Shown here: positions 1 to 64,000 of the stretch, one piece after another
Layout: the number at the start of each line of letters is the position of its first letter
Position numbering within the stretch: the stretch's first letter is position 1
Origin: Betaproteobacteria bacterium
GTDB taxonomy: Bacteria; Pseudomonadota; Gammaproteobacteria; Burkholderiales; JAEUOS01
DNA: 64,000 nucleotides
Reading direction: 5' to 3'
Assembly: GCA_028292405.1 (NCBI GenBank)
Contig: JAQGMJ010000040.1
Span: 1-64,000 of the forward strand
Position numbers and translations under genes: made by a program
The notes under the pieces: model-generated
Seen by the model: only the letters and a program-made list of their open reading frames with translations
The model's database searches: none
What the model was told of the DNA's origin: nothing

Positions 1-2
1 CC

Positions 3-263
3 AACCTGCAGTACGACGCCGGCGACGAACTGCTCTACAGCCACGCGCCGCCGGCCGCCGACGTCACGATTGCCGGCAGCTTCACCGACAATAGCCGGCC
101 TTACCTGGCCTACGGCGCCGGCGGGCAGAGCCGCAGCAGGACCGGCGCCGCGCAGGCCGGTTCCTGGCAATTCAGCTGCGGCAGCCAGCATCGCAAGATC
201 GTCATCAACTTCGTCGGCCGCCCGCGCAGCTGCAATCCGGATACCGGCAAGCCGCCTTGCTAG
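3..263 (+). CDS. C-terminal part of a minor pilin/pseudopilin (GspH/FimT-like), 5' truncated by window edge
   Basis: Frame 3 is open from the window start to TAG at 261-263: NLQYDAGDELLYSHAPP...GSWQFSCGSQHRKIVINFVGRPRSCNPDTGKPPC; C-terminal pattern resembles GspH/FimT. Not in the ORF track (no start in window). Confidence 0.5.
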   Translation, partial: NLQYDAGDELLYSHAPPAADVTIAGSFTDNSRPYLAYGAGGQSRSRTGAAQAGSWQFSCGSQHRKIVINFVGRPRSCNPDTGKPPC

Positions 264-293
264 AATGGCCGTTTTCCTTTTTCGTTCGCCTCC

Positions 294-1397
294 GTGGATA
301 TTCAAGACGACCTGCAGGCCATGCAGCTGGCGCTGGACTGGGCAGCCAGGGGCATGTTCATCACCGCGCCGAATCCGCGCGTCGGCTGCGTGATCGTGCG
401 CGACGGCCGTGTCATCGGCGCCGGCCATACGCTGGCGGCTGGCCAGGCCCATGCCGAAGTCCAGGCGCTGCGCGACGCCGCCGCCCGCGGCAACCCGGTG
501 CGCGGCGCCACCGCCTATGTGACCCTCGAGCCGTGCAGCCACCACGGCCGCACGCCGCCCTGCGCCGACGCGCTGGTCGAGGCTGGCCTGGCGCGGGTCG
601 TGGCGGCGATGGAAGATCCGAATCCGCTGGTGGCCGGGCAGGGCATGGCAAGGCTGCGCGCCGCCGGCATCGTTGCCGAAAACGGCTTGCTGGCGGCCGA
701 GGCGCGGGAAATGAATATTGGGTTTTTCAGCCGCATGGAGCGCGGCATTCCATGGGTGCGGATGAAGGCGGCGGCCAGCCTCGATGGCCGCACCGCGCTG
801 CACAATGGCCGCAGCCAGTGGATCACCTCGCAGCCGGCGCGCGACGACGGCCACTGGTGGCGGGCGCGGGCCTGCGCCATCCTGACCGGCATCGGCACCG
901 TGCTGGAAGACGATCCGCAGATGACGGTACGGGCAGTCGACACGCCGCGCCAGCCACAGCGCATCGTGATCGACAGCCGCCTGCAGATCAGCCCGGACGC
1001 CCGCATCCTGGAAGGCGCTGGCACGCTTATCGTGGCAGCGCAGCCGGATGCCGGCAAGGAAGCGCTGCTGCGCGAGCGCGGCGCTGAAGTACTGCTGCTG
1101 CCGAACGCCGCCGGCAAGGTGGACCTTGCCGCACTGCTGCGCGAACTGGGCCGGCGCCAGTTCAATGAACTGCACGTCGAAGCCGGCTTCAAGCTCAACG
1201 GCTCGCTGCTGCGCGAAGGCTGCGTCGACGAGCTGCTGCTCTATTACGCACCCACCATTCTCGGCGACAGTGCGCAGGGCATGTTCAACCTGCCCACCTT
1301 GACGCAACTCGACGCCGGCATCAAACTCAAAATGCACCAGACGAGCCTGGTCGGGCCCGACCTGCGCCTGCTGGTGCGCACGAAAACAGAGGGCTAG
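294..1397 (+). CDS. ribD: Bifunctional diaminohydroxyphosphoribosylaminopyrimidine deaminase / 5-amino-6-(5-phosphoribosylamino)uracil reductase
   Basis: GTG start; deaminase motifs HAEVQAL and TLEPCSHHGRTPPC; C-terminal reductase domain; followed by ribE. Confidence 0.95.
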   Translation: MDIQDDLQAMQLALDWAARGMFITAPNPRVGCVIVRDGRVIGAGHTLAAGQAHAEVQALRDAAARGNPVRGATAYVTLEPCSHHGRTPPCADALVEAGLARVVAAMEDPNPLVAGQGMARLRAAGIVAENGLLAAEAREMNIGFFSRMERGIPWVRMKAAASLDGRTALHNGRSQWITSQPARDDGHWWRARACAILTGIGTVLEDDPQMTVRAVDTPRQPQRIVIDSRLQISPDARILEGAGTLIVAAQPDAGKEALLRERGAEVLLLPNAAGKVDLAALLRELGRRQFNELHVEAGFKLNGSLLREGCVDELLLYYAPTILGDSAQGMFNLPTLTQLDAGIKLKMHQTSLVGPDLRLLVRTKTEG

Positions 1398-1399
1398 CC

Positions 1400-2008
1400 A
1401 TGTTCACCGGGATCATCGCGGCGGTCGGCCGCATCGAAAAGATCGAACCCTTGGGGGCCGCAGACGCTGGCCTGCGCCTGAGCATCGAGGCCGGCGCGCT
1501 CGGCCTGGACGATGTCGCCCTGGGCGACTCCATCGCCATCCAGGGCGCTTGCATGACGGTGGTGCAAAAAGCCGGCAACAGCTTCGCCATCGACATCTCG
1601 CGCGAAAGCCTGTCGAAGACCATCGGCCTGGACGCCTTGAACGAAGTCAACCTGGAAAAGGCGGTATCGCTTTCCACCAAGCTGGGCGGCCACCTCGTTA
1701 CCGGCCACGTCGACGGCATCGGCGAAGTGATGAAGTTCGCGGCCGTGGGCGAGTCGCACGAGCTGGTGGTGCGCGCGCCGAAGGAACTCGCCAGGTTCAT
1801 TGCCTACAAGGGCTCGGTAACGGTCAACGGCGTTTCGCTTACCGTCAATAGCGTGGACGATGTCGCAGGCGGCGCCGACTTCAGCATCAACCTTATTCCG
1901 CACACCATCGGCGCCACCACGCTGAAGGCATTGGCGCCCGGGGTGAAGGTCAATCTCGAAATCGACCTGATCGCCCGCTACGTCGAGCGCATGCTCAGCG
2001 CGAAATAG
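1400..2008 (+). CDS. ribE: Riboflavin synthase alpha subunit
   Basis: MFTGIIAAVGRIEKIEP N-terminus and internal duplicated lumazine-binding repeat (GGHLVTGHVDGIG; SVTVNGVSLTVN). Confidence 0.95.
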   Translation: MFTGIIAAVGRIEKIEPLGAADAGLRLSIEAGALGLDDVALGDSIAIQGACMTVVQKAGNSFAIDISRESLSKTIGLDALNEVNLEKAVSLSTKLGGHLVTGHVDGIGEVMKFAAVGESHELVVRAPKELARFIAYKGSVTVNGVSLTVNSVDDVAGGADFSINLIPHTIGATTLKALAPGVKVNLEIDLIARYVERMLSAK

Positions 2009-2117
2009 GCCGGCGCCATCTGTGCCTGCCGCCAGGGCGGGCATCTGTATCTGCCCCGTGCCAGGCAATCGGGCTATGCTGTCGACAGTACGGTGCCGCT
2101 GCGCCGTCCGCGCTCCC

Positions 2118-2876
2118 ATGACAATCATTCCTTCCTTCCTCCATCAATGCCTCGCACGGGCGGCAGCCGTGTTGTTGCTCGGCGCTGCGTGCGGTAACGC
2201 CGCCGTGGCTGATGCGCCCGCCGGGGCCGCGCGCCGGCCAGCCGACACCATGGCCGAGCGCGTTGCCGCCTGCGTCGCCTGCCATGGCGAGCAGGGCCGC
2301 GCCACTACCGAAGGCTACTACCCGCGCATTGCCGGCAAGCCGGCCGGCTACCTGTTCAACCAGTTGGTCAATTTTCGCGAGGGGCGGCGGCAAAACACCA
2401 CCATGACCTACCTGGTGTCCAACCTGCCGGACAGCTACCTGCGCGAAATCGCCGACTACTTTTCCGCGCAAAACCCACCCTACGCGCCGCCGCAGCGCCT
2501 GCTTGCCGCGCCTGCCGCGCTCGAACGCGGGCGCGTCCTCGCCACCGCGGGCGATGCTTCGAAAAAGCTGCCCGCCTGCGCCGCCTGCCATGGCAGCGCG
2601 CTCACCGGCATGGCGCCGGCGGTACCCGGCCTGCTCGGCCTGCCGCGCGACTACCTGAACGCACAATTCGGCGCCTGGAGCAACCGCGTGCGCAGCGCCG
2701 CCGCGCCCGACTGCATGGCGCAAATCACCAGCCGCCTGAGCGCGGAAGACCTGGGCGCGATCACCGCCTACCTGTCGGCGCAGACCGTGCCGCCGCACGC
2801 TGCGCCCGCGGCGCCGACAGCCGACAGGGCCAAGCTGCCGCTGGACTGCGGCAGTATCCCGCGGGGTGCGCCATGA
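2118..2876 (+). CDS. Diheme cytochrome c (c4-like), exported
   Basis: Signal-peptide-like N-terminus from MTIIPSFLHQ; two CxxCH motifs (CVACH, CAACH). Confidence 0.85.
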   Translation: MTIIPSFLHQCLARAAAVLLLGAACGNAAVADAPAGAARRPADTMAERVAACVACHGEQGRATTEGYYPRIAGKPAGYLFNQLVNFREGRRQNTTMTYLVSNLPDSYLREIADYFSAQNPPYAPPQRLLAAPAALERGRVLATAGDASKKLPACAACHGSALTGMAPAVPGLLGLPRDYLNAQFGAWSNRVRSAAAPDCMAQITSRLSAEDLGAITAYLSAQTVPPHAAPAAPTADRAKLPLDCGSIPRGAP

Positions 2877-4153
2877 AGCGCGTCCTGGGTTGGCTGCTCC
2901 TGTTGCCGCTGCTGGCGCTGTGCGTGCTGCTGTTCATGAGTTACCTGGCCGAGCGCGAAGAGCCGGTCGTCGGCGGCCCCGCGCAGGACGCCACGGTGCA
3001 GGCCGCGCGCGGCCGCTACCTCGCGCTGGCCGGCGATTGCGCTGCCTGCCATACCGCGCGCGGCGGCGCGACCTATGCCGGCGGACGCGAAATCCAGACG
3101 CCCTTCGGCAGCGTCTATTCCTCCAACCTGACGCCGGATTCAAATACCGGCCTGGGCGCCTGGAGCAGCGACGACTTCTGGCGCGCCCTGCATCACGGCA
3201 AGTCGAAAGACGGGCGTTTGCTGTATCCCGCATTTCCCTATCCCAACTACACCAAGGTCACGCGCGCGGATGCGGATGCGCTGTTCGCCTATCTCAAGAC
3301 TCTGGCGCCGGTGGCGCAAGCCAATCGTGAAGCGGGCTTGCGCTTTCCCTACAACCAGCGCCTGCTGCTGGCGGGCTGGCGCGCCCTATACTTCCGCCCC
3401 GGCGTATTCCAGCCCGAGGCGGCGCAAAGCGCGCAATGGAACCGCGGCGCCTACCTGGTGCAGGGCCTGGGGCATTGCAACGCCTGCCACACCAGCCGCG
3501 ACCCGCTGGGCGGCAGCGAGACCAAGGCGGATCTTGCCGGCGGCATGATCCCGGTGCTCAACTGGTATGCGCCGGCGCTGACCTCCGGCCCGGAGTCGGG
3601 CTTGGCGAAGTGGGACGCTACGCAACTCGCGCGCCTGCTGAAGACCGGCGTCTCCGACCAGGGCGCGGTCTACGGCCCGATGGCCGAGACGGTGTACAAG
3701 AGCCTGCAATACTTGAGCGACGAAGACATGGGCGCGATGGCCGGTTACCTCAAGTCGTTGCCACCCGCCCGCGCGTCCGCCGCCGCGCCGCCTCCAAGCG
3801 GCGAGAGCCTCGCGCGGGTGATGGAAAGCGGCGGCAGGCTTTACGCCAAATACTGCGCCGATTGCCATGGCGCCAACGGCGCCGGCGCACCCCCTGCCTA
3901 TCCGCCGCTGGCCGGCAACCACAGCCTGACCATGGAGTCGGCCGTCAATCCGATCCGCATGGTGCTCAACGGCGGCTTTCCTCCAGGCACCGGCGGCAAC
4001 CCGCGGCCCTACGGCATGCCGCCCTTCCGCCTGGTGCTGAGCGGCGACGAAACGGCGGCGGTGGTCACCTACGTGCGCAACAGCTGGGGCAACAGCGCGG
4101 GTGTGGTGTCGCCGGTGGAAGTGAGCCGCTACGCGGCGGTGCCGCTGGAGTAA
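2873..4153 (+). CDS. Triheme membrane-anchored cytochrome c (alcohol/gluconate dehydrogenase cytochrome-subunit-like)
   Basis: N-terminal TM; three CxxCH motifs (CAACH, CNACH, CADCH); 4-bp overlap with upstream cytochrome gene. Confidence 0.85.
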   Translation: MKRVLGWLLLLPLLALCVLLFMSYLAEREEPVVGGPAQDATVQAARGRYLALAGDCAACHTARGGATYAGGREIQTPFGSVYSSNLTPDSNTGLGAWSSDDFWRALHHGKSKDGRLLYPAFPYPNYTKVTRADADALFAYLKTLAPVAQANREAGLRFPYNQRLLLAGWRALYFRPGVFQPEAAQSAQWNRGAYLVQGLGHCNACHTSRDPLGGSETKADLAGGMIPVLNWYAPALTSGPESGLAKWDATQLARLLKTGVSDQGAVYGPMAETVYKSLQYLSDEDMGAMAGYLKSLPPARASAAAPPPSGESLARVMESGGRLYAKYCADCHGANGAGAPPAYPPLAGNHSLTMESAVNPIRMVLNGGFPPGTGGNPRPYGMPPFRLVLSGDETAAVVTYVRNSWGNSAGVVSPVEVSRYAAVPLE

Positions 4154-4258
4154 GCCGGCGATTTGCTATGATGGTCCGACCGGCAAACCCGGCGGCATCA
4201 ACCCGGCGGACCGCATGCGAGGCTCAATCGCGGCGCCCGCCGCCTGAATAAAGCTTGC

Positions 4259-4918
4259 ATGACCACCCTGCACCGCGCTGTACTGGCCGAAGACAAGGCC
4301 GCCCGCCGCACGGCGATTCTCGACGCCGCCGAAGCCCTGCTTGCCCACGATTCGGAAAACTTCGCCTCGGTGGCCCAGGTGGCCGAAGCCGCCGGCCTGG
4401 CCAAGGGCACCGTCTATCTCTACTTCCAGACCAAGGAAGAGATCATCATGGCGGTGCACGAGCGCCATTCGCAGGTGCTGTTCGCCAGCATCGACGCCAT
4501 GTTCGCCGACGCCGGCGCGGCCCTCACGCCGGCGCTGGCGGTCGACGGTTTTTGCCAGTTCGTGCGCGCCACGCCGCTGTACCTGCAGCTAGGCTGCTTT
4601 TGCCACCAGACGATGAAGCGCAACATCAACCTGGAAGTGGTCTATCAGTTCCGCCTGAGCACCGCCGAACACATGCAGCGCGCCGGCGCCATGCTGGAGC
4701 AGCGTTTTGCAGCGCTCGTGCCCGGCGCGGGTCTGCAGCTGTTGCATGACACCTATGCGTTCTCCCTCGGCGCCTGGCAACTGGCCGAGCCTTCCTACCT
4801 CGGCCACGACATGAACCAGCGGCCGGGCATGGAATACTTTCGCCGCGATTTTTACGACGATCTGCGGCGCGGCCTGCTGGCCTTGTGGCGCGGTCATCTG
4901 GACGCTTCCCCGCCCTAG
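4259..4918 (+). CDS. TetR/AcrR family transcriptional regulator
   Basis: N-terminal HTH: RRTAILDAAEALLAHDSENFASVAQVAEAAGLAKGTVYLYFQTKEEI. Confidence 0.9.
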   Translation: MTTLHRAVLAEDKAARRTAILDAAEALLAHDSENFASVAQVAEAAGLAKGTVYLYFQTKEEIIMAVHERHSQVLFASIDAMFADAGAALTPALAVDGFCQFVRATPLYLQLGCFCHQTMKRNINLEVVYQFRLSTAEHMQRAGAMLEQRFAALVPGAGLQLLHDTYAFSLGAWQLAEPSYLGHDMNQRPGMEYFRRDFYDDLRRGLLALWRGHLDASPP

Positions 4919-5013
4919 CTTGATGCGCCACGCGCTGCCCGCCTCCGGCGCTGTCCGCCGCTGTCCGGCAGCAACGGCGGCGAATTGAGTGGGCCCCAAT
5001 ACAAAAGAACGCT

Positions 5014-6024
5014 TCAGCTCGCGCGCGATGCGCGGCCCAGCACCGGGTAGATAGGGTCCGTGTAGAACTGGGTGGAGGGATGGCCGGGAGCCACGAGGCT
5101 GTCGACCAGGGCTTCATCCTCGGCGGTAAAGCTGTGCTTGAACGAATCCATGTAGCCGGTCCATTGCTCCATGGTGCGCGGGCCGGCGATCACGGAGGTG
5201 ACGTAGCGGTTGTTCAGCACCCAGTTGAAGGCGAATTCGCCGGGCGCCATGCCGCGCTTGTGTGCGTGTTCCGCCATGACCTGCGCCAGGCGCAGCGAGT
5301 CGTCGCGGAACTCGGTCTGCAGCAGGCGCTTGTCCTTGCGGCCAGCGCGGCTCTCGGGCGGCGGCGCCTCGCCGGGCTTGTATTTGGCCGAGAGCACACC
5401 GCGCGCCAGCGGGCTGTAGGGCACGATAGCCAGGCCGTGGTGCATGCAGGCGGGGATCAGCTCCAGCTCGGGGGTGCGGTCCATCGCGTTATAGCAGGGC
5501 TGGCAGACGATGGGCGGCGGCACGCCCATCGCCTTGCAGGTGGCGACGAACAGGGCGACGCGCCAGGCGCGGAAGTTGGAAAGGCCGATGTAGCGGATCT
5601 TGCCGGCGCGCATCAGTTCGCCGAGGGTGGCGACGGTTTCTTCCATCGGCGTCTCGGCATCGTCACGGTGCAGGTACCAGATGTCGATGTAGTCGGTGCC
5701 CAGGCGCTTGAGGGAGTGCTCGATGGCCAGGTTGAGCCAGCGGCGCGAGGCGCCGCGGTCGTTCGGGTCGCTGCCGTGCGGATTGGTAACCTTGGTGGCG
5801 AGGATCCAGCGCGTGCGGTCTTCGGCGATCAGCTTGCCGGTGATGCGTTCCGAATTGTTGCTGGCGTAGGTGTCGGCGGTGTCGATGAAGTTGACGCCGG
5901 CTTCGCGCGCGGAAGCAACGATGCGCCCGGCTTCGGCCTCGTCGGTGCGCTCGCCGAACATCATGGTGCCCAGGCAGATCGGCGAGACGCGGATGCCGGA
6001 GGCGCCCAGTCTTCTGTATTCCAT
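5014..6024 (-). CDS. Aldo/keto reductase
   Basis: MEYRRLGASGIRVSPICLGTMMFG; GVNFIDTADTY; YIDIWYLHRDD; IRYIGLSNF. Confidence 0.92.
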   Translation of the reverse strand: MEYRRLGASGIRVSPICLGTMMFGERTDEAEAGRIVASAREAGVNFIDTADTYASNNSERITGKLIAEDRTRWILATKVTNPHGSDPNDRGASRRWLNLAIEHSLKRLGTDYIDIWYLHRDDAETPMEETVATLGELMRAGKIRYIGLSNFRAWRVALFVATCKAMGVPPPIVCQPCYNAMDRTPELELIPACMHHGLAIVPYSPLARGVLSAKYKPGEAPPPESRAGRKDKRLLQTEFRDDSLRLAQVMAEHAHKRGMAPGEFAFNWVLNNRYVTSVIAGPRTMEQWTGYMDSFKHSFTAEDEALVDSLVAPGHPSTQFYTDPIYPVLGRASRAS

Positions 6025-6059
6025 TGTTGACCCTCGATATTTTTGGCGGCCCGCGCAGT

Positions 6060-7049
6060 CTACTCCGGCTCCACCCCTGCGGCCTTGAGCACCCGGCCCA
6101 TTTCGGGCGTCTCGATTTTGACGCGCTGGGTCACCGCCTGCGGCGTGCTGTGCGCCGTGGAGATGCCCAGGCTGGCGTACTTGTCGATCACCACCGGCAG
6201 CTTCATTATCTTGTCGATGTCGCCGTTCAGGCGCGCCACGACTTCATTCGGCGTGCCGCGCGGTGCCAGCAGGGCCCACCAGACGCCGGACTCGTAACCC
6301 TTGACGCCGGCTTCGACCATCGTCGGCACCTCGGGCAGCACCGCCGAACGTTTGGTTGCGGTGACGGCCAGCGGCCGCAGCTTGCCGCCCTTGATCTGCG
6401 GCAAGGCCGGCACGAAGTCGGAGAACACCATGTCGACCTGGCCCGCCACCAGGTCGGTAACGGCCTGCACCGTGCCCTTGTAAGGCACGTGGACGATGTT
6501 CACCCCGGTGGCGGACTTGAACAGCTCGCCGCTGATGTGGGAGGTGATACCGACGCCGCCGGAGCCGAAATTGAGCTTGCCGGGTTTTGCCTTGGCCAGC
6601 GCAATCAGCTCGGCCACGCTTTTTGCCGGCACCGAGGGATGCACCACCAGTACCTGGCCGGCGGTGGCGACCATGGAGATGGGCGCGAAGTCGGCTTGCG
6701 GATCGAAGCCCAGGCGCTTGTAGAGGTGCACGTTGGTGGTCAGGGTGCTGCTGTTGGACAGCAGCAGGGTATAGCCGTCGGGCGTGCTCTTGGCCACCAG
6801 TTCGTGACCGATGTTGGCGGCGGCGCCAGGATGGTTTTCGACGATCAGTTGCTGGCCCAGGGTTTCCGACAGGCGCTGCGCCAGCAGGCGCGCGAGTACA
6901 TCCGAGGTGCCGCCGGGCGGGAAGGGTGCGATGAAGCGGATCGCCTTGGTGGGGTACGGCGCCTGGGCTTGCGCAATCGTGCCGGTCAGGCCAAGGGCAC
7001 AGACGAGGGCGAACGCGCAACGCGCGCCGAACGAGTCGAGCAAAAGCAT
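6060..7049 (-). CDS. Tripartite tricarboxylate transporter substrate-binding protein (Bug/TctC family)
   Basis: Signal peptide then YPTKAIRFIAPFPPGGTSDVLAR, typical Bug N-terminus; VPYKG motif. Confidence 0.92.
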   Translation of the reverse strand: MLLLDSFGARCAFALVCALGLTGTIAQAQAPYPTKAIRFIAPFPPGGTSDVLARLLAQRLSETLGQQLIVENHPGAAANIGHELVAKSTPDGYTLLLSNSSTLTTNVHLYKRLGFDPQADFAPISMVATAGQVLVVHPSVPAKSVAELIALAKAKPGKLNFGSGGVGITSHISGELFKSATGVNIVHVPYKGTVQAVTDLVAGQVDMVFSDFVPALPQIKGGKLRPLAVTATKRSAVLPEVPTMVEAGVKGYESGVWWALLAPRGTPNEVVARLNGDIDKIMKLPVVIDKYASLGISTAHSTPQAVTQRVKIETPEMGRVLKAAGVEPE

Positions 7050-7166
7050 GTATGTCTCCAGCTTCTTGTTTTGAGCGCGGCTAGTCTACGCGCGGCTGCA
7101 CGGCAATCGCCCATGATGCGCCGGATTAGCGGCGGGGTCACTTAAGCCCGCCTGTGTCTCAATGCT

Positions 7167-7239
7167 GTGAGGATTTGTTCACAAAAATGTGACTTTATTC
7201 ACGCCGGTGACATTGTTGCTGCGTGAATGCCCGTTTCAC
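7167..7239. promoter_or_regulatory. Cluster of GTGA/TCAC half-sites, putative operator array upstream of the alpha-2-macroglobulin gene
   Basis: GTGA or TCAC at 7167, 7179, 7189, 7199, 7207, 7223 and 7236; includes TCACA-AAAA-TGTGA and GCGTGAA-N7-TTCACGC inverted repeats. Confidence 0.35.
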
Positions 7240-7323
7240 GCCACAATTCGACCCTGCCATGCCAGCATCATGGTGAAGAATAAGTACGCGCTTTAAAGCG
7301 ACACCATCTAGGGAAGCTCAATC

Positions 7324-10300
7324 ATGTCGGCAAAAAAATTCCTTCGCGGTTTGTCCACGTTCGGCCTGGCCTTGGCGGCCGGATTCGTTTCGTTTTCCAG
7401 CCTGGCGGCCACGGTGCAGACTTTTTCGCCGCAGGGCGAGATACGCACCGTGCGGCAGGTGGCGGCGCGCTTTTCCGAGAGCATGGTGAAATTCGGCGAC
7501 AAGGACGCGCCGCATCCCTTCGCCATTGCCTGCGGCGAGCCGGGGCGCGGCCGCTGGGTGGACGACCGCAACTGGGTCTATGACTTCGAGCGCGACCTGC
7601 CGCCGGGCATTCGCTGCAGCTTCAAGCTCAAGCCGGAAGCCAAGCCGCTGGCCGGTGGGTCGATGACCGGCAAGGGCGAGTTCATTTTTTCCACTGGCGG
7701 CCCGGCGGTGCTCAGTACCCAGCCTTATTTGGGCGCCAGCTCGATCGACGAAGATCAGGCCTTTTTGCTGCATCTGAATGGCCCGGCTTACTTGCCCAGC
7801 GTGCGCCAGAACGCATATTGCGTGGCCGAGGGCGTGGGCGAGCGCATCGGCATCGACCTGATCGAAGGCGCGCCGCGTACCGCGCTGCTCAAGGCGCTGC
7901 GCCGCGAAAAAGAGGATGACGACAAGCTGGTGATCGTCAAGTGCCGCCAGCGCCTGCCTTCCGGCGCGAACGTGACGGTGGTGTGGGCCAAGGGCATCCA
8001 GACCGCGAATGCCGATGTGAATGCGCGCGTGGCGGTAAGCAAGGACCAGCCGCTGAAATACCAGGTGCGGCCGGAGTTCAAGGTGTCGTTCACCTGCGTG
8101 CGCGACAACGCGCAATCGGCCTGCTCGCCCTACCAGCCGCTGCGCCTGGAATTCACCGGCAACGTGGCGCGCGACATTGCCGACGGCATTCGCCTGAAAG
8201 GCGGCGGCAATACCTACAAGCCGACCTGGACCAAGGAAGACACCGACGCCATCGTGCAGGCGGTGAACTTCAAACCCCCCTTTGCCGAGGCCACCGAGTT
8301 CACCATCGAACTGCCATCGAAGTTCACCGACGATCTCGGGCGCAACGCCGCCAACGCCAGCATCTTTCCGCTGAAAACACGCACCGGCGAGGGCACGCCG
8401 CTGGTCAAGTTCTCCGCCAACTTCGGCATCATCGAGCGTTCGCAACCGCTGCTGCCGGTGACCCTGCGCAACGTCGAGCCGCAGGTGAAGGCGCTGATGT
8501 TGAAACCGATGGCCGAGCCGCGCGCCGCGCGCGTCTCCGATCTCACGGTGGCCGAAGACGCCGCCATCATCAACTGGATTTCCATCCTGCGCCGGGCCGA
8601 CAACACCGAATACGACAGCCGCGAAAAAAGCCTGATGCAGGACGAGCCGGCGGCGCAAAAAAGGACGCTGCCCAAGCCGAACGGCGCCAAGGCCTTCGAG
8701 GTGATCGGCATTCCGCTGGACAAGCCCGGCTTTCACGTCGTCGAGGTGGAGAGCGACGCGCTCGGCGCGGCCCTTCTCGGCAAGAAAAAGCCGATGTATG
8801 TGCGCGCCAGCGCGCTGGTGACCAATCTCGCGGTGCACCTGAAAATGGGCCGCGAGACCGGCGCGATCTGGGTCAGCACGCTGGACGGTGGCAAGCCGGC
8901 GCCCGGGGCGGAGGTGCGCCTGTACGACTGCAACGCCAAGCTGGCCTGGAAGGGGAAGACCGACGCCAACGGCGTGGCGGCGATGAATGTCGGCGCCGAT
9001 ATGGCGCCGAACTGCAAGGACAGCGACTTCCAGATCTGGTACGCCGCCGCGCGCCTGGGCGACGACATGAGCTTTGCGCTGTCGGACTGGAACCGCGGCA
9101 TCGAGTCCTGGCGCTTCAACGTCAGCCAGGGCTATGGCGACAGCGCCGCTTTCGCGGCGCACACCGTATTCGACCGCATGCTGTTGCGCGCCAACGAAAC
9201 CGTGTCGATGAAGCACTTTCTGCGCATGGAGACGCAAGGCGGGCTAAAGCTGCCGGCGAAGGGACCGCTGCCGGCGCAGGTGTTGCTGACGCATCTTGGC
9301 TCAGGCCAGGAGTACACCCTGCCGGTGAGCTTCAACAATCGCGGCGTCGCGCTCACCACCTGGAAGGTGCCGGCGGACGCCAAGCTCGGCCAGTACAACG
9401 TCACCCTGCTGTGGAATGCGAAGACCGCCAAAGGCCCCAATCGCGGTGATGGCGGGGATGGTGACGACGGCGAAGAAGCCGGCCGGCGCGTCGACAGCGG
9501 CAGCTTCCGGGTGGCCGAGTTCCGCCTTCCGGTGATGGTCGGCTCAGTCAGCGGCCCGGCGGCTTCGCAGGTGCGGCCGAAGGAAGTGCCGCTGTCGGTG
9601 CAGCTCTCGTATGCCTCCGGCGGCCCGGCGGCGGGGCAGGAATTGAAAATGAGCGCGGTGTTGCGCAAGCGCGCGGTGAATTTTCCGGCCTATGAGCAGT
9701 TCACCTTCGGTGTGCGCGACAGCGAGGGTGGCGACCAGGACCTGAATGGCGGCGAAGCTGCCGCGGACACCAGCACCGCCAATAGCGGCGACAAACTGGT
9801 GGCCGACAAAAACCTGGTCAAGCTCGACCCCAAGGGCGTGGCCCAGTACATGGTCAAGTCGTTGCCGGCGATCGACCAGCCGCGCGAGATCGTCGCCGAA
9901 GGCAGCTACCGAGATCCGAATGGCGAGGAGCAGACCTTGCGCGCCAGCGTGGCCCTGTGGCCCTCCGCCGTGGTGGCCGGCCTCAAGACCGAAGGCTGGG
10001 CGCGGGTGAAAAAGAAGGCGAACGTCACCCTGCTGGCGGTGGATACCACCGGCAAGCCGGCAGCGAATGTTTCGATGGAACTGGGTGGCAGCCTGAAGAT
10101 CACCACTTCGCATCGGCGCCGCACCGTGGGCGGCTTCTACGCTTACGAAAACAAGGACGAGACCAAGTCGCTCGGTACCCTGTGCAGCGGCAAGACCGAC
10201 GCGCGTGGCTACCTGCATTGCGAAGTGCTGGTCGATGAATCCGGCGAGATTCTGCTGTCGGCCAAGGCGAAGGACGGCGGCGGTAATCTGTCTGAAGCGC

Positions 10301-13116
10301 AAGCCAGCATCTGGGTATCCGGCGGCGCCGACTGGTGGTTCGGCGGCGAAGACATGGACCGGATGGACGTGCTGCCGGAGAAGAAGAGCTACAAGGCCGG
10401 CGAGACCGCGCGCTTCCAGGTGCGCATGCCCTTCCGCCAGGCCACTGCCTGGGTGTCGATCGAGCGCGAAGGCGTGATCGAGTCGCGCGTGATTGCGCTG
10501 TCGGGCAAGGACCCGGTGATCGAGGTGCCGATCAAGGGCGAGTACGCGCCCAACGTTTTTGTTTCGGTGCTGGCGGTGCGCGGCCGGGTGCGCGACGTGC
10601 CCTGGTACTCCTTTTTCGTCTGGGGCTGGAAAGCGCCGGTCGACTGGTGGAACGAGCGCCAGGAGTGGGTGGAGGTGTACAACAAGGGCGAGCCGACCGC
10701 GCTGGTCGACCTGGCGCGGCCCGCCTTCAAGATGGGCTTGAGCGAGATCAGCGTCGGCAACCAGGCCTTCGAACTGAAGGTGGGCGTGAGCGCGGACAAG
10801 CCGGTGTACCAGACCCGCGATACCGCCAAGGTGCGCATCGAGGTGAAAACCTCCGATGGCAAGCCCGCGCCCAAGGGTACGGAAGTGGCGGTGGCCGCGG
10901 TCGATAGGACCTTGCTCGAGCTGATGCCCAACACGAGCTGGGATGCGTTATCCAATATCCTCAAGCGCCGTTCCTATTATGTCAACACCGCCACTGCGCA
11001 AATGCAGGTGGTGGGCCGGCGCCACTTCGGCAAGAAGGCTTTGCCGCCGGGCGGCGGCGGCGGGCGGGCGGTGACGCGCGAGTTGTTCGACACCCTCCTC
11101 GTATGGCTGCCCAGCGTGCAGGTGGGCGCCGACGGCACCGCGATCGTTGATGTACCGCTGAACGACTCGCTCACCAGCTTCACCATCGCCGCGGTGGCCG
11201 ACGCCAACGGCAACCTGTTCGGCACCGGGCAGACGCAAATACGCGCCACCAAGGATTTGCAGATCATCCCCGGCCTGCCGCCGCTGGTGCGCGAGGGCGA
11301 TACCTTCCGCGCCGGCGTGACCGTGCGCAACACCACCACGCGGGCAATGAAGGTCAACGCCACGGCCGCCACCCAGGGCCTGGCAGCGCAACCGGCGCTG
11401 CAGACGGTGAACCTGGCGCCGGGCGCGGCGCAGGAGATTTACTGGAACACCACCGTGCCCGATGGCGCAACGCGCATCGACTGGCAGATCGAGGTCGCCG
11501 AGCAGGGCGTCGCCAAGCCAGCGAAGGACGCGATGAAGACCTCGCAAAAGGTGGTGCCTGCCGTGCCGGTGACGGTGCAGCAGGCAACCCTCACGCAGAT
11601 CGACAAGAGCTTCAGCGTGCAGGTGACGGCGCCGAAGGATGCATTGCCCGGCAGGGGTGGGTTGGCAATAGCCTTGCAAGCGAAGATCGGCACCGTGCCC
11701 GAAGGCGTGCGGCGCTACTTCGAGGAGTATCCCTTCATCTGCCTGGAGCAAAAAACCTCCAAGTCGATCGGCCTGCGCGACCGCGATTTGTGGAAGGGCG
11801 TTGCCTCCGCATTGCCCAACTACCTGGATGAGGACGGCCTGGCCGCCTATTTCCCCGGCAGCCGCGGCAGCGACATCCTTACTTCGTATGTGCTGGCAGT
11901 GACAGACGAAGCGAAGTTCGACTTGCCCGATGCCGCGCGCGATACGATGGAAACCGCGCTGGCCAAGTTCGTCGAAGGCAAGATCACGCGCGACTTCTGG
12001 GCGCCGCGCAAGGACCTGGACCAGCGCAAGCTGGCCGCCATCGAGGCGCTGGCGCGGCGCGGCCACGCCAAGGCGGCGATGCTGCAGTCCATCACCATCC
12101 AGCCGAACCTCTGGCCGACCTCCAGCGTAATTGACTGGCTGTCCATCCTGCAGCGCGTGGAAGATATTCGCGGTCGCGACAAGCTGATGATGGAAGCCGA
12201 GCAGGTGCTGCGCTCGCGCCTCTCCCTGCAAGGGACCAAGCTGGTGTTCTCCACCGAGAATGACGACTACTGGTGGTGGCTGATGGTCGGTGGTGACGTC
12301 AACGCGGCACGCCTGATCGCCACTGTGGCGGATCGTCCGGGCTGGAAAGAAGACCTGCCGCGCCTGGTCAGCGGCCTGATCGGGCGCCAGGGTCGCACCG
12401 GCGCGTGGAACACCACCACCGCCAACCTGTGGGCAGGCCTGGCGCTGGAGAAGTTTTCGGCACGCTTCGAGATCGACCGCGTGGCGGGCACCACCCGCGC
12501 CGGCCTTGACCAAAACGGGTCGACCGATCCGGTTCAGACTTTTTCCTGGGCTGCGGCGCCGGGCGGCAAGGTGGCGCTGCCCTGGCCGACGGCGGCAAAT
12601 GGTGCGGTGAAGATCTGGCACGAAGGCTCGGGCAAACCCTGGGCAACGATCCAGAGCCTGGCGGCGATTCCGCTCAAGGCTCCGGACTTCGCCGGCTACG
12701 CGATCGAAAAAAGCATCAGCGCTGTGCAGCAAAAGACGCCGGGCACCTACACCCGCGGCGATATCCTGCGCATCAGCCTGACGGTCAAGGCAAGCGCCGA
12801 CATGACCTGGGTGGCGGTGACCGACCCGGTTCCCGGCGGCTCCACCGTGCTCGGCTCCGGCCTGGCGCGCGAAAGCGACCTGGCCCAGCGCGGCGAGCGC
12901 AAGAGCGGCGACGCCTGGCCGGCCTATGAAGAGCGCAGCTTCGAAGGCTATCGCGCCTATTACGAGTACGCGCCCAAGGGCACCTGGAAGGTGGAGTACA
13001 CCGTCCGCCTGAACCAGGACGGCGACTTCTCGCTGCCGCCGACGCGGGTGGAGGCGATGTACGCGCCGGAAATGTTCGGCGCCCTGCCGAACGCGCGCAT
13101 GAAGGTGGCGCCGTGA
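7324..13116 (+). CDS. Bacterial alpha-2-macroglobulin (large YfhM-like, thioester type)
   Basis: 1930 aa, signal peptide, MG-like repeats, thioester motif CLEQ (YPFICLEQKTSKSI), bait-region-like middle; followed by pbpC. Confidence 0.92.
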   Translation: MSAKKFLRGLSTFGLALAAGFVSFSSLAATVQTFSPQGEIRTVRQVAARFSESMVKFGDKDAPHPFAIACGEPGRGRWVDDRNWVYDFERDLPPGIRCSFKLKPEAKPLAGGSMTGKGEFIFSTGGPAVLSTQPYLGASSIDEDQAFLLHLNGPAYLPSVRQNAYCVAEGVGERIGIDLIEGAPRTALLKALRREKEDDDKLVIVKCRQRLPSGANVTVVWAKGIQTANADVNARVAVSKDQPLKYQVRPEFKVSFTCVRDNAQSACSPYQPLRLEFTGNVARDIADGIRLKGGGNTYKPTWTKEDTDAIVQAVNFKPPFAEATEFTIELPSKFTDDLGRNAANASIFPLKTRTGEGTPLVKFSANFGIIERSQPLLPVTLRNVEPQVKALMLKPMAEPRAARVSDLTVAEDAAIINWISILRRADNTEYDSREKSLMQDEPAAQKRTLPKPNGAKAFEVIGIPLDKPGFHVVEVESDALGAALLGKKKPMYVRASALVTNLAVHLKMGRETGAIWVSTLDGGKPAPGAEVRLYDCNAKLAWKGKTDANGVAAMNVGADMAPNCKDSDFQIWYAAARLGDDMSFALSDWNRGIESWRFNVSQGYGDSAAFAAHTVFDRMLLRANETVSMKHFLRMETQGGLKLPAKGPLPAQVLLTHLGSGQEYTLPVSFNNRGVALTTWKVPADAKLGQYNVTLLWNAKTAKGPNRGDGGDGDDGEEAGRRVDSGSFRVAEFRLPVMVGSVSGPAASQVRPKEVPLSVQLSYASGGPAAGQELKMSAVLRKRAVNFPAYEQFTFGVRDSEGGDQDLNGGEAAADTSTANSGDKLVADKNLVKLDPKGVAQYMVKSLPAIDQPREIVAEGSYRDPNGEEQTLRASVALWPSAVVAGLKTEGWARVKKKANVTLLAVDTTGKPAANVSMELGGSLKITTSHRRRTVGGFYAYENKDETKSLGTLCSGKTDARGYLHCEVLVDESGEILLSAKAKDGGGNLSEAQASIWVSGGADWWFGGEDMDRMDVLPEKKSYKAGETARFQVRMPFRQATAWVSIEREGVIESRVIALSGKDPVIEVPIKGEYAPNVFVSVLAVRGRVRDVPWYSFFVWGWKAPVDWWNERQEWVEVYNKGEPTALVDLARPAFKMGLSEISVGNQAFELKVGVSADKPVYQTRDTAKVRIEVKTSDGKPAPKGTEVAVAAVDRTLLELMPNTSWDALSNILKRRSYYVNTATAQMQVVGRRHFGKKALPPGGGGGRAVTRELFDTLLVWLPSVQVGADGTAIVDVPLNDSLTSFTIAAVADANGNLFGTGQTQIRATKDLQIIPGLPPLVREGDTFRAGVTVRNTTTRAMKVNATAATQGLAAQPALQTVNLAPGAAQEIYWNTTVPDGATRIDWQIEVAEQGVAKPAKDAMKTSQKVVPAVPVTVQQATLTQIDKSFSVQVTAPKDALPGRGGLAIALQAKIGTVPEGVRRYFEEYPFICLEQKTSKSIGLRDRDLWKGVASALPNYLDEDGLAAYFPGSRGSDILTSYVLAVTDEAKFDLPDAARDTMETALAKFVEGKITRDFWAPRKDLDQRKLAAIEALARRGHAKAAMLQSITIQPNLWPTSSVIDWLSILQRVEDIRGRDKLMMEAEQVLRSRLSLQGTKLVFSTENDDYWWWLMVGGDVNAARLIATVADRPGWKEDLPRLVSGLIGRQGRTGAWNTTTANLWAGLALEKFSARFEIDRVAGTTRAGLDQNGSTDPVQTFSWAAAPGGKVALPWPTAANGAVKIWHEGSGKPWATIQSLAAIPLKAPDFAGYAIEKSISAVQQKTPGTYTRGDILRISLTVKASADMTWVAVTDPVPGGSTVLGSGLARESDLAQRGERKSGDAWPAYEERSFEGYRAYYEYAPKGTWKVEYTVRLNQDGDFSLPPTRVEAMYAPEMFGALPNARMKVAP

Positions 13117-15302
13117 AACTGAAACCCCTCGCGCTCGCCATGCTGCTCGCCGCCTGCGTGGCGGCGGCGCCGGCACGCGCGGCCGACCCGCCGGGGTATC
13201 AGCAGGTACGCAAGGCTTATGTGCCTTCGGATGCCTGGCTGACGGATCGCCATGGCGACGTGATCGACTCGCTGCGCCTGGACAAGGCGACCCGGCGCCT
13301 GGCCTGGACTTCGCTCGACGACATTTCGCCGGCGCTGAAGCTCGCGCTGATCAAGTCCGAAGACCAGCGCTTTTACGATCATGACGGTATCGACTGGCAG
13401 GCGGTGTTTGGCTCGCTCGGCAGCAATGCGCGCGGGCGCCAGCGCGGCGCCTCCACCATCACCATGCAACTGGCGGGGCTGCTCGATCCCGATCTCAAGC
13501 GTAGCGAGGGCGGGCGCACGTGGCTGCAAAAAATCTCGCAAGCGCGCGCCGCATTGGCGATCGAAAAGCAATGGACCAAGGCGCAAATTCTCGAGGCCTA
13601 TCTCAACCTCGTGCCGTTCCGCGGTGAGTTGCAGGGCGTCAGCGCCTTGTCGTGGAACCTGTTCGGTAAAAGCCCGGCGGGCCTGGATGCGAATGAATCG
13701 GCGCTTGCCGCCGCGCTGCTGCGCGGGCCGAACGCCACGCAGAAAAAGATTGCCGAGCGCGCCTGCCTGCTGGTCCCGGCCGGCGATTGCGAGCGCCTGA
13801 AGACGCGCATGATCACCGTATTCACCGGCGTCGAAGCGCGCCGCCCGGAAAAAAGCCTGGCGCCGCACCTGGCTGTGCGCCTGCTCAAGCGCCCCGGCGA
13901 AAAGGTGCAAAGCACCCTGGATGCGCGAATGCAAAAATTCGCCCGAGATGCGCTGCATGCGCGCCTGATGGAACTGACCGGGCGCAACGTGGAAGACGGC
14001 GCGGTGGTGGTGCTGGACAACGCCACCGGCGAAGTGCTGGTGTGGGTCGGCTCCTCCGGCGACCTGTCGCAGGCGGCGCAGGTCGATCACGTGGTCGCGC
14101 CACGCCAGGCCGGCTCTACACTAAAACCCTTTCTTTACGCCAAGGCAATCGAGCAAAAGCGCCTCACCGCCGCTTCGGTGCTGGACGATTCGCCGGCGCA
14201 AATCCGCACCGACACCGGCCTCTACATTCCACGCGACTACGCCAAGAGCTATCGCGGCCCGGTGAGCGTGCGCCAGGCGCTGGGCGGCTCGCTCAACGTG
14301 CCTGCGGTGCGCACCCTGGTGATCCTGGGCACCGACAATTTCGCCGCCACCCTGCGCGACTTCGGCCTCTCCACCATCACCCGCGACGGCGACTACTACG
14401 GCTACAGCCTGGCACTGGGCAGCGCCGAAGTGACCCTGCTCGACCTCACCAACGCCTACCGCGCGCTGGCCAATGGCGGCCTCGTCAGCGCTACGCGCAC
14501 CACGCCGGCCGACCCGCGCGCCAAGGCGCCGCCGCCGCAACGCGCGGTCAGCCCGGCCGCCGCCTTCATCGTCGGCGACATGATGGCCGACAACACCGCG
14601 CGCGCGCTTGCCTTCGGCTTTGCCAGCCCGCTGCAAACCCGCAGCTGGAGCGCGGTGAAAACCGGCACCAGCAAGGACATGCGCGACAACTGGGCGCTGG
14701 GTTTTTCCAGCCGCTACACGGTGGGTGTGTGGGTCGGTAACTCCGGCGGTGAGCCGATGCACGACGTCTCCGGCGTCTCCGGCGCCGCGCCGCTGTGGCA
14801 CGACGTGATGCAGGAGCTGCACAAGCGCAACGCCGGCCGCGAGCCGGTCGCGCCCGCCGGTGTGGTGGCGCAAGCGATCCGCTATGCCCCGGCGATCGAG
14901 CCGCCGCGCAATGAATATTTCGTCGCCGGTACCGAGCGCCAGGTGGTCGAACTCGCGGGGCAGAACGCGGACGCGGCGACGCTGGCGCCGCGCATCGTCT
15001 ACCCGGTGGCCGGCACCATCGTCGCGCTCGACCCGGATATTCCCTTCGATCGCCAGCGCATGTCGTTCAGCGCCACCCCGGCGCGCGGCGATGCGCATTG
15101 GGAGCTGGACGGCGCCAGGCTCGGCGCGTTGTCGCATGCATCGAGCTGGTTTCCGATGCCGGGGCGGCACCGTTTGCGCATTGTCGACGTCAAGGGGGCC
15201 GCGTTGGATGAAGTGGCTTTCGAAGTGCGCGGCGCGATGGTCAAGCCGGGCAAGGATGGTTTGCTGAAAACGAATTGGCCGTCCGGCGCCGTGCGCAAAT
15301 AA
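13113..15302 (+). CDS. pbpC: Penicillin-binding protein 1C (transglycosylase/transpeptidase)
   Basis: GT51 EDQRFYDHDGIDW, GASTITMQLAGLL; transpeptidase KTGTS; overlaps the alpha-2-macroglobulin stop. Confidence 0.93.
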   Translation: MKLKPLALAMLLAACVAAAPARAADPPGYQQVRKAYVPSDAWLTDRHGDVIDSLRLDKATRRLAWTSLDDISPALKLALIKSEDQRFYDHDGIDWQAVFGSLGSNARGRQRGASTITMQLAGLLDPDLKRSEGGRTWLQKISQARAALAIEKQWTKAQILEAYLNLVPFRGELQGVSALSWNLFGKSPAGLDANESALAAALLRGPNATQKKIAERACLLVPAGDCERLKTRMITVFTGVEARRPEKSLAPHLAVRLLKRPGEKVQSTLDARMQKFARDALHARLMELTGRNVEDGAVVVLDNATGEVLVWVGSSGDLSQAAQVDHVVAPRQAGSTLKPFLYAKAIEQKRLTAASVLDDSPAQIRTDTGLYIPRDYAKSYRGPVSVRQALGGSLNVPAVRTLVILGTDNFAATLRDFGLSTITRDGDYYGYSLALGSAEVTLLDLTNAYRALANGGLVSATRTTPADPRAKAPPPQRAVSPAAAFIVGDMMADNTARALAFGFASPLQTRSWSAVKTGTSKDMRDNWALGFSSRYTVGVWVGNSGGEPMHDVSGVSGAAPLWHDVMQELHKRNAGREPVAPAGVVAQAIRYAPAIEPPRNEYFVAGTERQVVELAGQNADAATLAPRIVYPVAGTIVALDPDIPFDRQRMSFSATPARGDAHWELDGARLGALSHASSWFPMPGRHRLRIVDVKGAALDEVAFEVRGAMVKPGKDGLLKTNWPSGAVRK

Positions 15303-15304
15303 TC

Positions 15305-15934
15305 ATGCGTGGCGCGCTGTTCGTATTGTTGTTGATGTTTCTCTGCGCCGCGCGGGCACAGTCACCGTCTACGGCCGCCAAACCTGCGGAGCCCGGCACG
15401 CTCACGATCATTTGCAATCCCGTGCTATCGGAGTTGCGCATCTTCGATGCTGCCTATGCCCCGGCAATGCCGCCACGGCCGGGCGACAGGGTCAGTCGGA
15501 CTGATTGGTACGGGCTGGTTATCTACGAAAAGCACGAGACTGCGGGCTTTGCCCTGCGCGCGGGCAGCAGGAAAAAACGCCATACCTGCGGCCCCTGGCG
15601 CCTGGTGGTGGCTGAAGGTTTTTACAGCGCCAGCCCGGGCGGACGCAGCGGCATATTTACCTTTCCGGACCTGACCGTTTACGCAGGCGCACAGGAGATA
15701 TTGCGCACCCAGCTCGACGCGGGCGACGAGACCACTGATACCTCGTCCGAATGCAGCGACATGAGCAACTGCCCGCATACGCTGATCCTGCGGCTTTGCC
15801 CGGCGCCGCCGCGTGAACAGGACGGTGGCGCCTGTGCAAAGGTACGGAATGCGGAAGGGAGCCGCTTGTTCGTGGAGCGGCGCTGGTTCGATGAAGAAAA
15901 GAAAGAACGCCGGCGCATCGATGAACCGCAATAG
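15305..15934 (+). CDS. Hypothetical secreted protein
   Basis: Signal peptide MRGALFVLLLMFLCAARAQ; no recognised domain. Confidence 0.55.
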   Translation: MRGALFVLLLMFLCAARAQSPSTAAKPAEPGTLTIICNPVLSELRIFDAAYAPAMPPRPGDRVSRTDWYGLVIYEKHETAGFALRAGSRKKRHTCGPWRLVVAEGFYSASPGGRSGIFTFPDLTVYAGAQEILRTQLDAGDETTDTSSECSDMSNCPHTLILRLCPAPPREQDGGACAKVRNAEGSRLFVERRWFDEEKKERRRIDEPQ

Positions 15935-16096
15935 GATTATTGCGGTCTTCGCACCCTGGATATTCATCGCTCTCCCTGCTGGCGTGGCTTCGCCCGATGG
16001 GCTATAATTTTTTCGACCTTACGCGCGCCTGCCGTTCGCCCAAAATCCTTGCGGCGGCGTTATGTTCATCAAGCAACAAAAGCAAAAGCAATTGCA

Positions 16097-16759
16097 ATGA
16101 ACTTGGCTTATTTGTTTCCACGCCGCATGGAAAAGGCGGCCGACGGTAATGTCGTTCTCGATTGGGAAGGGCAGTTCCCCTTCGGGGCGCCGTGGTCCGG
16201 GCAGCACAACGACGCCCTCTCCTATCCGCGAGTGCTGCCGGATTGCCTGTCGGCACGGGAGTGCGCCGACATCGTGGCGCTGGGGGAGCGGCGCCTGATT
16301 TCCTCGGCCTCGGTCGAGGGGCGCAGCGACTTGCAGTCGCGCGACTACCGTGTCGGCAACATTTCCTGGATCGAGCCCGCCGAAGACAGCTACTGGCTGT
16401 ACCACCGCCTGGGCATGCTGTTCAGCTACTTGAACGAGGCCTACAGCTTTGAGCTGGTCGGCCTGGGCGAATCATTGCAGTACACCAGTTACGGACCCGG
16501 TCAGTTCTTCAATTGGCACATCGACAATGGCGCGGGCGGGGCGTCGCTGCGCAAACTCTCCATGACCATCCAGTTAAGCGAGCCCGCCGGGTACACGGGC
16601 GGCGAACTGGAGTTTCACGGCGTAAGCGAGATGCCGGGTGCGCGCGGCCAAGGCAGCGCAATATGTTTTCCTTCGTTCCTGGCGCACCGTGTCAGTCCGA
16701 TGCAGCACGGCCTGCGCCGCTCGCTGGTGGCTTGGGCCTACGGTCCGGCTTATCGCTAG
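16097..16759 (+). CDS. 2OG-Fe(II) oxygenase (prolyl 4-hydroxylase/PKHX-like)
   Basis: FFNWHIDNG (HxD) and AHRVSPMQHGLRRSLVAW (distal H, R) fit the 2OG-Fe(II) core. Confidence 0.8.
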   Translation: MNLAYLFPRRMEKAADGNVVLDWEGQFPFGAPWSGQHNDALSYPRVLPDCLSARECADIVALGERRLISSASVEGRSDLQSRDYRVGNISWIEPAEDSYWLYHRLGMLFSYLNEAYSFELVGLGESLQYTSYGPGQFFNWHIDNGAGGASLRKLSMTIQLSEPAGYTGGELEFHGVSEMPGARGQGSAICFPSFLAHRVSPMQHGLRRSLVAWAYGPAYR

Positions 16760-16774
16760 AGGCCTCGGGCCGGG

Positions 16775-17797
16775 CTACTCTGCCCTGGCGCCGGAGATTT
16801 TCACCGCTTTGGCATTGCGCGGAATCTCGGCGGCAATCACCGCGCTGAATTCCTCCGGCGTATTGGCCACCAGTTCGAATCCCTTGGCCGCGACTTCCTT
16901 TTGGGCGAACTCGGGATCGGTGATCGCGGCCTTGAACTCGTCGTGCAGTCTGGAGACGATCTCGCGCGGCGTGCCGGCCGGCGCGAACACGCCGAACCAG
17001 GTGCTGGCCGGGACTTCGGCGTAGCCCAGCTCGGCGAAGGTCGGCACCTCGGGCAGCAGGACGAGGCGGTTCCGGCCGCCGATGGCCAGCGCGCGCAGGC
17101 GGCCGCTTTTGATCAGAGCCATCGAGGACGCGGCGCCGGAAAAAGTCATCTGCACTTCATCGGCCAGCACCGCCGGCACCGCCTGGGTCAGGCCCTTGTA
17201 GGGCACGTGGGTGATGGCGCTGCCGGTGAGGTTTTTCAGGATCTCCATCGCCAGGTGAGGCGGGGTGCCGCTGCCGTAGGAAGCATAGTTGAGCTTGCCC
17301 GGGTGGGCCTTTGCGTAGGCGATCAGTTCCTTCAGGCTGTTCGCCGGCACATTCGGGCCCACGATCAGCATCTGGTTCAGCAGCACCAGCTGGGTGACGG
17401 GGGCGAAGTCCTTCACCGGGTCATACGGCAGCTTGCTGTAGAGCGACTGGTTCAGGGTGATGGTGGTGTCGGCGGTGATCATCAGGGTATAGCCGTCAGG
17501 TGCGGACTTGGCCACGGCATCGGCGCCGATGATAGTGCCGGCGCCGGGGCGGTTGTCGATCACCGCCGATTGGCCGAGACGGCGGCCGATGCGCTCGCCG
17601 AGCTGGCGTGCCAGTACGTCCAGACCGCCGCCGGCGGGGTAGGGGACGATGACGTGCAGCGGCTTGTTGGGGTAAGCCTGCGCGCCGGCGAGCGAGGGCA
17701 GGGCAAGCAACAGGGCGAGGGCGATTTTCAGGCGGGGCATGGCGGCGGGCGTGGTTTGGTTGCCCGACATTGTCGTCGCTTGGCGCCGGCCTGCCAA
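16775..17797 (-). CDS. Tripartite tricarboxylate transporter substrate-binding protein (Bug/TctC family)
   Basis: YPNKPLHVIVPYPAGGGLDVLARQLGERI; ITHVPYKG. Confidence 0.92.
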   Translation of the reverse strand: MAGRRQATTMSGNQTTPAAMPRLKIALALLLALPSLAGAQAYPNKPLHVIVPYPAGGGLDVLARQLGERIGRRLGQSAVIDNRPGAGTIIGADAVAKSAPDGYTLMITADTTITLNQSLYSKLPYDPVKDFAPVTQLVLLNQMLIVGPNVPANSLKELIAYAKAHPGKLNYASYGSGTPPHLAMEILKNLTGSAITHVPYKGLTQAVPAVLADEVQMTFSGAASSMALIKSGRLRALAIGGRNRLVLLPEVPTFAELGYAEVPASTWFGVFAPAGTPREIVSRLHDEFKAAITDPEFAQKEVAAKGFELVANTPEEFSAVIAAEIPRNAKAVKISGARAE

Positions 17798-17804
17798 CTG
17801 GGAG

Positions 17805-19661
17805 CTAGTTGACGGCCGATACCGCCGGTGCTTGCGCCGTTCGCAGGGGGCAGCCGCCGCCGGCGGGTGCCGCGGCGGCTTCGCCCTTGGCGATCGAATA
17901 CTCCGCGTGGCGGAACGAGCCCTGCGCGTGGATCGCCGAGCCCAGGGCGAACAGGCGCGATTGCTTGGCCTGCGGCGTCAATAGCAGGTCGAAGCGTTCG
18001 GCGCGCAGGTCGATGGTGGCATTGCCGCTGGCGCGGGTCTGTTCGGTGTCGAGCAGGAGTTCGCGCGAGCGACCGACGCCATTGCGAAAGTCAATGACGG
18101 CGCTGGCGCAATTGAGCGCAATGTCGTGGTCGCCGGTGAGCTTGAGCCACACCACCTTGCCGCCGTTCAGGCCGAGCATGGCATCGAGCAGGTTGGAAAT
18201 CCGGCCAGGAGCCATGCTGATGGTCGCGCTGCCGCTGGCGCTGCCCAGCAATGCCGCTACCGTGTCGCCGCGCCCGCGCAAATCGACCCGCGCCGCCAGC
18301 GGTGCCGCGGTGCTGCCCGCGGTGCGCATTTTGGCGATCAATTGACTGAGCTGCAGGTTGCGCAATTCGATATTCGCGTGGGAGGCGGCCGGACGCTGGC
18401 GGCTGTCGAAGTCCAGCTGGCCGCTGGCGTGGCCGCCGGCGATGGCAATGTCGAAAGGCGCGAGCTTGAGCACGCCATCGCGCAGGTCGGCCGTCGCGTT
18501 CAGGCCTTGCAGGGCGGGCCATTCCGGGCTGTCGATCTTTTTAACGGCCAGCTTCACTTGCGCGTCGATGGTTTGCAGGCGCTCGGCGGCGAGGTGCTCG
18601 TCGGGAATGACGCGCCCACCGGGGGCGGCCGCGCCGGCGCCGCGCGGCGAGGCGCCGTGGTCTTCCGCTTTGGGAAAAGACAGCGAGCTGAAGTCCGCCG
18701 TATGCGCCAGTTCGCTGCGCAAGTCGGCATGCCAGACGCGCCGGCCCTGACGCGTGGCGCTGATGCTGCCGGCGATGTCGGTCGCGCCGATCTTGCCGTC
18801 GAAGCGTTCGAAGGTGAATGCGTCCTGGTCGACGTTCAGGTGGCCGCGCGCCTGGTAGGGATGCGAAGCGGGCGGCTGTCCGCGCAGGAAGGGATGCAGC
18901 TTGTCCAGCGAGGGGCCGGCCACGCGGATCTGTGCGTCGATTGCGCCGATCTTCAGGAAGTCGGCCATGCGCCCGTCCATGTCGAAACGGGTGGCGGCCG
19001 ACTCAGCGTGGCCGCGCAGGGGAAAGAACTCCTGCGTCAACTGCAGGCTGAAAATGGTGCTGGTCAGCAGGTCGCCGGAGAAGGGGCTGCCTGCATAATT
19101 GCCGGCGAAGCGGATGCGGGTCGGCAGGTCGTCCTCGCCGGGGGAGGATTGCATCGTCACATCGAGTTTCAGGCCGCGATGGGCCACACGAAGGCGCGAG
19201 TTGTGGGCTTCAACACGCTGGATCAGGTATTTCCCGGGGCCGCGATATTCGGGGTCACGCAGGCGCCAGTTGCGCAGGCCATCGGGCTGGCGCTCGAGGT
19301 CGACATCGGCATCTTTCAGTTCCAGCAGCGCCACCAGGCTCTGATCGTCGAACAGGGTCCAGAGGCTTTTGAACGTGAAAGTGACTTCACCTACGTTGGC
19401 CATCGGCCGCTTGTCGGCCCAGGGCGCGTTTTGCACGCGCACGCCGCGCAGGCGGATGGTCGGCGCCAGGGAAGGCGAAAAATGCACATGCAGGTCTTCG
19501 GCCTCCACGCTGCGTTGCGAGGTCTGGCTAAGGTAGCGCATGATCGCCGGCCGCGCCCAGTTCCACGGGAAGAACAGGAGTGCAAGCACCAGCAGCAATA
19601 CCACGCCCCCGGCCGCCTGCAGCAGTCGAATGAAGATCAGGTGGGTTGCTGGCCCTGTCAT
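17805..19661 (-). CDS. AsmA family protein
   Basis: N-terminal TM followed by SLAPTIRLRGVRVQNAPWA and long AsmA-like C-terminal repeats (NIELRNLQLSQLI, GSATISMAPGRISNLLDAM). Confidence 0.8.
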   Translation of the reverse strand: MTGPATHLIFIRLLQAAGGVVLLLVLALLFFPWNWARPAIMRYLSQTSQRSVEAEDLHVHFSPSLAPTIRLRGVRVQNAPWADKRPMANVGEVTFTFKSLWTLFDDQSLVALLELKDADVDLERQPDGLRNWRLRDPEYRGPGKYLIQRVEAHNSRLRVAHRGLKLDVTMQSSPGEDDLPTRIRFAGNYAGSPFSGDLLTSTIFSLQLTQEFFPLRGHAESAATRFDMDGRMADFLKIGAIDAQIRVAGPSLDKLHPFLRGQPPASHPYQARGHLNVDQDAFTFERFDGKIGATDIAGSISATRQGRRVWHADLRSELAHTADFSSLSFPKAEDHGASPRGAGAAAPGGRVIPDEHLAAERLQTIDAQVKLAVKKIDSPEWPALQGLNATADLRDGVLKLAPFDIAIAGGHASGQLDFDSRQRPAASHANIELRNLQLSQLIAKMRTAGSTAAPLAARVDLRGRGDTVAALLGSASGSATISMAPGRISNLLDAMLGLNGGKVVWLKLTGDHDIALNCASAVIDFRNGVGRSRELLLDTEQTRASGNATIDLRAERFDLLLTPQAKQSRLFALGSAIHAQGSFRHAEYSIAKGEAAAAPAGGGCPLRTAQAPAVSAVN

Positions 19662-19865
19662 TATGATTTTCGGCGTTCTATAGGCGTTGCATGGACGGGT
19701 AAAACCGCATCCATGGTCGCCGTAACGCGGCGGTGCGACTGCCGGTGCCGGGGCAGTTTTCCGGTCGGTGCCGTCCTACACCGGCGTGGCAGTTACGCCG
19801 GGCGATACAATAGCGGACACAGCCTGGGCCACGCTCCTTTTATTCACACGGACAAGACTCAAGAC

Positions 19866-20351
19866 TCATGGTGCTGCGCCTGTTTCGCGGACTTGCCGCG
19901 CGCGCGGGTCGTGCCGCCCCACGTTCAGGGCGAAGGTCGAGGGCTCGCCCTGCGCGGGACTGAGCATGCCGCGCAGCGTGTACCGGTTATCGATGTCCCC
20001 CGGTTGCAGAAAAACGCTGACCGAGGCATTCGGCGCGTAGCAGTGGCCGGCCATCACGTAGCAGTCGTCGGCCCAGGCCAGGGTGCCGGCCAGCTGGCGA
20101 AAGCGGTCGTCGCCGTATTCGAAGCGGCCGCCGGTGAGGATGGACGTGGCAAACAGCAGGCGCAGGCGGAAGTCGTGCTTTTCGCCGTCGCCGGCCTGGC
20201 CGTAGCCGCTGATGCGCAACTGGCCGGTCTGGCGCAGCACGCGGAAGTTCGCTGTCAGCGGAAACACCGCGCCGCCGTAGACGCAACTGCCGGTGCCGAC
20301 GTAGCGGCCGCTTTCCATCAAGGGCAGGCTCAACACCTTGCTTGGGTCCAT
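19866..20351 (-). CDS. Hypothetical protein
   Basis: ORF from MDPSKVLSLPLMESG; fills the gap before ribBA; no family recognised. Confidence 0.5.
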   Translation of the reverse strand: MDPSKVLSLPLMESGRYVGTGSCVYGGAVFPLTANFRVLRQTGQLRISGYGQAGDGEKHDFRLRLLFATSILTGGRFEYGDDRFRQLAGTLAWADDCYVMAGHCYAPNASVSVFLQPGDIDNRYTLRGMLSPAQGEPSTFALNVGRHDPRARQVRETGAAP

Positions 20352-20496
20352 TGCGCATTGAACAAGCCTGCAACTGTGCAACAGCAGGCGCGGAAATGCA
20401 AATTGCGCCGCCTGATAATGCCCACGGCGGCGGTCGCCGAGGGGCGCGCTCGGGTACAATGGATGCCCGTTGTTTTATGCAGTGCGAGAGGCGTTC

Positions 20497-21633
<1,137 letters not shown>

Positions 21634-21705
21634 GCGCCCGCTCTTGTTGATGTGGCCGCCTTGCGCGGCCATCCTTTTTGTTCGCACGTTCCACCGACAG
21701 AATTC

Positions 21706-22164
21706 ATGAGCCAGGATCAAGTCCAGTTCGACCAGCAGCTTGACGGCAGCGGCCTTTCGGTCGCCGTGGTGCAGGCACGCTTCAACGCGCAGATCGTCGA
21801 TGCGCTGGCCGATGGCTGCATCGGCGAGCTCAAGCGTCTGGGCGTGGCCAACATCGAACACGTGAAGGTGCCGGGCGCGCTGGAAATTCCGCTGGCGCTG
21901 CAGGCGCTGGCGATGACCGAACGCTTCGACTGCATGGTGGCGCTGGGTTGCGTCGAGCGCGGCGAGACCTATCATTTCGAACTGGTGTGCAACGACTCCG
22001 GCCGCGGCGTGATGGACGTGCAACTGGCCACCGGCATCCCGATCGCCAATGCCATCCTGACGGTGGAAAACGACGCGCAGGCGCGCGCGCGCGTTCCCAA
22101 GGGCGTGGACGCGGCGCGGGTGGCGGTGGAAATGGCTTGCACCCTGAAAGGCATCCAGCGATGA
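21706..22164 (+). CDS. ribH: 6,7-dimethyl-8-ribityllumazine synthase
   Basis: [35 protein letters not shown]. Confidence 0.95.
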
Positions 22165-22592
22165 AAAGCGCACGCCGCCGTTCGCGTGAATTCGCCGTCC
22201 AGGGCTTGTACCAGTGGCAGCTCAACGCCACCGATCCAACCCTGATCGCCGATGACCTGAAGCGTACCAAGGGCTTCGAGCAGGCCGACGAAAAGCATTT
22301 TCGCGAGTTGCTCTACGGCACCGTGGAACACGCGGAAAGCCTGCGCGCCGAGCTGCGGCCGTATCTGGACCGGCCGGTGAAGGAATTGAGCCCGGTCGAG
22401 CATGCGATCCTGCTGGTCGGGGTCTACGAGTTGAAGCACCATGTCGAAGTGCCGTACCGCGTGGTGATCAACGAATGCGTCGAGCTGGCCAAGACCTTCG
22501 GCGGTACCGACGGCTTCAAATACGTCAACGGCGTACTCGACAAGGCCGCCGCCGGCATGCGCGAAATCGAGATCAAGGGCGCGCGCAAGTAG
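22161..22592 (+). CDS. nusB: Transcription antitermination factor NusB
   Basis: [47 protein letters not shown]. Confidence 0.96.
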
Positions 22593-22607
22593 GCTGGGCG
22601 CTCAGGC

Positions 22608-23582
22608 ATGGCCTCCGAGTTCGACCTGATCGCCCGCTACTTCACCCGCCCGGCACACCGGGCTCGTTTGGGCGTCGGCGACGACTGCGCGCTGCTTGAT
22701 GTTACTCCCGGCTGCGAGCTGGCGATTTCCACCGACATGCTGGTGGCGGGCACGCATTTTTTTCCGGACGCCGACCCGCAGCGCCTCGGTCACAAGACCC
22801 TGGCGGTCAATCTCTCCGACCTGGCGGCGATGGGTGCCAAACCCGCTAGCGCCTTGCTTTCGCTGGCGTTGCCGGCGGCCGACGAGGCCTGGATCGCCGC
22901 TTTCGCGCGCGGTTTTTTTGCCCTGGCCGATGAGCATGGGGTCGAGCTGGTGGGTGGCGATACCACCCGCACGCCAAGCGGCGGAACGTTAACGTTGACT
23001 GTCACCATCCTCGGCGAAGTGCCGGCCAGCCAGGCGATACGGCGCAGCGGTGCAAAAGCGGGCGACGATATCTGGGTGTCGAATACCCTGGGCGATGCGG
23101 CGCTCGGCTTGGCGGTGCTGCAAGGCAAGGTGAATCTGGAGCAGTCCGAGCGCTACTACTGCATACAGCGGCTGGAAATGCCGGCACCGCGCATCGCCCT
23201 CGGCCTGGCCCTGCGCGGCATCGCGCACAGCATGCTGGATATCTCAGACGGTCTGGCGGGCGACCTGGCGCATATTGCGCGCGCCTCGGGTGTCAGCGCG
23301 CAAGTGGATGTCGATGTGCTGCCGCTGTCGCCCGCGCTGCGCGGCGTGGCGCGCGAACTGGCGCTGCAGTGCGCGCTGGCCGGCGGTGATGACTATGAAC
23401 TTTGTTTCACCGCGGCGGCGGAGCGGCGCACCGCCGTCGAGGCCGCGGGTACCGCGGCCGGCGTGAGCGTGACGCGCATCGGCAGCATCGTGCCGGCGGC
23501 TGCGGTGCCTGTGCGATTTGTCGATGGTGTTGGGCACGAACTCGCACTGCGCCTGGGCGGCTATGATCATTTCGGCGCCTGA
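22608..23582 (+). CDS. thiL: Thiamine-monophosphate kinase
   Basis: MASEFDLIARYF; GVGDDCALL; NLSDLAAMGAKP; GGDTTRTP; MLDISDGLAGDL. Confidence 0.95.
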   Translation: MASEFDLIARYFTRPAHRARLGVGDDCALLDVTPGCELAISTDMLVAGTHFFPDADPQRLGHKTLAVNLSDLAAMGAKPASALLSLALPAADEAWIAAFARGFFALADEHGVELVGGDTTRTPSGGTLTLTVTILGEVPASQAIRRSGAKAGDDIWVSNTLGDAALGLAVLQGKVNLEQSERYYCIQRLEMPAPRIALGLALRGIAHSMLDISDGLAGDLAHIARASGVSAQVDVDVLPLSPALRGVARELALQCALAGGDDYELCFTAAAERRTAVEAAGTAAGVSVTRIGSIVPAAAVPVRFVDGVGHELALRLGGYDHFGA

Positions 23583-24093
23583 GCCCGAAGATTCGCCGCC
23601 GCTGCGCCTGCGCCCGACGCTGGCGTGGATGCTGCGCGACCCGGCGCGTATCATCGCCTGCGGCTTTGGCAGTGGGCTGATCCGCCCGGCGCCGGGCACT
23701 TGGGGCACGCTGTTCGGCTGGGGCACCTTCGTGCTGTTTGCCCCCTTCGTGCAGGACTCCTGGCGCCTGGGTGTGGTGGCGCTGGCCTTTGTCGTCGGCG
23801 TATTTGCCTGCGGCCGGGCCGGGCGCGACCTCGGCATCGTCGATCATGGCGGCTTTGTCTGGGACGAGGTGGTGGCGATCTGGCTGGTGTTGGTCCTGGT
23901 GCCGCAGGATTGGCCTGCCCAACTGGCCGCTTTTCTGGTGTTCCGCCTTTTCGATATTCTCAAGCCGCAGCCGATCCGCTATTTCGACGCCAAGCTCAAA
24001 AGCGGCTTCGGCGTGATGTTTGATGACCTGCTGGCGGCGTTTTATACGCTGCTGGTGTTTGCCCTGCATGCGAGGATATTTGCCCATGGCTGA
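23563..24093 (+). CDS. pgpA: Phosphatidylglycerophosphatase A
   Basis: GSGLIRPAPGTWGTL; DHGGFVWDEVVAIW; FDILKPQPI. Confidence 0.93.
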   Translation: MIISAPEPEDSPPLRLRPTLAWMLRDPARIIACGFGSGLIRPAPGTWGTLFGWGTFVLFAPFVQDSWRLGVVALAFVVGVFACGRAGRDLGIVDHGGFVWDEVVAIWLVLVLVPQDWPAQLAAFLVFRLFDILKPQPIRYFDAKLKSGFGVMFDDLLAAFYTLLVFALHARIFAHG

Positions 24094-24574
24094 TACGCTG
24101 TCTTTGCTCGGTACCCTGGTTGGCGCGCGCCTGCAGGAACGCGGCCTGGCGCTGGCCTGTGCCGAGTCCTGTACCGGCGGCTGGGTGGCGCAAACCGTTA
24201 CTGCCGTGGCCGGCAGCTCGGCCTGGTTCGACCGCGGCTTTGTCACCTACTCCAACGCAGCCAAGCAGGACATGCTGGGGGTACCGGCCGCCACCCTGGC
24301 GCAATACGGCGCGGTCAGCGAAGAGACCGCGCACGCTATGGCGGTGGGAGCGCTCACTCACTCGCTGGCGCAGGTAGCGCTTTCGATTACCGGTATCGCC
24401 GGACCCACCGGCGGGACGCCGGAAAAGCCTGTCGGCCTGGTCTGCTTTGGCTGGGCCAACAATAAGAAAGAAGCGCGGACCGAGAGCGTGCGCTTCGACG
24501 GCGACCGTGAAGCGGTGCGGCACCAGGCGGTAATCCATGCCCTGCAGGGCCTACTCGCCCTGATCGGCGCTTAG
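24086..24574 (+). CDS. pncC: CinA C-terminal family nicotinamide-nucleotide amidohydrolase
   Basis: LACAESCTGGWVAQTVTAVAGSS; SITGIAGPTGGTPEKPVG. Confidence 0.93.
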   Translation: MADTLSLLGTLVGARLQERGLALACAESCTGGWVAQTVTAVAGSSAWFDRGFVTYSNAAKQDMLGVPAATLAQYGAVSEETAHAMAVGALTHSLAQVALSITGIAGPTGGTPEKPVGLVCFGWANNKKEARTESVRFDGDREAVRHQAVIHALQGLLALIGA

Positions 24575-24610
24575 CAAATTGAAAAGCCGCAACGGGATGC
24601 GCAAAATTGC

Positions 24611-24639
24611 TTGACCATGCTTTGCCCAGTAGTTACACT
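24611..24639 (+). promoter_or_regulatory. Candidate sigma-70 promoter of recA
   Basis: TTGACC (24611-24616), 17 bp spacer, TACACT (24634-24639). Confidence 0.55.
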
Positions 24640-24653
24640 GTATAAATGAACAG
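24638..24653. promoter_or_regulatory. LexA/SOS box of recA
   Basis: CTGT-ATAAATGA-ACAG matches CTGT-N8-ACAG and overlaps the candidate -10. Confidence 0.85.
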
Positions 24654-24849
24654 TTAAGGGCCGGTGAGCATTTTAGCGTGCTTCCCGCTGTTTGTCCGGG
24701 TCAAACCGGGTGTTGTCATCCCTTAAACCCTTAAGACTTACCTTCTCTAATTCATTCCGCCGACGGTTATTGGCGAGCCAGGACAAAAAATGCGACCCGC
24801 CTCCAAAAAGCCCGAAACGGAATCCAAAATTTTTCAAGGAAGCACTCTC

Positions 24850-25869
<1,020 letters not shown>

Positions 25870-25873
25870 GTCC

Positions 25874-26545
25874 ATGTGGCCGCGGCGGCGTCCCGCCGGC
25901 GCGGCGGATGACGACGGGTTCGAGCAGTGCGGCACCGCTTCGGCTTCTCCGGACGCCGGGGAAAGCGAAGCGGATGGCGCCGTCCCTGGTCCTGCCAGGT
26001 CCGGTCCCGCCAGGTCCGGTACTGCCGCCCGTTATTCGCGCGGCGGCTTCGACGCCCGCAGGAATGCGCCGGAAGAGCCGCTCAACGCGACGCAACTGCG
26101 CATGCGCGGCATCGCGCTGCTGGCGCGGCGCGAACACAGCCGCGCCGAACTGCAACAAAAACTCCGGCGTTATGCCGATGACGCAACCCTGATCGGGCAG
26201 GTGCTGGACCAGTTGCAGGCGGAAAAGCTATTGTCCGACCAGCGCTTTGCCGAGGGCGTGGCGCGGGTGCGCGGCGCGCGCTACGGCAGTGCCCGGGTCG
26301 CGCAGGATTTGCGCGCCAAGGGCGTCAGCGGCGAATTGGCGAATAGCCTGGTGCGCGACCTCAAGGCCAGCGAGGCCGAACGCGCGCAAGCAGCCTGGCA
26401 AAAACGTTTCGGCGAGGTGCCGGCGGATGCCGCCGAGCGTGCCAAGCAGATGCGCTTTCTACAGGCGCGCGGTTTCGCCTCGGAGGTCATCCACCGGGTG
26501 GTGCCCCGTGCCAGCCGGGCGGCGCCGGAAGACCACGAAGACTAA
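25874..26545 (+). CDS. recX: Regulatory protein RecX (start uncertain; long low-complexity N-terminal extension if 25874 is used)
   Basis: ALLARREHSRAELQQKL; LLSDQRFAEGVARVRGARYGSARVAQDLRAKGV; directly after recA. Confidence 0.9.
   Translation: MWPRRRPAGAADDDGFEQCGTASASPDAGESEADGAVPGPARSGPARSGTAARYSRGGFDARRNAPEEPLNATQLRMRGIALLARREHSRAELQQKLRRYADDATLIGQVLDQLQAEKLLSDQRFAEGVARVRGARYGSARVAQDLRAKGVSGELANSLVRDLKASEAERAQAAWQKRFGEVPADAAERAKQMRFLQARGFASEVIHRVVPRASRAAPEDHED
25994..26020. repeat. Short direct repeat (GCCAGGTCCGGT x2, period 15 bp) in the recX 5' region
   Basis: GCCAGGTCCGGT at 25994-26005 and 26009-26020. Confidence 0.7.
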
Positions 26546-26551
26546 ACCGCC

Positions 26552-29500
26552 TCAGGCGGCGCGGTGTCCCTGATGGGAATGCGGATGGGCGATCAGCGCC
26601 GCCGCTTCCATGGCTGTGAGGGGTTGGCCGAAGTAAAAGCCCTGCATTTCGCGGCAACCGTGCTGCAGCAGCTTATTCAGCTGGCGCTCGTTTTCCACCC
26701 CTTCGCCGAGCACGCGCAGGCCCAGGCTCTTGGCCAGGGCGATGGTGGCGCGCACGATAGCGTCGTCGTCGCTGTTGATGCCTGCATGGGGCCCGAGGTC
26801 GCGTACGAAAATGCGGTCGATCTTCAGCTTGTCCACCGGCATGCGCTTGAGATAGGCCAGGCTGGAGTAGCCGGTGCCGAAATCGTCGATGGTCAGCCCC
26901 ACACCCAGGTGGTGCAGCTCGTCCAGGGTGGCCAGGGCATGATCTTCATGGTGCATGAAGGCCGATTCGGTGATCTCCAACTCAAGGTCGGCCGCGGAGA
27001 GGCCGGTCTCGGCCAGCACCGTGCGCACCGCGGCGGGCAGATCGGTCTGGTGCAGTTGCAGGGTGGAGACGTTGACCACCATGCCGGGCACGGTCAGGCC
27101 GGTGAGCTTCCAGTCCGCCGCCTGCCGGCAGGCGTGGCGCAGCACCCACTCGCCCAACGGTACGATCAGGCCGGTCTCCTCGGCCACCGGAATGAATTCG
27201 TTGGGGCCGAGCAGGCCGCGCTCCGGGTGGCGCCAGCGCACCAGGGCTTCAAGCCCGATCAGGCGCGCGCCGTCTTCGCGGCCGAGTTCGAACTGCGGCT
27301 GGAAATACAGCACCAACTCGTCGGTCTTCAGCGCGCGGCGCAGGTCGTTCTCGATGAACAGGCGCGCCTCGGCCGCCCGCGTCATCTCGGTGGAAAAGAA
27401 ACGGAAGCAGTTGCGGCCGGCTTCCTTGGCCTGGTACATCGCCGTGTCCGCGTGCTTGAGCAGCGCCTCGGGGTCGGCGCCGTCTTCCGGGTACAGGCTG
27501 ATGCCGATCGAGGTGGAGATATACAGTTCGTGGCCGCCGGAGGTAAAGGGCTCGCTGGCGTTGGCGATGATCTTCTCGGCCACCTTCGAGCAGGCCCGCG
27601 GCGACTTGACGTCCGGCAGGACGATGACGAATTCGTCGCCGCCCAGGCGCGCCACCACGTCGCCTTCGCGGATGGCGCCGCGCAGGCGCTCGGTCAGCGC
27701 CTTCAGGATCTCGTCGCCGACAGTGTGGCCGAGCGAATCGTTGACGTTCTTGAAACGGTCGATATCGAGGAACATGAAGCCGACCATGCGCCCGGCGCGC
27801 TCGGCGCGGGCAATGGTCTGGCGCGTATGGTCGGCCAGCAGCACCCGGTTCGGCAGGCCGGTGAGCGGGTCGTACATCGCCAGCGCCCGTACCTTTTCCT
27901 CGGCGCGGCGGCGCAGGGTGACGTCGCGCGAATTGCTGATCACCCCGCCGATGGCCGCTTCGTTCATCGCGTTGGTGAAAATGGTCTCCATATTGCGCCA
28001 GGCCCCGCTCTTGTGGCGGAAGCGGTATTCGGCGCGCTGCACCGCGCCCGGCTCCAGCAGCACGCGGCGGTAGATGGTCAGCAGATCGGCGGCGTCCTCG
28101 GAATGCACATGGTCGATCTTGCTGGTGCCGATCAGGTCGGCCGGCTCGTAGCCCAGCATCGCCTCCACCGGCGGGCTGACGAAAATGAAACGCAGGTCGC
28201 CGTCGAGCACCGTCAGCGCGTCGGAAGAGCGTGCCATCAGGGAGCGCAGGCGCTGCTCGCTCGCTTCCAGGCGCAGTTGCGCCGCCTTGCGCTCGCGGAT
28301 GTCGCGGAAAAAGGCATAAAAGCGGCCGCCGTGCGCGTCGACGTAATTCAGGCTGGCCTCCAGCGGAATGACGTCGCCGCCCTTGGTCAGGTGCAGGGAC
28401 TCGAAGGCGCCGCGCGGCGCGTTCTGCACCGTCGATGCGTCCCAGACGGTGCCGACGATCAGGTCGCGCACATTGCGCCCGACGATCTCGTCGCGGGTAT
28501 AGCCGAGCATGCTGCAATAAGCGTCGTTTACGTCCAGGATGGTGCCGTCGCCGCCGCGTACCCAGAAGCCGTCGAAGGAGCGGTGCAGCACCATCTGGTA
28601 TTGCGACTCCAGTTCCTTTTCGTGGGTGACATCGTGGGCGAAGGCGACGAAGCCCTGCGACTCGCCGGCCGGCCCGCGGATCACCGCGGTGCTGGCGCGG
28701 ATCATCAGGCGGCTGCCATCGCGCCGTACGCGCTCCAGTTCCACGCCCTGCAGGCCCTGGCCGCGCCCGGCGTCGGCCAGGATGGCCTCGAATTCCGCTT
28801 CGCGCGCCGGCGGGACGGTCGGTGGGCGGCGGCCCAGCACCTCGATCGCATGCCAGCCGTACATTACGTGCGCCTGCGCGTTCCATGAGGTAAGGCGGCC
28901 CTCGAGGTCGACCGAATAGACCGCCACCGGCGCGCTCTGGATCAGGGTGTTGAGGAAGTGGTTGGAACTGGCCAGCGCGGCTTCGGCATCGAATCGCTCG
29001 GTGACGTCGGTGAAACTGGTGAGCAGCACCGGCCGGGTGCCGTAGCGCACCGGGTCGCAATTGACGATCACGCGCCGGCGCGCGTTGCTGGTGGTGCCCA
29101 TCGGCCGCAGCCAGACCTCGAGGTCGCGCACCTGGCCATCGCTGCGCAGGCGCTTCATCAGGCGGCCGCGGTCATCCGGGTCTTCATACAGGGTGTCGGT
29201 GCCGGGCAGAGGCGCGTTGGCCGCCACGCCGAACAGGGCACGGGCACGGCTGTTGGCCGCCAGCTGTTCGCCGGACTCGATCGAAATCAGCGCCAGGGCA
29301 ACCGGGGCGTTTTCCAGCACCAGGTCGAAGCGCGCCTCCACTTCGCTGCCTTGCGCCGAGTTGGGGCCCGTCGACGGCGCGCGGCGCATGCGCCACCACC
29401 AGGCAACGAGCGCGCCCGCCGCGGCTGTCAGGACCAGGGCCGCGCTGACCGCGGCCTCAGCGCGCCAGGCAAGGCTTTCGGCCGCCTGTGCCGCGTTCCA

Positions 29501-29623
29501 GGCGATGCCCGCGGCAACACCCGCTACGACGCGCGCAATCCGGGCAAAAACAGGCCGAACAAATCCGGCCGGCGCGCGGCGTAGGGGTGGGGAGGACGCG
29601 CGGCGCGTCTCGAAGAGGTTCAC
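26552..29623 (-). CDS. Multi-PAS GGDEF-EAL protein
   Basis: Several PAS/PAC segments, GGDEFVIVLPD, GLEALVRWRHPE, DDFGTGYSSLAYLKRMPVDKLKID. Confidence 0.96.
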   Translation of the reverse strand: MNLFETRRASSPPLRRAPAGFVRPVFARIARVVAGVAAGIAWNAAQAAESLAWRAEAAVSAALVLTAAAGALVAWWWRMRRAPSTGPNSAQGSEVEARFDLVLENAPVALALISIESGEQLAANSRARALFGVAANAPLPGTDTLYEDPDDRGRLMKRLRSDGQVRDLEVWLRPMGTTSNARRRVIVNCDPVRYGTRPVLLTSFTDVTERFDAEAALASSNHFLNTLIQSAPVAVYSVDLEGRLTSWNAQAHVMYGWHAIEVLGRRPPTVPPAREAEFEAILADAGRGQGLQGVELERVRRDGSRLMIRASTAVIRGPAGESQGFVAFAHDVTHEKELESQYQMVLHRSFDGFWVRGGDGTILDVNDAYCSMLGYTRDEIVGRNVRDLIVGTVWDASTVQNAPRGAFESLHLTKGGDVIPLEASLNYVDAHGGRFYAFFRDIRERKAAQLRLEASEQRLRSLMARSSDALTVLDGDLRFIFVSPPVEAMLGYEPADLIGTSKIDHVHSEDAADLLTIYRRVLLEPGAVQRAEYRFRHKSGAWRNMETIFTNAMNEAAIGGVISNSRDVTLRRRAEEKVRALAMYDPLTGLPNRVLLADHTRQTIARAERAGRMVGFMFLDIDRFKNVNDSLGHTVGDEILKALTERLRGAIREGDVVARLGGDEFVIVLPDVKSPRACSKVAEKIIANASEPFTSGGHELYISTSIGISLYPEDGADPEALLKHADTAMYQAKEAGRNCFRFFSTEMTRAAEARLFIENDLRRALKTDELVLYFQPQFELGREDGARLIGLEALVRWRHPERGLLGPNEFIPVAEETGLIVPLGEWVLRHACRQAADWKLTGLTVPGMVVNVSTLQLHQTDLPAAVRTVLAETGLSAADLELEITESAFMHHEDHALATLDELHHLGVGLTIDDFGTGYSSLAYLKRMPVDKLKIDRIFVRDLGPHAGINSDDDAIVRATIALAKSLGLRVLGEGVENERQLNKLLQHGCREMQGFYFGQPLTAMEAAALIAHPHSHQGHRAA

Positions 29624-29901
29624 GGATGTGGACGACGTCGGAGGGGGCGGCTATAAAGGAAGAGGTGGCTGATTTTGCGGGAAGTACGCGTGAAGTGCGA
29701 CAGGTCAATATGCTATTATCGTCAACCCTAAACGACTTGTCACCAGAGCTTCGTTGGCGGTTGCAAATAAGGGGTCGCAAATAAGTTTGTGCCGTGTTTT
29801 TCCGGTTCTTTATGCCGCCGGCGTATTTTCAGGTCTGGCGGGCGGCCCCCGAGGCAGGTTCGGGCCTTGTCCGCGGCACACTTTTGGCGCTTTCATATCC
29901 C

Positions 29902-30480
29902 ATGTCTTCCGCTGATCCCGGCGCGCCCGCCGTATCCGCCGGCCGCCGCCGGCTGCATACCCGGACCATTGTCGTCGAGGTCTTCGAGCGCGGTGACGGT
30001 CAGTTCGACGTCGAGGCGCGGCTTACCGACGTCAAGGACCACGACCTCAATCTGGCTTCCGGGGTGCGTCCGGCCGGCAGCCCGGTGCATGACATGCGCC
30101 TGAGCCTGTCGGTGGACCGCGACTTCAATGTCACGGCAGCAACGGGGAAATCCGCCATCGTGCCTTACCCCGGTACCTGCGAAACCATCGGTCCCGCCTA
30201 TGCGGCGCTCAAGGGCCTGAACCTGCTGAACAAATTCCGCGCCGCGGTGATGCAGGCGCTGGGCGGGACGCGCGGCTGCACCCATTTGAGCGAATTGGCG
30301 GGCCTGTTGCCGACCGCGGCGGTGCAGGCCGCCGCCGGCGTGCGGGTGCAGGACCCGCAAGTGCAGCCGTTCCAGCTGGACCGCTGTCATGCGCTGGTGA
30401 CCGACGGCGAGTCGGTGCGGCGCTACTACCCGCGCTGGTATCACCGCAAAAGCGCGGGCGCGCCACTCGATCCGGTCTGA
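29902..30480 (+). CDS. DUF2889 domain protein
   Basis: RRRLHTRTIVVEVFERGDGQFDVEARLTDVKDHD; conserved position before sucC. Confidence 0.75.
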   Translation: MSSADPGAPAVSAGRRRLHTRTIVVEVFERGDGQFDVEARLTDVKDHDLNLASGVRPAGSPVHDMRLSLSVDRDFNVTAATGKSAIVPYPGTCETIGPAYAALKGLNLLNKFRAAVMQALGGTRGCTHLSELAGLLPTAAVQAAAGVRVQDPQVQPFQLDRCHALVTDGESVRRYYPRWYHRKSAGAPLDPV

Positions 30481-30625
30481 GCGGGCGGCCCATCGACTAT
30501 GCGTATTCTTGACTATTCGCAAGGCCGGAAAATCCTGGCGCATCTTATGCTCGCGCCGTTCTCCGGGATCACGGATAATGCGGCGCTTAAATTGAATCCT
30601 GAACGATCAAGCTGAAGGGGCTGAC

Positions 30626-31810
<1,185 letters not shown>

Positions 31811-31821
31811 GAGGAACAGAC

Positions 31822-32706
31822 ATGTCGATTCTGATCAACAAAGACACCCGCGTGATGACCCAGGGCATCACCGGCAAGGCCGGCCAATATCACACCAAGA
31901 CGGGCAAGGAGTATGCGAACGGCCCGAATTGCTACGTTGCCGGCGTGAACCCGAAAAAGGCCGGCGAGGCCTACGAAGGCATTCCGATTTTCGGCTCCGT
32001 TGCCGACGCGAAAAAGCAGACCGGCGCCAACGTTTCGGTGATCTACGTGCCGCCGCCCTTCGCCGCCGCGGCGATCTGGGAAGCGATCGAGGCCGACCTG
32101 GACTTGGTCATCTGCATCACCGAGGGCATTCCGGTGCGCGACATGATCGAAGTGAAGGACAAGATGCGCAAGCAGAGGCGCAAGACCATCCTGGTCGGGC
32201 CGAACTGCCCCGGCGTCATCACTCCGGACGAAATCAAGATCGGCATCATGCCCGGCCATATCCACAAAAAGGGCAGAATCGGTGTGGTCTCGCGCTCCGG
32301 TACGCTGACCTATGAAGCGGTGGGCCAGTTGATGGACCTCGGGCTGGGCCAGTCTTCCTGCGTCGGTATCGGCGGTGATCCGGTGAACGGCATGAAGCAC
32401 GTCGAAGTGATGAAGCTGTTCAACGAAGACCCGGAAACCGATGCCGTCATCATGGTCGGCGAAATCGGCGGCGACGACGAGGAAACCTGCGCCCGCTGGA
32501 TCAAGGACAATATGAAAAAGCCGGTGGTCGGCTTCATCGCCGGGGTCACCGCGCCCCCGGGCAAACGCATGGGCCATGCCGGCGCCATCATTTCCGGCGG
32601 CAAGGGCACGGCGCAGGAAAAATTGAATATCATGGAAGAATGCGGCATCAAGGTCACTAAGAACCCCGCCGATATGGGCCGCCTGCTGAAGTCGGTCCTG
32701 AAGTAA
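31822..32706 (+). CDS. sucD: Succinyl-CoA ligase alpha subunit
   Basis: [47 protein letters not shown]. Confidence 0.98.
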
Positions 32707-32731
32707 AGACGCCTAAACAGGAGACGACAAA

Positions 32732-33463
32732 GTGGATCTCGCATCACCGGTATTCTGGCTGGCCCTGGGCCAGATCATCTGGATCAACATCATCTTGTCT
32801 GGCGACAACGCCGTGGTGATCGCTTTGGCGGCGCGCTCGCTGCCGCCGAAGCAGCAAAAACAGGCCATTATCTGGGGCTCGGGCGCCGCTGTCGTGCTGC
32901 GGATCCTGCTCACGCTGGTGGCGGCGTTGTTGCTCAATCTGCCCTACCTGCAGATCATCGGCGGACTTCTGCTGCTCTACATCGGCGTGCAATTGCTCGC
33001 CGAGGAAGAGGAAGAAGAGGGCGAAACCAAGGTCTACGGCACCATGATGGCGGCGGTACGCACCATCCTGATCGCCGATCTGGTGATGAGCCTGGACAAC
33101 GTCATCGCCGTGGCCCTGGCGGCGAAGATCGACGGAGTGGTCAACTACCCGCTGCTGATCATCGGCCTTGCCATCAGCATTCCGCTTGTGGTTTTCGGCT
33201 CGACGCTGATGATCAAGCTGATGGAGCGTTTCCCTGTGATCATCATGCTGGGCGCGGCGCTGATCGGCTGGGTGGCGGGCGATGCGATGACCCACGACGT
33301 GGCTATCAAGGACCTGTTCGTCGGCAACCAGGCCATCGCCTATGGGGTGAAAATCGGCTGTGCGGCACTGGTGATCGTAATCGGCAAGTGGCTTTGCAGC
33401 CGCTCTGCGAAGAATCATGTGGCGGCGGAAAGTCCGCCGATGGAGCAGAAATCAGGCGGCTAG
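32732..33463 (+). CDS. TerC family integral membrane protein (YjbE-like)
   Basis: IILSGDNAVVIALAARSLP; DLVMSLDNVIAVA; multiple TM segments. Confidence 0.92.
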   Translation: MDLASPVFWLALGQIIWINIILSGDNAVVIALAARSLPPKQQKQAIIWGSGAAVVLRILLTLVAALLLNLPYLQIIGGLLLLYIGVQLLAEEEEEEGETKVYGTMMAAVRTILIADLVMSLDNVIAVALAAKIDGVVNYPLLIIGLAISIPLVVFGSTLMIKLMERFPVIIMLGAALIGWVAGDAMTHDVAIKDLFVGNQAIAYGVKIGCAALVIVIGKWLCSRSAKNHVAAESPPMEQKSGG

Positions 33464-33476
33464 CCGGGGTTTCGGA

Positions 33477-33513
33477 AAAAAAGGCGCGAAAGAGTTTCTT
33501 TCGCGCCTTTTTT
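33477..33513. terminator. Rho-independent, potentially bidirectional terminator after terC
   Basis: Perfect 17-bp stem AAAAAAGGCGCGAAAGA-GTT-TCTTTCGCGCCTTTTTT. Confidence 0.93.
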
Positions 33514-33861
33514 CATCTTCCGCCCGCGCCCGCGCCTCCCCTTTGCAAGGAGGTCCCCTTAGGAAAAAGCGATCAACGCAAATGTTGCCGGCATGCCACT
33601 AAGGGGCAAAAAAGTTGACTCTGTTGATGGATAACTGCAAGAATGCGTATCATCATGCTGTTTACGTTGTGAAAATGCGTATTCTCGCCGTCTTTTTGGC
33701 GTAGAATCCGTGAAGATCAGGAAATCTGGTCGGGGGTGGGTGTTGGAATCGCGCAACGACCGCAAGCGGTCGGGGGACTGATTTTTGTCTGCGCACCAGC
33801 AACCGGTTCGACTAACCGCCGCTGGGCGATAACAACACAAAAGCGGCGATAGGGGGCGTAA

Positions 33862-36756
33862 ATGGCCAAGCTGAAGGGCGATCTGTGGAAATCAGACTGG
33901 TTTTTCGGTCTGACGGTCTCCCTTTTGTTTTTCGTCTTCGCCTACGTGATCAACAGCGACCTGCTGGAGAGCCTGGACCGCAAGGCCTACGACATGGGCG
34001 TGCGCATGTCGTCGAAGACCCCGAACGACAAGATCGCCATCATCGCGATCGATGACCAGAGCATCGCCAACATCGGCCGCTGGCCATGGAATCGCGACGT
34101 CCACGCGAAAATGACCGACATGCTGACGGCGGCCCACGCCAAGGTGATCGGCAATACCGTTTTCTTTTTCGAGCCGCAGCAGGACCCGGGCCTGGTCTAC
34201 ATCAACAAGCTGCTCGACATCTACGCCAAGAGCGCCGGGTCTGCTCCCACGGCCGCCGTGGCGCCGGCGCCGGATGCCGCCAGTGCCAGCCCGGCGGTCG
34301 AAGCCGCCGCCCCGCAGGCGCAGGTTTCGCCCGAAATGGCGCAGATCGGCGCGCTGCTGAAGGAAGCCGAGGTCACGCTCAATACCGACCGCAAGCTGGC
34401 CGAGAGCTACACCAAGGCCGGCAACGTGGTGCTGCCGCTCAATCTCACGCTGGGCGACCCGCTGGGCAAGCCGGACAAGGCATTGCCCGATTTCACCAAG
34501 AAGAACGTTCTCGAAGGCAAGGGCAGCGACGGCGACATCCGCTCGGCCGCGGTGCAACTGCCGATCGACCCGCTGGGGCGCGCGGTGGCCGGCATGGGCC
34601 ATCTGAACGACATTCCCGACGTCGACGGCGCGATCCGCACCGAGCCCCTGGTGGTGCAGTACTTCGATGTTTACTTTCCGTCGTTCGCGCTGATGGTGGC
34701 GGCGAAAAGCCTGAACCTTTCGGTGAACGACATCAAGGTGGATTGGGGTAACCAGGTCAAGCTCTCCAAGCTGACCATTCCCACCGACAATCACAACCAG
34801 ATGTACACGTATTTCTACAAGGATCGCGACGGCAAGAAAGCCTTCCAGATCGACTCCTTCTACGACGTGCTGTCGGGCAAGATCCCGATGTCCAAGTACG
34901 CCGACAAGATCGTCCTGATCGGCGCCACGGCTGCCGGTGTCGGCACCAGCTTCCCGACGCCGGTGACCCCGGCGATGACCCCGGTGGAAAAGATCGCCCA
35001 CTCGGTGTCGTCGATCCTCTCCGAGCACTTTTTCGTCTCGCCCGGCTGGGCTGTGTGGGTCAAGCTGCTGGCATTCATCGGTGTCGCCGCTTACCTCGTC
35101 GCCGCGCTGCCGCGCCTGAAGGCGCGCCCGGCGGCGATCATCACCCTGGGCATCCTGGTGGCGATCTTTGTGGTCCACTTCGGCCTGATGGTCTCCGCCG
35201 GCATGTGGATTCCGCTGATGGTGCCCGCCACCCTGTTGCTGGTCGGCCACCTGCTGCTGACTACCAAGCGCTACATCGTCACCGAGGCCGGCAAGCAGAA
35301 GTCGGATGTGGAATCAGCCGAGTCCAACCGCATGCTGGGCCTCGCCTTCCAGGGCCAGGGTCAGTTCGACATGGCCTTCGACAAGTTCCGCAAGGTGCCT
35401 TTCGACGGCCAACTGATGGACAACCTGTACAACCTGGCGCTGGACTTCGAGCGCAAGCGCCAGTTCAACAAGGCGCAGGCGGTCTACGAGCATATGCACG
35501 GCTACGATTCGAAGTACAAGGATCTGGAGTCGAAGATCACCCGCGCCAAGAACCTGTCGGAAACTGTCATCCTCGGCGGCGGCAGTTCGCGCGGCAACGC
35601 CAGCATCCTCGATACCGCGGGCGCCGGCGAAAAGCCGATGCTCGGCCGCTACCAGGTCGAGAAGGAACTGGGCAAAGGCGCCATGGGCGTGGTCTACCAG
35701 GGCCGCGACCCGAAGATCAGCCGCGTGGTGGCGATCAAGACGATGGCGCTCTCCCAGGAATTCGAGGCCGACGAGCTGGAAGAGGCGAAAGCCCGCTTCT
35801 TCCGCGAGGCCGAGACTGCTGGCCGCCTGAACCACCCGAACATCGTCACGATCTACGACGCGGGCGAAGAGCACGACCTGTGCTTCATCGCCATGGAATT
35901 GCTCAAGGGCAAGGACCTGGTGCCCTACACCAAGCCCGAGACCTTGCTGCCGATCTCGCGCGTGGTGTCGATCACGGTGCGGGTTGCCGATGCCTTGGGT
36001 TATGCCCATCGCCAGAACGTGGTCCACCGCGACATCAAGCCGGCCAACATCATGTACGACCTGGAAGGCGACAGCCCCAAGGTCACCGACTTCGGCATCG
36101 CGCGCGTCACCGATTCCTCCAAGACCAAGACCGGCATGGTGCTGGGTACGCCTTCCTACATGTCGCCCGAGCAGCTTTCCGGCAAGAAGGTGGACGGCCG
36201 CTCCGACTTGTTCTCGCTGGCCGTCAGCCTGTACCAGATGCTTTCCGGCCACCTGCCTTTTGTCGGCGATTCGATGGCCCAACTGATGTTCAAGATCGCC
36301 AACGAACAGGCGCCGGATATCCGCACCATTAACCCCGCAGTGCCCGAGGGCCTGGCTGAAGTGCTTGCCTACGCCATGGCCAAGGAAGCGGAACAACGCT
36401 ACCAGAGCGGCGAAGAACTGGCAGCCGCCCTGCGCCCCTTCGGTGAAACGCCGGCGACTTCGACCGGAATGAATATTCCCGCTGCCGGCGCAACCGGCGG
36501 CGTGCGTCCGCCGACTCAGCAGATTGCCCCCCAGGGTGCCCGCCCGGCGCCCGCGCCGGCCGCGCCGAACCCGCACGCCGGCGGTACTGTGCAAATGCAG
36601 GCCGTGCCGACAGCCGAAAGTGACAAGACCGTGATCATGAATGCCGTCCCGATGAACCCGGACGCCACCCAGCCGATGCAAATGTCCGGCGCCAAGCCCG
36701 GGGCGGACAAACCGACGCCGGACAAGCCCGCGCCGGACGTGGATATTTCCCTGTAA
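33862..36756 (+). CDS. CHASE2-domain membrane serine/threonine protein kinase
   Basis: CHASE2 IAIIAIDDQSIANIGRWPWNRDVHAKM, TM cluster, kinase LGKGAMGVVYQG, HRDIKPANIMYD, DFGIARV, APE-like SPEQL. Confidence 0.95.
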   Translation: MAKLKGDLWKSDWFFGLTVSLLFFVFAYVINSDLLESLDRKAYDMGVRMSSKTPNDKIAIIAIDDQSIANIGRWPWNRDVHAKMTDMLTAAHAKVIGNTVFFFEPQQDPGLVYINKLLDIYAKSAGSAPTAAVAPAPDAASASPAVEAAAPQAQVSPEMAQIGALLKEAEVTLNTDRKLAESYTKAGNVVLPLNLTLGDPLGKPDKALPDFTKKNVLEGKGSDGDIRSAAVQLPIDPLGRAVAGMGHLNDIPDVDGAIRTEPLVVQYFDVYFPSFALMVAAKSLNLSVNDIKVDWGNQVKLSKLTIPTDNHNQMYTYFYKDRDGKKAFQIDSFYDVLSGKIPMSKYADKIVLIGATAAGVGTSFPTPVTPAMTPVEKIAHSVSSILSEHFFVSPGWAVWVKLLAFIGVAAYLVAALPRLKARPAAIITLGILVAIFVVHFGLMVSAGMWIPLMVPATLLLVGHLLLTTKRYIVTEAGKQKSDVESAESNRMLGLAFQGQGQFDMAFDKFRKVPFDGQLMDNLYNLALDFERKRQFNKAQAVYEHMHGYDSKYKDLESKITRAKNLSETVILGGGSSRGNASILDTAGAGEKPMLGRYQVEKELGKGAMGVVYQGRDPKISRVVAIKTMALSQEFEADELEEAKARFFREAETAGRLNHPNIVTIYDAGEEHDLCFIAMELLKGKDLVPYTKPETLLPISRVVSITVRVADALGYAHRQNVVHRDIKPANIMYDLEGDSPKVTDFGIARVTDSSKTKTGMVLGTPSYMSPEQLSGKKVDGRSDLFSLAVSLYQMLSGHLPFVGDSMAQLMFKIANEQAPDIRTINPAVPEGLAEVLAYAMAKEAEQRYQSGEELAAALRPFGETPATSTGMNIPAAGATGGVRPPTQQIAPQGARPAPAPAAPNPHAGGTVQMQAVPTAESDKTVIMNAVPMNPDATQPMQMSGAKPGADKPTPDKPAPDVDISL

Positions 36757-36765
36757 GGACCCCGT

Positions 36766-37599
36766 ATGAGCCTGAATGACGCGATTGAGATCGTCGGCCA
36801 TACCGATCCGGGAATGGTGCGCTCTCACAACGAAGACTCGATCGCCAACGACACCAAGAGCGGTCTGGCGATCCTGGCCGACGGCATGGGCGGCTACAAC
36901 GCCGGCGAAGTCGCCAGCGGCATGGCCACTACCGTGCTGATGACCGAGTTGCAGGCCGCCCTGGCGCATACCGCGCCGTTCCAGCCGGACCCCGAGGGCG
37001 GGGCCGAAGCGGGCACGTTCGCGGCGCGCATGCTGCGCGAGCAGATCGCCAAGGCGAACCACTCGATCTACTCGGCCTCGCAGTCGCAGCCGCAGTATTC
37101 GGGCATGGGCACCACCCTGGTGATGGCGGTGTTCTACGACAACAAGATGACGGTGGCGCACATCGGCGACTCGCGCCTGTACCGCCTGCGGGACAACCAG
37201 TTCTCCCAGGTGACGCGCGATCATTCGCTGCTGCAGGAGCAGATCGACAGCGGCATGATCACCGCCGAAGAGGCCAAGCATTCGCAGAACAAGAACCTGG
37301 TGACGCGGGCGCTGGGCATCGACCCGACGGTCGAGCCGGAAATCCACGACTACGACACCCGGGCAGGCGACATCTACCTGCTGTGTTCGGACGGGCTTTC
37401 CGACATGGTGCCGGACGAGGAAATCGGCCTGACCCTGGAGACCCTGGGCGGCAACCTCAACCTGGCGGCGCAGCAGCTGGTACAGATGGCGAATGACAAT
37501 GGCGGGCGTGATAACGTGTCGGTGCTCCTGATCAAGATCATCAAGGAATATCCGGCCGCCAAGGGGTTGTTCGGTAAGTTTTTGGGATGGTTTAAGTAA
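36766..37599 (+). CDS. PP2C-family Ser/Thr phosphatase
   Basis: GMVRSHNEDSI, LADGMGGYNAGEVAS, HIGDSRLYRLRDNQF, DGLSDMV, NDNGGRDNVSVLLI. Confidence 0.95.
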   Translation: MSLNDAIEIVGHTDPGMVRSHNEDSIANDTKSGLAILADGMGGYNAGEVASGMATTVLMTELQAALAHTAPFQPDPEGGAEAGTFAARMLREQIAKANHSIYSASQSQPQYSGMGTTLVMAVFYDNKMTVAHIGDSRLYRLRDNQFSQVTRDHSLLQEQIDSGMITAEEAKHSQNKNLVTRALGIDPTVEPEIHDYDTRAGDIYLLCSDGLSDMVPDEEIGLTLETLGGNLNLAAQQLVQMANDNGGRDNVSVLLIKIIKEYPAAKGLFGKFLGWFK

Positions 37600-37662
37600 A
37601 CTAAGAAGTTTTCAAAGACCGCATACGCAAGTTGAAGCGAACGAGAAAAAAGGATTAAGGCT

Positions 37663-38412
37663 ATGGCAAAGCTTATTCTCAGCATGGACGGCTTGGTGCT
37701 CAAGGAAATTTCCCTGACCAAGGAGCGCACCACGATCGGCCGGAAGCCGCATAACGACATCCAGATCGACAATCTGGCGGTGTCGGGCGAGCACGCCGTG
37801 ATCGTCACCATCCTCAACGACTCGTTCCTGGAGGATCTGGGCTCGACCAACGGGACCCTGGTCAACGGCCAGCCGATCAAGAAGCACTTCCTGCAGCCCA
37901 ACGATGTGATCGAGCTCGGCAAGTACAAGCTCAAGTACATCAACGAGGCGCCCAAGGCCGCCGGCGCTGCGGACTTCGAGAAAACCATGGTGTTGCGCCC
38001 CGGGCAGATGCCCAAGGCCGCGCCGCCCGCCGCCGCTCCTGCTGCTCTTAAGGCCGACAGCGACGTGACGCAGAAGCCGGCGCCCGCTCCCGGCGGCGCC
38101 GCTCCCGCGCCCGCTGCCCCGGCGGCTCCGGCTCCCGCCGCCGCGCCGGCACGCCAGGGCGCGATCCAGTTGCTTTCCGGGGCCAACGCCGGCAAGGAAC
38201 TGGTGCTGGTCAAGGCGCTCACCACTCTGGGCAAGCCCGGTGTGCAGGTTGCCGTGATCACCCGCCGCCCGCAGGGCTTTTTCATCACCCACGTGGAAGG
38301 CGCGACCTTCCCGCTGGTCAACGGCAAGGCGCTCGATGCCCAGGCCCATCCGCTGAACGATCACGACATGATCGAGCTGGCGGGGACCAAGATGGAGTTT
38401 TTCTACAAGTAA
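37663..38412 (+). CDS. FHA domain protein (two FHA-like halves joined by a Pro/Ala linker)
   Basis: TTIGRKPHNDIQIDNLAVSGEHAVI; LEDLGSTNGTLVNG; second half LTTLGKPGVQVAVITRRPQGFFITH...VNGKALD. Confidence 0.92.
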   Translation: MAKLILSMDGLVLKEISLTKERTTIGRKPHNDIQIDNLAVSGEHAVIVTILNDSFLEDLGSTNGTLVNGQPIKKHFLQPNDVIELGKYKLKYINEAPKAAGAADFEKTMVLRPGQMPKAAPPAAAPAALKADSDVTQKPAPAPGGAAPAPAAPAAPAPAAAPARQGAIQLLSGANAGKELVLVKALTTLGKPGVQVAVITRRPQGFFITHVEGATFPLVNGKALDAQAHPLNDHDMIELAGTKMEFFYK

Positions 38413-38414
38413 GC

Positions 38415-38599
38415 CCGGCACGGCCGAGGGTGCCGGCGGACCGCGCCGGTAGCGCCGCGGCGGCCTCGCCCTCCGGTGAAGTGGAGGACGGATGTCTGGG
38501 GAAGTTGGGGCGCAGGCCCCGGATCAGGCGGCCCGGGGTCGGGGATCGGACTTAGCCCCGGGTCTCAATCGACCCCAAATCTTCCGGCGCTTGGCCGGA
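38415..38599. other. Spacer with several GC-rich hairpins between FHA gene and CHASE2 cyclase gene
   Basis: CCGGCAC..GTGCCGG (38415-38436), GGGGTCG..CGACCCC (38535-38576), TCCGGC-GCTTG-GCCGGA (38583-38599). Confidence 0.5.
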
Positions 38600-38656
38600 G
38601 GGCCGGTGCATTGGCAAATCAAGCGGCGCGCCAAGAGCCGCAACGGGAGAAAATAA

Positions 38657-40903
38657 GTGAAACAGCACATCGTGCGCATCGGCCTGGGCATCGTGCTGCT
38701 GCTGGTATTCCTGGCCCATGCGGCGCAAATCAACGGCTTCAGCATCCCGTTCGTCAGCCGCCTCGATTCGATCATCGACGACACCCGCCTGCGGCTGACC
38801 AATCCGAAGACCCTGGACAGCCGCATCGTCATCCTGGATATCGACGAAAAGAGCCTGGGCAAGCTCGGCCGCTGGCCCTGGAGCCGCGACAAGATCGCCA
38901 CCCTGATCGACAAGCTGTTCAACGACTACGGCGTGGCCATCGTCGGCTTCGACGTGGTGTTCGCCGAGCCGGACAACAGTTCGGGCATGGGGTCGTTGAA
39001 CGCCCTGGCGAACAAGGAACTGGCCGGCGACGAATCCTTCAAGGCGGAACTGGAAAAGCTCAAGCCGCAACTCGATTTCGACGCCAGGTTCGCCAAGGCG
39101 ATATCCGGCAAGGCGGTGGTGCTGGGCTACTACCTGTCCTCCGAGATCAATGCCGAAAAAAGCGGCGCGCTGCCGCAGCCGGTATTGCCGGCCGGCACGT
39201 TCAAGGGCCGGCAGATCGACTGGGCAAAATGGATTGGCCACGGCGGCAACCTGAAGCCGTTCCAGGATTCCGCGGCATCCGCCGGCCTGTTCAACCCGTT
39301 TGTCGATGAAGACGGCGTGGTGCGCCAGGTGCCGATGATTTCGGAATACGACGGCAAATACTACGAGTCGCTCTCCCTGGCGATGTTCCGCACCCTGCTG
39401 GGCCAGCCGAAGGTCGAGCCGGGCTACCCGAACGAAAGCATCCTTTCCAAAAACTACTCGGGCATGGAGTGGCTGGAATTGCATGCCGATGGTCACGCTC
39501 TGCGCATCCCGGTCGACAAGAAGGCCGGCACCATCATTCCCTATCGCGGCGATGGCGGCCCGAACGGCGGCAGCTTCAAATACATCTCGCTCTCCGACGT
39601 CTATGAGGGCACGGTGCCGAAGGAGGCGTTGAAGGGCAAGATCGCCTTCTGGGGTACCAGCGCGCCGGGGCTGCAGGATTTGCGGTCCACGCCGGTGGGT
39701 GTGGCCTACCCCGGGGTCGAAATCCACGCCAACCTGCTCTCGGGCATGTTGTCGCAGCGTTTCAAGGAAAAGCCCGGCTACACCCTGGGCGCCGAGGTGA
39801 TGCTGCTGCTGTTCGGCGGGCTGGTGCTTGCCGTGCTGATGCCCTTCCTCTCGCCGGCGCGTGCCACCCTGGTTTCGCTGGTCGCGATGGCCTTGATCAT
39901 CGGCATCAATTACTACGTCTATACCAGCGGCAACATCATCCTGCCGCTGGCCTCCTCGCTGCTGATGACGGCGGCGCTATTCATCCTGAACATGGCCTAC
40001 GGCTATTTCGTCGAGTCGCGCAGCAAGCGCCAGTTCACCGAGTTGTTCGGCCAGTACGTGCCCCCTGAACTGGTCGACGAGATGGCACGCAACCCGACCC
40101 AGTACACGATGGAGCCGAAGAGCGAGGACCTGACCATCCTGTTCTCCGACGTGCGCGGCTTTACCTCGATCTCGGAAAACCTCTCGCCCGACGACCTGCG
40201 TTCCTTCATCAACCAGTACCTGACGGAAATGAGCGCGGCGATCTCGCACCACCGCGGCACGCTCGACAAGTACATCGGCGACGCGGTGATGGCCTTCTGG
40301 GGCGCCCCGGTGCCCGACGCCGAGCACGCGCGCCAGGGCGTGATCACCGCGCTGGAAATGCAAAAGGCGGCGCATGCCCTGGATGAGAAATTTGTCGCGC
40401 GCGGCTGGCCGGCGCTGAAAATCGGCATCGGCGTCAATTCCGGCAACGTGCGCGTCGGCGACATGGGCTCGAAGGTGCGCAAGGCCTACACCGTAATGGG
40501 CGACCCGGTGAATCTGGCTTCGCGCCTGGAAGGCCGCACCAAGCAATACGGCGTCGGCATCCTGGTCGGCGAAAATACCGAAAAGCTGGTCAAGGACGTG
40601 ATTTTCAAGGAGCTTGACCGTATCCGCGTCAAGGGCAAGAACGAGCCGGTGGTGATTTACGAGCCGATTTGCCTGGAGGCAGAGGCCGATAAGAAAATCA
40701 AGGATGAACTCAAGCTCTGGCGCGACACCCTCAAGGCTTATCGCGCCCAGTCCTGGGACCAGGTCGAGGTGAGTTTGCTTAACCTGACCCGCATGAATCC
40801 GGGCTGCCTCCTTTATGAGGAATATGGCGATCGCGTGGTAAAGTTCCGCAAGAATCCTCCCGGTCCGAATTGGGACGGGGTGACGACTTTCGACGAGAAG
40901 TAG
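38657..40903 (+). CDS. CHASE2-domain adenylate/guanylate cyclase (class III)
   Basis: CHASE2 IVILDIDEKSLGKLGRWPWSRDKIATL; TM cluster; cyclase LTILFSDVRGFTSISE and DKYIGDAVMAFWGAP. Confidence 0.95.
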   Translation: MKQHIVRIGLGIVLLLVFLAHAAQINGFSIPFVSRLDSIIDDTRLRLTNPKTLDSRIVILDIDEKSLGKLGRWPWSRDKIATLIDKLFNDYGVAIVGFDVVFAEPDNSSGMGSLNALANKELAGDESFKAELEKLKPQLDFDARFAKAISGKAVVLGYYLSSEINAEKSGALPQPVLPAGTFKGRQIDWAKWIGHGGNLKPFQDSAASAGLFNPFVDEDGVVRQVPMISEYDGKYYESLSLAMFRTLLGQPKVEPGYPNESILSKNYSGMEWLELHADGHALRIPVDKKAGTIIPYRGDGGPNGGSFKYISLSDVYEGTVPKEALKGKIAFWGTSAPGLQDLRSTPVGVAYPGVEIHANLLSGMLSQRFKEKPGYTLGAEVMLLLFGGLVLAVLMPFLSPARATLVSLVAMALIIGINYYVYTSGNIILPLASSLLMTAALFILNMAYGYFVESRSKRQFTELFGQYVPPELVDEMARNPTQYTMEPKSEDLTILFSDVRGFTSISENLSPDDLRSFINQYLTEMSAAISHHRGTLDKYIGDAVMAFWGAPVPDAEHARQGVITALEMQKAAHALDEKFVARGWPALKIGIGVNSGNVRVGDMGSKVRKAYTVMGDPVNLASRLEGRTKQYGVGILVGENTEKLVKDVIFKELDRIRVKGKNEPVVIYEPICLEAEADKKIKDELKLWRDTLKAYRAQSWDQVEVSLLNLTRMNPGCLLYEEYGDRVVKFRKNPPGPNWDGVTTFDEK

Positions 40904-40945
40904 CGCGGGGTAAGCGGGTATGGCAAGCACAGGCGGCGGGTGGTC

Positions 40946-41713
40946 ATGAAAGTCAAGGTCCTCGGCTGCAGCGGCGGCATCGGCGGCAAGCACCTGCGCA
41001 CCACCTCGCTGCGCGTGGACAACGACATTCTGATCGATGCCGGCACCGGGGTCACCGACCTGTCGCTCACCGAGCTGTCGATGATCGATCACATCCTGCT
41101 GACCCATTCGCACCTCGACCATATCGCGACGATCCCTTTCATCGTCGATACCGTCGGGGCGATGCGCGACAAGCCGATCACCATTTACGCGATCGAGGAA
41201 ACCCTCGAAACCCTGAGAAAGCACATTTTCAACTGGAGCGTGTGGCCCGATTTCACCTCGATCCCGTCGGCGGAAAAGCCTTTCATGCGCTACGAGGCGA
41301 TCAAGGTAGGCCAGACATTGGCACTGGACAACCGCAAGTTCACCGTATTGCCGGCCAACCACACGGTGCCGGCGGTGGGTTACCAGATCAACAGCGGCGC
41401 CGCCAGCCTGGTGTTTTCCGGCGATACCTGCACCAACGACGCGCTCTGGGCGGTAGTCAACAAGATTCCCAACCTCAAGCACCTCATCATTGAAACCGCC
41501 TTTTGCAACCGTGAAAAGCAGCTCGCGGTGGCCTCCAAGCATCTCTGTCCCAGCCTGCTGGCCGAGGAACTGGCGAAACTGGAGCGCTCGGCCGAGATTT
41601 TCATCACGCACTTAAAGCCCGGCGAGATCGAGCTGACGATGCAGGAAATCGAGGAATACGCCGGCGACTTCAATCCGCGGATGCTGCAAAACGGCCAGAT
41701 TTTCGAGTTCTAG
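40946..41713 (+). CDS. Metallo-beta-lactamase-fold 3',5'-cyclic-nucleotide phosphodiesterase-like protein (class II PDE-like)
   Basis: LLTHSHLDHI motif; VFSGDTCTND; IIETAFCNREKQLAVASKHL; adjacent to cyclase. Confidence 0.8.
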   Translation: MKVKVLGCSGGIGGKHLRTTSLRVDNDILIDAGTGVTDLSLTELSMIDHILLTHSHLDHIATIPFIVDTVGAMRDKPITIYAIEETLETLRKHIFNWSVWPDFTSIPSAEKPFMRYEAIKVGQTLALDNRKFTVLPANHTVPAVGYQINSGAASLVFSGDTCTNDALWAVVNKIPNLKHLIIETAFCNREKQLAVASKHLCPSLLAEELAKLERSAEIFITHLKPGEIELTMQEIEEYAGDFNPRMLQNGQIFEF

Positions 41714-41716
41714 ACC

Positions 41717-42811
41717 ATGACGGACACCACTGTTTCCACCGCCATGCTGCAAGGTTTCGAGCCGCTCTCGTCCCTGTCGGCGGCGCGGCTGAAGGAATTT
41801 GCCGGCTTGTGCTACCTCGAGCATGTTTCCAAGGGGCTGGACCCGTTCCGCGTCAAGAGCGCGGCCGACCAGCTGGCTTTCCTGGCCAATGGCGAGCTTG
41901 AGCTCTCGTTCGCCGGCGGCGGCAGCGAAACCGTGGCCGCCGGCAGTGCCGAGGCCCGCGCCGCCCTGCTGCGCCCGCAGCCGATAGCCTCGGCCAAGGC
42001 CCTGACTGACGTCGACCTGATCCGCATCGACCGCGATCTGCTCGACATCATGATGACCTGGGACCAGCTGGCCGCCTTCGATTCCACCCGCACCGGCCGG
42101 TTCAAGATCCTGCCCTCCGGCGGCAACGATCCGGCACTGTCGAACTGGAACCTGATGTCGGGGGTCTTTTCGGTCACAAACCTGAAGGGCGGCGCTTTCG
42201 CCAACCTGCCCTCGGCGCACATCGGTGAGTTGCTCAATCGCTTTCAGCGCATCGACGTCAAGCTGGGCGAGGTGGTGATCCGCGAAGGCGACGAAGGCGA
42301 TTATTATTACGTGATCGAATCCGGCCGCGCCCAGGTTTCACGTCTGGTCGGGGGCGTTACCGTGACCCTGGCGGACCTGAAAAGTGGCGACGCCTTCGGC
42401 GAAGAGGCCCTGGTTTCCGAGGCCAAGCGCAACGCCACCGTGACGATGAAAACTAACGGCGTGCTGCTGCGCCTGGCCAAGCAGGACTTCATCGCCCTGC
42501 TCAAGGAACCGCTACTGAACCGGCTGCCGGCGGCGCGGGCGCAGGAAAAAGTCGCCGGCGGCGCGCAATGGCTGGATGTGCGCTACCCTTCGGAGTACCA
42601 GTACGACAAGCTGCCTGGCGCGATCAACGTACCGCTGGCCGAAGTCCGCAATGCCTTTTCGGTGCTGGATAAATCGCGCGAATACGTGGTCTACTGCCAG
42701 AGCGGCAGGCGCAGCTCGGCGGCGGCTTTTTTGCTGGCGCACCGCGGTTTCCGGGTATTCTTGCTGGACGGCGGCCTGTGGGCAGCGCGGCAGGACGGCG
42801 GAAATGCCTGA
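41717..42811 (+). CDS. Cyclic-nucleotide-binding domain protein with C-terminal rhodanese domain
   Basis: cNMP-binding GEVVIREGDEGDYYYVIESGRAQV...GDAFGEEALVSEAKRNATV; rhodanese WLDVRYPSEYQ...VYCQSGRRSS. Confidence 0.92.
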   Translation: MTDTTVSTAMLQGFEPLSSLSAARLKEFAGLCYLEHVSKGLDPFRVKSAADQLAFLANGELELSFAGGGSETVAAGSAEARAALLRPQPIASAKALTDVDLIRIDRDLLDIMMTWDQLAAFDSTRTGRFKILPSGGNDPALSNWNLMSGVFSVTNLKGGAFANLPSAHIGELLNRFQRIDVKLGEVVIREGDEGDYYYVIESGRAQVSRLVGGVTVTLADLKSGDAFGEEALVSEAKRNATVTMKTNGVLLRLAKQDFIALLKEPLLNRLPAARAQEKVAGGAQWLDVRYPSEYQYDKLPGAINVPLAEVRNAFSVLDKSREYVVYCQSGRRSSAAAFLLAHRGFRVFLLDGGLWAARQDGGNA

Positions 42812-42963
42812 AAGCGGAATTTTTTCACGCCATCTTGCATCTTTTAACAAGTCTGGCCGGCAGTTTGTGGATAATGGTTCTGTGCGTCTTGCGTTGCACC
42901 GCGTGCAGGCGGGACGATCGGTTTTTGTTGTAATTCGGTGGTAAATCCTCGGGTGAGGTGGTT

Positions 42964-45336
42964 ATGAGCGCTGTACTGAATCCCAAGCCGGCCGCGCAGG
43001 CGCCGGACGTCAATCTGAAACTCAACTTTCAGAAAAACCTGCAGACGGTCACCAACAAGGTCCATGCGACGAACAACGTCGACGAGATCATGCTGGAGGT
43101 GAGCCAGGATATCTGCAACCTGTTCAACGCCGACCGCCTGACCATCTATTCGGTGGGCGAGGACAAGGCGTCGATCATCTCCAAGGTCAAGACCGGCCTC
43201 AATTCCTTCAAGGACCTGAAGCTGCCGATCGCCGAGCAGAGCATCGCCGGCTACGTGGCCCTGTCGCGCAAGCTGATCAACATCAAGGATGTGTACGACG
43301 AGGCCGAGCTGAAGTCGTTCAACCCGAACCTGCGCTTCCTGCAGGAAGTCGACAAGCGCACCGGCTACCGCACCAAGCAGATGCTGGTTGCGCCGATCAT
43401 CGACCAGCAGGCCAGCGAGCTGATCGGTGTCGTGCAGATCATCAACAACAAGTCGGGCCAGAACTTCGGCCAGCTGGAAGAAGAGGGCGCCTCCGCCTTG
43501 ACGCAGACGCTGGCCATCGCCTTCCGCCAGCGCCAGAAGTCGGCCGCGCCGGTCAAGACCAAGTACGACTACCTGGTCGCCGACGCCGTGCTCTCCGCCC
43601 AGGAATTCGACCTTGCCACCCGTTCCGCGCGGCGCAAGGGCCTGGACATCGAAGACGTGCTGATCAGCGAGTTTCAGGTAAAAATCCCGGCGCTGGGTGC
43701 TGCGCTGGCCAAGTTCTTCAGCGTGCCTTACGAGCCCTTCAAGGCCGACCGCATCAAGCCGGCCGACCTGCTGAAAAATCTGAAGCGCGACTATGTCGAG
43801 TCCAGCCAGTGGGTGCCGGTGGACGACGCCAAGGAGGGCCTGGTGGTGGTCTGCCTCGACCCCGAGCGCATCAAGGGTTCGCGCATCGTCAACAACATTT
43901 TCCCGCGCGCCAGCAAGATCGCTTACCGCGTCACCACGCAGCAGGAGTTCAAGCAGACCCTGACCAGCCTGTTCGGCGAACAGACCGACACCAGCTCGAT
44001 AGACGATCTGCTTTCCGGCATGGACGAGGAGGATGACAGCGCGCTGGGCGGTTCCAGCGACGATGTCGACGCCGCCGCAGACAATGAACTGGTCAAACTG
44101 GTCAACAAGATCATCGTCGATGCCTACAATCAGGGCGCTTCGGACATTCACATCGAGCCCTATCCCGGCAAGGCGAAGACTGAAATCCGCTTCCGCAAGG
44201 ACGGCTCGCTCTACCCCTATATCGAGATTCCGGCGAGCTACCGCGCCGCCATCGTCGCGCGCCTGAAGATCATGTGCGACCTCGACATCTCGGAAAAGCG
44301 CAAGCCGCAGGACGGCAAGATCAAGTTCAAGAAGTTCGGGCCGCTCGACATCGAGTTGCGCGTGGCCACCATCCCCACCGCCGGCGGTGTCGAAGACGTG
44401 GTGATGCGTATTCTGGCCGCCGGCGAGCCGATCCCGATCGACAAGCTGGGCCTGACCAAGTACAACCTGGAAACCCTCAAAAAGACGGTGTCCAAGCCCT
44501 ACGGCCTGTTCTTCGTCTGTGGCCCGACCGGCTCCGGCAAGACCACCACGCTGCACTCGGTGCTGGGCTTTCTCAATACCGTCGACACCAAGATCTGGAC
44601 CGCTGAAGACCCTGTGGAAATTACGCAAAAGGGTCTGCGCCAAGTGCAGGTGAACAAGAAGGCAGGCCTCGACTTCGCGGTGGTGATGAGGGCCTTCCTG
44701 CGCGCCGACCCGGACATCATCATGGTCGGTGAAATGCGCGATGCCGAAACCACCGGCACCGGCATCGAAGCTTCGCTCACCGGTCACCTGGTGTTCGCCA
44801 CCCTGCACACCAACAGCGCGCCGGAAGCGGTGATCCGCCTGCTCGACATGGGGATGGACCCGTTCAACTTCTCGGACGCGTTGCTGGGCATCCTGGCGCA
44901 GCGCCTGGGCAAGCGCCTGTGCGGCGAATGCAAGGAAGCCTATACCCCGGACGCCAACGAACTGAAGGCCTTCATCAGCGAATATGCCGAGGAACTGGTG
45001 AAGACGCCGGCCTGGAAGACCGACCCGCAAGGTTCGTTCAAGAAGCTCTACGACCGCTGGCTTGCCGAATACGGCAAGGAAGGCAAACTCGTCATGTTCA
45101 AGGCCAAGGGCTGCGACAAGTGCGGCAACTCCGGCTACAAGGGCCGGGTCGGCCTGCACGAGCTGATGGTGGCTTCCGACCGGGTGAAAAAACTGATCCA
45201 GGAAAAGGGGCGGGTGTCCGATATTTTCGTCACCGCCGTGGAAGAAGGCATGAGCACGCTGAAAATGGACGGGATGGAAAAGATTCTGATGGGCCTGACG
45301 GACCTGAAGCAGGTGCGTACCGTCTGTATCAAGTAA
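42964..45336 (+). CDS. GspE/PilB family secretion/pilus ATPase with N-terminal GAF domain
   Basis: N-terminal GAF-like region; Walker A FVCGPTGSGKTTTLHSVL; TLHTNSAPEAVIRLLDMG; zinc motif CGEC...CDKCGNSGYKGRVGLHELM. Confidence 0.93.
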   Translation: MSAVLNPKPAAQAPDVNLKLNFQKNLQTVTNKVHATNNVDEIMLEVSQDICNLFNADRLTIYSVGEDKASIISKVKTGLNSFKDLKLPIAEQSIAGYVALSRKLINIKDVYDEAELKSFNPNLRFLQEVDKRTGYRTKQMLVAPIIDQQASELIGVVQIINNKSGQNFGQLEEEGASALTQTLAIAFRQRQKSAAPVKTKYDYLVADAVLSAQEFDLATRSARRKGLDIEDVLISEFQVKIPALGAALAKFFSVPYEPFKADRIKPADLLKNLKRDYVESSQWVPVDDAKEGLVVVCLDPERIKGSRIVNNIFPRASKIAYRVTTQQEFKQTLTSLFGEQTDTSSIDDLLSGMDEEDDSALGGSSDDVDAAADNELVKLVNKIIVDAYNQGASDIHIEPYPGKAKTEIRFRKDGSLYPYIEIPASYRAAIVARLKIMCDLDISEKRKPQDGKIKFKKFGPLDIELRVATIPTAGGVEDVVMRILAAGEPIPIDKLGLTKYNLETLKKTVSKPYGLFFVCGPTGSGKTTTLHSVLGFLNTVDTKIWTAEDPVEITQKGLRQVQVNKKAGLDFAVVMRAFLRADPDIIMVGEMRDAETTGTGIEASLTGHLVFATLHTNSAPEAVIRLLDMGMDPFNFSDALLGILAQRLGKRLCGECKEAYTPDANELKAFISEYAEELVKTPAWKTDPQGSFKKLYDRWLAEYGKEGKLVMFKAKGCDKCGNSGYKGRVGLHELMVASDRVKKLIQEKGRVSDIFVTAVEEGMSTLKMDGMEKILMGLTDLKQVRTVCIK

Positions 45337-45386
45337 ACCAGGCGAACCACAGAGACCCACGCAAACCAAGGTAGACCCAGACGCCC

Positions 45387-46982
45387 GTGGTTACTGTCGA
45401 GGAACTTTTCCAGCGGCTCGAACAGCTTAATGGCGTCGGCGCCGCGCTCTCGCAGGAGCGCGACATCAACGCCCTGCTGGAGCGCATCCTGCGCGCCGCC
45501 AAGGAAATCACCAACGCCGACGGCGGCACGCTGTACCGCCTGATCGATGGCGAAAAGCTGCAGTTCGAGATCCTGCTCAACGACTCGCTGGGCATCGCCC
45601 TGGGCGGCGTTTCGGGCAACCCGATCACCTTCTACCCGATCAAGCTCTACGACGAGAACAACGCACCGAACAAGTCGATGATCGCCGCCTACGCGGCGCT
45701 CACCGGCGATACCGTGAACATCGCCGACGCCTATACGGCCGAGGGCTTCGACTTTTCCGGCACCCGCGCCTTCGACAAGAAGACCGGCTACCGCTCCACT
45801 TCGTTTCTCACCATCCCGATGCGCGATCACGAGAACGAGGTGATCGGCGTGCTGCAATTGCTCAACCGCATCGATCCGACAGGCGGCGGCGTCACCGAGT
45901 TTTCGGATGCCGACCAGCGCCTGGCCGAGAGTCTGGCTTCGCAGGCCGCGATCGCGCTGACCAATCGAAACCTGATCCTCCAGCTGGAGCACCTGTTCGA
46001 ATCGTTCATCAACGTGATGAACACCGCAATCGACGAGAAATCGCCCTACACCGGCGGCCATTGCCAGCGCGTGCCGACCCTGACCATGATGCTGGCCGAG
46101 GCGGTCAATGCCACCGCGCAAGGTCCGCTGGCCGATTTCACCATGACCGACAAGGACCGCTACGAGCTGAAAATCGCCGGCCTGCTGCATGATTGCGGCA
46201 AGGTCACCACGCCGGTCCATGTGGTGGACAAGGCGACCAAGCTGGAGACGATCTTCGACCGTATCGCGCTGGTCGACACGCGCTTCGAGGTGCTCAAGCG
46301 CGACGCCGAAATCGGCATGCTCAAGGGCGAGATGTCGAAGGAGTCTTACGTCGAGTTGCTGGCCCAGTACGATGAAGACCGGGCCTTCCTGCGGCGTAAC
46401 AACGTCGGCGGCGAGTTCATGCGCGACGAAGACATCGAACGCGTCAAGCGCATCGCCAAATACCGCTGGCGCGACGTTTCCGGCGCCGAGACCGATTTCC
46501 TCACCGAGGAAGAGCTGATCAACCTGACCATCCGCGCCGGCACCCTGACCGGCGAGGAGCGCCAGGTGATCAATCACCACATCATCGCCACCATCAAGAT
46601 GCTGGAGGCGTTGCCCTGGCCCAAGCATCTGAAGAACGTGCCGGAGTACGCCGGCGGCCACCATGAGCGGATGGACGGCAAGGGCTACCCCAAGGGCCTG
46701 AAGCGCGAGGAGATGAGCGTGCAGGCGCGGGTGATGGGCATTGCCGACATTTTCGAGGCCCTGACCGCGCGCGACCGGCCTTATAAAAAGGGCAAGACCC
46801 TCACCGAGTCGCTGGAAATCCTCGGCAAGTTCAAGCTCAACGGCCACGTCGACCCCGACCTGTTCGACGTCTTTATCCGCGAAAAGGTGTACATGAAGTA
46901 CGCCGAACTGTTCATGAACCCGGAACAGATCGACCAGGTCGACCTGGCGAAAATCCCCGGCGTGGTGCTGGCTGACGGCTGA
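45387..46982 (+). CDS. GAF-HD-GYP protein (putative c-di-GMP phosphodiesterase)
   Basis: GAF N-terminus; LLHDCGKVTTPVHVVDKATKL; HHERMDGKGYPKGL. Confidence 0.93.
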   Translation: MVTVEELFQRLEQLNGVGAALSQERDINALLERILRAAKEITNADGGTLYRLIDGEKLQFEILLNDSLGIALGGVSGNPITFYPIKLYDENNAPNKSMIAAYAALTGDTVNIADAYTAEGFDFSGTRAFDKKTGYRSTSFLTIPMRDHENEVIGVLQLLNRIDPTGGGVTEFSDADQRLAESLASQAAIALTNRNLILQLEHLFESFINVMNTAIDEKSPYTGGHCQRVPTLTMMLAEAVNATAQGPLADFTMTDKDRYELKIAGLLHDCGKVTTPVHVVDKATKLETIFDRIALVDTRFEVLKRDAEIGMLKGEMSKESYVELLAQYDEDRAFLRRNNVGGEFMRDEDIERVKRIAKYRWRDVSGAETDFLTEEELINLTIRAGTLTGEERQVINHHIIATIKMLEALPWPKHLKNVPEYAGGHHERMDGKGYPKGLKREEMSVQARVMGIADIFEALTARDRPYKKGKTLTESLEILGKFKLNGHVDPDLFDVFIREKVYMKYAELFMNPEQIDQVDLAKIPGVVLADG

Positions 46983-47118
46983 GCTGCCCGGTTTTGGGCG
47001 GCGGGCAGGGTTTTCAGAGGCAAAACAGGCGGTCCGGACAATCCGGTTTTTGACCCATTCCGGGGCCCATTCGGCGCGGTTTGGCGGCCCATAACCCCCG
47101 CTTATGCACTCTGTAGTT

Positions 47119-47136
47119 GCAGTTCGCCGCGACTGC
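47119..47136. promoter_or_regulatory. Candidate LysR-type operator
   Basis: Perfect inverted repeat GCAGT-TCGCCGCG-ACTGC, 39 bp upstream of the LysR ATG. Confidence 0.35.
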
Positions 47137-47175
47137 TTCCACAATTGACCACCTGCCCCTTGTGGTCGAGATGCC

Positions 47176-48153
47176 ATGCGCGCCCCCCCTCTGGATTTGC
47201 GGTTGCTCGAAGCCTTCGAGGCGATCTACGTCGAGAAGAGCCTGACCAATGCCGCGCTCAAGCTGTCGATGACCCAGCCGGCGGTAAGCCAGGCGCTGAC
47301 CAAGATGCGCGCGCATTTCGGCGACCCGTTGTTCGTGCGCACGGCCGCCGGCATGGAGCCGACGCCGCGCGCGAAAGAGTTGTTCGTATCGGTCGGCGTG
47401 ATCCTGCGCGAGGCACGCGTCGCGCTGGTCGCGCGGCCGGTATTCGACCCTGTCAATTCGGGCCGCGAATTCGTCATCGCCACCACCGACCTGGGCGCCG
47501 CCGCGCTGCTGCCGCCGCTGATCGAGGCGGTGCGCCAGCGCGCGCCGCAAACGCGCATCCTTTCGGTCAACGCCGATGCGCATGACCTGAATGAAGAACT
47601 GGGCGCCGGCGACATCGCCCTGGCGATCGGTAATTTTCCCAACCTTCAATCCGGCATCTATTGCCAGGGCCTGTACCAGGAAACCTATGTGCTGCTGGCG
47701 CATCGCGAGCGCGTCGCGAAGAGCGGCGGCATCAGCCTGGAGCAGTTTTGCCAGGCGCGCCACGTGCTCGTCACCGCCGGCAATTCCGGACATTTCCACG
47801 GCGAGGTCGAAAAGCACCTCCGCGCGCTGATCCGCCCCGAATTGATCGTCGCCACCGTCTCCAGTTTCCTGGTCGCGCCGCTGGTGGCGCGCGACAATGA
47901 TCTGCTGGTAATCGTGCCGCAGCGTGTGGCCTCGATTTTCGCCGCGATGATGAGCCTGGAAGAGTTGCCGCTGCCGATCGAGCTGCCCGCCTACCCGATC
48001 ACCCAGTACTGGCACGCGCGTTACCACAACGACCCCGGTACGGTGTGGATGCGCCGCCTGGTGCACGAGCTGTATTCGCAAAGCGGCCCCGGCGGCGCCG
48101 ACAGCGCGGTGACCTTGCTGGCGCCCGATCCAGCGGCTAGTGTGGCGGAGTAG
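47176..48153 (+). CDS. LysR family transcriptional regulator
   Basis: LDLRLLEAFEAIYVEKSLTNAALKLSMTQPAVSQALTKMRAHFGDPLFVRT. Confidence 0.96.
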   Translation: MRAPPLDLRLLEAFEAIYVEKSLTNAALKLSMTQPAVSQALTKMRAHFGDPLFVRTAAGMEPTPRAKELFVSVGVILREARVALVARPVFDPVNSGREFVIATTDLGAAALLPPLIEAVRQRAPQTRILSVNADAHDLNEELGAGDIALAIGNFPNLQSGIYCQGLYQETYVLLAHRERVAKSGGISLEQFCQARHVLVTAGNSGHFHGEVEKHLRALIRPELIVATVSSFLVAPLVARDNDLLVIVPQRVASIFAAMMSLEELPLPIELPAYPITQYWHARYHNDPGTVWMRRLVHELYSQSGPGGADSAVTLLAPDPAASVAE

Positions 48154-48160
48154 CAGGGCG

Positions 48161-49036
48161 ATGCACATCTCCACTGCGCCCGCCGCATCGTATCTGCAGC
48201 CTACCGCGCTGAGCGATGCGCTCGCCGCGCTGGCCGATGCGCCTTATGTCGTTCTTGCGGGTGGCACCGACTTCTACCCGGGCCGCGTCGGCAAGCCGGT
48301 GGATGACGTGGCGTTGCTCGACATCACCCGCGTGGCCGATCTCTCCGGTATCAGCCGCACGGCGGAAGGCTGGCGCATCGGCGCCACCACAACGTGGAGC
48401 GAAGTGATCGAGGCGCCGCTGCCCGCGGTATTCGACGGCCTGAAGGCCGCGGCGCGGGCAGTCGGCGGCGCGCAAATCCAGAACAGCGGCACGGTTGCCG
48501 GCAATCTGTGCAACGCTTCGCCGGCGGCCGATGGCGTGCCGCCACTGCTCGCGCTGGGCGCCGAAGTGGAGCTGGCCTCCACCCTGGGTACGCGGCGCCT
48601 GCCGCTCTCACAATTCATCCTCGGCAATCGCAAGACCGCGCGCGCCGCGCATGAGCTGGTCATCGCCGTCCTGGTGCCGGCCTGGCCGGAAGCGGCGCGC
48701 AGCAGCTTCATCAAGCTCGGTACCCGCAAATACCTGGTGATCTCCATCGTCATGGGCTCCGCCGTGGTGGCGCTCGACAAGGCCGGGCGCATTGCCCGTT
48801 GCGGCCTCGCGATCGGGGCATGTTCCGCTGCCGCCCTGAGTTTTGACGCGCTGGCGCGCAAGCTGGTCGGCCACACGCCGGCAGAAGCGTTCAAGCAACT
48901 GGCGGCGGAAGATCTCCAGGGACTGGCGCCGATCAACGACGTGCGCGGCAGCGCCGCTTATCGCATCGAAGCGGCCTTCACCCTGGCCGGGCAGGTGCTG
49001 GCGCGCGCCTTCGAGCAGGCAGAGGGAAAGGCATGA
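48161..49036 (+). CDS. FAD-binding subunit of a xanthine-dehydrogenase-family molybdenum hydroxylase
   Basis: VLAGGTDFYPG; GGAQIQNSGTVAGNLCNASPAADG; overlaps the Mo/Fe-S subunit gene. Confidence 0.94.
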   Translation: MHISTAPAASYLQPTALSDALAALADAPYVVLAGGTDFYPGRVGKPVDDVALLDITRVADLSGISRTAEGWRIGATTTWSEVIEAPLPAVFDGLKAAARAVGGAQIQNSGTVAGNLCNASPAADGVPPLLALGAEVELASTLGTRRLPLSQFILGNRKTARAAHELVIAVLVPAWPEAARSSFIKLGTRKYLVISIVMGSAVVALDKAGRIARCGLAIGACSAAALSFDALARKLVGHTPAEAFKQLAAEDLQGLAPINDVRGSAAYRIEAAFTLAGQVLARAFEQAEGKA

Positions 49037-51837
49037 ATCACCCTCTCGAACCCGGCCTCAAATCCCTGGCCGAAGCCGGCCTCGGGTCGATCGCACTCAC
49101 GGTCAACGGCAGGCCGGCCTTGCTGAACTGCGCGCCGCCCACGCGCCTGGCCCATGCCTTGCGTGACGAACTTGGCCTCACCGGCACCAAGATCGGCTGC
49201 GACGCGGGCGACTGCGGTGCCTGCACCGTGCTGCTCGACGGCAAGCAAGTGTGTTCCTGCATCACCGCGGTGGCGCAATGCGCCGGCCGCGAAGTCACCA
49301 CGATCGAAGGCCTGGCGCAGGACGGCAAACTCAACCGCCTGCAGCAGGCCTTTCTCAAGTACGGCGCGGCGCAATGCGGCATCTGTACGCCCGGCATGCT
49401 GATGGCGGCAAGCGACCTGCTGGCGGGCAATGCGGCGCCCACGCAAGCCGAGGTCGAAGACGCGCTCGGCGGCGTGCTGTGCCGCTGCACTGGTTATCAA
49501 AAAATCGTCGAATCGGTGCTGGCCGTTGCCCACGATGACCTGACGCTGGAGCCGCCCACCGCCGGCCGCGCCGTCGGCAGCCGCTTGGCGCGCCTGGACG
49601 GCGTGAGCAAGCTGACCGGGGCGGAGAAATACGGCGCCGACGAATATCCCGCCGGCGCACTCTGGCTGCGAGTGGTCCGCTCGCCGCACGCGCGCGCCGG
49701 TTTCACGCTCGGTGATCTCGACGCTTTCCGTCGCAAGTACCCGCAGATCGAGGGCTTCATCACCGCGGCAGACGTGCCGGAGAACAGCTTTTGCGTCTTT
49801 CCGGTGCCGAAAGACCAGCCGGTACTCGCTGACGGCCATGTGCGTTTTCGCGGCGAGGCGGTGCTGGGACTGCTCGGCGAGCGCGATGCCATCATTGCGA
49901 TTCCCGAAGCCGAAATGCCGATCACCTGGCAGCCGCGCCACGCGCTGACCGAGCCTGAAGAAGCACTCACCGCCACCGGCGACCTGATCCACGACTTTGC
50001 ACCGGAGAACGTGCTGTGCCGCGGCCGCGTGGTCAAGGGCGACGTGCAGGCAGCCTTTCCGATGGCGGCGCATGTCGTGGAAGAAAACTTCCGTACCAGC
50101 TACGTCGAGCACGCCTATATCGAGCCCGAGGCTGGTTACGCCGAGGTGGTGAGCCAGGGCGGACAGGAGCGGCTGCGGCTTTTCGTCTGCACCCAGACGC
50201 CCTATATGGACAAGGAAGAAGTCGCGCGCGTGCTCAAGTTGCCGCATGACCGCGTGCGCGTGGTGCCCTCGGCTATCGGTGGCGGCTTCGGCGGCAAGCT
50301 GGACATTTCGGTGCAGCCCTTGCTGGCGGTGGCGGCGTGGAAGCTCAAGCGCCCGGTGCGCATCGTCTACACCAGGCCGGAGTCGATGGCCTCGACGCCC
50401 AAGCGCCACCCCTCGCGCATTCGCGTACGCCTGGGTTGCGACAAGGAGGGCAAGCTGACGGCGATGGATTTTGCCGGCGACTTCAACACCGGCGCCTACG
50501 CCTCCTGGGGCAGCACGGTGGCCAATCGCGTGCCGATTCACGCCAGCGGTCCTTACGCGCTGCCCAATGTGCGCGCGCTGACCCGCGCGGTCTACACCAA
50601 CAACGCCATTGCCGGCGCCTTCCGCGGCTTCGGTGTGCCGCAGGCCTGCATCGCCACCGAGACCTTGATGGACGAGCTGGCGGAGAAATGCGGCATCGAT
50701 GCGCTGGAGTTCCGTTACCGCAACGCCATTCGCGCCGGCGATGCCACCGCCTGCGGCCAGGTGCTGCAGGCCAGCGCCGGCCTTGACCAGTGCCTGGACG
50801 CGCTGCGTCCCGCCTGGGCCGGCGCAAAGGAGGCCAGCGCCGCCTTCAACGGTCAGGCAATCAGGAGTGGTTCGCGCAAGCGCCGCGGCGCGGGGCTGGC
50901 CTGCATGTGGTACGGCATCGGCAACACGGTGATCGCCAATCCCTCGACCATGACCATCGGCCTGCGCGCCAGCGGCCGCGTCGTGCTGTACAACGGCGCG
51001 CAGGAAATCGGCCAGGGCACCTACACCATCATGCCGCAGATCGCCGCCGACGCGCTCGGCGTGCCGGTGAGCCTGATCGACCAGGTGCATAGCGATACCG
51101 ACCTCACCGAAGACGCCGGCAAGAGCTCGGCTTCGCGCCAGACTTTTGTGTCCGGCAACGCAGCCAAGTTTGCCGCCGAAGACCTGCGCCGGCAACTTCT
51201 GCAACTGGCCGGCACAGCGGCCGATGCTACCCTGCGCCTGGAAGGCACGGCACTGATCGCCGGCACAAGCCGTATCGATCTGCAAGGTTTGACGCCGATC
51301 AACGAACGCGGCGACCTCGCGCTGGGCAGCGGCTACTTCAACCCGCCCACCGTGCCGCTGGACGCCGACGGCCAGGGCGTGCCTTACGCCACCTTCGCCT
51401 TTGCCGCGCAACTGGCCGAGGTCGAAGTAGACCTGGATTACGGCACGGTGAAGGTGCTGCATATCCACGCCGCGCACGATGTCGGCCGTGCCGTCAACCC
51501 GACCCAGGTCGAAGGGCAGATCCACGGCGGCATCGCCCAAGGCCTGGGGCTGGCGCTGATGGAGGAGTACATCAGCGGCAAGACCGACAACCTGCACGAC
51601 TACCTGATTCCCACTGTCGGCGACATGCCGCGCATCACCACCTACCTGATCGAGGACGCTGAACCTCTCGGTCCCTATGGTGCCAAAGGGGTGGGCGAAC
51701 CCGCACTGGTGCCGACGGCGCCGGCGATCTATAGTGCGATCCGTGCCGCCACCGGCGTGCGCGTCAGGCTTGCCCCGGCCACGCCGGACCGCCTGAAGGC
51801 AGCGCTCAAGGCCCATGAGGCCGGACAGCGCCTCTGA
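49033..51837 (+). CDS. Xanthine-dehydrogenase-family hydroxylase, fused [2Fe-2S]x2 + molybdopterin subunit (candidate nicotinate dehydrogenase)
   Basis: GCDAGDCGACTVLLDGKQVCSC, CGICTPGM, CRCTGYQKI; Mo domain IGGGFGGK, GAFRGFGVPQA, KGVGEPALVPTAPAI. Confidence 0.94.
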   Translation: MNHPLEPGLKSLAEAGLGSIALTVNGRPALLNCAPPTRLAHALRDELGLTGTKIGCDAGDCGACTVLLDGKQVCSCITAVAQCAGREVTTIEGLAQDGKLNRLQQAFLKYGAAQCGICTPGMLMAASDLLAGNAAPTQAEVEDALGGVLCRCTGYQKIVESVLAVAHDDLTLEPPTAGRAVGSRLARLDGVSKLTGAEKYGADEYPAGALWLRVVRSPHARAGFTLGDLDAFRRKYPQIEGFITAADVPENSFCVFPVPKDQPVLADGHVRFRGEAVLGLLGERDAIIAIPEAEMPITWQPRHALTEPEEALTATGDLIHDFAPENVLCRGRVVKGDVQAAFPMAAHVVEENFRTSYVEHAYIEPEAGYAEVVSQGGQERLRLFVCTQTPYMDKEEVARVLKLPHDRVRVVPSAIGGGFGGKLDISVQPLLAVAAWKLKRPVRIVYTRPESMASTPKRHPSRIRVRLGCDKEGKLTAMDFAGDFNTGAYASWGSTVANRVPIHASGPYALPNVRALTRAVYTNNAIAGAFRGFGVPQACIATETLMDELAEKCGIDALEFRYRNAIRAGDATACGQVLQASAGLDQCLDALRPAWAGAKEASAAFNGQAIRSGSRKRRGAGLACMWYGIGNTVIANPSTMTIGLRASGRVVLYNGAQEIGQGTYTIMPQIAADALGVPVSLIDQVHSDTDLTEDAGKSSASRQTFVSGNAAKFAAEDLRRQLLQLAGTAADATLRLEGTALIAGTSRIDLQGLTPINERGDLALGSGYFNPPTVPLDADGQGVPYATFAFAAQLAEVEVDLDYGTVKVLHIHAAHDVGRAVNPTQVEGQIHGGIAQGLGLALMEEYISGKTDNLHDYLIPTVGDMPRITTYLIEDAEPLGPYGAKGVGEPALVPTAPAIYSAIRAATGVRVRLAPATPDRLKAALKAHEAGQRL

Positions 51838-51867
51838 AAAAAAGACCATGAAAGCACCCAAGACCCA

Positions 51868-52647
51868 ATGAAAAGACAACCCGTTGCCTTTGTCACCGGC
51901 GGCCGGCGCGGTATCGGCCGCGGCATCGCTTACGCCCTGGCGCAAAACGGTTTCGATGTCGTCGTCAACGATCTTGTCGAAGACGGCGATGTGGCCGAAA
52001 CCCTGCAGGGCGTCGCCGCCCTGGGCCGCAAGGCCAAGTTCGTCGCCGGCGATATCAGCGTGATTGAAAGCCATGCCGCCCTGGCCGATGCCGCCTGGGC
52101 TGCTTTCGGCACCGTAGACTGCCTGGTCAACAATGCCGGCGTCCAGGTGAAGGTGCTGGGCGACATCCTCGATGTCACCCCGCAAAGTTTCGACCACCTG
52201 ATCGACGTCAACCTGCGCGGCACTTTTTTCCTGACGCAAGCGGTGGCGCGGCGCATGCTGCGCGAAGCGCGCGGCCCCGGCGACCCGTCGCGCTGCGTCG
52301 TCACCATCTCCTCGGTCAACGCCAACAGCATCGTCAGCCCGAATCGCGCCGAGTACTGCATCTCCAAGTCCGGCCTGTCGATGATGAACAAGCTGTTCGC
52401 CGAGCGCCTGGCCGCCTCCGATATCTTGTGTTACGAGGTGCGCCCCGGCCTGGTCTATACCGACATGACGGCCTCTTCCAAGGAACGCTACGACGCGCTG
52501 ATCGCCGAAGGCATTTCGCCGATGCGCCGCTGGGGCAAGACCGAAGACGTCGGCAGGACAGTCGCGGCCCTGGCCACCGGCCTGCTGCCTTTCACCACCG
52601 GCGACGCGCTGCACGTCGATGGCGGCCTGCACATGAAGCTTCTGTAG
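51868..52647 (+). CDS. SDR family oxidoreductase (3-ketoacyl-ACP-reductase-like)
   Basis: AFVTGGRRGIGRGIAYALA; LVNNAGV; YCISKSGL. Confidence 0.95.
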   Translation: MKRQPVAFVTGGRRGIGRGIAYALAQNGFDVVVNDLVEDGDVAETLQGVAALGRKAKFVAGDISVIESHAALADAAWAAFGTVDCLVNNAGVQVKVLGDILDVTPQSFDHLIDVNLRGTFFLTQAVARRMLREARGPGDPSRCVVTISSVNANSIVSPNRAEYCISKSGLSMMNKLFAERLAASDILCYEVRPGLVYTDMTASSKERYDALIAEGISPMRRWGKTEDVGRTVAALATGLLPFTTGDALHVDGGLHMKLL

Positions 52648-52653
52648 GATGAG

Positions 52654-54198
52654 ATGAGCACAACCCACGCCGACCCCACCACCGGCATCGAAGCGGACGC
52701 GCCTGAAAAGGGCGGCGCGAAGATCGTCTGCAATGCCTGCCCGGTGTTGTGCAACATCACCGCCGGGCGCAGCGGCGCGTGCGATCGCTATGCCAACGTG
52801 GACGGCGTGCTGGCGCGGGTCGACCCGCTGGTGCTGACGCGGCGCAGTACCGCAACTGAACTGGTGCCACTGGGCGAAGCCGTCAGCATGGGCGGCGCCT
52901 GGGATGCCGAGGCAAAGGAAGTGCCGGCCGAGCAAGTGAGAGCGGACACGACGGACGAATACTTTGTTACCGGCGTCGGCGCCACCACCACTTATCCGGA
53001 CTACAAGCCGGCGCCCTTCATCGTCTCGACCCGTCATGCCGGCGTCGATACCGTGACGGTAGTCACCGAGGGCGTGTTCAGCTATTGCAGCTTCAAGGTA
53101 AAGATCGACACCGATCGCTACATCGGCCCGGAACAGGCGGCTGTGCGCTACGACGGCGAGATCGTCGGTCACGTCACCACCGCCGAGTACGGCTCGCAGA
53201 TGCTGTCTCTCGGCGGGGTGCATCACCTCACCGGCGGTTCCAAGCGCGAAGGCCGCGTCACCTGCCAGATGATGATGGACCTGGGCAACAAAAAGCCGGT
53301 CGAGCTTGAGATCGAAAGCGGCGCCAAGTTGATCGTCGCTGCCGGCAAGCCGCCCGTGATCAATGGCGTGCCGGAAAAGCGCATGCGCGTGGGTTGCGGT
53401 TCGGCCACCATCGGCATTTTCGCGCCGCAATGGAAAGACCATGTGGACGAGGTGATCGTGGTCGATGACCACATCACCGGCGTGCTCACCGAGCACCAAG
53501 CCGGCAAGTACATCGAAATGAAGTCCGCCGGCATCAGGATCAAGGGCAAGAAGTCCACCCCCGGGCGGTATTTCCAGGTCGCCAATCCCGGCCTGGGCTG
53601 GGGCGGTACCGATATCACCGACCCGCTTTCCATCGTCGAGAAGGTGGACGAGAAAGCTGCGTGGCCGGGATTGCGCGTGCTGTTCGTCTCCACCACCGGC
53701 GAAGACGCCGCTTATTTCGTGCTCGACGAGCAGCTCAAGTTCGTGGCACAGCCGATGCCCGCGCCGGTGCAGAAAGTAGTCGACCGCATCGGCGAGAATT
53801 GCGAGCCGGCGCTGTGCACCGTACTGTTCTTAGGCGGTGCCGGCGGCAGCCTGCGCGCCGGGGTGACGGAGAACCCGATCCTGCTGACGCGCTCGATCAA
53901 GAAGCTGATCACCAATGTCACCTGCGGCGGTGCTCCGGCCTATGTGTGGCCGGGCGGCGGCATCATGGTGATGGTCGACGTCAGCCGGATGCCGGACAAC
54001 TCTTTTGGTTATGTGCCGACGCCGGCGATTGTCGCGCCGATCGAGTTCACCATGCAGGCGGCCGACTATGGGGCGCTGGGCGGCTACGTGAATTGCGTGC
54101 GGCCGCTCGCCGAGGTGCTGGGCGGGCAAAAACTCGCGCTACTCACTCAAGCGCCGCAAAATCCCTGGCCGGTCGGTACGCAACCGGTGGTGGGCTAA
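52654..54198 (+). CDS. 6-hydroxynicotinate reductase-like Fe-S/flavoprotein
   Basis: N-terminal Cys cluster CNACPVLCNITAGRSGACDRY; GVGATTTYPDYKPAPF; followed by UPF0280 and AA_synth genes. Family call from memory of this signature, not a search. Confidence 0.75.
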   Translation: MSTTHADPTTGIEADAPEKGGAKIVCNACPVLCNITAGRSGACDRYANVDGVLARVDPLVLTRRSTATELVPLGEAVSMGGAWDAEAKEVPAEQVRADTTDEYFVTGVGATTTYPDYKPAPFIVSTRHAGVDTVTVVTEGVFSYCSFKVKIDTDRYIGPEQAAVRYDGEIVGHVTTAEYGSQMLSLGGVHHLTGGSKREGRVTCQMMMDLGNKKPVELEIESGAKLIVAAGKPPVINGVPEKRMRVGCGSATIGIFAPQWKDHVDEVIVVDDHITGVLTEHQAGKYIEMKSAGIRIKGKKSTPGRYFQVANPGLGWGGTDITDPLSIVEKVDEKAAWPGLRVLFVSTTGEDAAYFVLDEQLKFVAQPMPAPVQKVVDRIGENCEPALCTVLFLGGAGGSLRAGVTENPILLTRSIKKLITNVTCGGAPAYVWPGGGIMVMVDVSRMPDNSFGYVPTPAIVAPIEFTMQAADYGALGGYVNCVRPLAEVLGGQKLALLTQAPQNPWPVGTQPVVG

Positions 54199-54201
54199 GA
54201 C

Positions 54202-55077
54202 ATGTCCCTCGCGCCCGTTCGCCAAGCGCTCGAGGGTGGGCGCGAGCATTGGCAGCACGGCCCGATCGACCTGGTGATCGAGGCGCGCGGCGAGGCCGCC
54301 GCGCTGGCGCGGGCTTATACCGGCGCGTGGGCGCGTTTCCAGAACGTGCTGGCCGAACTGGTATTCGAATTGCCGTTGTTGCGCTTGGCCGTAGAAGAGG
54401 CCGGCGCGGTACGTGGCTCGGTGGCGCGGCGCATGGTGGACGCGGCCTTGCCCTATGCGCCGCGCTTCATCACGCCGATGGCAGCCGTCGCCGGCAGCGT
54501 GGCCGAGGAGATTCTGGGTTTCTTCGCCGCCGAAGCCGGCGTGACCCGCGCCTTCGTCAATAACGGCGGCGATATCGCGTTGCATCTGGGCGGTGGAGAG
54601 AGCTTTACCGCCGGCCTGGTGGCGGACGCTTATGCGCCGGTGCTCAATGGCCAGCTGCGCATCGAGGCGGAGAGCGGCATTCGCGGAATAGCCACCAGCG
54701 GCTGGCGCGGCCGCAGCTTCAGCCTGGGCATTGCCGATTGTGTCACGGTGTTGGCGCGCGGCGCGGCTGCGGCCGATGCGGCGGCGACGATGATTGCCAA
54801 CGCGGTCGATGCCGATCATCCTGCCATCGCACGCGCGCCGGCGAACAGGCTGAAAGACGATACGGATCTGGGAGCCCGCCTGGTGACGGTGAGTGTCGGT
54901 ACTGTGCCCGCATCGCTGCGCCGCGCCGCGCTCGATGCAGGAGCGCGGGCCGCAAACGAATTCATGCGTCGTGGCCTGATCATTGGCGCAGCGCTTGCTT
55001 TGCAAGGTGAGTGGCGCAGTGTCGGCGAAGTACAGGCCACGCTGCAAGCGAATGCGCAGCAGCGCCTGGCAGCCTGA
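54202..55077 (+). CDS. UPF0280 family protein (ApbE-superfamily-like)
   Basis: FVNNGGDIALHL; GIATSGWRGRSFSLGIADCVTVLA. Confidence 0.85.
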   Translation: MSLAPVRQALEGGREHWQHGPIDLVIEARGEAAALARAYTGAWARFQNVLAELVFELPLLRLAVEEAGAVRGSVARRMVDAALPYAPRFITPMAAVAGSVAEEILGFFAAEAGVTRAFVNNGGDIALHLGGGESFTAGLVADAYAPVLNGQLRIEAESGIRGIATSGWRGRSFSLGIADCVTVLARGAAAADAAATMIANAVDADHPAIARAPANRLKDDTDLGARLVTVSVGTVPASLRRAALDAGARAANEFMRRGLIIGAALALQGEWRSVGEVQATLQANAQQRLAA

Positions 55078-55097
55078 GAGTCAACGGAGAGAATCGA

Positions 55098-55730
55098 ATG
55101 GCCAGCAAGAGTGCAGCCAAAACCGCAAGCAAGCGCAGCCCCATGAAGGCGATGCAGATCGACGTGCGCAAGATCGTCACCTTCATCGACGAGGCCTTTC
55201 ACGAAGGCGGCCCGGTGGCGAAAAAGCCCTACAAGCGCGGCGCCATCGCCGCCGTTGTGGCCAACCCTTACGCGGGTCGCTATGTGCAGGACATCACGCC
55301 GATGATGGATGCCTTGACGCCCCTCGGTTACGAACTGGCCGAGCGGCTGATCAAGGCGCTGGGCGGGCCGAAGGAAATCGAAAGCTACGGCAAGGCGGTG
55401 ATCGTCGGGGTCAACGGTGAATCGGAGCATGCGGCGCTGTGGCACGTGCCGGGCGGCTACGGCATGCGCGAGATGCTGGAGAACTCCAAGGCCATCGTGC
55501 CCTCGGCAATCAAGGTGGCGGCCGCCGGCGGGGCCATCGACGTGCCGCTGCATCACCGCACCGCCGCGTATGTGCGCAGCCACTTCGATGCCATCGAAAT
55601 GCGCGTGCCGGACAGCCCGCGTCCTGACGAGATCGTGTTCATCATCGCCATGGGTACGGGGCCGCGGGTGCACGAGCGGGTCGGCGGCTTGCGCGCCAGT
55701 GAAATTTCGAAGTACGACGGGCAGCGCTGA
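55098..55730 (+). CDS. Amino acid synthesis family protein (DUF1185/AA_synth)
   Basis: RKIVTFIDEAFHEGG..KPYKRGAIAAVVANPYAGRYVQD; HVPGGYGMREMLENSKAIVPSAIKVAAAGGAIDVPLHHR. Confidence 0.85.
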   Translation: MASKSAAKTASKRSPMKAMQIDVRKIVTFIDEAFHEGGPVAKKPYKRGAIAAVVANPYAGRYVQDITPMMDALTPLGYELAERLIKALGGPKEIESYGKAVIVGVNGESEHAALWHVPGGYGMREMLENSKAIVPSAIKVAAAGGAIDVPLHHRTAAYVRSHFDAIEMRVPDSPRPDEIVFIIAMGTGPRVHERVGGLRASEISKYDGQR

Positions 55731-55749
55731 TCCCGTCCAGGAGGCTTTC

Positions 55750-56478
55750 ATGCAAAACATCGAACGTCGGAAATTTGTGCAAGCTCTCGGCGGTGCGCTG
55801 GCGCTCGGCGCGATGGGCGGCCTGGCGCGCAATGCTTTCGCCGCGGCGATCAAGCCTGGCGATGCCGATGTGTTCCTGGTGATCGACATGCAGAACTGCT
55901 TCATTCCCGGTGGCTCGCTGGCGGTGAAGGAGGGCGACGCCATCGTGCCGCTGATCAACAAGATCGCCAAGTCCTTCAAGCACGTGGTGCTGACGCACGA
56001 CTGGCATACCCCGGACCACATCTCCTTCGCCTCGCAGCACGCCGGCAAAAAGCCCTTCAAGGCGATCAAGGTGGCCTATGGCACCCAGGTGCTGTGGCCG
56101 GACCATTGCGTGCAGGGCACCGAAGGCGCTGCTCTTGCCAAGGACCTGAGCATCCCGCAGGCCGAACTGATCCTGCGCAAGGGCTACCGCAAGGACGTGG
56201 ACAGTTATTCCGCTTTTCTCGAGGCGGACAAGAAGACCAGCACCGGCCTGTCCGGCTATCTCAAGCAGCGTGGTTTCAAGCGGGTGTTCCTGGCCGGGCT
56301 GGCGACGGACTTCTGCGTTGCCTGGAGCGCCATCGATGCGCGCAAGCAGGGCTTCGAGGCATTCGTGATCGACGATGCCTGCCGCGGCATCGACGCCAAC
56401 GGCTCGCTCGCCGCGGCGTGGAAGGACATGACGCACGCCGGTGTGAAAAAGATCAGTTCGGCCGACATCGCTGCCTAA
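55750..56478 (+). CDS. Nicotinamidase (PncA/isochorismatase family) with predicted Tat signal peptide
   Basis: Twin-arginine IERRKFVQALGGALALGAMGGLARNAFA; FLVIDMQNCFIPGG, THDWHTPDH, LWPDHCVQGTEGA, LRKGYRKDVDSYSAF, AGLATDFCVAWSA. Confidence 0.9.
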   Translation: MQNIERRKFVQALGGALALGAMGGLARNAFAAAIKPGDADVFLVIDMQNCFIPGGSLAVKEGDAIVPLINKIAKSFKHVVLTHDWHTPDHISFASQHAGKKPFKAIKVAYGTQVLWPDHCVQGTEGAALAKDLSIPQAELILRKGYRKDVDSYSAFLEADKKTSTGLSGYLKQRGFKRVFLAGLATDFCVAWSAIDARKQGFEAFVIDDACRGIDANGSLAAAWKDMTHAGVKKISSADIAA

Positions 56479-56546
56479 ACGCCGGCGACGGGGCGGGCAT
56501 GGTAAAAGGGGTTTTGGTGCAAGCAACTAAAGAGGGGGTAGGACGC

Positions 56547-57770
56547 ATGACTCAAGCAAACAAGCAGGGCCTGAAACGCCTGGCGCTGGCCGCATTCACG
56601 CTGGCCGCTTTTGCGCTGACGGGTAGCGCGCTGGCGCAAAGCGGGCCGATCCGCATCGGCGAAATCAACAGCTACAAGGCGCAGCCGGCCTTTCTCGATC
56701 CCTACAAGAAGGGGATGGACCTGGCGGTCGAAGAGGTCAATGCCGCAGGTGGCGTGCTGGGCCGCAAGTTCGAGGTGATCACCCGCGACGACGGCGCCAG
56801 CCCAGGCGACGCTGTGCGCGCGGCCGAGGAACTGGTGTCGCGTGAAAAGGTGGACGTGATCGCCGGCGGCTTTCTCTCCAACATCGGCCTGGCGCTGACC
56901 GACTTCGCCAAGCAGAAGAAGATTTTCTTCCTCGCTTCCGAGCCGCTGACCGACAAGATCGTCTGGCAAAACGGCAACAAGTACACTTTCCGCCTGCGTC
57001 CCTCGACCTATATGCAGGTGGCGATGCTGGTGCCGGAAGCTGCCAAGCTGAAGAAGAAGCGCTGGGCGCTGGTTTACCCCAACTATGAGTATGGCCAGTC
57101 GGCGGCAGCTACCTTCAAGGAACAGCTGAAGAAGCTGCAACCAGATGTCGAATTCGTCGCCGAGCAGGCTGCCCCGCTGGGCCGCATCGATGCCGGTGCG
57201 GTGACCCAGGCCCTCGCGGACGCCAAGCCGGACGCGATATTCAACGTGACTTTCGGCGGCGACCTCGCCAAGTTCGTGCGAGAAGGCAATACCCGCGGCC
57301 TGTTCAAGGGCCGCGAAGTCGTGAGCCTGCTCACCGGCGAGCCGGAATACATCGACCCGCTGAAGGATGAGACGCCGGAAGGCTGGATCGTCACCGGCTA
57401 CCCCTGGTACGGCATCGCCACGCCCGACCATCAGGCGTTTTTCATCGCGTATCACAAGAAGTTCAACGACTATCCGCGTCTGGGTTCCTTCGTCGGCTAC
57501 ACGACCATCAAGGCGCTTGCCGCCGGAATGAAAAAGGCGAACTCGGTCAATACCGACAAGCTGATCACCGCGTTCTCCGGCCTGACCTTCGACACGCCAT
57601 TCGGCCGCGCGATGTTCCGCCCGCAAGACCACCAGTCAACCATTGGCGCTTATGTCGGCCGCACCACCGTGCGCGGCAACAAGGGCGAGATGAAGGACTA
57701 TGTGTACCTGGACGGCGCCAAGTTCCAGCCCACCGACGCCGAAGTGAAAAAAATGCGCCCGGCGGATTGA
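56547..57770 (+). CDS. Branched-chain-amino-acid-type ABC transporter substrate-binding protein
   Basis: Signal peptide; IRIGEINSYKAQPAFLDPYKKGMDLAVEEVNAAGGVLGRKFEVI. Confidence 0.93.
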   Translation: MTQANKQGLKRLALAAFTLAAFALTGSALAQSGPIRIGEINSYKAQPAFLDPYKKGMDLAVEEVNAAGGVLGRKFEVITRDDGASPGDAVRAAEELVSREKVDVIAGGFLSNIGLALTDFAKQKKIFFLASEPLTDKIVWQNGNKYTFRLRPSTYMQVAMLVPEAAKLKKKRWALVYPNYEYGQSAAATFKEQLKKLQPDVEFVAEQAAPLGRIDAGAVTQALADAKPDAIFNVTFGGDLAKFVREGNTRGLFKGREVVSLLTGEPEYIDPLKDETPEGWIVTGYPWYGIATPDHQAFFIAYHKKFNDYPRLGSFVGYTTIKALAAGMKKANSVNTDKLITAFSGLTFDTPFGRAMFRPQDHQSTIGAYVGRTTVRGNKGEMKDYVYLDGAKFQPTDAEVKKMRPAD

Positions 57771-57802
57771 TTCCGGCCTTCTCGTCGTTCTTGTCGGACC
57801 CG

Positions 57803-57826
57803 ATCGCCGCCCGCCCGGGCGGCGAT
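57803..57826. terminator. Strong hairpin between binding-protein and permease genes (attenuator/mRNA-stabilising candidate)
   Basis: Perfect 10-bp stem ATCGCCGCCC-GCCC-GGGCGGCGAT; only a weak T stretch follows. Confidence 0.6.
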
Positions 57827-57854
57827 TTGTTATCTACTCTGAATTCGCCTACGC

Positions 57855-59744
57855 ATGAGTGTTGACGCGCTTCTGGTGCAGTTTCTCAACGGCCTGGCCG
57901 GCGCCTCGACGCTGTTTTTGCTCGCGGTGGGACTGTCGCTGATTTTCGGCGTCACGCGCATCGTCAACTTTGCCCACGGCTCGTTTTACATGCTGGGCAT
58001 CTATATCGCCTACAGCCTGACCGCGCGCATCGGCGGCAGCGTGCTCGGCTTCTGGGGCTCGGTGGTGCTGGCGGCGCTGGCGGTGGGCCTGCTGGGCGTG
58101 ATCGTCGAATGCCTGCTGTTGCGCCGGATCTACCGGGCGCCGGAATTGTTCCAGCTGCTGGCGACTTTCGCGCTGGTGCTGATCGCGCGTGACGCCGCGC
58201 TGGCAATCTGGGGGCCGGAAGATTTGCTGGGTCCGCGTGCGCCGGGGCTGAAAGGCGCGGTGGAAATACTCGGGCGCCAGTTTCCGCAATACGATCTGGC
58301 GCTGATCTTCATCGGCCCGGCGGTGCTGGGCGCCTTGTGGTGGATGCTGACGCGCACCCGCTTCGGCGTGCTGATCCGCGCCGCCACCGAAGACCGCGAA
58401 ATGGTCGGCGCGCTCGGCGTCAACCAGGCTTGGCTGTTCACTGCCGTGTTCGGACTGGGCACTTTACTGGCGGGCCTGGGCGGCGCGCTGCAGGGGCCGC
58501 GCGAGCCGGCCAATCTTGGCCTGGATTTGATGGGCATCGGCGACGCCTTCGTGGTGGTGGTGGTCGGCGGCATGGGCAGCATCCCCGGCGCCTTTCTTGC
58601 CGCGCTAATCATTGCCGAAATCAAGGCACTGTGCATTGCGATCGGCACGGTGCACGTGTTCGGCTTCGACTTTTCCTTTTCCAAGCTCACGCTGGTGGTG
58701 GAGTTCCTGGTGATGGCCGTGGTGCTGATCTGGAAGCCGCTGGGCCTGCTGGGCAAGCCCTCCGCCGCCAGCCGCAACAGCAGCGCGGTGGAAGCACCGC
58801 TGGCGCCGCCGGACAAGGCCGCAAAGATATTCGGCTACGCGGTGTTGGTGCTGTTGCTGCTCCTTCCGGTGGTGGGGCAGATGTTCCCTTATGCGGTGGT
58901 GCTGATGATCGACATCCTGGTGGCGGTGCTGTTCGCCGCCAGCCTGCACTTCATCATGGGGCCGGGCGGCATGCATTCCTTCGGCCACGCCGCCTACTTC
59001 GGCCTCGGTGCCTACGGCGCCGGCCTGTTGATGAAACAGTTCTCGATGCCGATGGAAGCCGCGCTCGGCCTCGGGCCGTTGCTGGCGGCGGCGGGCGCCT
59101 TGCTGTTCGGCTGGTTTTGTGTGCGCCTCTCGGGGGTGTACCTAGCGATGCTGACGCTGGCGTTCGCGCAAATCGTCTGGTCCATCGCCTTTCAGTGGGA
59201 CGAGGTGACCGGCGGCAGCAACGGCATCATCGGTCTGTGGCCGGCCGAATGGCTGAACCAGAAGGCCGCTTACTACTATCTGACGCTGGCCTTGACCGTG
59301 GGAGGGGTGCTGTTTCTCTGGCGTGTGCTGCTGGCGCCGTTCGGCTACGCGCTGCGCGCCGGGCGCGATTCGCCACTGCGCGCGGACGCCATCGGCATCA
59401 ACGTCTTTAACTATCAGTGGATGGCCTTCGTGCTGGCTGGCACGGTGTGCGGCGTGGCGGGTTCGCTGTTCGCATTTTCCAAAGGCACCATCGCGCCGGA
59501 CGTGATCCACGTCGGCCGCTCGATCGACGGCCTGGTGATGGTGCTGCTGGGCGGGGTGCAGACCCTCGCGGGGCCGGTCGTCGGTGCGGCGCTGTTTACC
59601 TGGCTGCAGGACGCGGTGGCGCGCGAGTTTCAATACTGGCGCGCGGCGCTGGGTGTGGCCATCCTGCTGCTGGTGATGGTGTTTCCGCTCGGCGTGGCCG
59701 GATCGGTCAAGCGGCTGTTGCGACGGCGCGAGGTGGCGGCATGA
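57855..59744 (+). CDS. Fused LivH-LivM-type ABC transporter permease
   Basis: 629 aa; LivH-like half (LSLIFGVTRIVNFAHGSFYMLG) then LivM-like half (GPGGMHSFGHAAYFGLGAYGAGLL). Confidence 0.93.
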   Translation: MSVDALLVQFLNGLAGASTLFLLAVGLSLIFGVTRIVNFAHGSFYMLGIYIAYSLTARIGGSVLGFWGSVVLAALAVGLLGVIVECLLLRRIYRAPELFQLLATFALVLIARDAALAIWGPEDLLGPRAPGLKGAVEILGRQFPQYDLALIFIGPAVLGALWWMLTRTRFGVLIRAATEDREMVGALGVNQAWLFTAVFGLGTLLAGLGGALQGPREPANLGLDLMGIGDAFVVVVVGGMGSIPGAFLAALIIAEIKALCIAIGTVHVFGFDFSFSKLTLVVEFLVMAVVLIWKPLGLLGKPSAASRNSSAVEAPLAPPDKAAKIFGYAVLVLLLLLPVVGQMFPYAVVLMIDILVAVLFAASLHFIMGPGGMHSFGHAAYFGLGAYGAGLLMKQFSMPMEAALGLGPLLAAAGALLFGWFCVRLSGVYLAMLTLAFAQIVWSIAFQWDEVTGGSNGIIGLWPAEWLNQKAAYYYLTLALTVGGVLFLWRVLLAPFGYALRAGRDSPLRADAIGINVFNYQWMAFVLAGTVCGVAGSLFAFSKGTIAPDVIHVGRSIDGLVMVLLGGVQTLAGPVVGAALFTWLQDAVAREFQYWRAALGVAILLLVMVFPLGVAGSVKRLLRRREVAA

Positions 59745-60484
59745 GCCTGCTCGAAGTCAATGGCCTGACCAAAGCCTTTGGTGGCGTGCGCGCCGTCAGC
59801 GAAGTCGGCTTCACGGTGGAGGCCGGCGAAATTCTTGCGCTGATCGGCCCGAATGGCGCCGGCAAATCCACCTGCTTCAACATGCTCAACGGCCAGTTGC
59901 GCCCGGACAGCGGCAGCATCAAGCTGGGCGGTGTCTCCACCATCGGCCTAAAGCCGCGCCGCGTCTGGCGCATGGGCGTGGGCCGCACCTTCCAGATCAC
60001 CGCCACCTTCGGCTCGATGACAGTGCGCGAGAACGTGCAAATGGCGCTGCTTTCGCATCGCGGCCGGCTGAAGAATTTGTGGGTGCGTGCGCGCGAGCAA
60101 TATGTTGCCGAAGCTGACGCCTTGCTCGCCCGCGTAGGCATGCGCGAGCAGGCGGAGCGCCCTTGCTCGGTGCTGGCCTATGGCGACCTTAAGCGCCTGG
60201 AACTGGCGGTGGCCCTGGCCAACGCGCCCAAGCTGCTGTTGATGGACGAGCCCACCGCCGGCATGGCGCCGAAAGAGCGCATCGAGCTGATGGCGCTGAC
60301 CGCCGACATCGTCAAGAGCGACAGCATCGGCGTGCTGTTCACCGAGCACGACATGGACGTGGTGTTTCGCCACGCCAGCCGGATGATCGTGCTCAACCGT
60401 GGCCAACTGATCGCCGGCGGCGTGCCGGCGGAAGTGCGCGCCAACCCCGAGGTGCAGCGCATCTACCTGGGGAGTCGGCACTGA
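59741..60484 (+). CDS. LivG-type ABC transporter ATP-binding protein
   Basis: IGPNGAGKSTCFNMLNG; GVGRTFQI; LLLMDEPTAGM. Confidence 0.95.
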   Translation: MSLLEVNGLTKAFGGVRAVSEVGFTVEAGEILALIGPNGAGKSTCFNMLNGQLRPDSGSIKLGGVSTIGLKPRRVWRMGVGRTFQITATFGSMTVRENVQMALLSHRGRLKNLWVRAREQYVAEADALLARVGMREQAERPCSVLAYGDLKRLELAVALANAPKLLLMDEPTAGMAPKERIELMALTADIVKSDSIGVLFTEHDMDVVFRHASRMIVLNRGQLIAGGVPAEVRANPEVQRIYLGSRH

Positions 60485-61185
60485 TGCTTAAGCTCAAGGA
60501 CATCCACGCCTACTATGGCCAGGCGCACATCCTCGCCGATGTCTCGCTGGAGGTGAATGCCGGCGAGGTGGTGGTGCTGCTTGGGCGCAACGGCGCGGGA
60601 AAAAGCACCACGATGAAATCGATCATCGGCCTGGTGAAGCCCGCCAAGGGTGAAGTGACTTTCCAGGGCGCGCGCATCGAGCAGATGGCGCCCTACAAGA
60701 TCGCCCGCCTGGGTCTGGGCTACGTGCCGGAAGAACGCCGCATTTTCACCGAACTCACGGTGCTGGAAAACCTCGAGGTCGGGCGACAGGCGCCGCGCGC
60801 GGGGGTACCGACCTGGGACTGGGACAAGATCGCGCGCCTGTTTCCCAATCTCGGTGAAATGCCGCAACGCCCCGGCGGGCGCATGTCCGGCGGCGAACAG
60901 CAGATGCTGACGATCGCGCGCACCCTGATGGGCAACCCCGCCTGCATCCTGCTTGACGAGCCTTCGGAAGGCGTGGCGCCGGTCATCGTCGACCAGATGG
61001 CCGCCGCCATTCTCGAACTGAAATCGCAGGGCGTGGCGATCCTGCTCTCCGAGCAAAACCTGCATTTCGCCGCCGAGGTGGCCGACCGCGCCTACATCAT
61101 CGAAAAGGGCCGCATCCGTTTTTCCGGCACCATGGCCGAACTTGAGGCCGATGCCGAGGCGCAGCAGCAGTATCTGGCGGTGTAG
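60484..61185 (+). CDS. LivF-type ABC transporter ATP-binding protein
   Basis: LGRNGAGKSTTMKSIIGL; GYVPEERRIFTELTVLENL; MSGGEQQMLTIART; ILLDEPSEGVAP. Confidence 0.95.
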   Translation: MLKLKDIHAYYGQAHILADVSLEVNAGEVVVLLGRNGAGKSTTMKSIIGLVKPAKGEVTFQGARIEQMAPYKIARLGLGYVPEERRIFTELTVLENLEVGRQAPRAGVPTWDWDKIARLFPNLGEMPQRPGGRMSGGEQQMLTIARTLMGNPACILLDEPSEGVAPVIVDQMAAAILELKSQGVAILLSEQNLHFAAEVADRAYIIEKGRIRFSGTMAELEADAEAQQQYLAV

Positions 61186-61194
61186 CATCAGGCC

Positions 61195-62028
61195 ATGGGC
61201 GAGTACCGGACACCTGGCGCAGAGAGATGGACCCCGTGGATCGGGGTGGGGGCGGTGCTGGCCGCGCTCGCGGGCATTCTTTTGCTGGTGCCGGCCGCGC
61301 CGCTGGCCGGCCTGCTTGGGTGGCTGTTTGCGCTTGCCGGATTCGCAGCCTACATCCTGATCCGCGCCTGGTTCTCCTGGCGGCGTGTGCCGACGGTGAT
61401 CCGCCTTGGTCAACACCAGTTGACGGTCCGGCGCGGCGATGGCTCGGTGATGGCCGAAATACCCTACGCCGCGATTGCCGCGATCAAGGACCGGTTCTGG
61501 TCCGACAGTCTCGTGGTCCACGGCACGGACGGCACCAGCCGCATCGAGATTTCGCTGGCCACCCTGCGGATCAGGGAACTGCTCATCGCCCTGGCCGACC
61601 AGATACCGCCTTACCTCTGGGACCTGGAAAGCGCACGCCGGTTCGCCGTGCCCTTCCCGTGGATGTTCACGGCGGTGCTGGGAATTTCCTATGTCGCTTT
61701 TACCGTCTGCGCGTATCTGGCCGGGTGGATCTGGCTGACGGCCTTGTGTGTCGCCGGTCTTGTCTCCATTGCCGCTTATGTGCCGTTTGCTGTGCGCATC
61801 TACGAAATATCCCGCACCGGCGTGACCATATTGCGCCTGGCGCGCACGCGCTTCGTGCCCGCCGCCGAAATCGCCTCGGTGCGGCTCAAGCGGGGTACTG
61901 GCAGGGGTCCGGTCCTGTATGTCAGCCTGCTGCTCAAATCGGGCAAGCAGGTGGGGCTGATGAAGGCCGAGCAAAGCGCCGTCGTGCTTTATCGCACCCT
62001 GCTCGACATGCAAAAAGTGCAGGCATAG
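61195..62028 (+). CDS. Hypothetical membrane protein
   Basis: 277 aa with two TM clusters separated by soluble PH-like segments; no family recognised with certainty. Confidence 0.6.
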   Translation: MGEYRTPGAERWTPWIGVGAVLAALAGILLLVPAAPLAGLLGWLFALAGFAAYILIRAWFSWRRVPTVIRLGQHQLTVRRGDGSVMAEIPYAAIAAIKDRFWSDSLVVHGTDGTSRIEISLATLRIRELLIALADQIPPYLWDLESARRFAVPFPWMFTAVLGISYVAFTVCAYLAGWIWLTALCVAGLVSIAAYVPFAVRIYEISRTGVTILRLARTRFVPAAEIASVRLKRGTGRGPVLYVSLLLKSGKQVGLMKAEQSAVVLYRTLLDMQKVQA

Positions 62029-62030
62029 CG

Positions 62031-62577
62031 ATGACCCGCGAAGAGATCGTCAGTGAATTCAACCGGCTGCTCGACGACCACGTGGTCTGGCGCCGCGGAC
62101 ATTGGGATCACCGCTCCTACAAACTGGCGTTTTTCAAGCTATTTCGCGCGGCCTACGAAGGCGGCTTTTTTCCGCCTGCGCGGGCGCTACGCGCTGACCG
62201 GCGAGCGGGTGCGGGAAGAAATCATCGAGACCTGGATCACTATGGCCTCTCCTAAGAACACTTATAAGCTCGGCCTGCTACAACAAATGGCCGTGGAATG
62301 GGATGCTAGCGCCCTATGCTGTGAATTCCTTGCGCAAAAGACGACGAGAATCGGTCCGAATACTGCGTCGAAAATGCGCGCGAGGGAACGGCCCTCGCTG
62401 TGCTTTTCTCCTTGTTTCGGCCCGATTTCGTCGCTTTCGCTATCGCAAGGAATTCACCGGATAGGGCGCTTGCGCTACGCCTGGTATATGGACCCGGCGC
62501 ACAAAATGACCTCCACCGGACGCTGGAAAGATACGCAGGAAATGAAGGCGATGCCGCCGGCCGGCAAATCGCACTGA
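62031..62577 (+). pseudogene. Frameshifted small ORF interrupted/extended by a palindromic element
   Basis: MTREEIVSEFNRLLDDHVVWRRGHWDHRSYKLAFFKLFRAAYEGGFF shifts frame at T6 (62166-62171); one fewer T gives ...GGFFRLRGRYALTGERVREEIIETWITM..., continuing to ...RYAWYMDPAHKMTSTGRWKDTQEMKAMPPAGKSH. Confidence 0.6.
62305..62473. repeat. ~169-bp imperfect palindrome (MITE/ERIC-like element candidate)
   Basis: GC(T/A)AGCGCCCTAT...GTGAATTCCTTGCG / CGCAAGGAATTCAC...ATAGGGCGCTTGC arms; symmetric about 62389 with central CGAGGG-AACGG-CCCTCG. Confidence 0.85.
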
Positions 62578-62586
62578 CGGAAAGCC

Positions 62587-64000
62587 ATGAGCAAGATTGC
62601 AGGCATCGATGTAGGCGGCACCTTTACAGACCTGATTCTCGTCGACGACGAGACCGGCGAGGTGAAGCTCGCCAAGGTGCCGACCACGGTGGAAAACCAG
62701 GCCTTCGGCGTGCTCGCCGCGCTGGCTTCAGTGGGTGCCGACCTGAAAAGCCTGGCCGCCATCATCCACGGCACCACCACCACAACTAACGCGATGCTGG
62801 AACGCAAGATCGCCCGCGTCGGCCTGATCACCACCCGCGGTTTTCGCGACGTGCTGGAACTCGGGCGCCGCACCCGGCCCAAGGCGTATGGCCTCACCGG
62901 CACCTTCGTGCCGCTGATCCCGCGCGAGTTGCGCACCGAGGTGGACGAGCGCATGGATGCGGAGGGCACGGTGTTGCGCCCGCTGGACGAGACCCAGGTG
63001 CGGGCGGCGGTGGAAGTGCTGCTCAAGGGCGGCGCGGAAGCGGTGGTGATCCACTTCCTGCACAGCTATATCAATCCCGCGCACGAGCAGCGCACGGCTG
63101 AGATCGTGCGCTCGATGTGGCCGAACGGCTTTGTCACCGTCGGCCACACCGTGGTGGCGGAATACCGTGAATACGAGCGCGGCGTCACTTCGGCGGTGAA
63201 CGCGGCGGTGCAGCCGGTGCTCTCGCGTTATATCGAGCGCTTGCAAACGGAGTTGAAGAAGCAGGGCTTCGCCAAGGAGTTGCTGGTGATGCAGGGCAAC
63301 GGCGGTACGGTGGCTTCGTCCATCGTCGCCGAAGCCGCGGTGAACACCGTGATGTCCGGCCCGGCTTCCGGCGTGATCGCCGCTGCCTATACTGGCGTGC
63401 AATCCGGCTACCCCAATCTCGTCACCTACGACATGGGCGGCACCTCCTCCGATGTTGCGCTGATCAAGGATGGCTTGCCCTCGGTCTCCAGCGAACTGGA
63501 GCTTGAGTATGCGATGCCGATCCACGTGCCGATGGTCGATGTGCACACCATCGGCGCCGGCGGTGGCTCGCTCGCCTATGTGGACAGTTCGGGCATGCTG
63601 CACGTCGGCCCGGAGAGCGCGGGGGCGACGCCGGGGCCGATCTGCTACGCGCGCGGTGGCACGCGGCCGACCATCACCGACGCCAACCTGGTGCTCGGGC
63701 GCCTGAACCCGGACAAGCTGCTGTCGGTGCAAAGCCCGGTGCCGATGGCGCGCATCCGCGAATTGATGGTCGAGCACGTCGGCGCGCCTCTGGGGCTGGA
63801 TGCGGATGCCGCCGCCGCCGCCATCCTGCGCATCGCCAACGACAAAATGGCCGGCGCGGTGCGCATGGTCAGCTTGGCGCGCGGCCACGACCCGCGCGAC
63901 TTCGCGCTGTTCGGCTTCGGCGGCGCCGGCCCCCTGCATGCGGTGGCGCTGGCACGCGAACTGGCTATCCCGAAGGTGCTGATCCCGGCGCGCCCGGGTC
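62587..64000 (+). CDS. Hydantoinase/oxoprolinase family protein, HyuA-type (3' truncated by window end)
   Basis: ATG at 62587: MSKIAGIDVGGTFTDLILVDDETGEVKLAKVPTT; HGTTTTTNAMLERK; VTYDMGGTSSDVALI; GAGGGSLAYVD; FGFGGAGPLHAVALARELAIPKVLIPARPG. Open at window end, so absent from the ORF track. Confidence 0.95.
   Translation, partial: MSKIAGIDVGGTFTDLILVDDETGEVKLAKVPTTVENQAFGVLAALASVGADLKSLAAIIHGTTTTTNAMLERKIARVGLITTRGFRDVLELGRRTRPKAYGLTGTFVPLIPRELRTEVDERMDAEGTVLRPLDETQVRAAVEVLLKGGAEAVVIHFLHSYINPAHEQRTAEIVRSMWPNGFVTVGHTVVAEYREYERGVTSAVNAAVQPVLSRYIERLQTELKKQGFAKELLVMQGNGGTVASSIVAEAAVNTVMSGPASGVIAAAYTGVQSGYPNLVTYDMGGTSSDVALIKDGLPSVSSELELEYAMPIHVPMVDVHTIGAGGGSLAYVDSSGMLHVGPESAGATPGPICYARGGTRPTITDANLVLGRLNPDKLLSVQSPVPMARIRELMVEHVGAPLGLDADAAAAAILRIANDKMAGAVRMVSLARGHDPRDFALFGFGGAGPLHAVALARELAIPKVLIPARPG

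Follow-up and report, generated by a model that had tools for sequence, protein, structure and literature searches.

The locus considered here raises the question of whether the protein encoded directly downstream of a 6-hydroxynicotinate-reductase-like protein (Hnr) is the dedicated enzyme that attaches a flavin to it, as an initial annotation of this DNA proposed. Both genes lie on the forward strand of the window, the whole 64,000-nucleotide stretch that was analysed. Hnr, an Fe-S protein of 514 amino acids, is encoded at 52654-54198, and an ApbE-like UPF0280/COG2122 protein of the NF003322 subfamily, with 291 amino acids, is encoded at 54202-55077. The initial annotation placed both reading frames correctly, but its spacing of 4 bp needs a small correction, since 3 bp lie between the Hnr stop codon (TAA, 54196-54198) and the UPF0280 ATG at 54202.

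The genes that surround this pair are consistent with nicotinate breakdown. They comprise a LysR regulator, a xanthine-dehydrogenase-type FAD subunit and a fused 2Fe-2S/molybdopterin subunit (48140-51837, forward strand, recognized by domain-model matches), an SDR, Hnr, UPF0280 and an AA_synth gene (55011-55730, forward strand; PF06684, 240 bits) whose true start is probably the ATG near 55098. Further neighbours are an isochorismatase-family (nicotinamidase-like) protein and an ABC transporter, with HyuA/HyuB-like hydantoinase-type genes just downstream. Judged from this context, the xanthine-dehydrogenase-type subunits are a probable nicotinate dehydrogenase. The isochorismatase-family protein (window positions 55753-56478) has an N-terminal RRKF...A segment which resembles a Tat signal, so that it is possibly an exported nicotinamidase. 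On some plasmids (L139, 10028-16900; L140, 3792-11605; compare window positions 52654-55730), hnr, UPF0280 and a small gene that follows them directly adjoin two hydantoinase/acetophenone-carboxylase-type genes; a possible role for the latter two genes is an ATP-dependent ring opening that replaces enamidase. A nicotinate cluster that includes two proteins of unknown function was already noted in 2012 (PMC3511419).

In profile searches Hnr receives no name from either Pfam or NCBIfam, and its identification comes from homologues: plasmid proteins named "6-hydroxynicotinate reductase" are 58-66% identical to the window protein, and the identity across 80 GTDB loci is 63-77%. The 6-hydroxynicotinate reductase of Eubacterium barkeri reportedly contains a covalent flavin as well as Fe-S clusters, and by analogy with that enzyme we infer that the window Hnr may also carry a covalent flavin. 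The series Cys26-x2-Cys29-x3-Cys33-x9-Cys43 (52729-52782, forward strand), each Cys of which is found in 98 of 99 homologues, is a probable Fe-S ligand motif. The Hnr family has only 7 invariant or near-invariant Cys residues, plus Cys424 in 85/99, which is fewer than the 12 usually required for the Fe-S inventory reported for the E. barkeri enzyme. The fold of Hnr is weakly modelled (pLDDT 69.9) and produced no PDB match, and a GCV_T_C domain, for which the best E-value of 0.0018 fell under the cut-off, was taken as a chance match. Homology between Hnr and DUF39/HcyBio, which might have defined a common type of UPF0280 substrate, was not found in a low-power comparison (a probability of 0.1 in hhalign against one DUF39 sequence, no phmmer match, and BLAST E-values above 3 only). 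In one genome hnr is split over two frames (G016:C1:2969823-2971255) and in another it contains an in-frame TGA (G139:C1:1610120-1611532), both of which we attribute to errors or decay.

The assignment of 54202-55077 to UPF0280 is secure, with a score of 380.2 bits for the NCBIfam model NF003322 against a cut-off of 290. The resemblance to ApbE that the initial annotation had seen in the strings NNGGDIAL and GIATSG is borne out, the protein being an ApbE homologue at both the profile and the fold level. An hhalign comparison with 30 ApbE sequences gives a probability of 94.8 (E 5e-8); Hnr, the negative control, gives 0.3. A Foldseek search with the AlphaFold model (pLDDT 93.8) returns 2o34 (DVU1097) as the top match (E 1.2e-10), followed only by FmnB/ApbE entries down to E ~0.03, among them FmnB at E 2.8e-5. 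The Pfam ApbE model, PF02424, scores the window protein below its cut-off (12.7 bits, against a gathering score of 25.6), and the same model by itself picks up the UPF0280 protein of genome G159 (7.6e-4). We take UPF0280 to be the family also called COG2122, with which the match to 2o34/DVU1097 and the methanogen control matches are consistent.

The conserved segments of UPF0280 coincide with parts of the ApbE active site. NNGGDIAL (residues 120-127; 54559-54582, forward strand) is aligned to the ApbE GG[DE] motif, and N120, G122, G123 and D124 are found in 101/101 homologues and N121 in 99/101. GIATSG (residues 162-167, 54685-54702) is the first part of GIATSGWRGRS (residues 162-172; 54685-54717, forward strand), in which A164, T165, S166, G167, G170, R171 and S172 are invariant among the 101 homologues and Ser166 is aligned by hhalign to Ser241 of V. 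cholerae ApbE. In ADAAAT (residues 191-196; 54772-54789, forward strand), where A191, D192 and A195 are present in all 101, Asp192 is aligned in the same way to Asp285. The NGGD, the catalytic Ser and Asp of the ApbE Ser-His-Asp set (Ser166 and Asp192, 101/101) and the DxxxT spacing are retained, but the HIIDP segment, which carries the general-base His (His257 in V. cholerae), is deleted in the UPF0280 alignment, and no conserved His occurs there among the 101 homologues. In V. cholerae ApbE, where His257 is the general base, the activity of the H257G variant was reported to be decreased, not abolished (PMC12052999). Arg171 of UPF0280 stands at Ser+5, the spacing of Ser257 and Arg262 in FmnB (PMC12052999), and may by its position correspond to Arg262.

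This type of UPF0280 is associated with hnr, and for this pair the initial annotation had suggested a genome-wide check of co-occurrence. Of 200 Pseudomonadota genomes, which like the 80 GTDB loci below are a sample with one genome per species and give counts for that sample only, 15 contain NF003322 together with Hnr and the remaining 185 contain neither one; counted by genome, the hypergeometric probability of this agreement is 7e-23, and counted by genus it is 3e-11. Of 80 GTDB loci fetched by means of Hnr, 78 hold UPF0280, in 75 cases no more than 152 bp downstream of Hnr; at one of the other two the contig ends within the start of UPF0280, and in the remaining genome UPF0280 lies on another contig. 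The phylum containing SAR324 has both genes in 14 of 52 genomes, and its unpaired copies of Hnr or NF003322 (G280, G294, G295) are each cut by a contig end; G298, from the same phylum, has a different UPF0280 subfamily and no Hnr. All 26 plasmid records with Hnr have UPF0280 beside hnr. A 27th plasmid with UPF0280 (Hydrogenophaga BPS33) was considered as a counter-example and is accounted for by truncation, since the last hnr codons are preserved between an IS1071 copy and UPF0280. At this site (NZ_CP044550.1, L141, ~19853-20000) IS1071 severed the hnr-UPF0280 operon and left the 3' end of hnr, and the segment is repeated, giving four UPF0280 places. AA_synth, which served as a control, accompanies Hnr in 14 of these 15 Pseudomonadota genomes but turns up in 13 others that lack Hnr. 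Exclusivity is therefore a property of UPF0280, which stays beside hnr where the rest of the cluster changes. The distances within the two families are correlated with r 0.88, a value that co-inheritance as an operon would also give. Hnr-type UPF0280 is tied to Hnr itself, by a pairing far beyond chance.

Because this pairing is exclusive and the genes are nearly always adjacent, UPF0280 is very likely a cytosolic maturation factor dedicated to Hnr. For the nature of the maturation step we lean, by a modest degree, towards a variant ApbE-type FMN transfer, in which UPF0280 would take FAD and Mg2+ and would attach FMN to a Ser or Thr of Hnr through a phosphoester. Seven of the 15 genomes with Hnr yield no separate ApbE with PF02424; one of the seven is the window genome, G000, which is 93% complete and could be missing an ApbE by chance. 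In G159 the single weak PF02424 match is UPF0280 itself. If an enzyme of the ApbE superfamily flavinylates Hnr in these seven genomes, UPF0280 is therefore the sole candidate. The proposal of a dedicated flavin transferase thus draws support from the ApbE homology, the strict partnership with Hnr and the lack of any other ApbE in 7/15, but is weakened by the missing general-base His segment. In a search of open-licence papers, none was found that connects UPF0280 with Hnr or with the flavinylation of Hnr.

If FMN is transferred to Hnr, the acceptor site would differ from that of standard ApbE targets. The canonical flavinylation motif Dxx[ST]GA[ST] occurs in 0 of 99 Hnr sequences. The possible site which the initial annotation offered while observing that it lacks the canonical form, GVGATT (residues 107-112; 52972-52989, forward strand), is not conserved as such. 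The family version of this region is mostly [GA][VI]G[SA][SGT]TTYPDYK in the 99 sequences; Thr111 is variable and is Thr in few homologues, and it was rejected as the attachment site for that reason, whereas Thr112 and Thr113 (52987-52992) are invariant in 99/99. The nearest match of the family to [ST]-G-A-[ST] is T193-G-G-S196 (53230-53241, forward strand), a candidate only, in which Thr193 is found in 99/99 and position 196 is Ser or Thr in 94/99. Judged by conservation, Thr112/Thr113 and Ser196 are the candidate flavin sites.

The other explanations must be weighed against what is known of UPF0280 outside the Hnr genomes. The initial annotation regarded the family as having no assigned function, which is wrong: COG2122 is genetically required, together with DUF39 and a NIL/ferredoxin protein, for homocysteine synthesis in Desulfovibrio (D. 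vulgaris; PMC5764234), and a methanogen relative, MA1715, has been described as a sulfur-trafficking protein (PMC12068725). UPF0280 could accordingly mature Hnr by delivering sulfur, by building or inserting an Fe-S cluster or by assisting folding, as has been proposed for MA1715, in which case a covalent flavin on Hnr would form autocatalytically or would not exist. Both partner systems are Fe-S-linked and Hnr has conserved Cys residues, and G298, of the SAR324 phylum, has genes for DUF39, a ferredoxin-like protein and COG2122 one after another (G298:C102, L150, ~64000-66500), which is the known homocysteine-type set. Against these points, DUF39/HcyBio is absent from all 200 Pseudomonadota genomes, and the active sites differ, with C[SG]SS...GHS in the homocysteine type (C[SG]SS..GHS in G298 UPF0280 and DVU1097, the two sequences compared) and ATSGW.GRS in the Hnr type. 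Hnr-type UPF0280 also has no conserved Cys, the best alignment column reaching 73/101 and the only Cys of the window protein, at position 180, not being conserved. The lack of a conserved Cys together with the different active-site motif makes a role as persulfide carrier unlikely for Hnr-type UPF0280, and maturation of Hnr without flavin transfer is in our judgement an unlikely account overall.

It is also rather improbable that UPF0280 catalyses a step of nicotinate breakdown on a small molecule, such as the reduced ring product, and that it is paired with Hnr only through their common pathway. Such a role would suit a catabolic operon that contains a Mo-hydroxylase and AA_synth, nicotinamidase-like and transporter genes, and two proteins of unknown function have indeed been counted in the cluster (PMC3511419); yet the homology with the ApbE superfamily and the role of COG2122 beside an unrelated enzyme of a different pathway favour protein maturation, the neighbouring AA_synth does not share the exclusivity of UPF0280, and UPF0280 keeps its place by hnr when the cluster changes. 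The ApbE/Ftp proteins include Mg2+-dependent FAD pyrophosphatases (PMC4767422), and hydrolysis may be favoured where the general-base His has been lost, so that UPF0280 might instead remove or recycle flavin, or hydrolyse FAD in support of Hnr like the treponemal Ftp FAD pyrophosphatase. Since hydrolysis by itself would not explain why UPF0280 is so strictly paired with a single enzyme, we consider this reading very improbable.

Should FMN transfer by UPF0280 prove to be the maturation step, a more general idea may be entertained, which we regard as speculative and doubtful: UPF0280/COG2122 would be a second class of protein-flavin transferase, without the general-base His of ApbE, that acts at a non-ApbE motif on cytosolic Fe-S-linked reductive enzymes, namely Hnr and, through a different subfamily, the DUF39 enzyme that forms homocysteine in anaerobes. 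We know of no covalent flavin in the homocysteine synthesis served by other UPF0280 subfamilies, and the DUF39 enzyme would then be an unrecognized covalent flavoprotein. If UPF0280 does transfer FMN to Hnr, a widespread family that is still named UPF0280 would gain a testable biochemical function, the ApbE-like transferases would acquire a member whose active site is altered and whose target is of a new type, and Hnr would offer a tractable aerobic partner system in which to settle the role of COG2122 in homocysteine synthesis.

The components of this system can be compared with three known ones. The E. barkeri 6-hydroxynicotinate reductase shares 42% identity with a proteobacterial homologue from a similar cluster (PMC3511419). 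Hnr differs from the E. barkeri enzyme in its conserved Cys, of which the family described here has only 7 to 8. With the ApbE/FmnB/Ftp proteins (PF02424), one of which, a cytosolic ApbE, is indispensable for the flavinylation of a soluble fumarate reductase (PMC12052999), UPF0280 shares the fold, the NGGD region, the DxxxT spacing and the catalytic Ser and Asp; unlike them, it scores below the PF02424 cut-off, lacks HIIDP with its His and is not aligned locally in its N-terminal half, and its putative target, Hnr, is without the standard ApbE target motif. The COG2122/UPF0280 proteins of Desulfovibrio and methanogens belong to the same family (phmmer 8.7e-7; NCBIfam PRK04334 models) and, like the Hnr type, work with Fe-S-linked partner proteins, but their partner is DUF39 with NIL/ferredoxin, whereas the partner of Hnr-type UPF0280 is Hnr.
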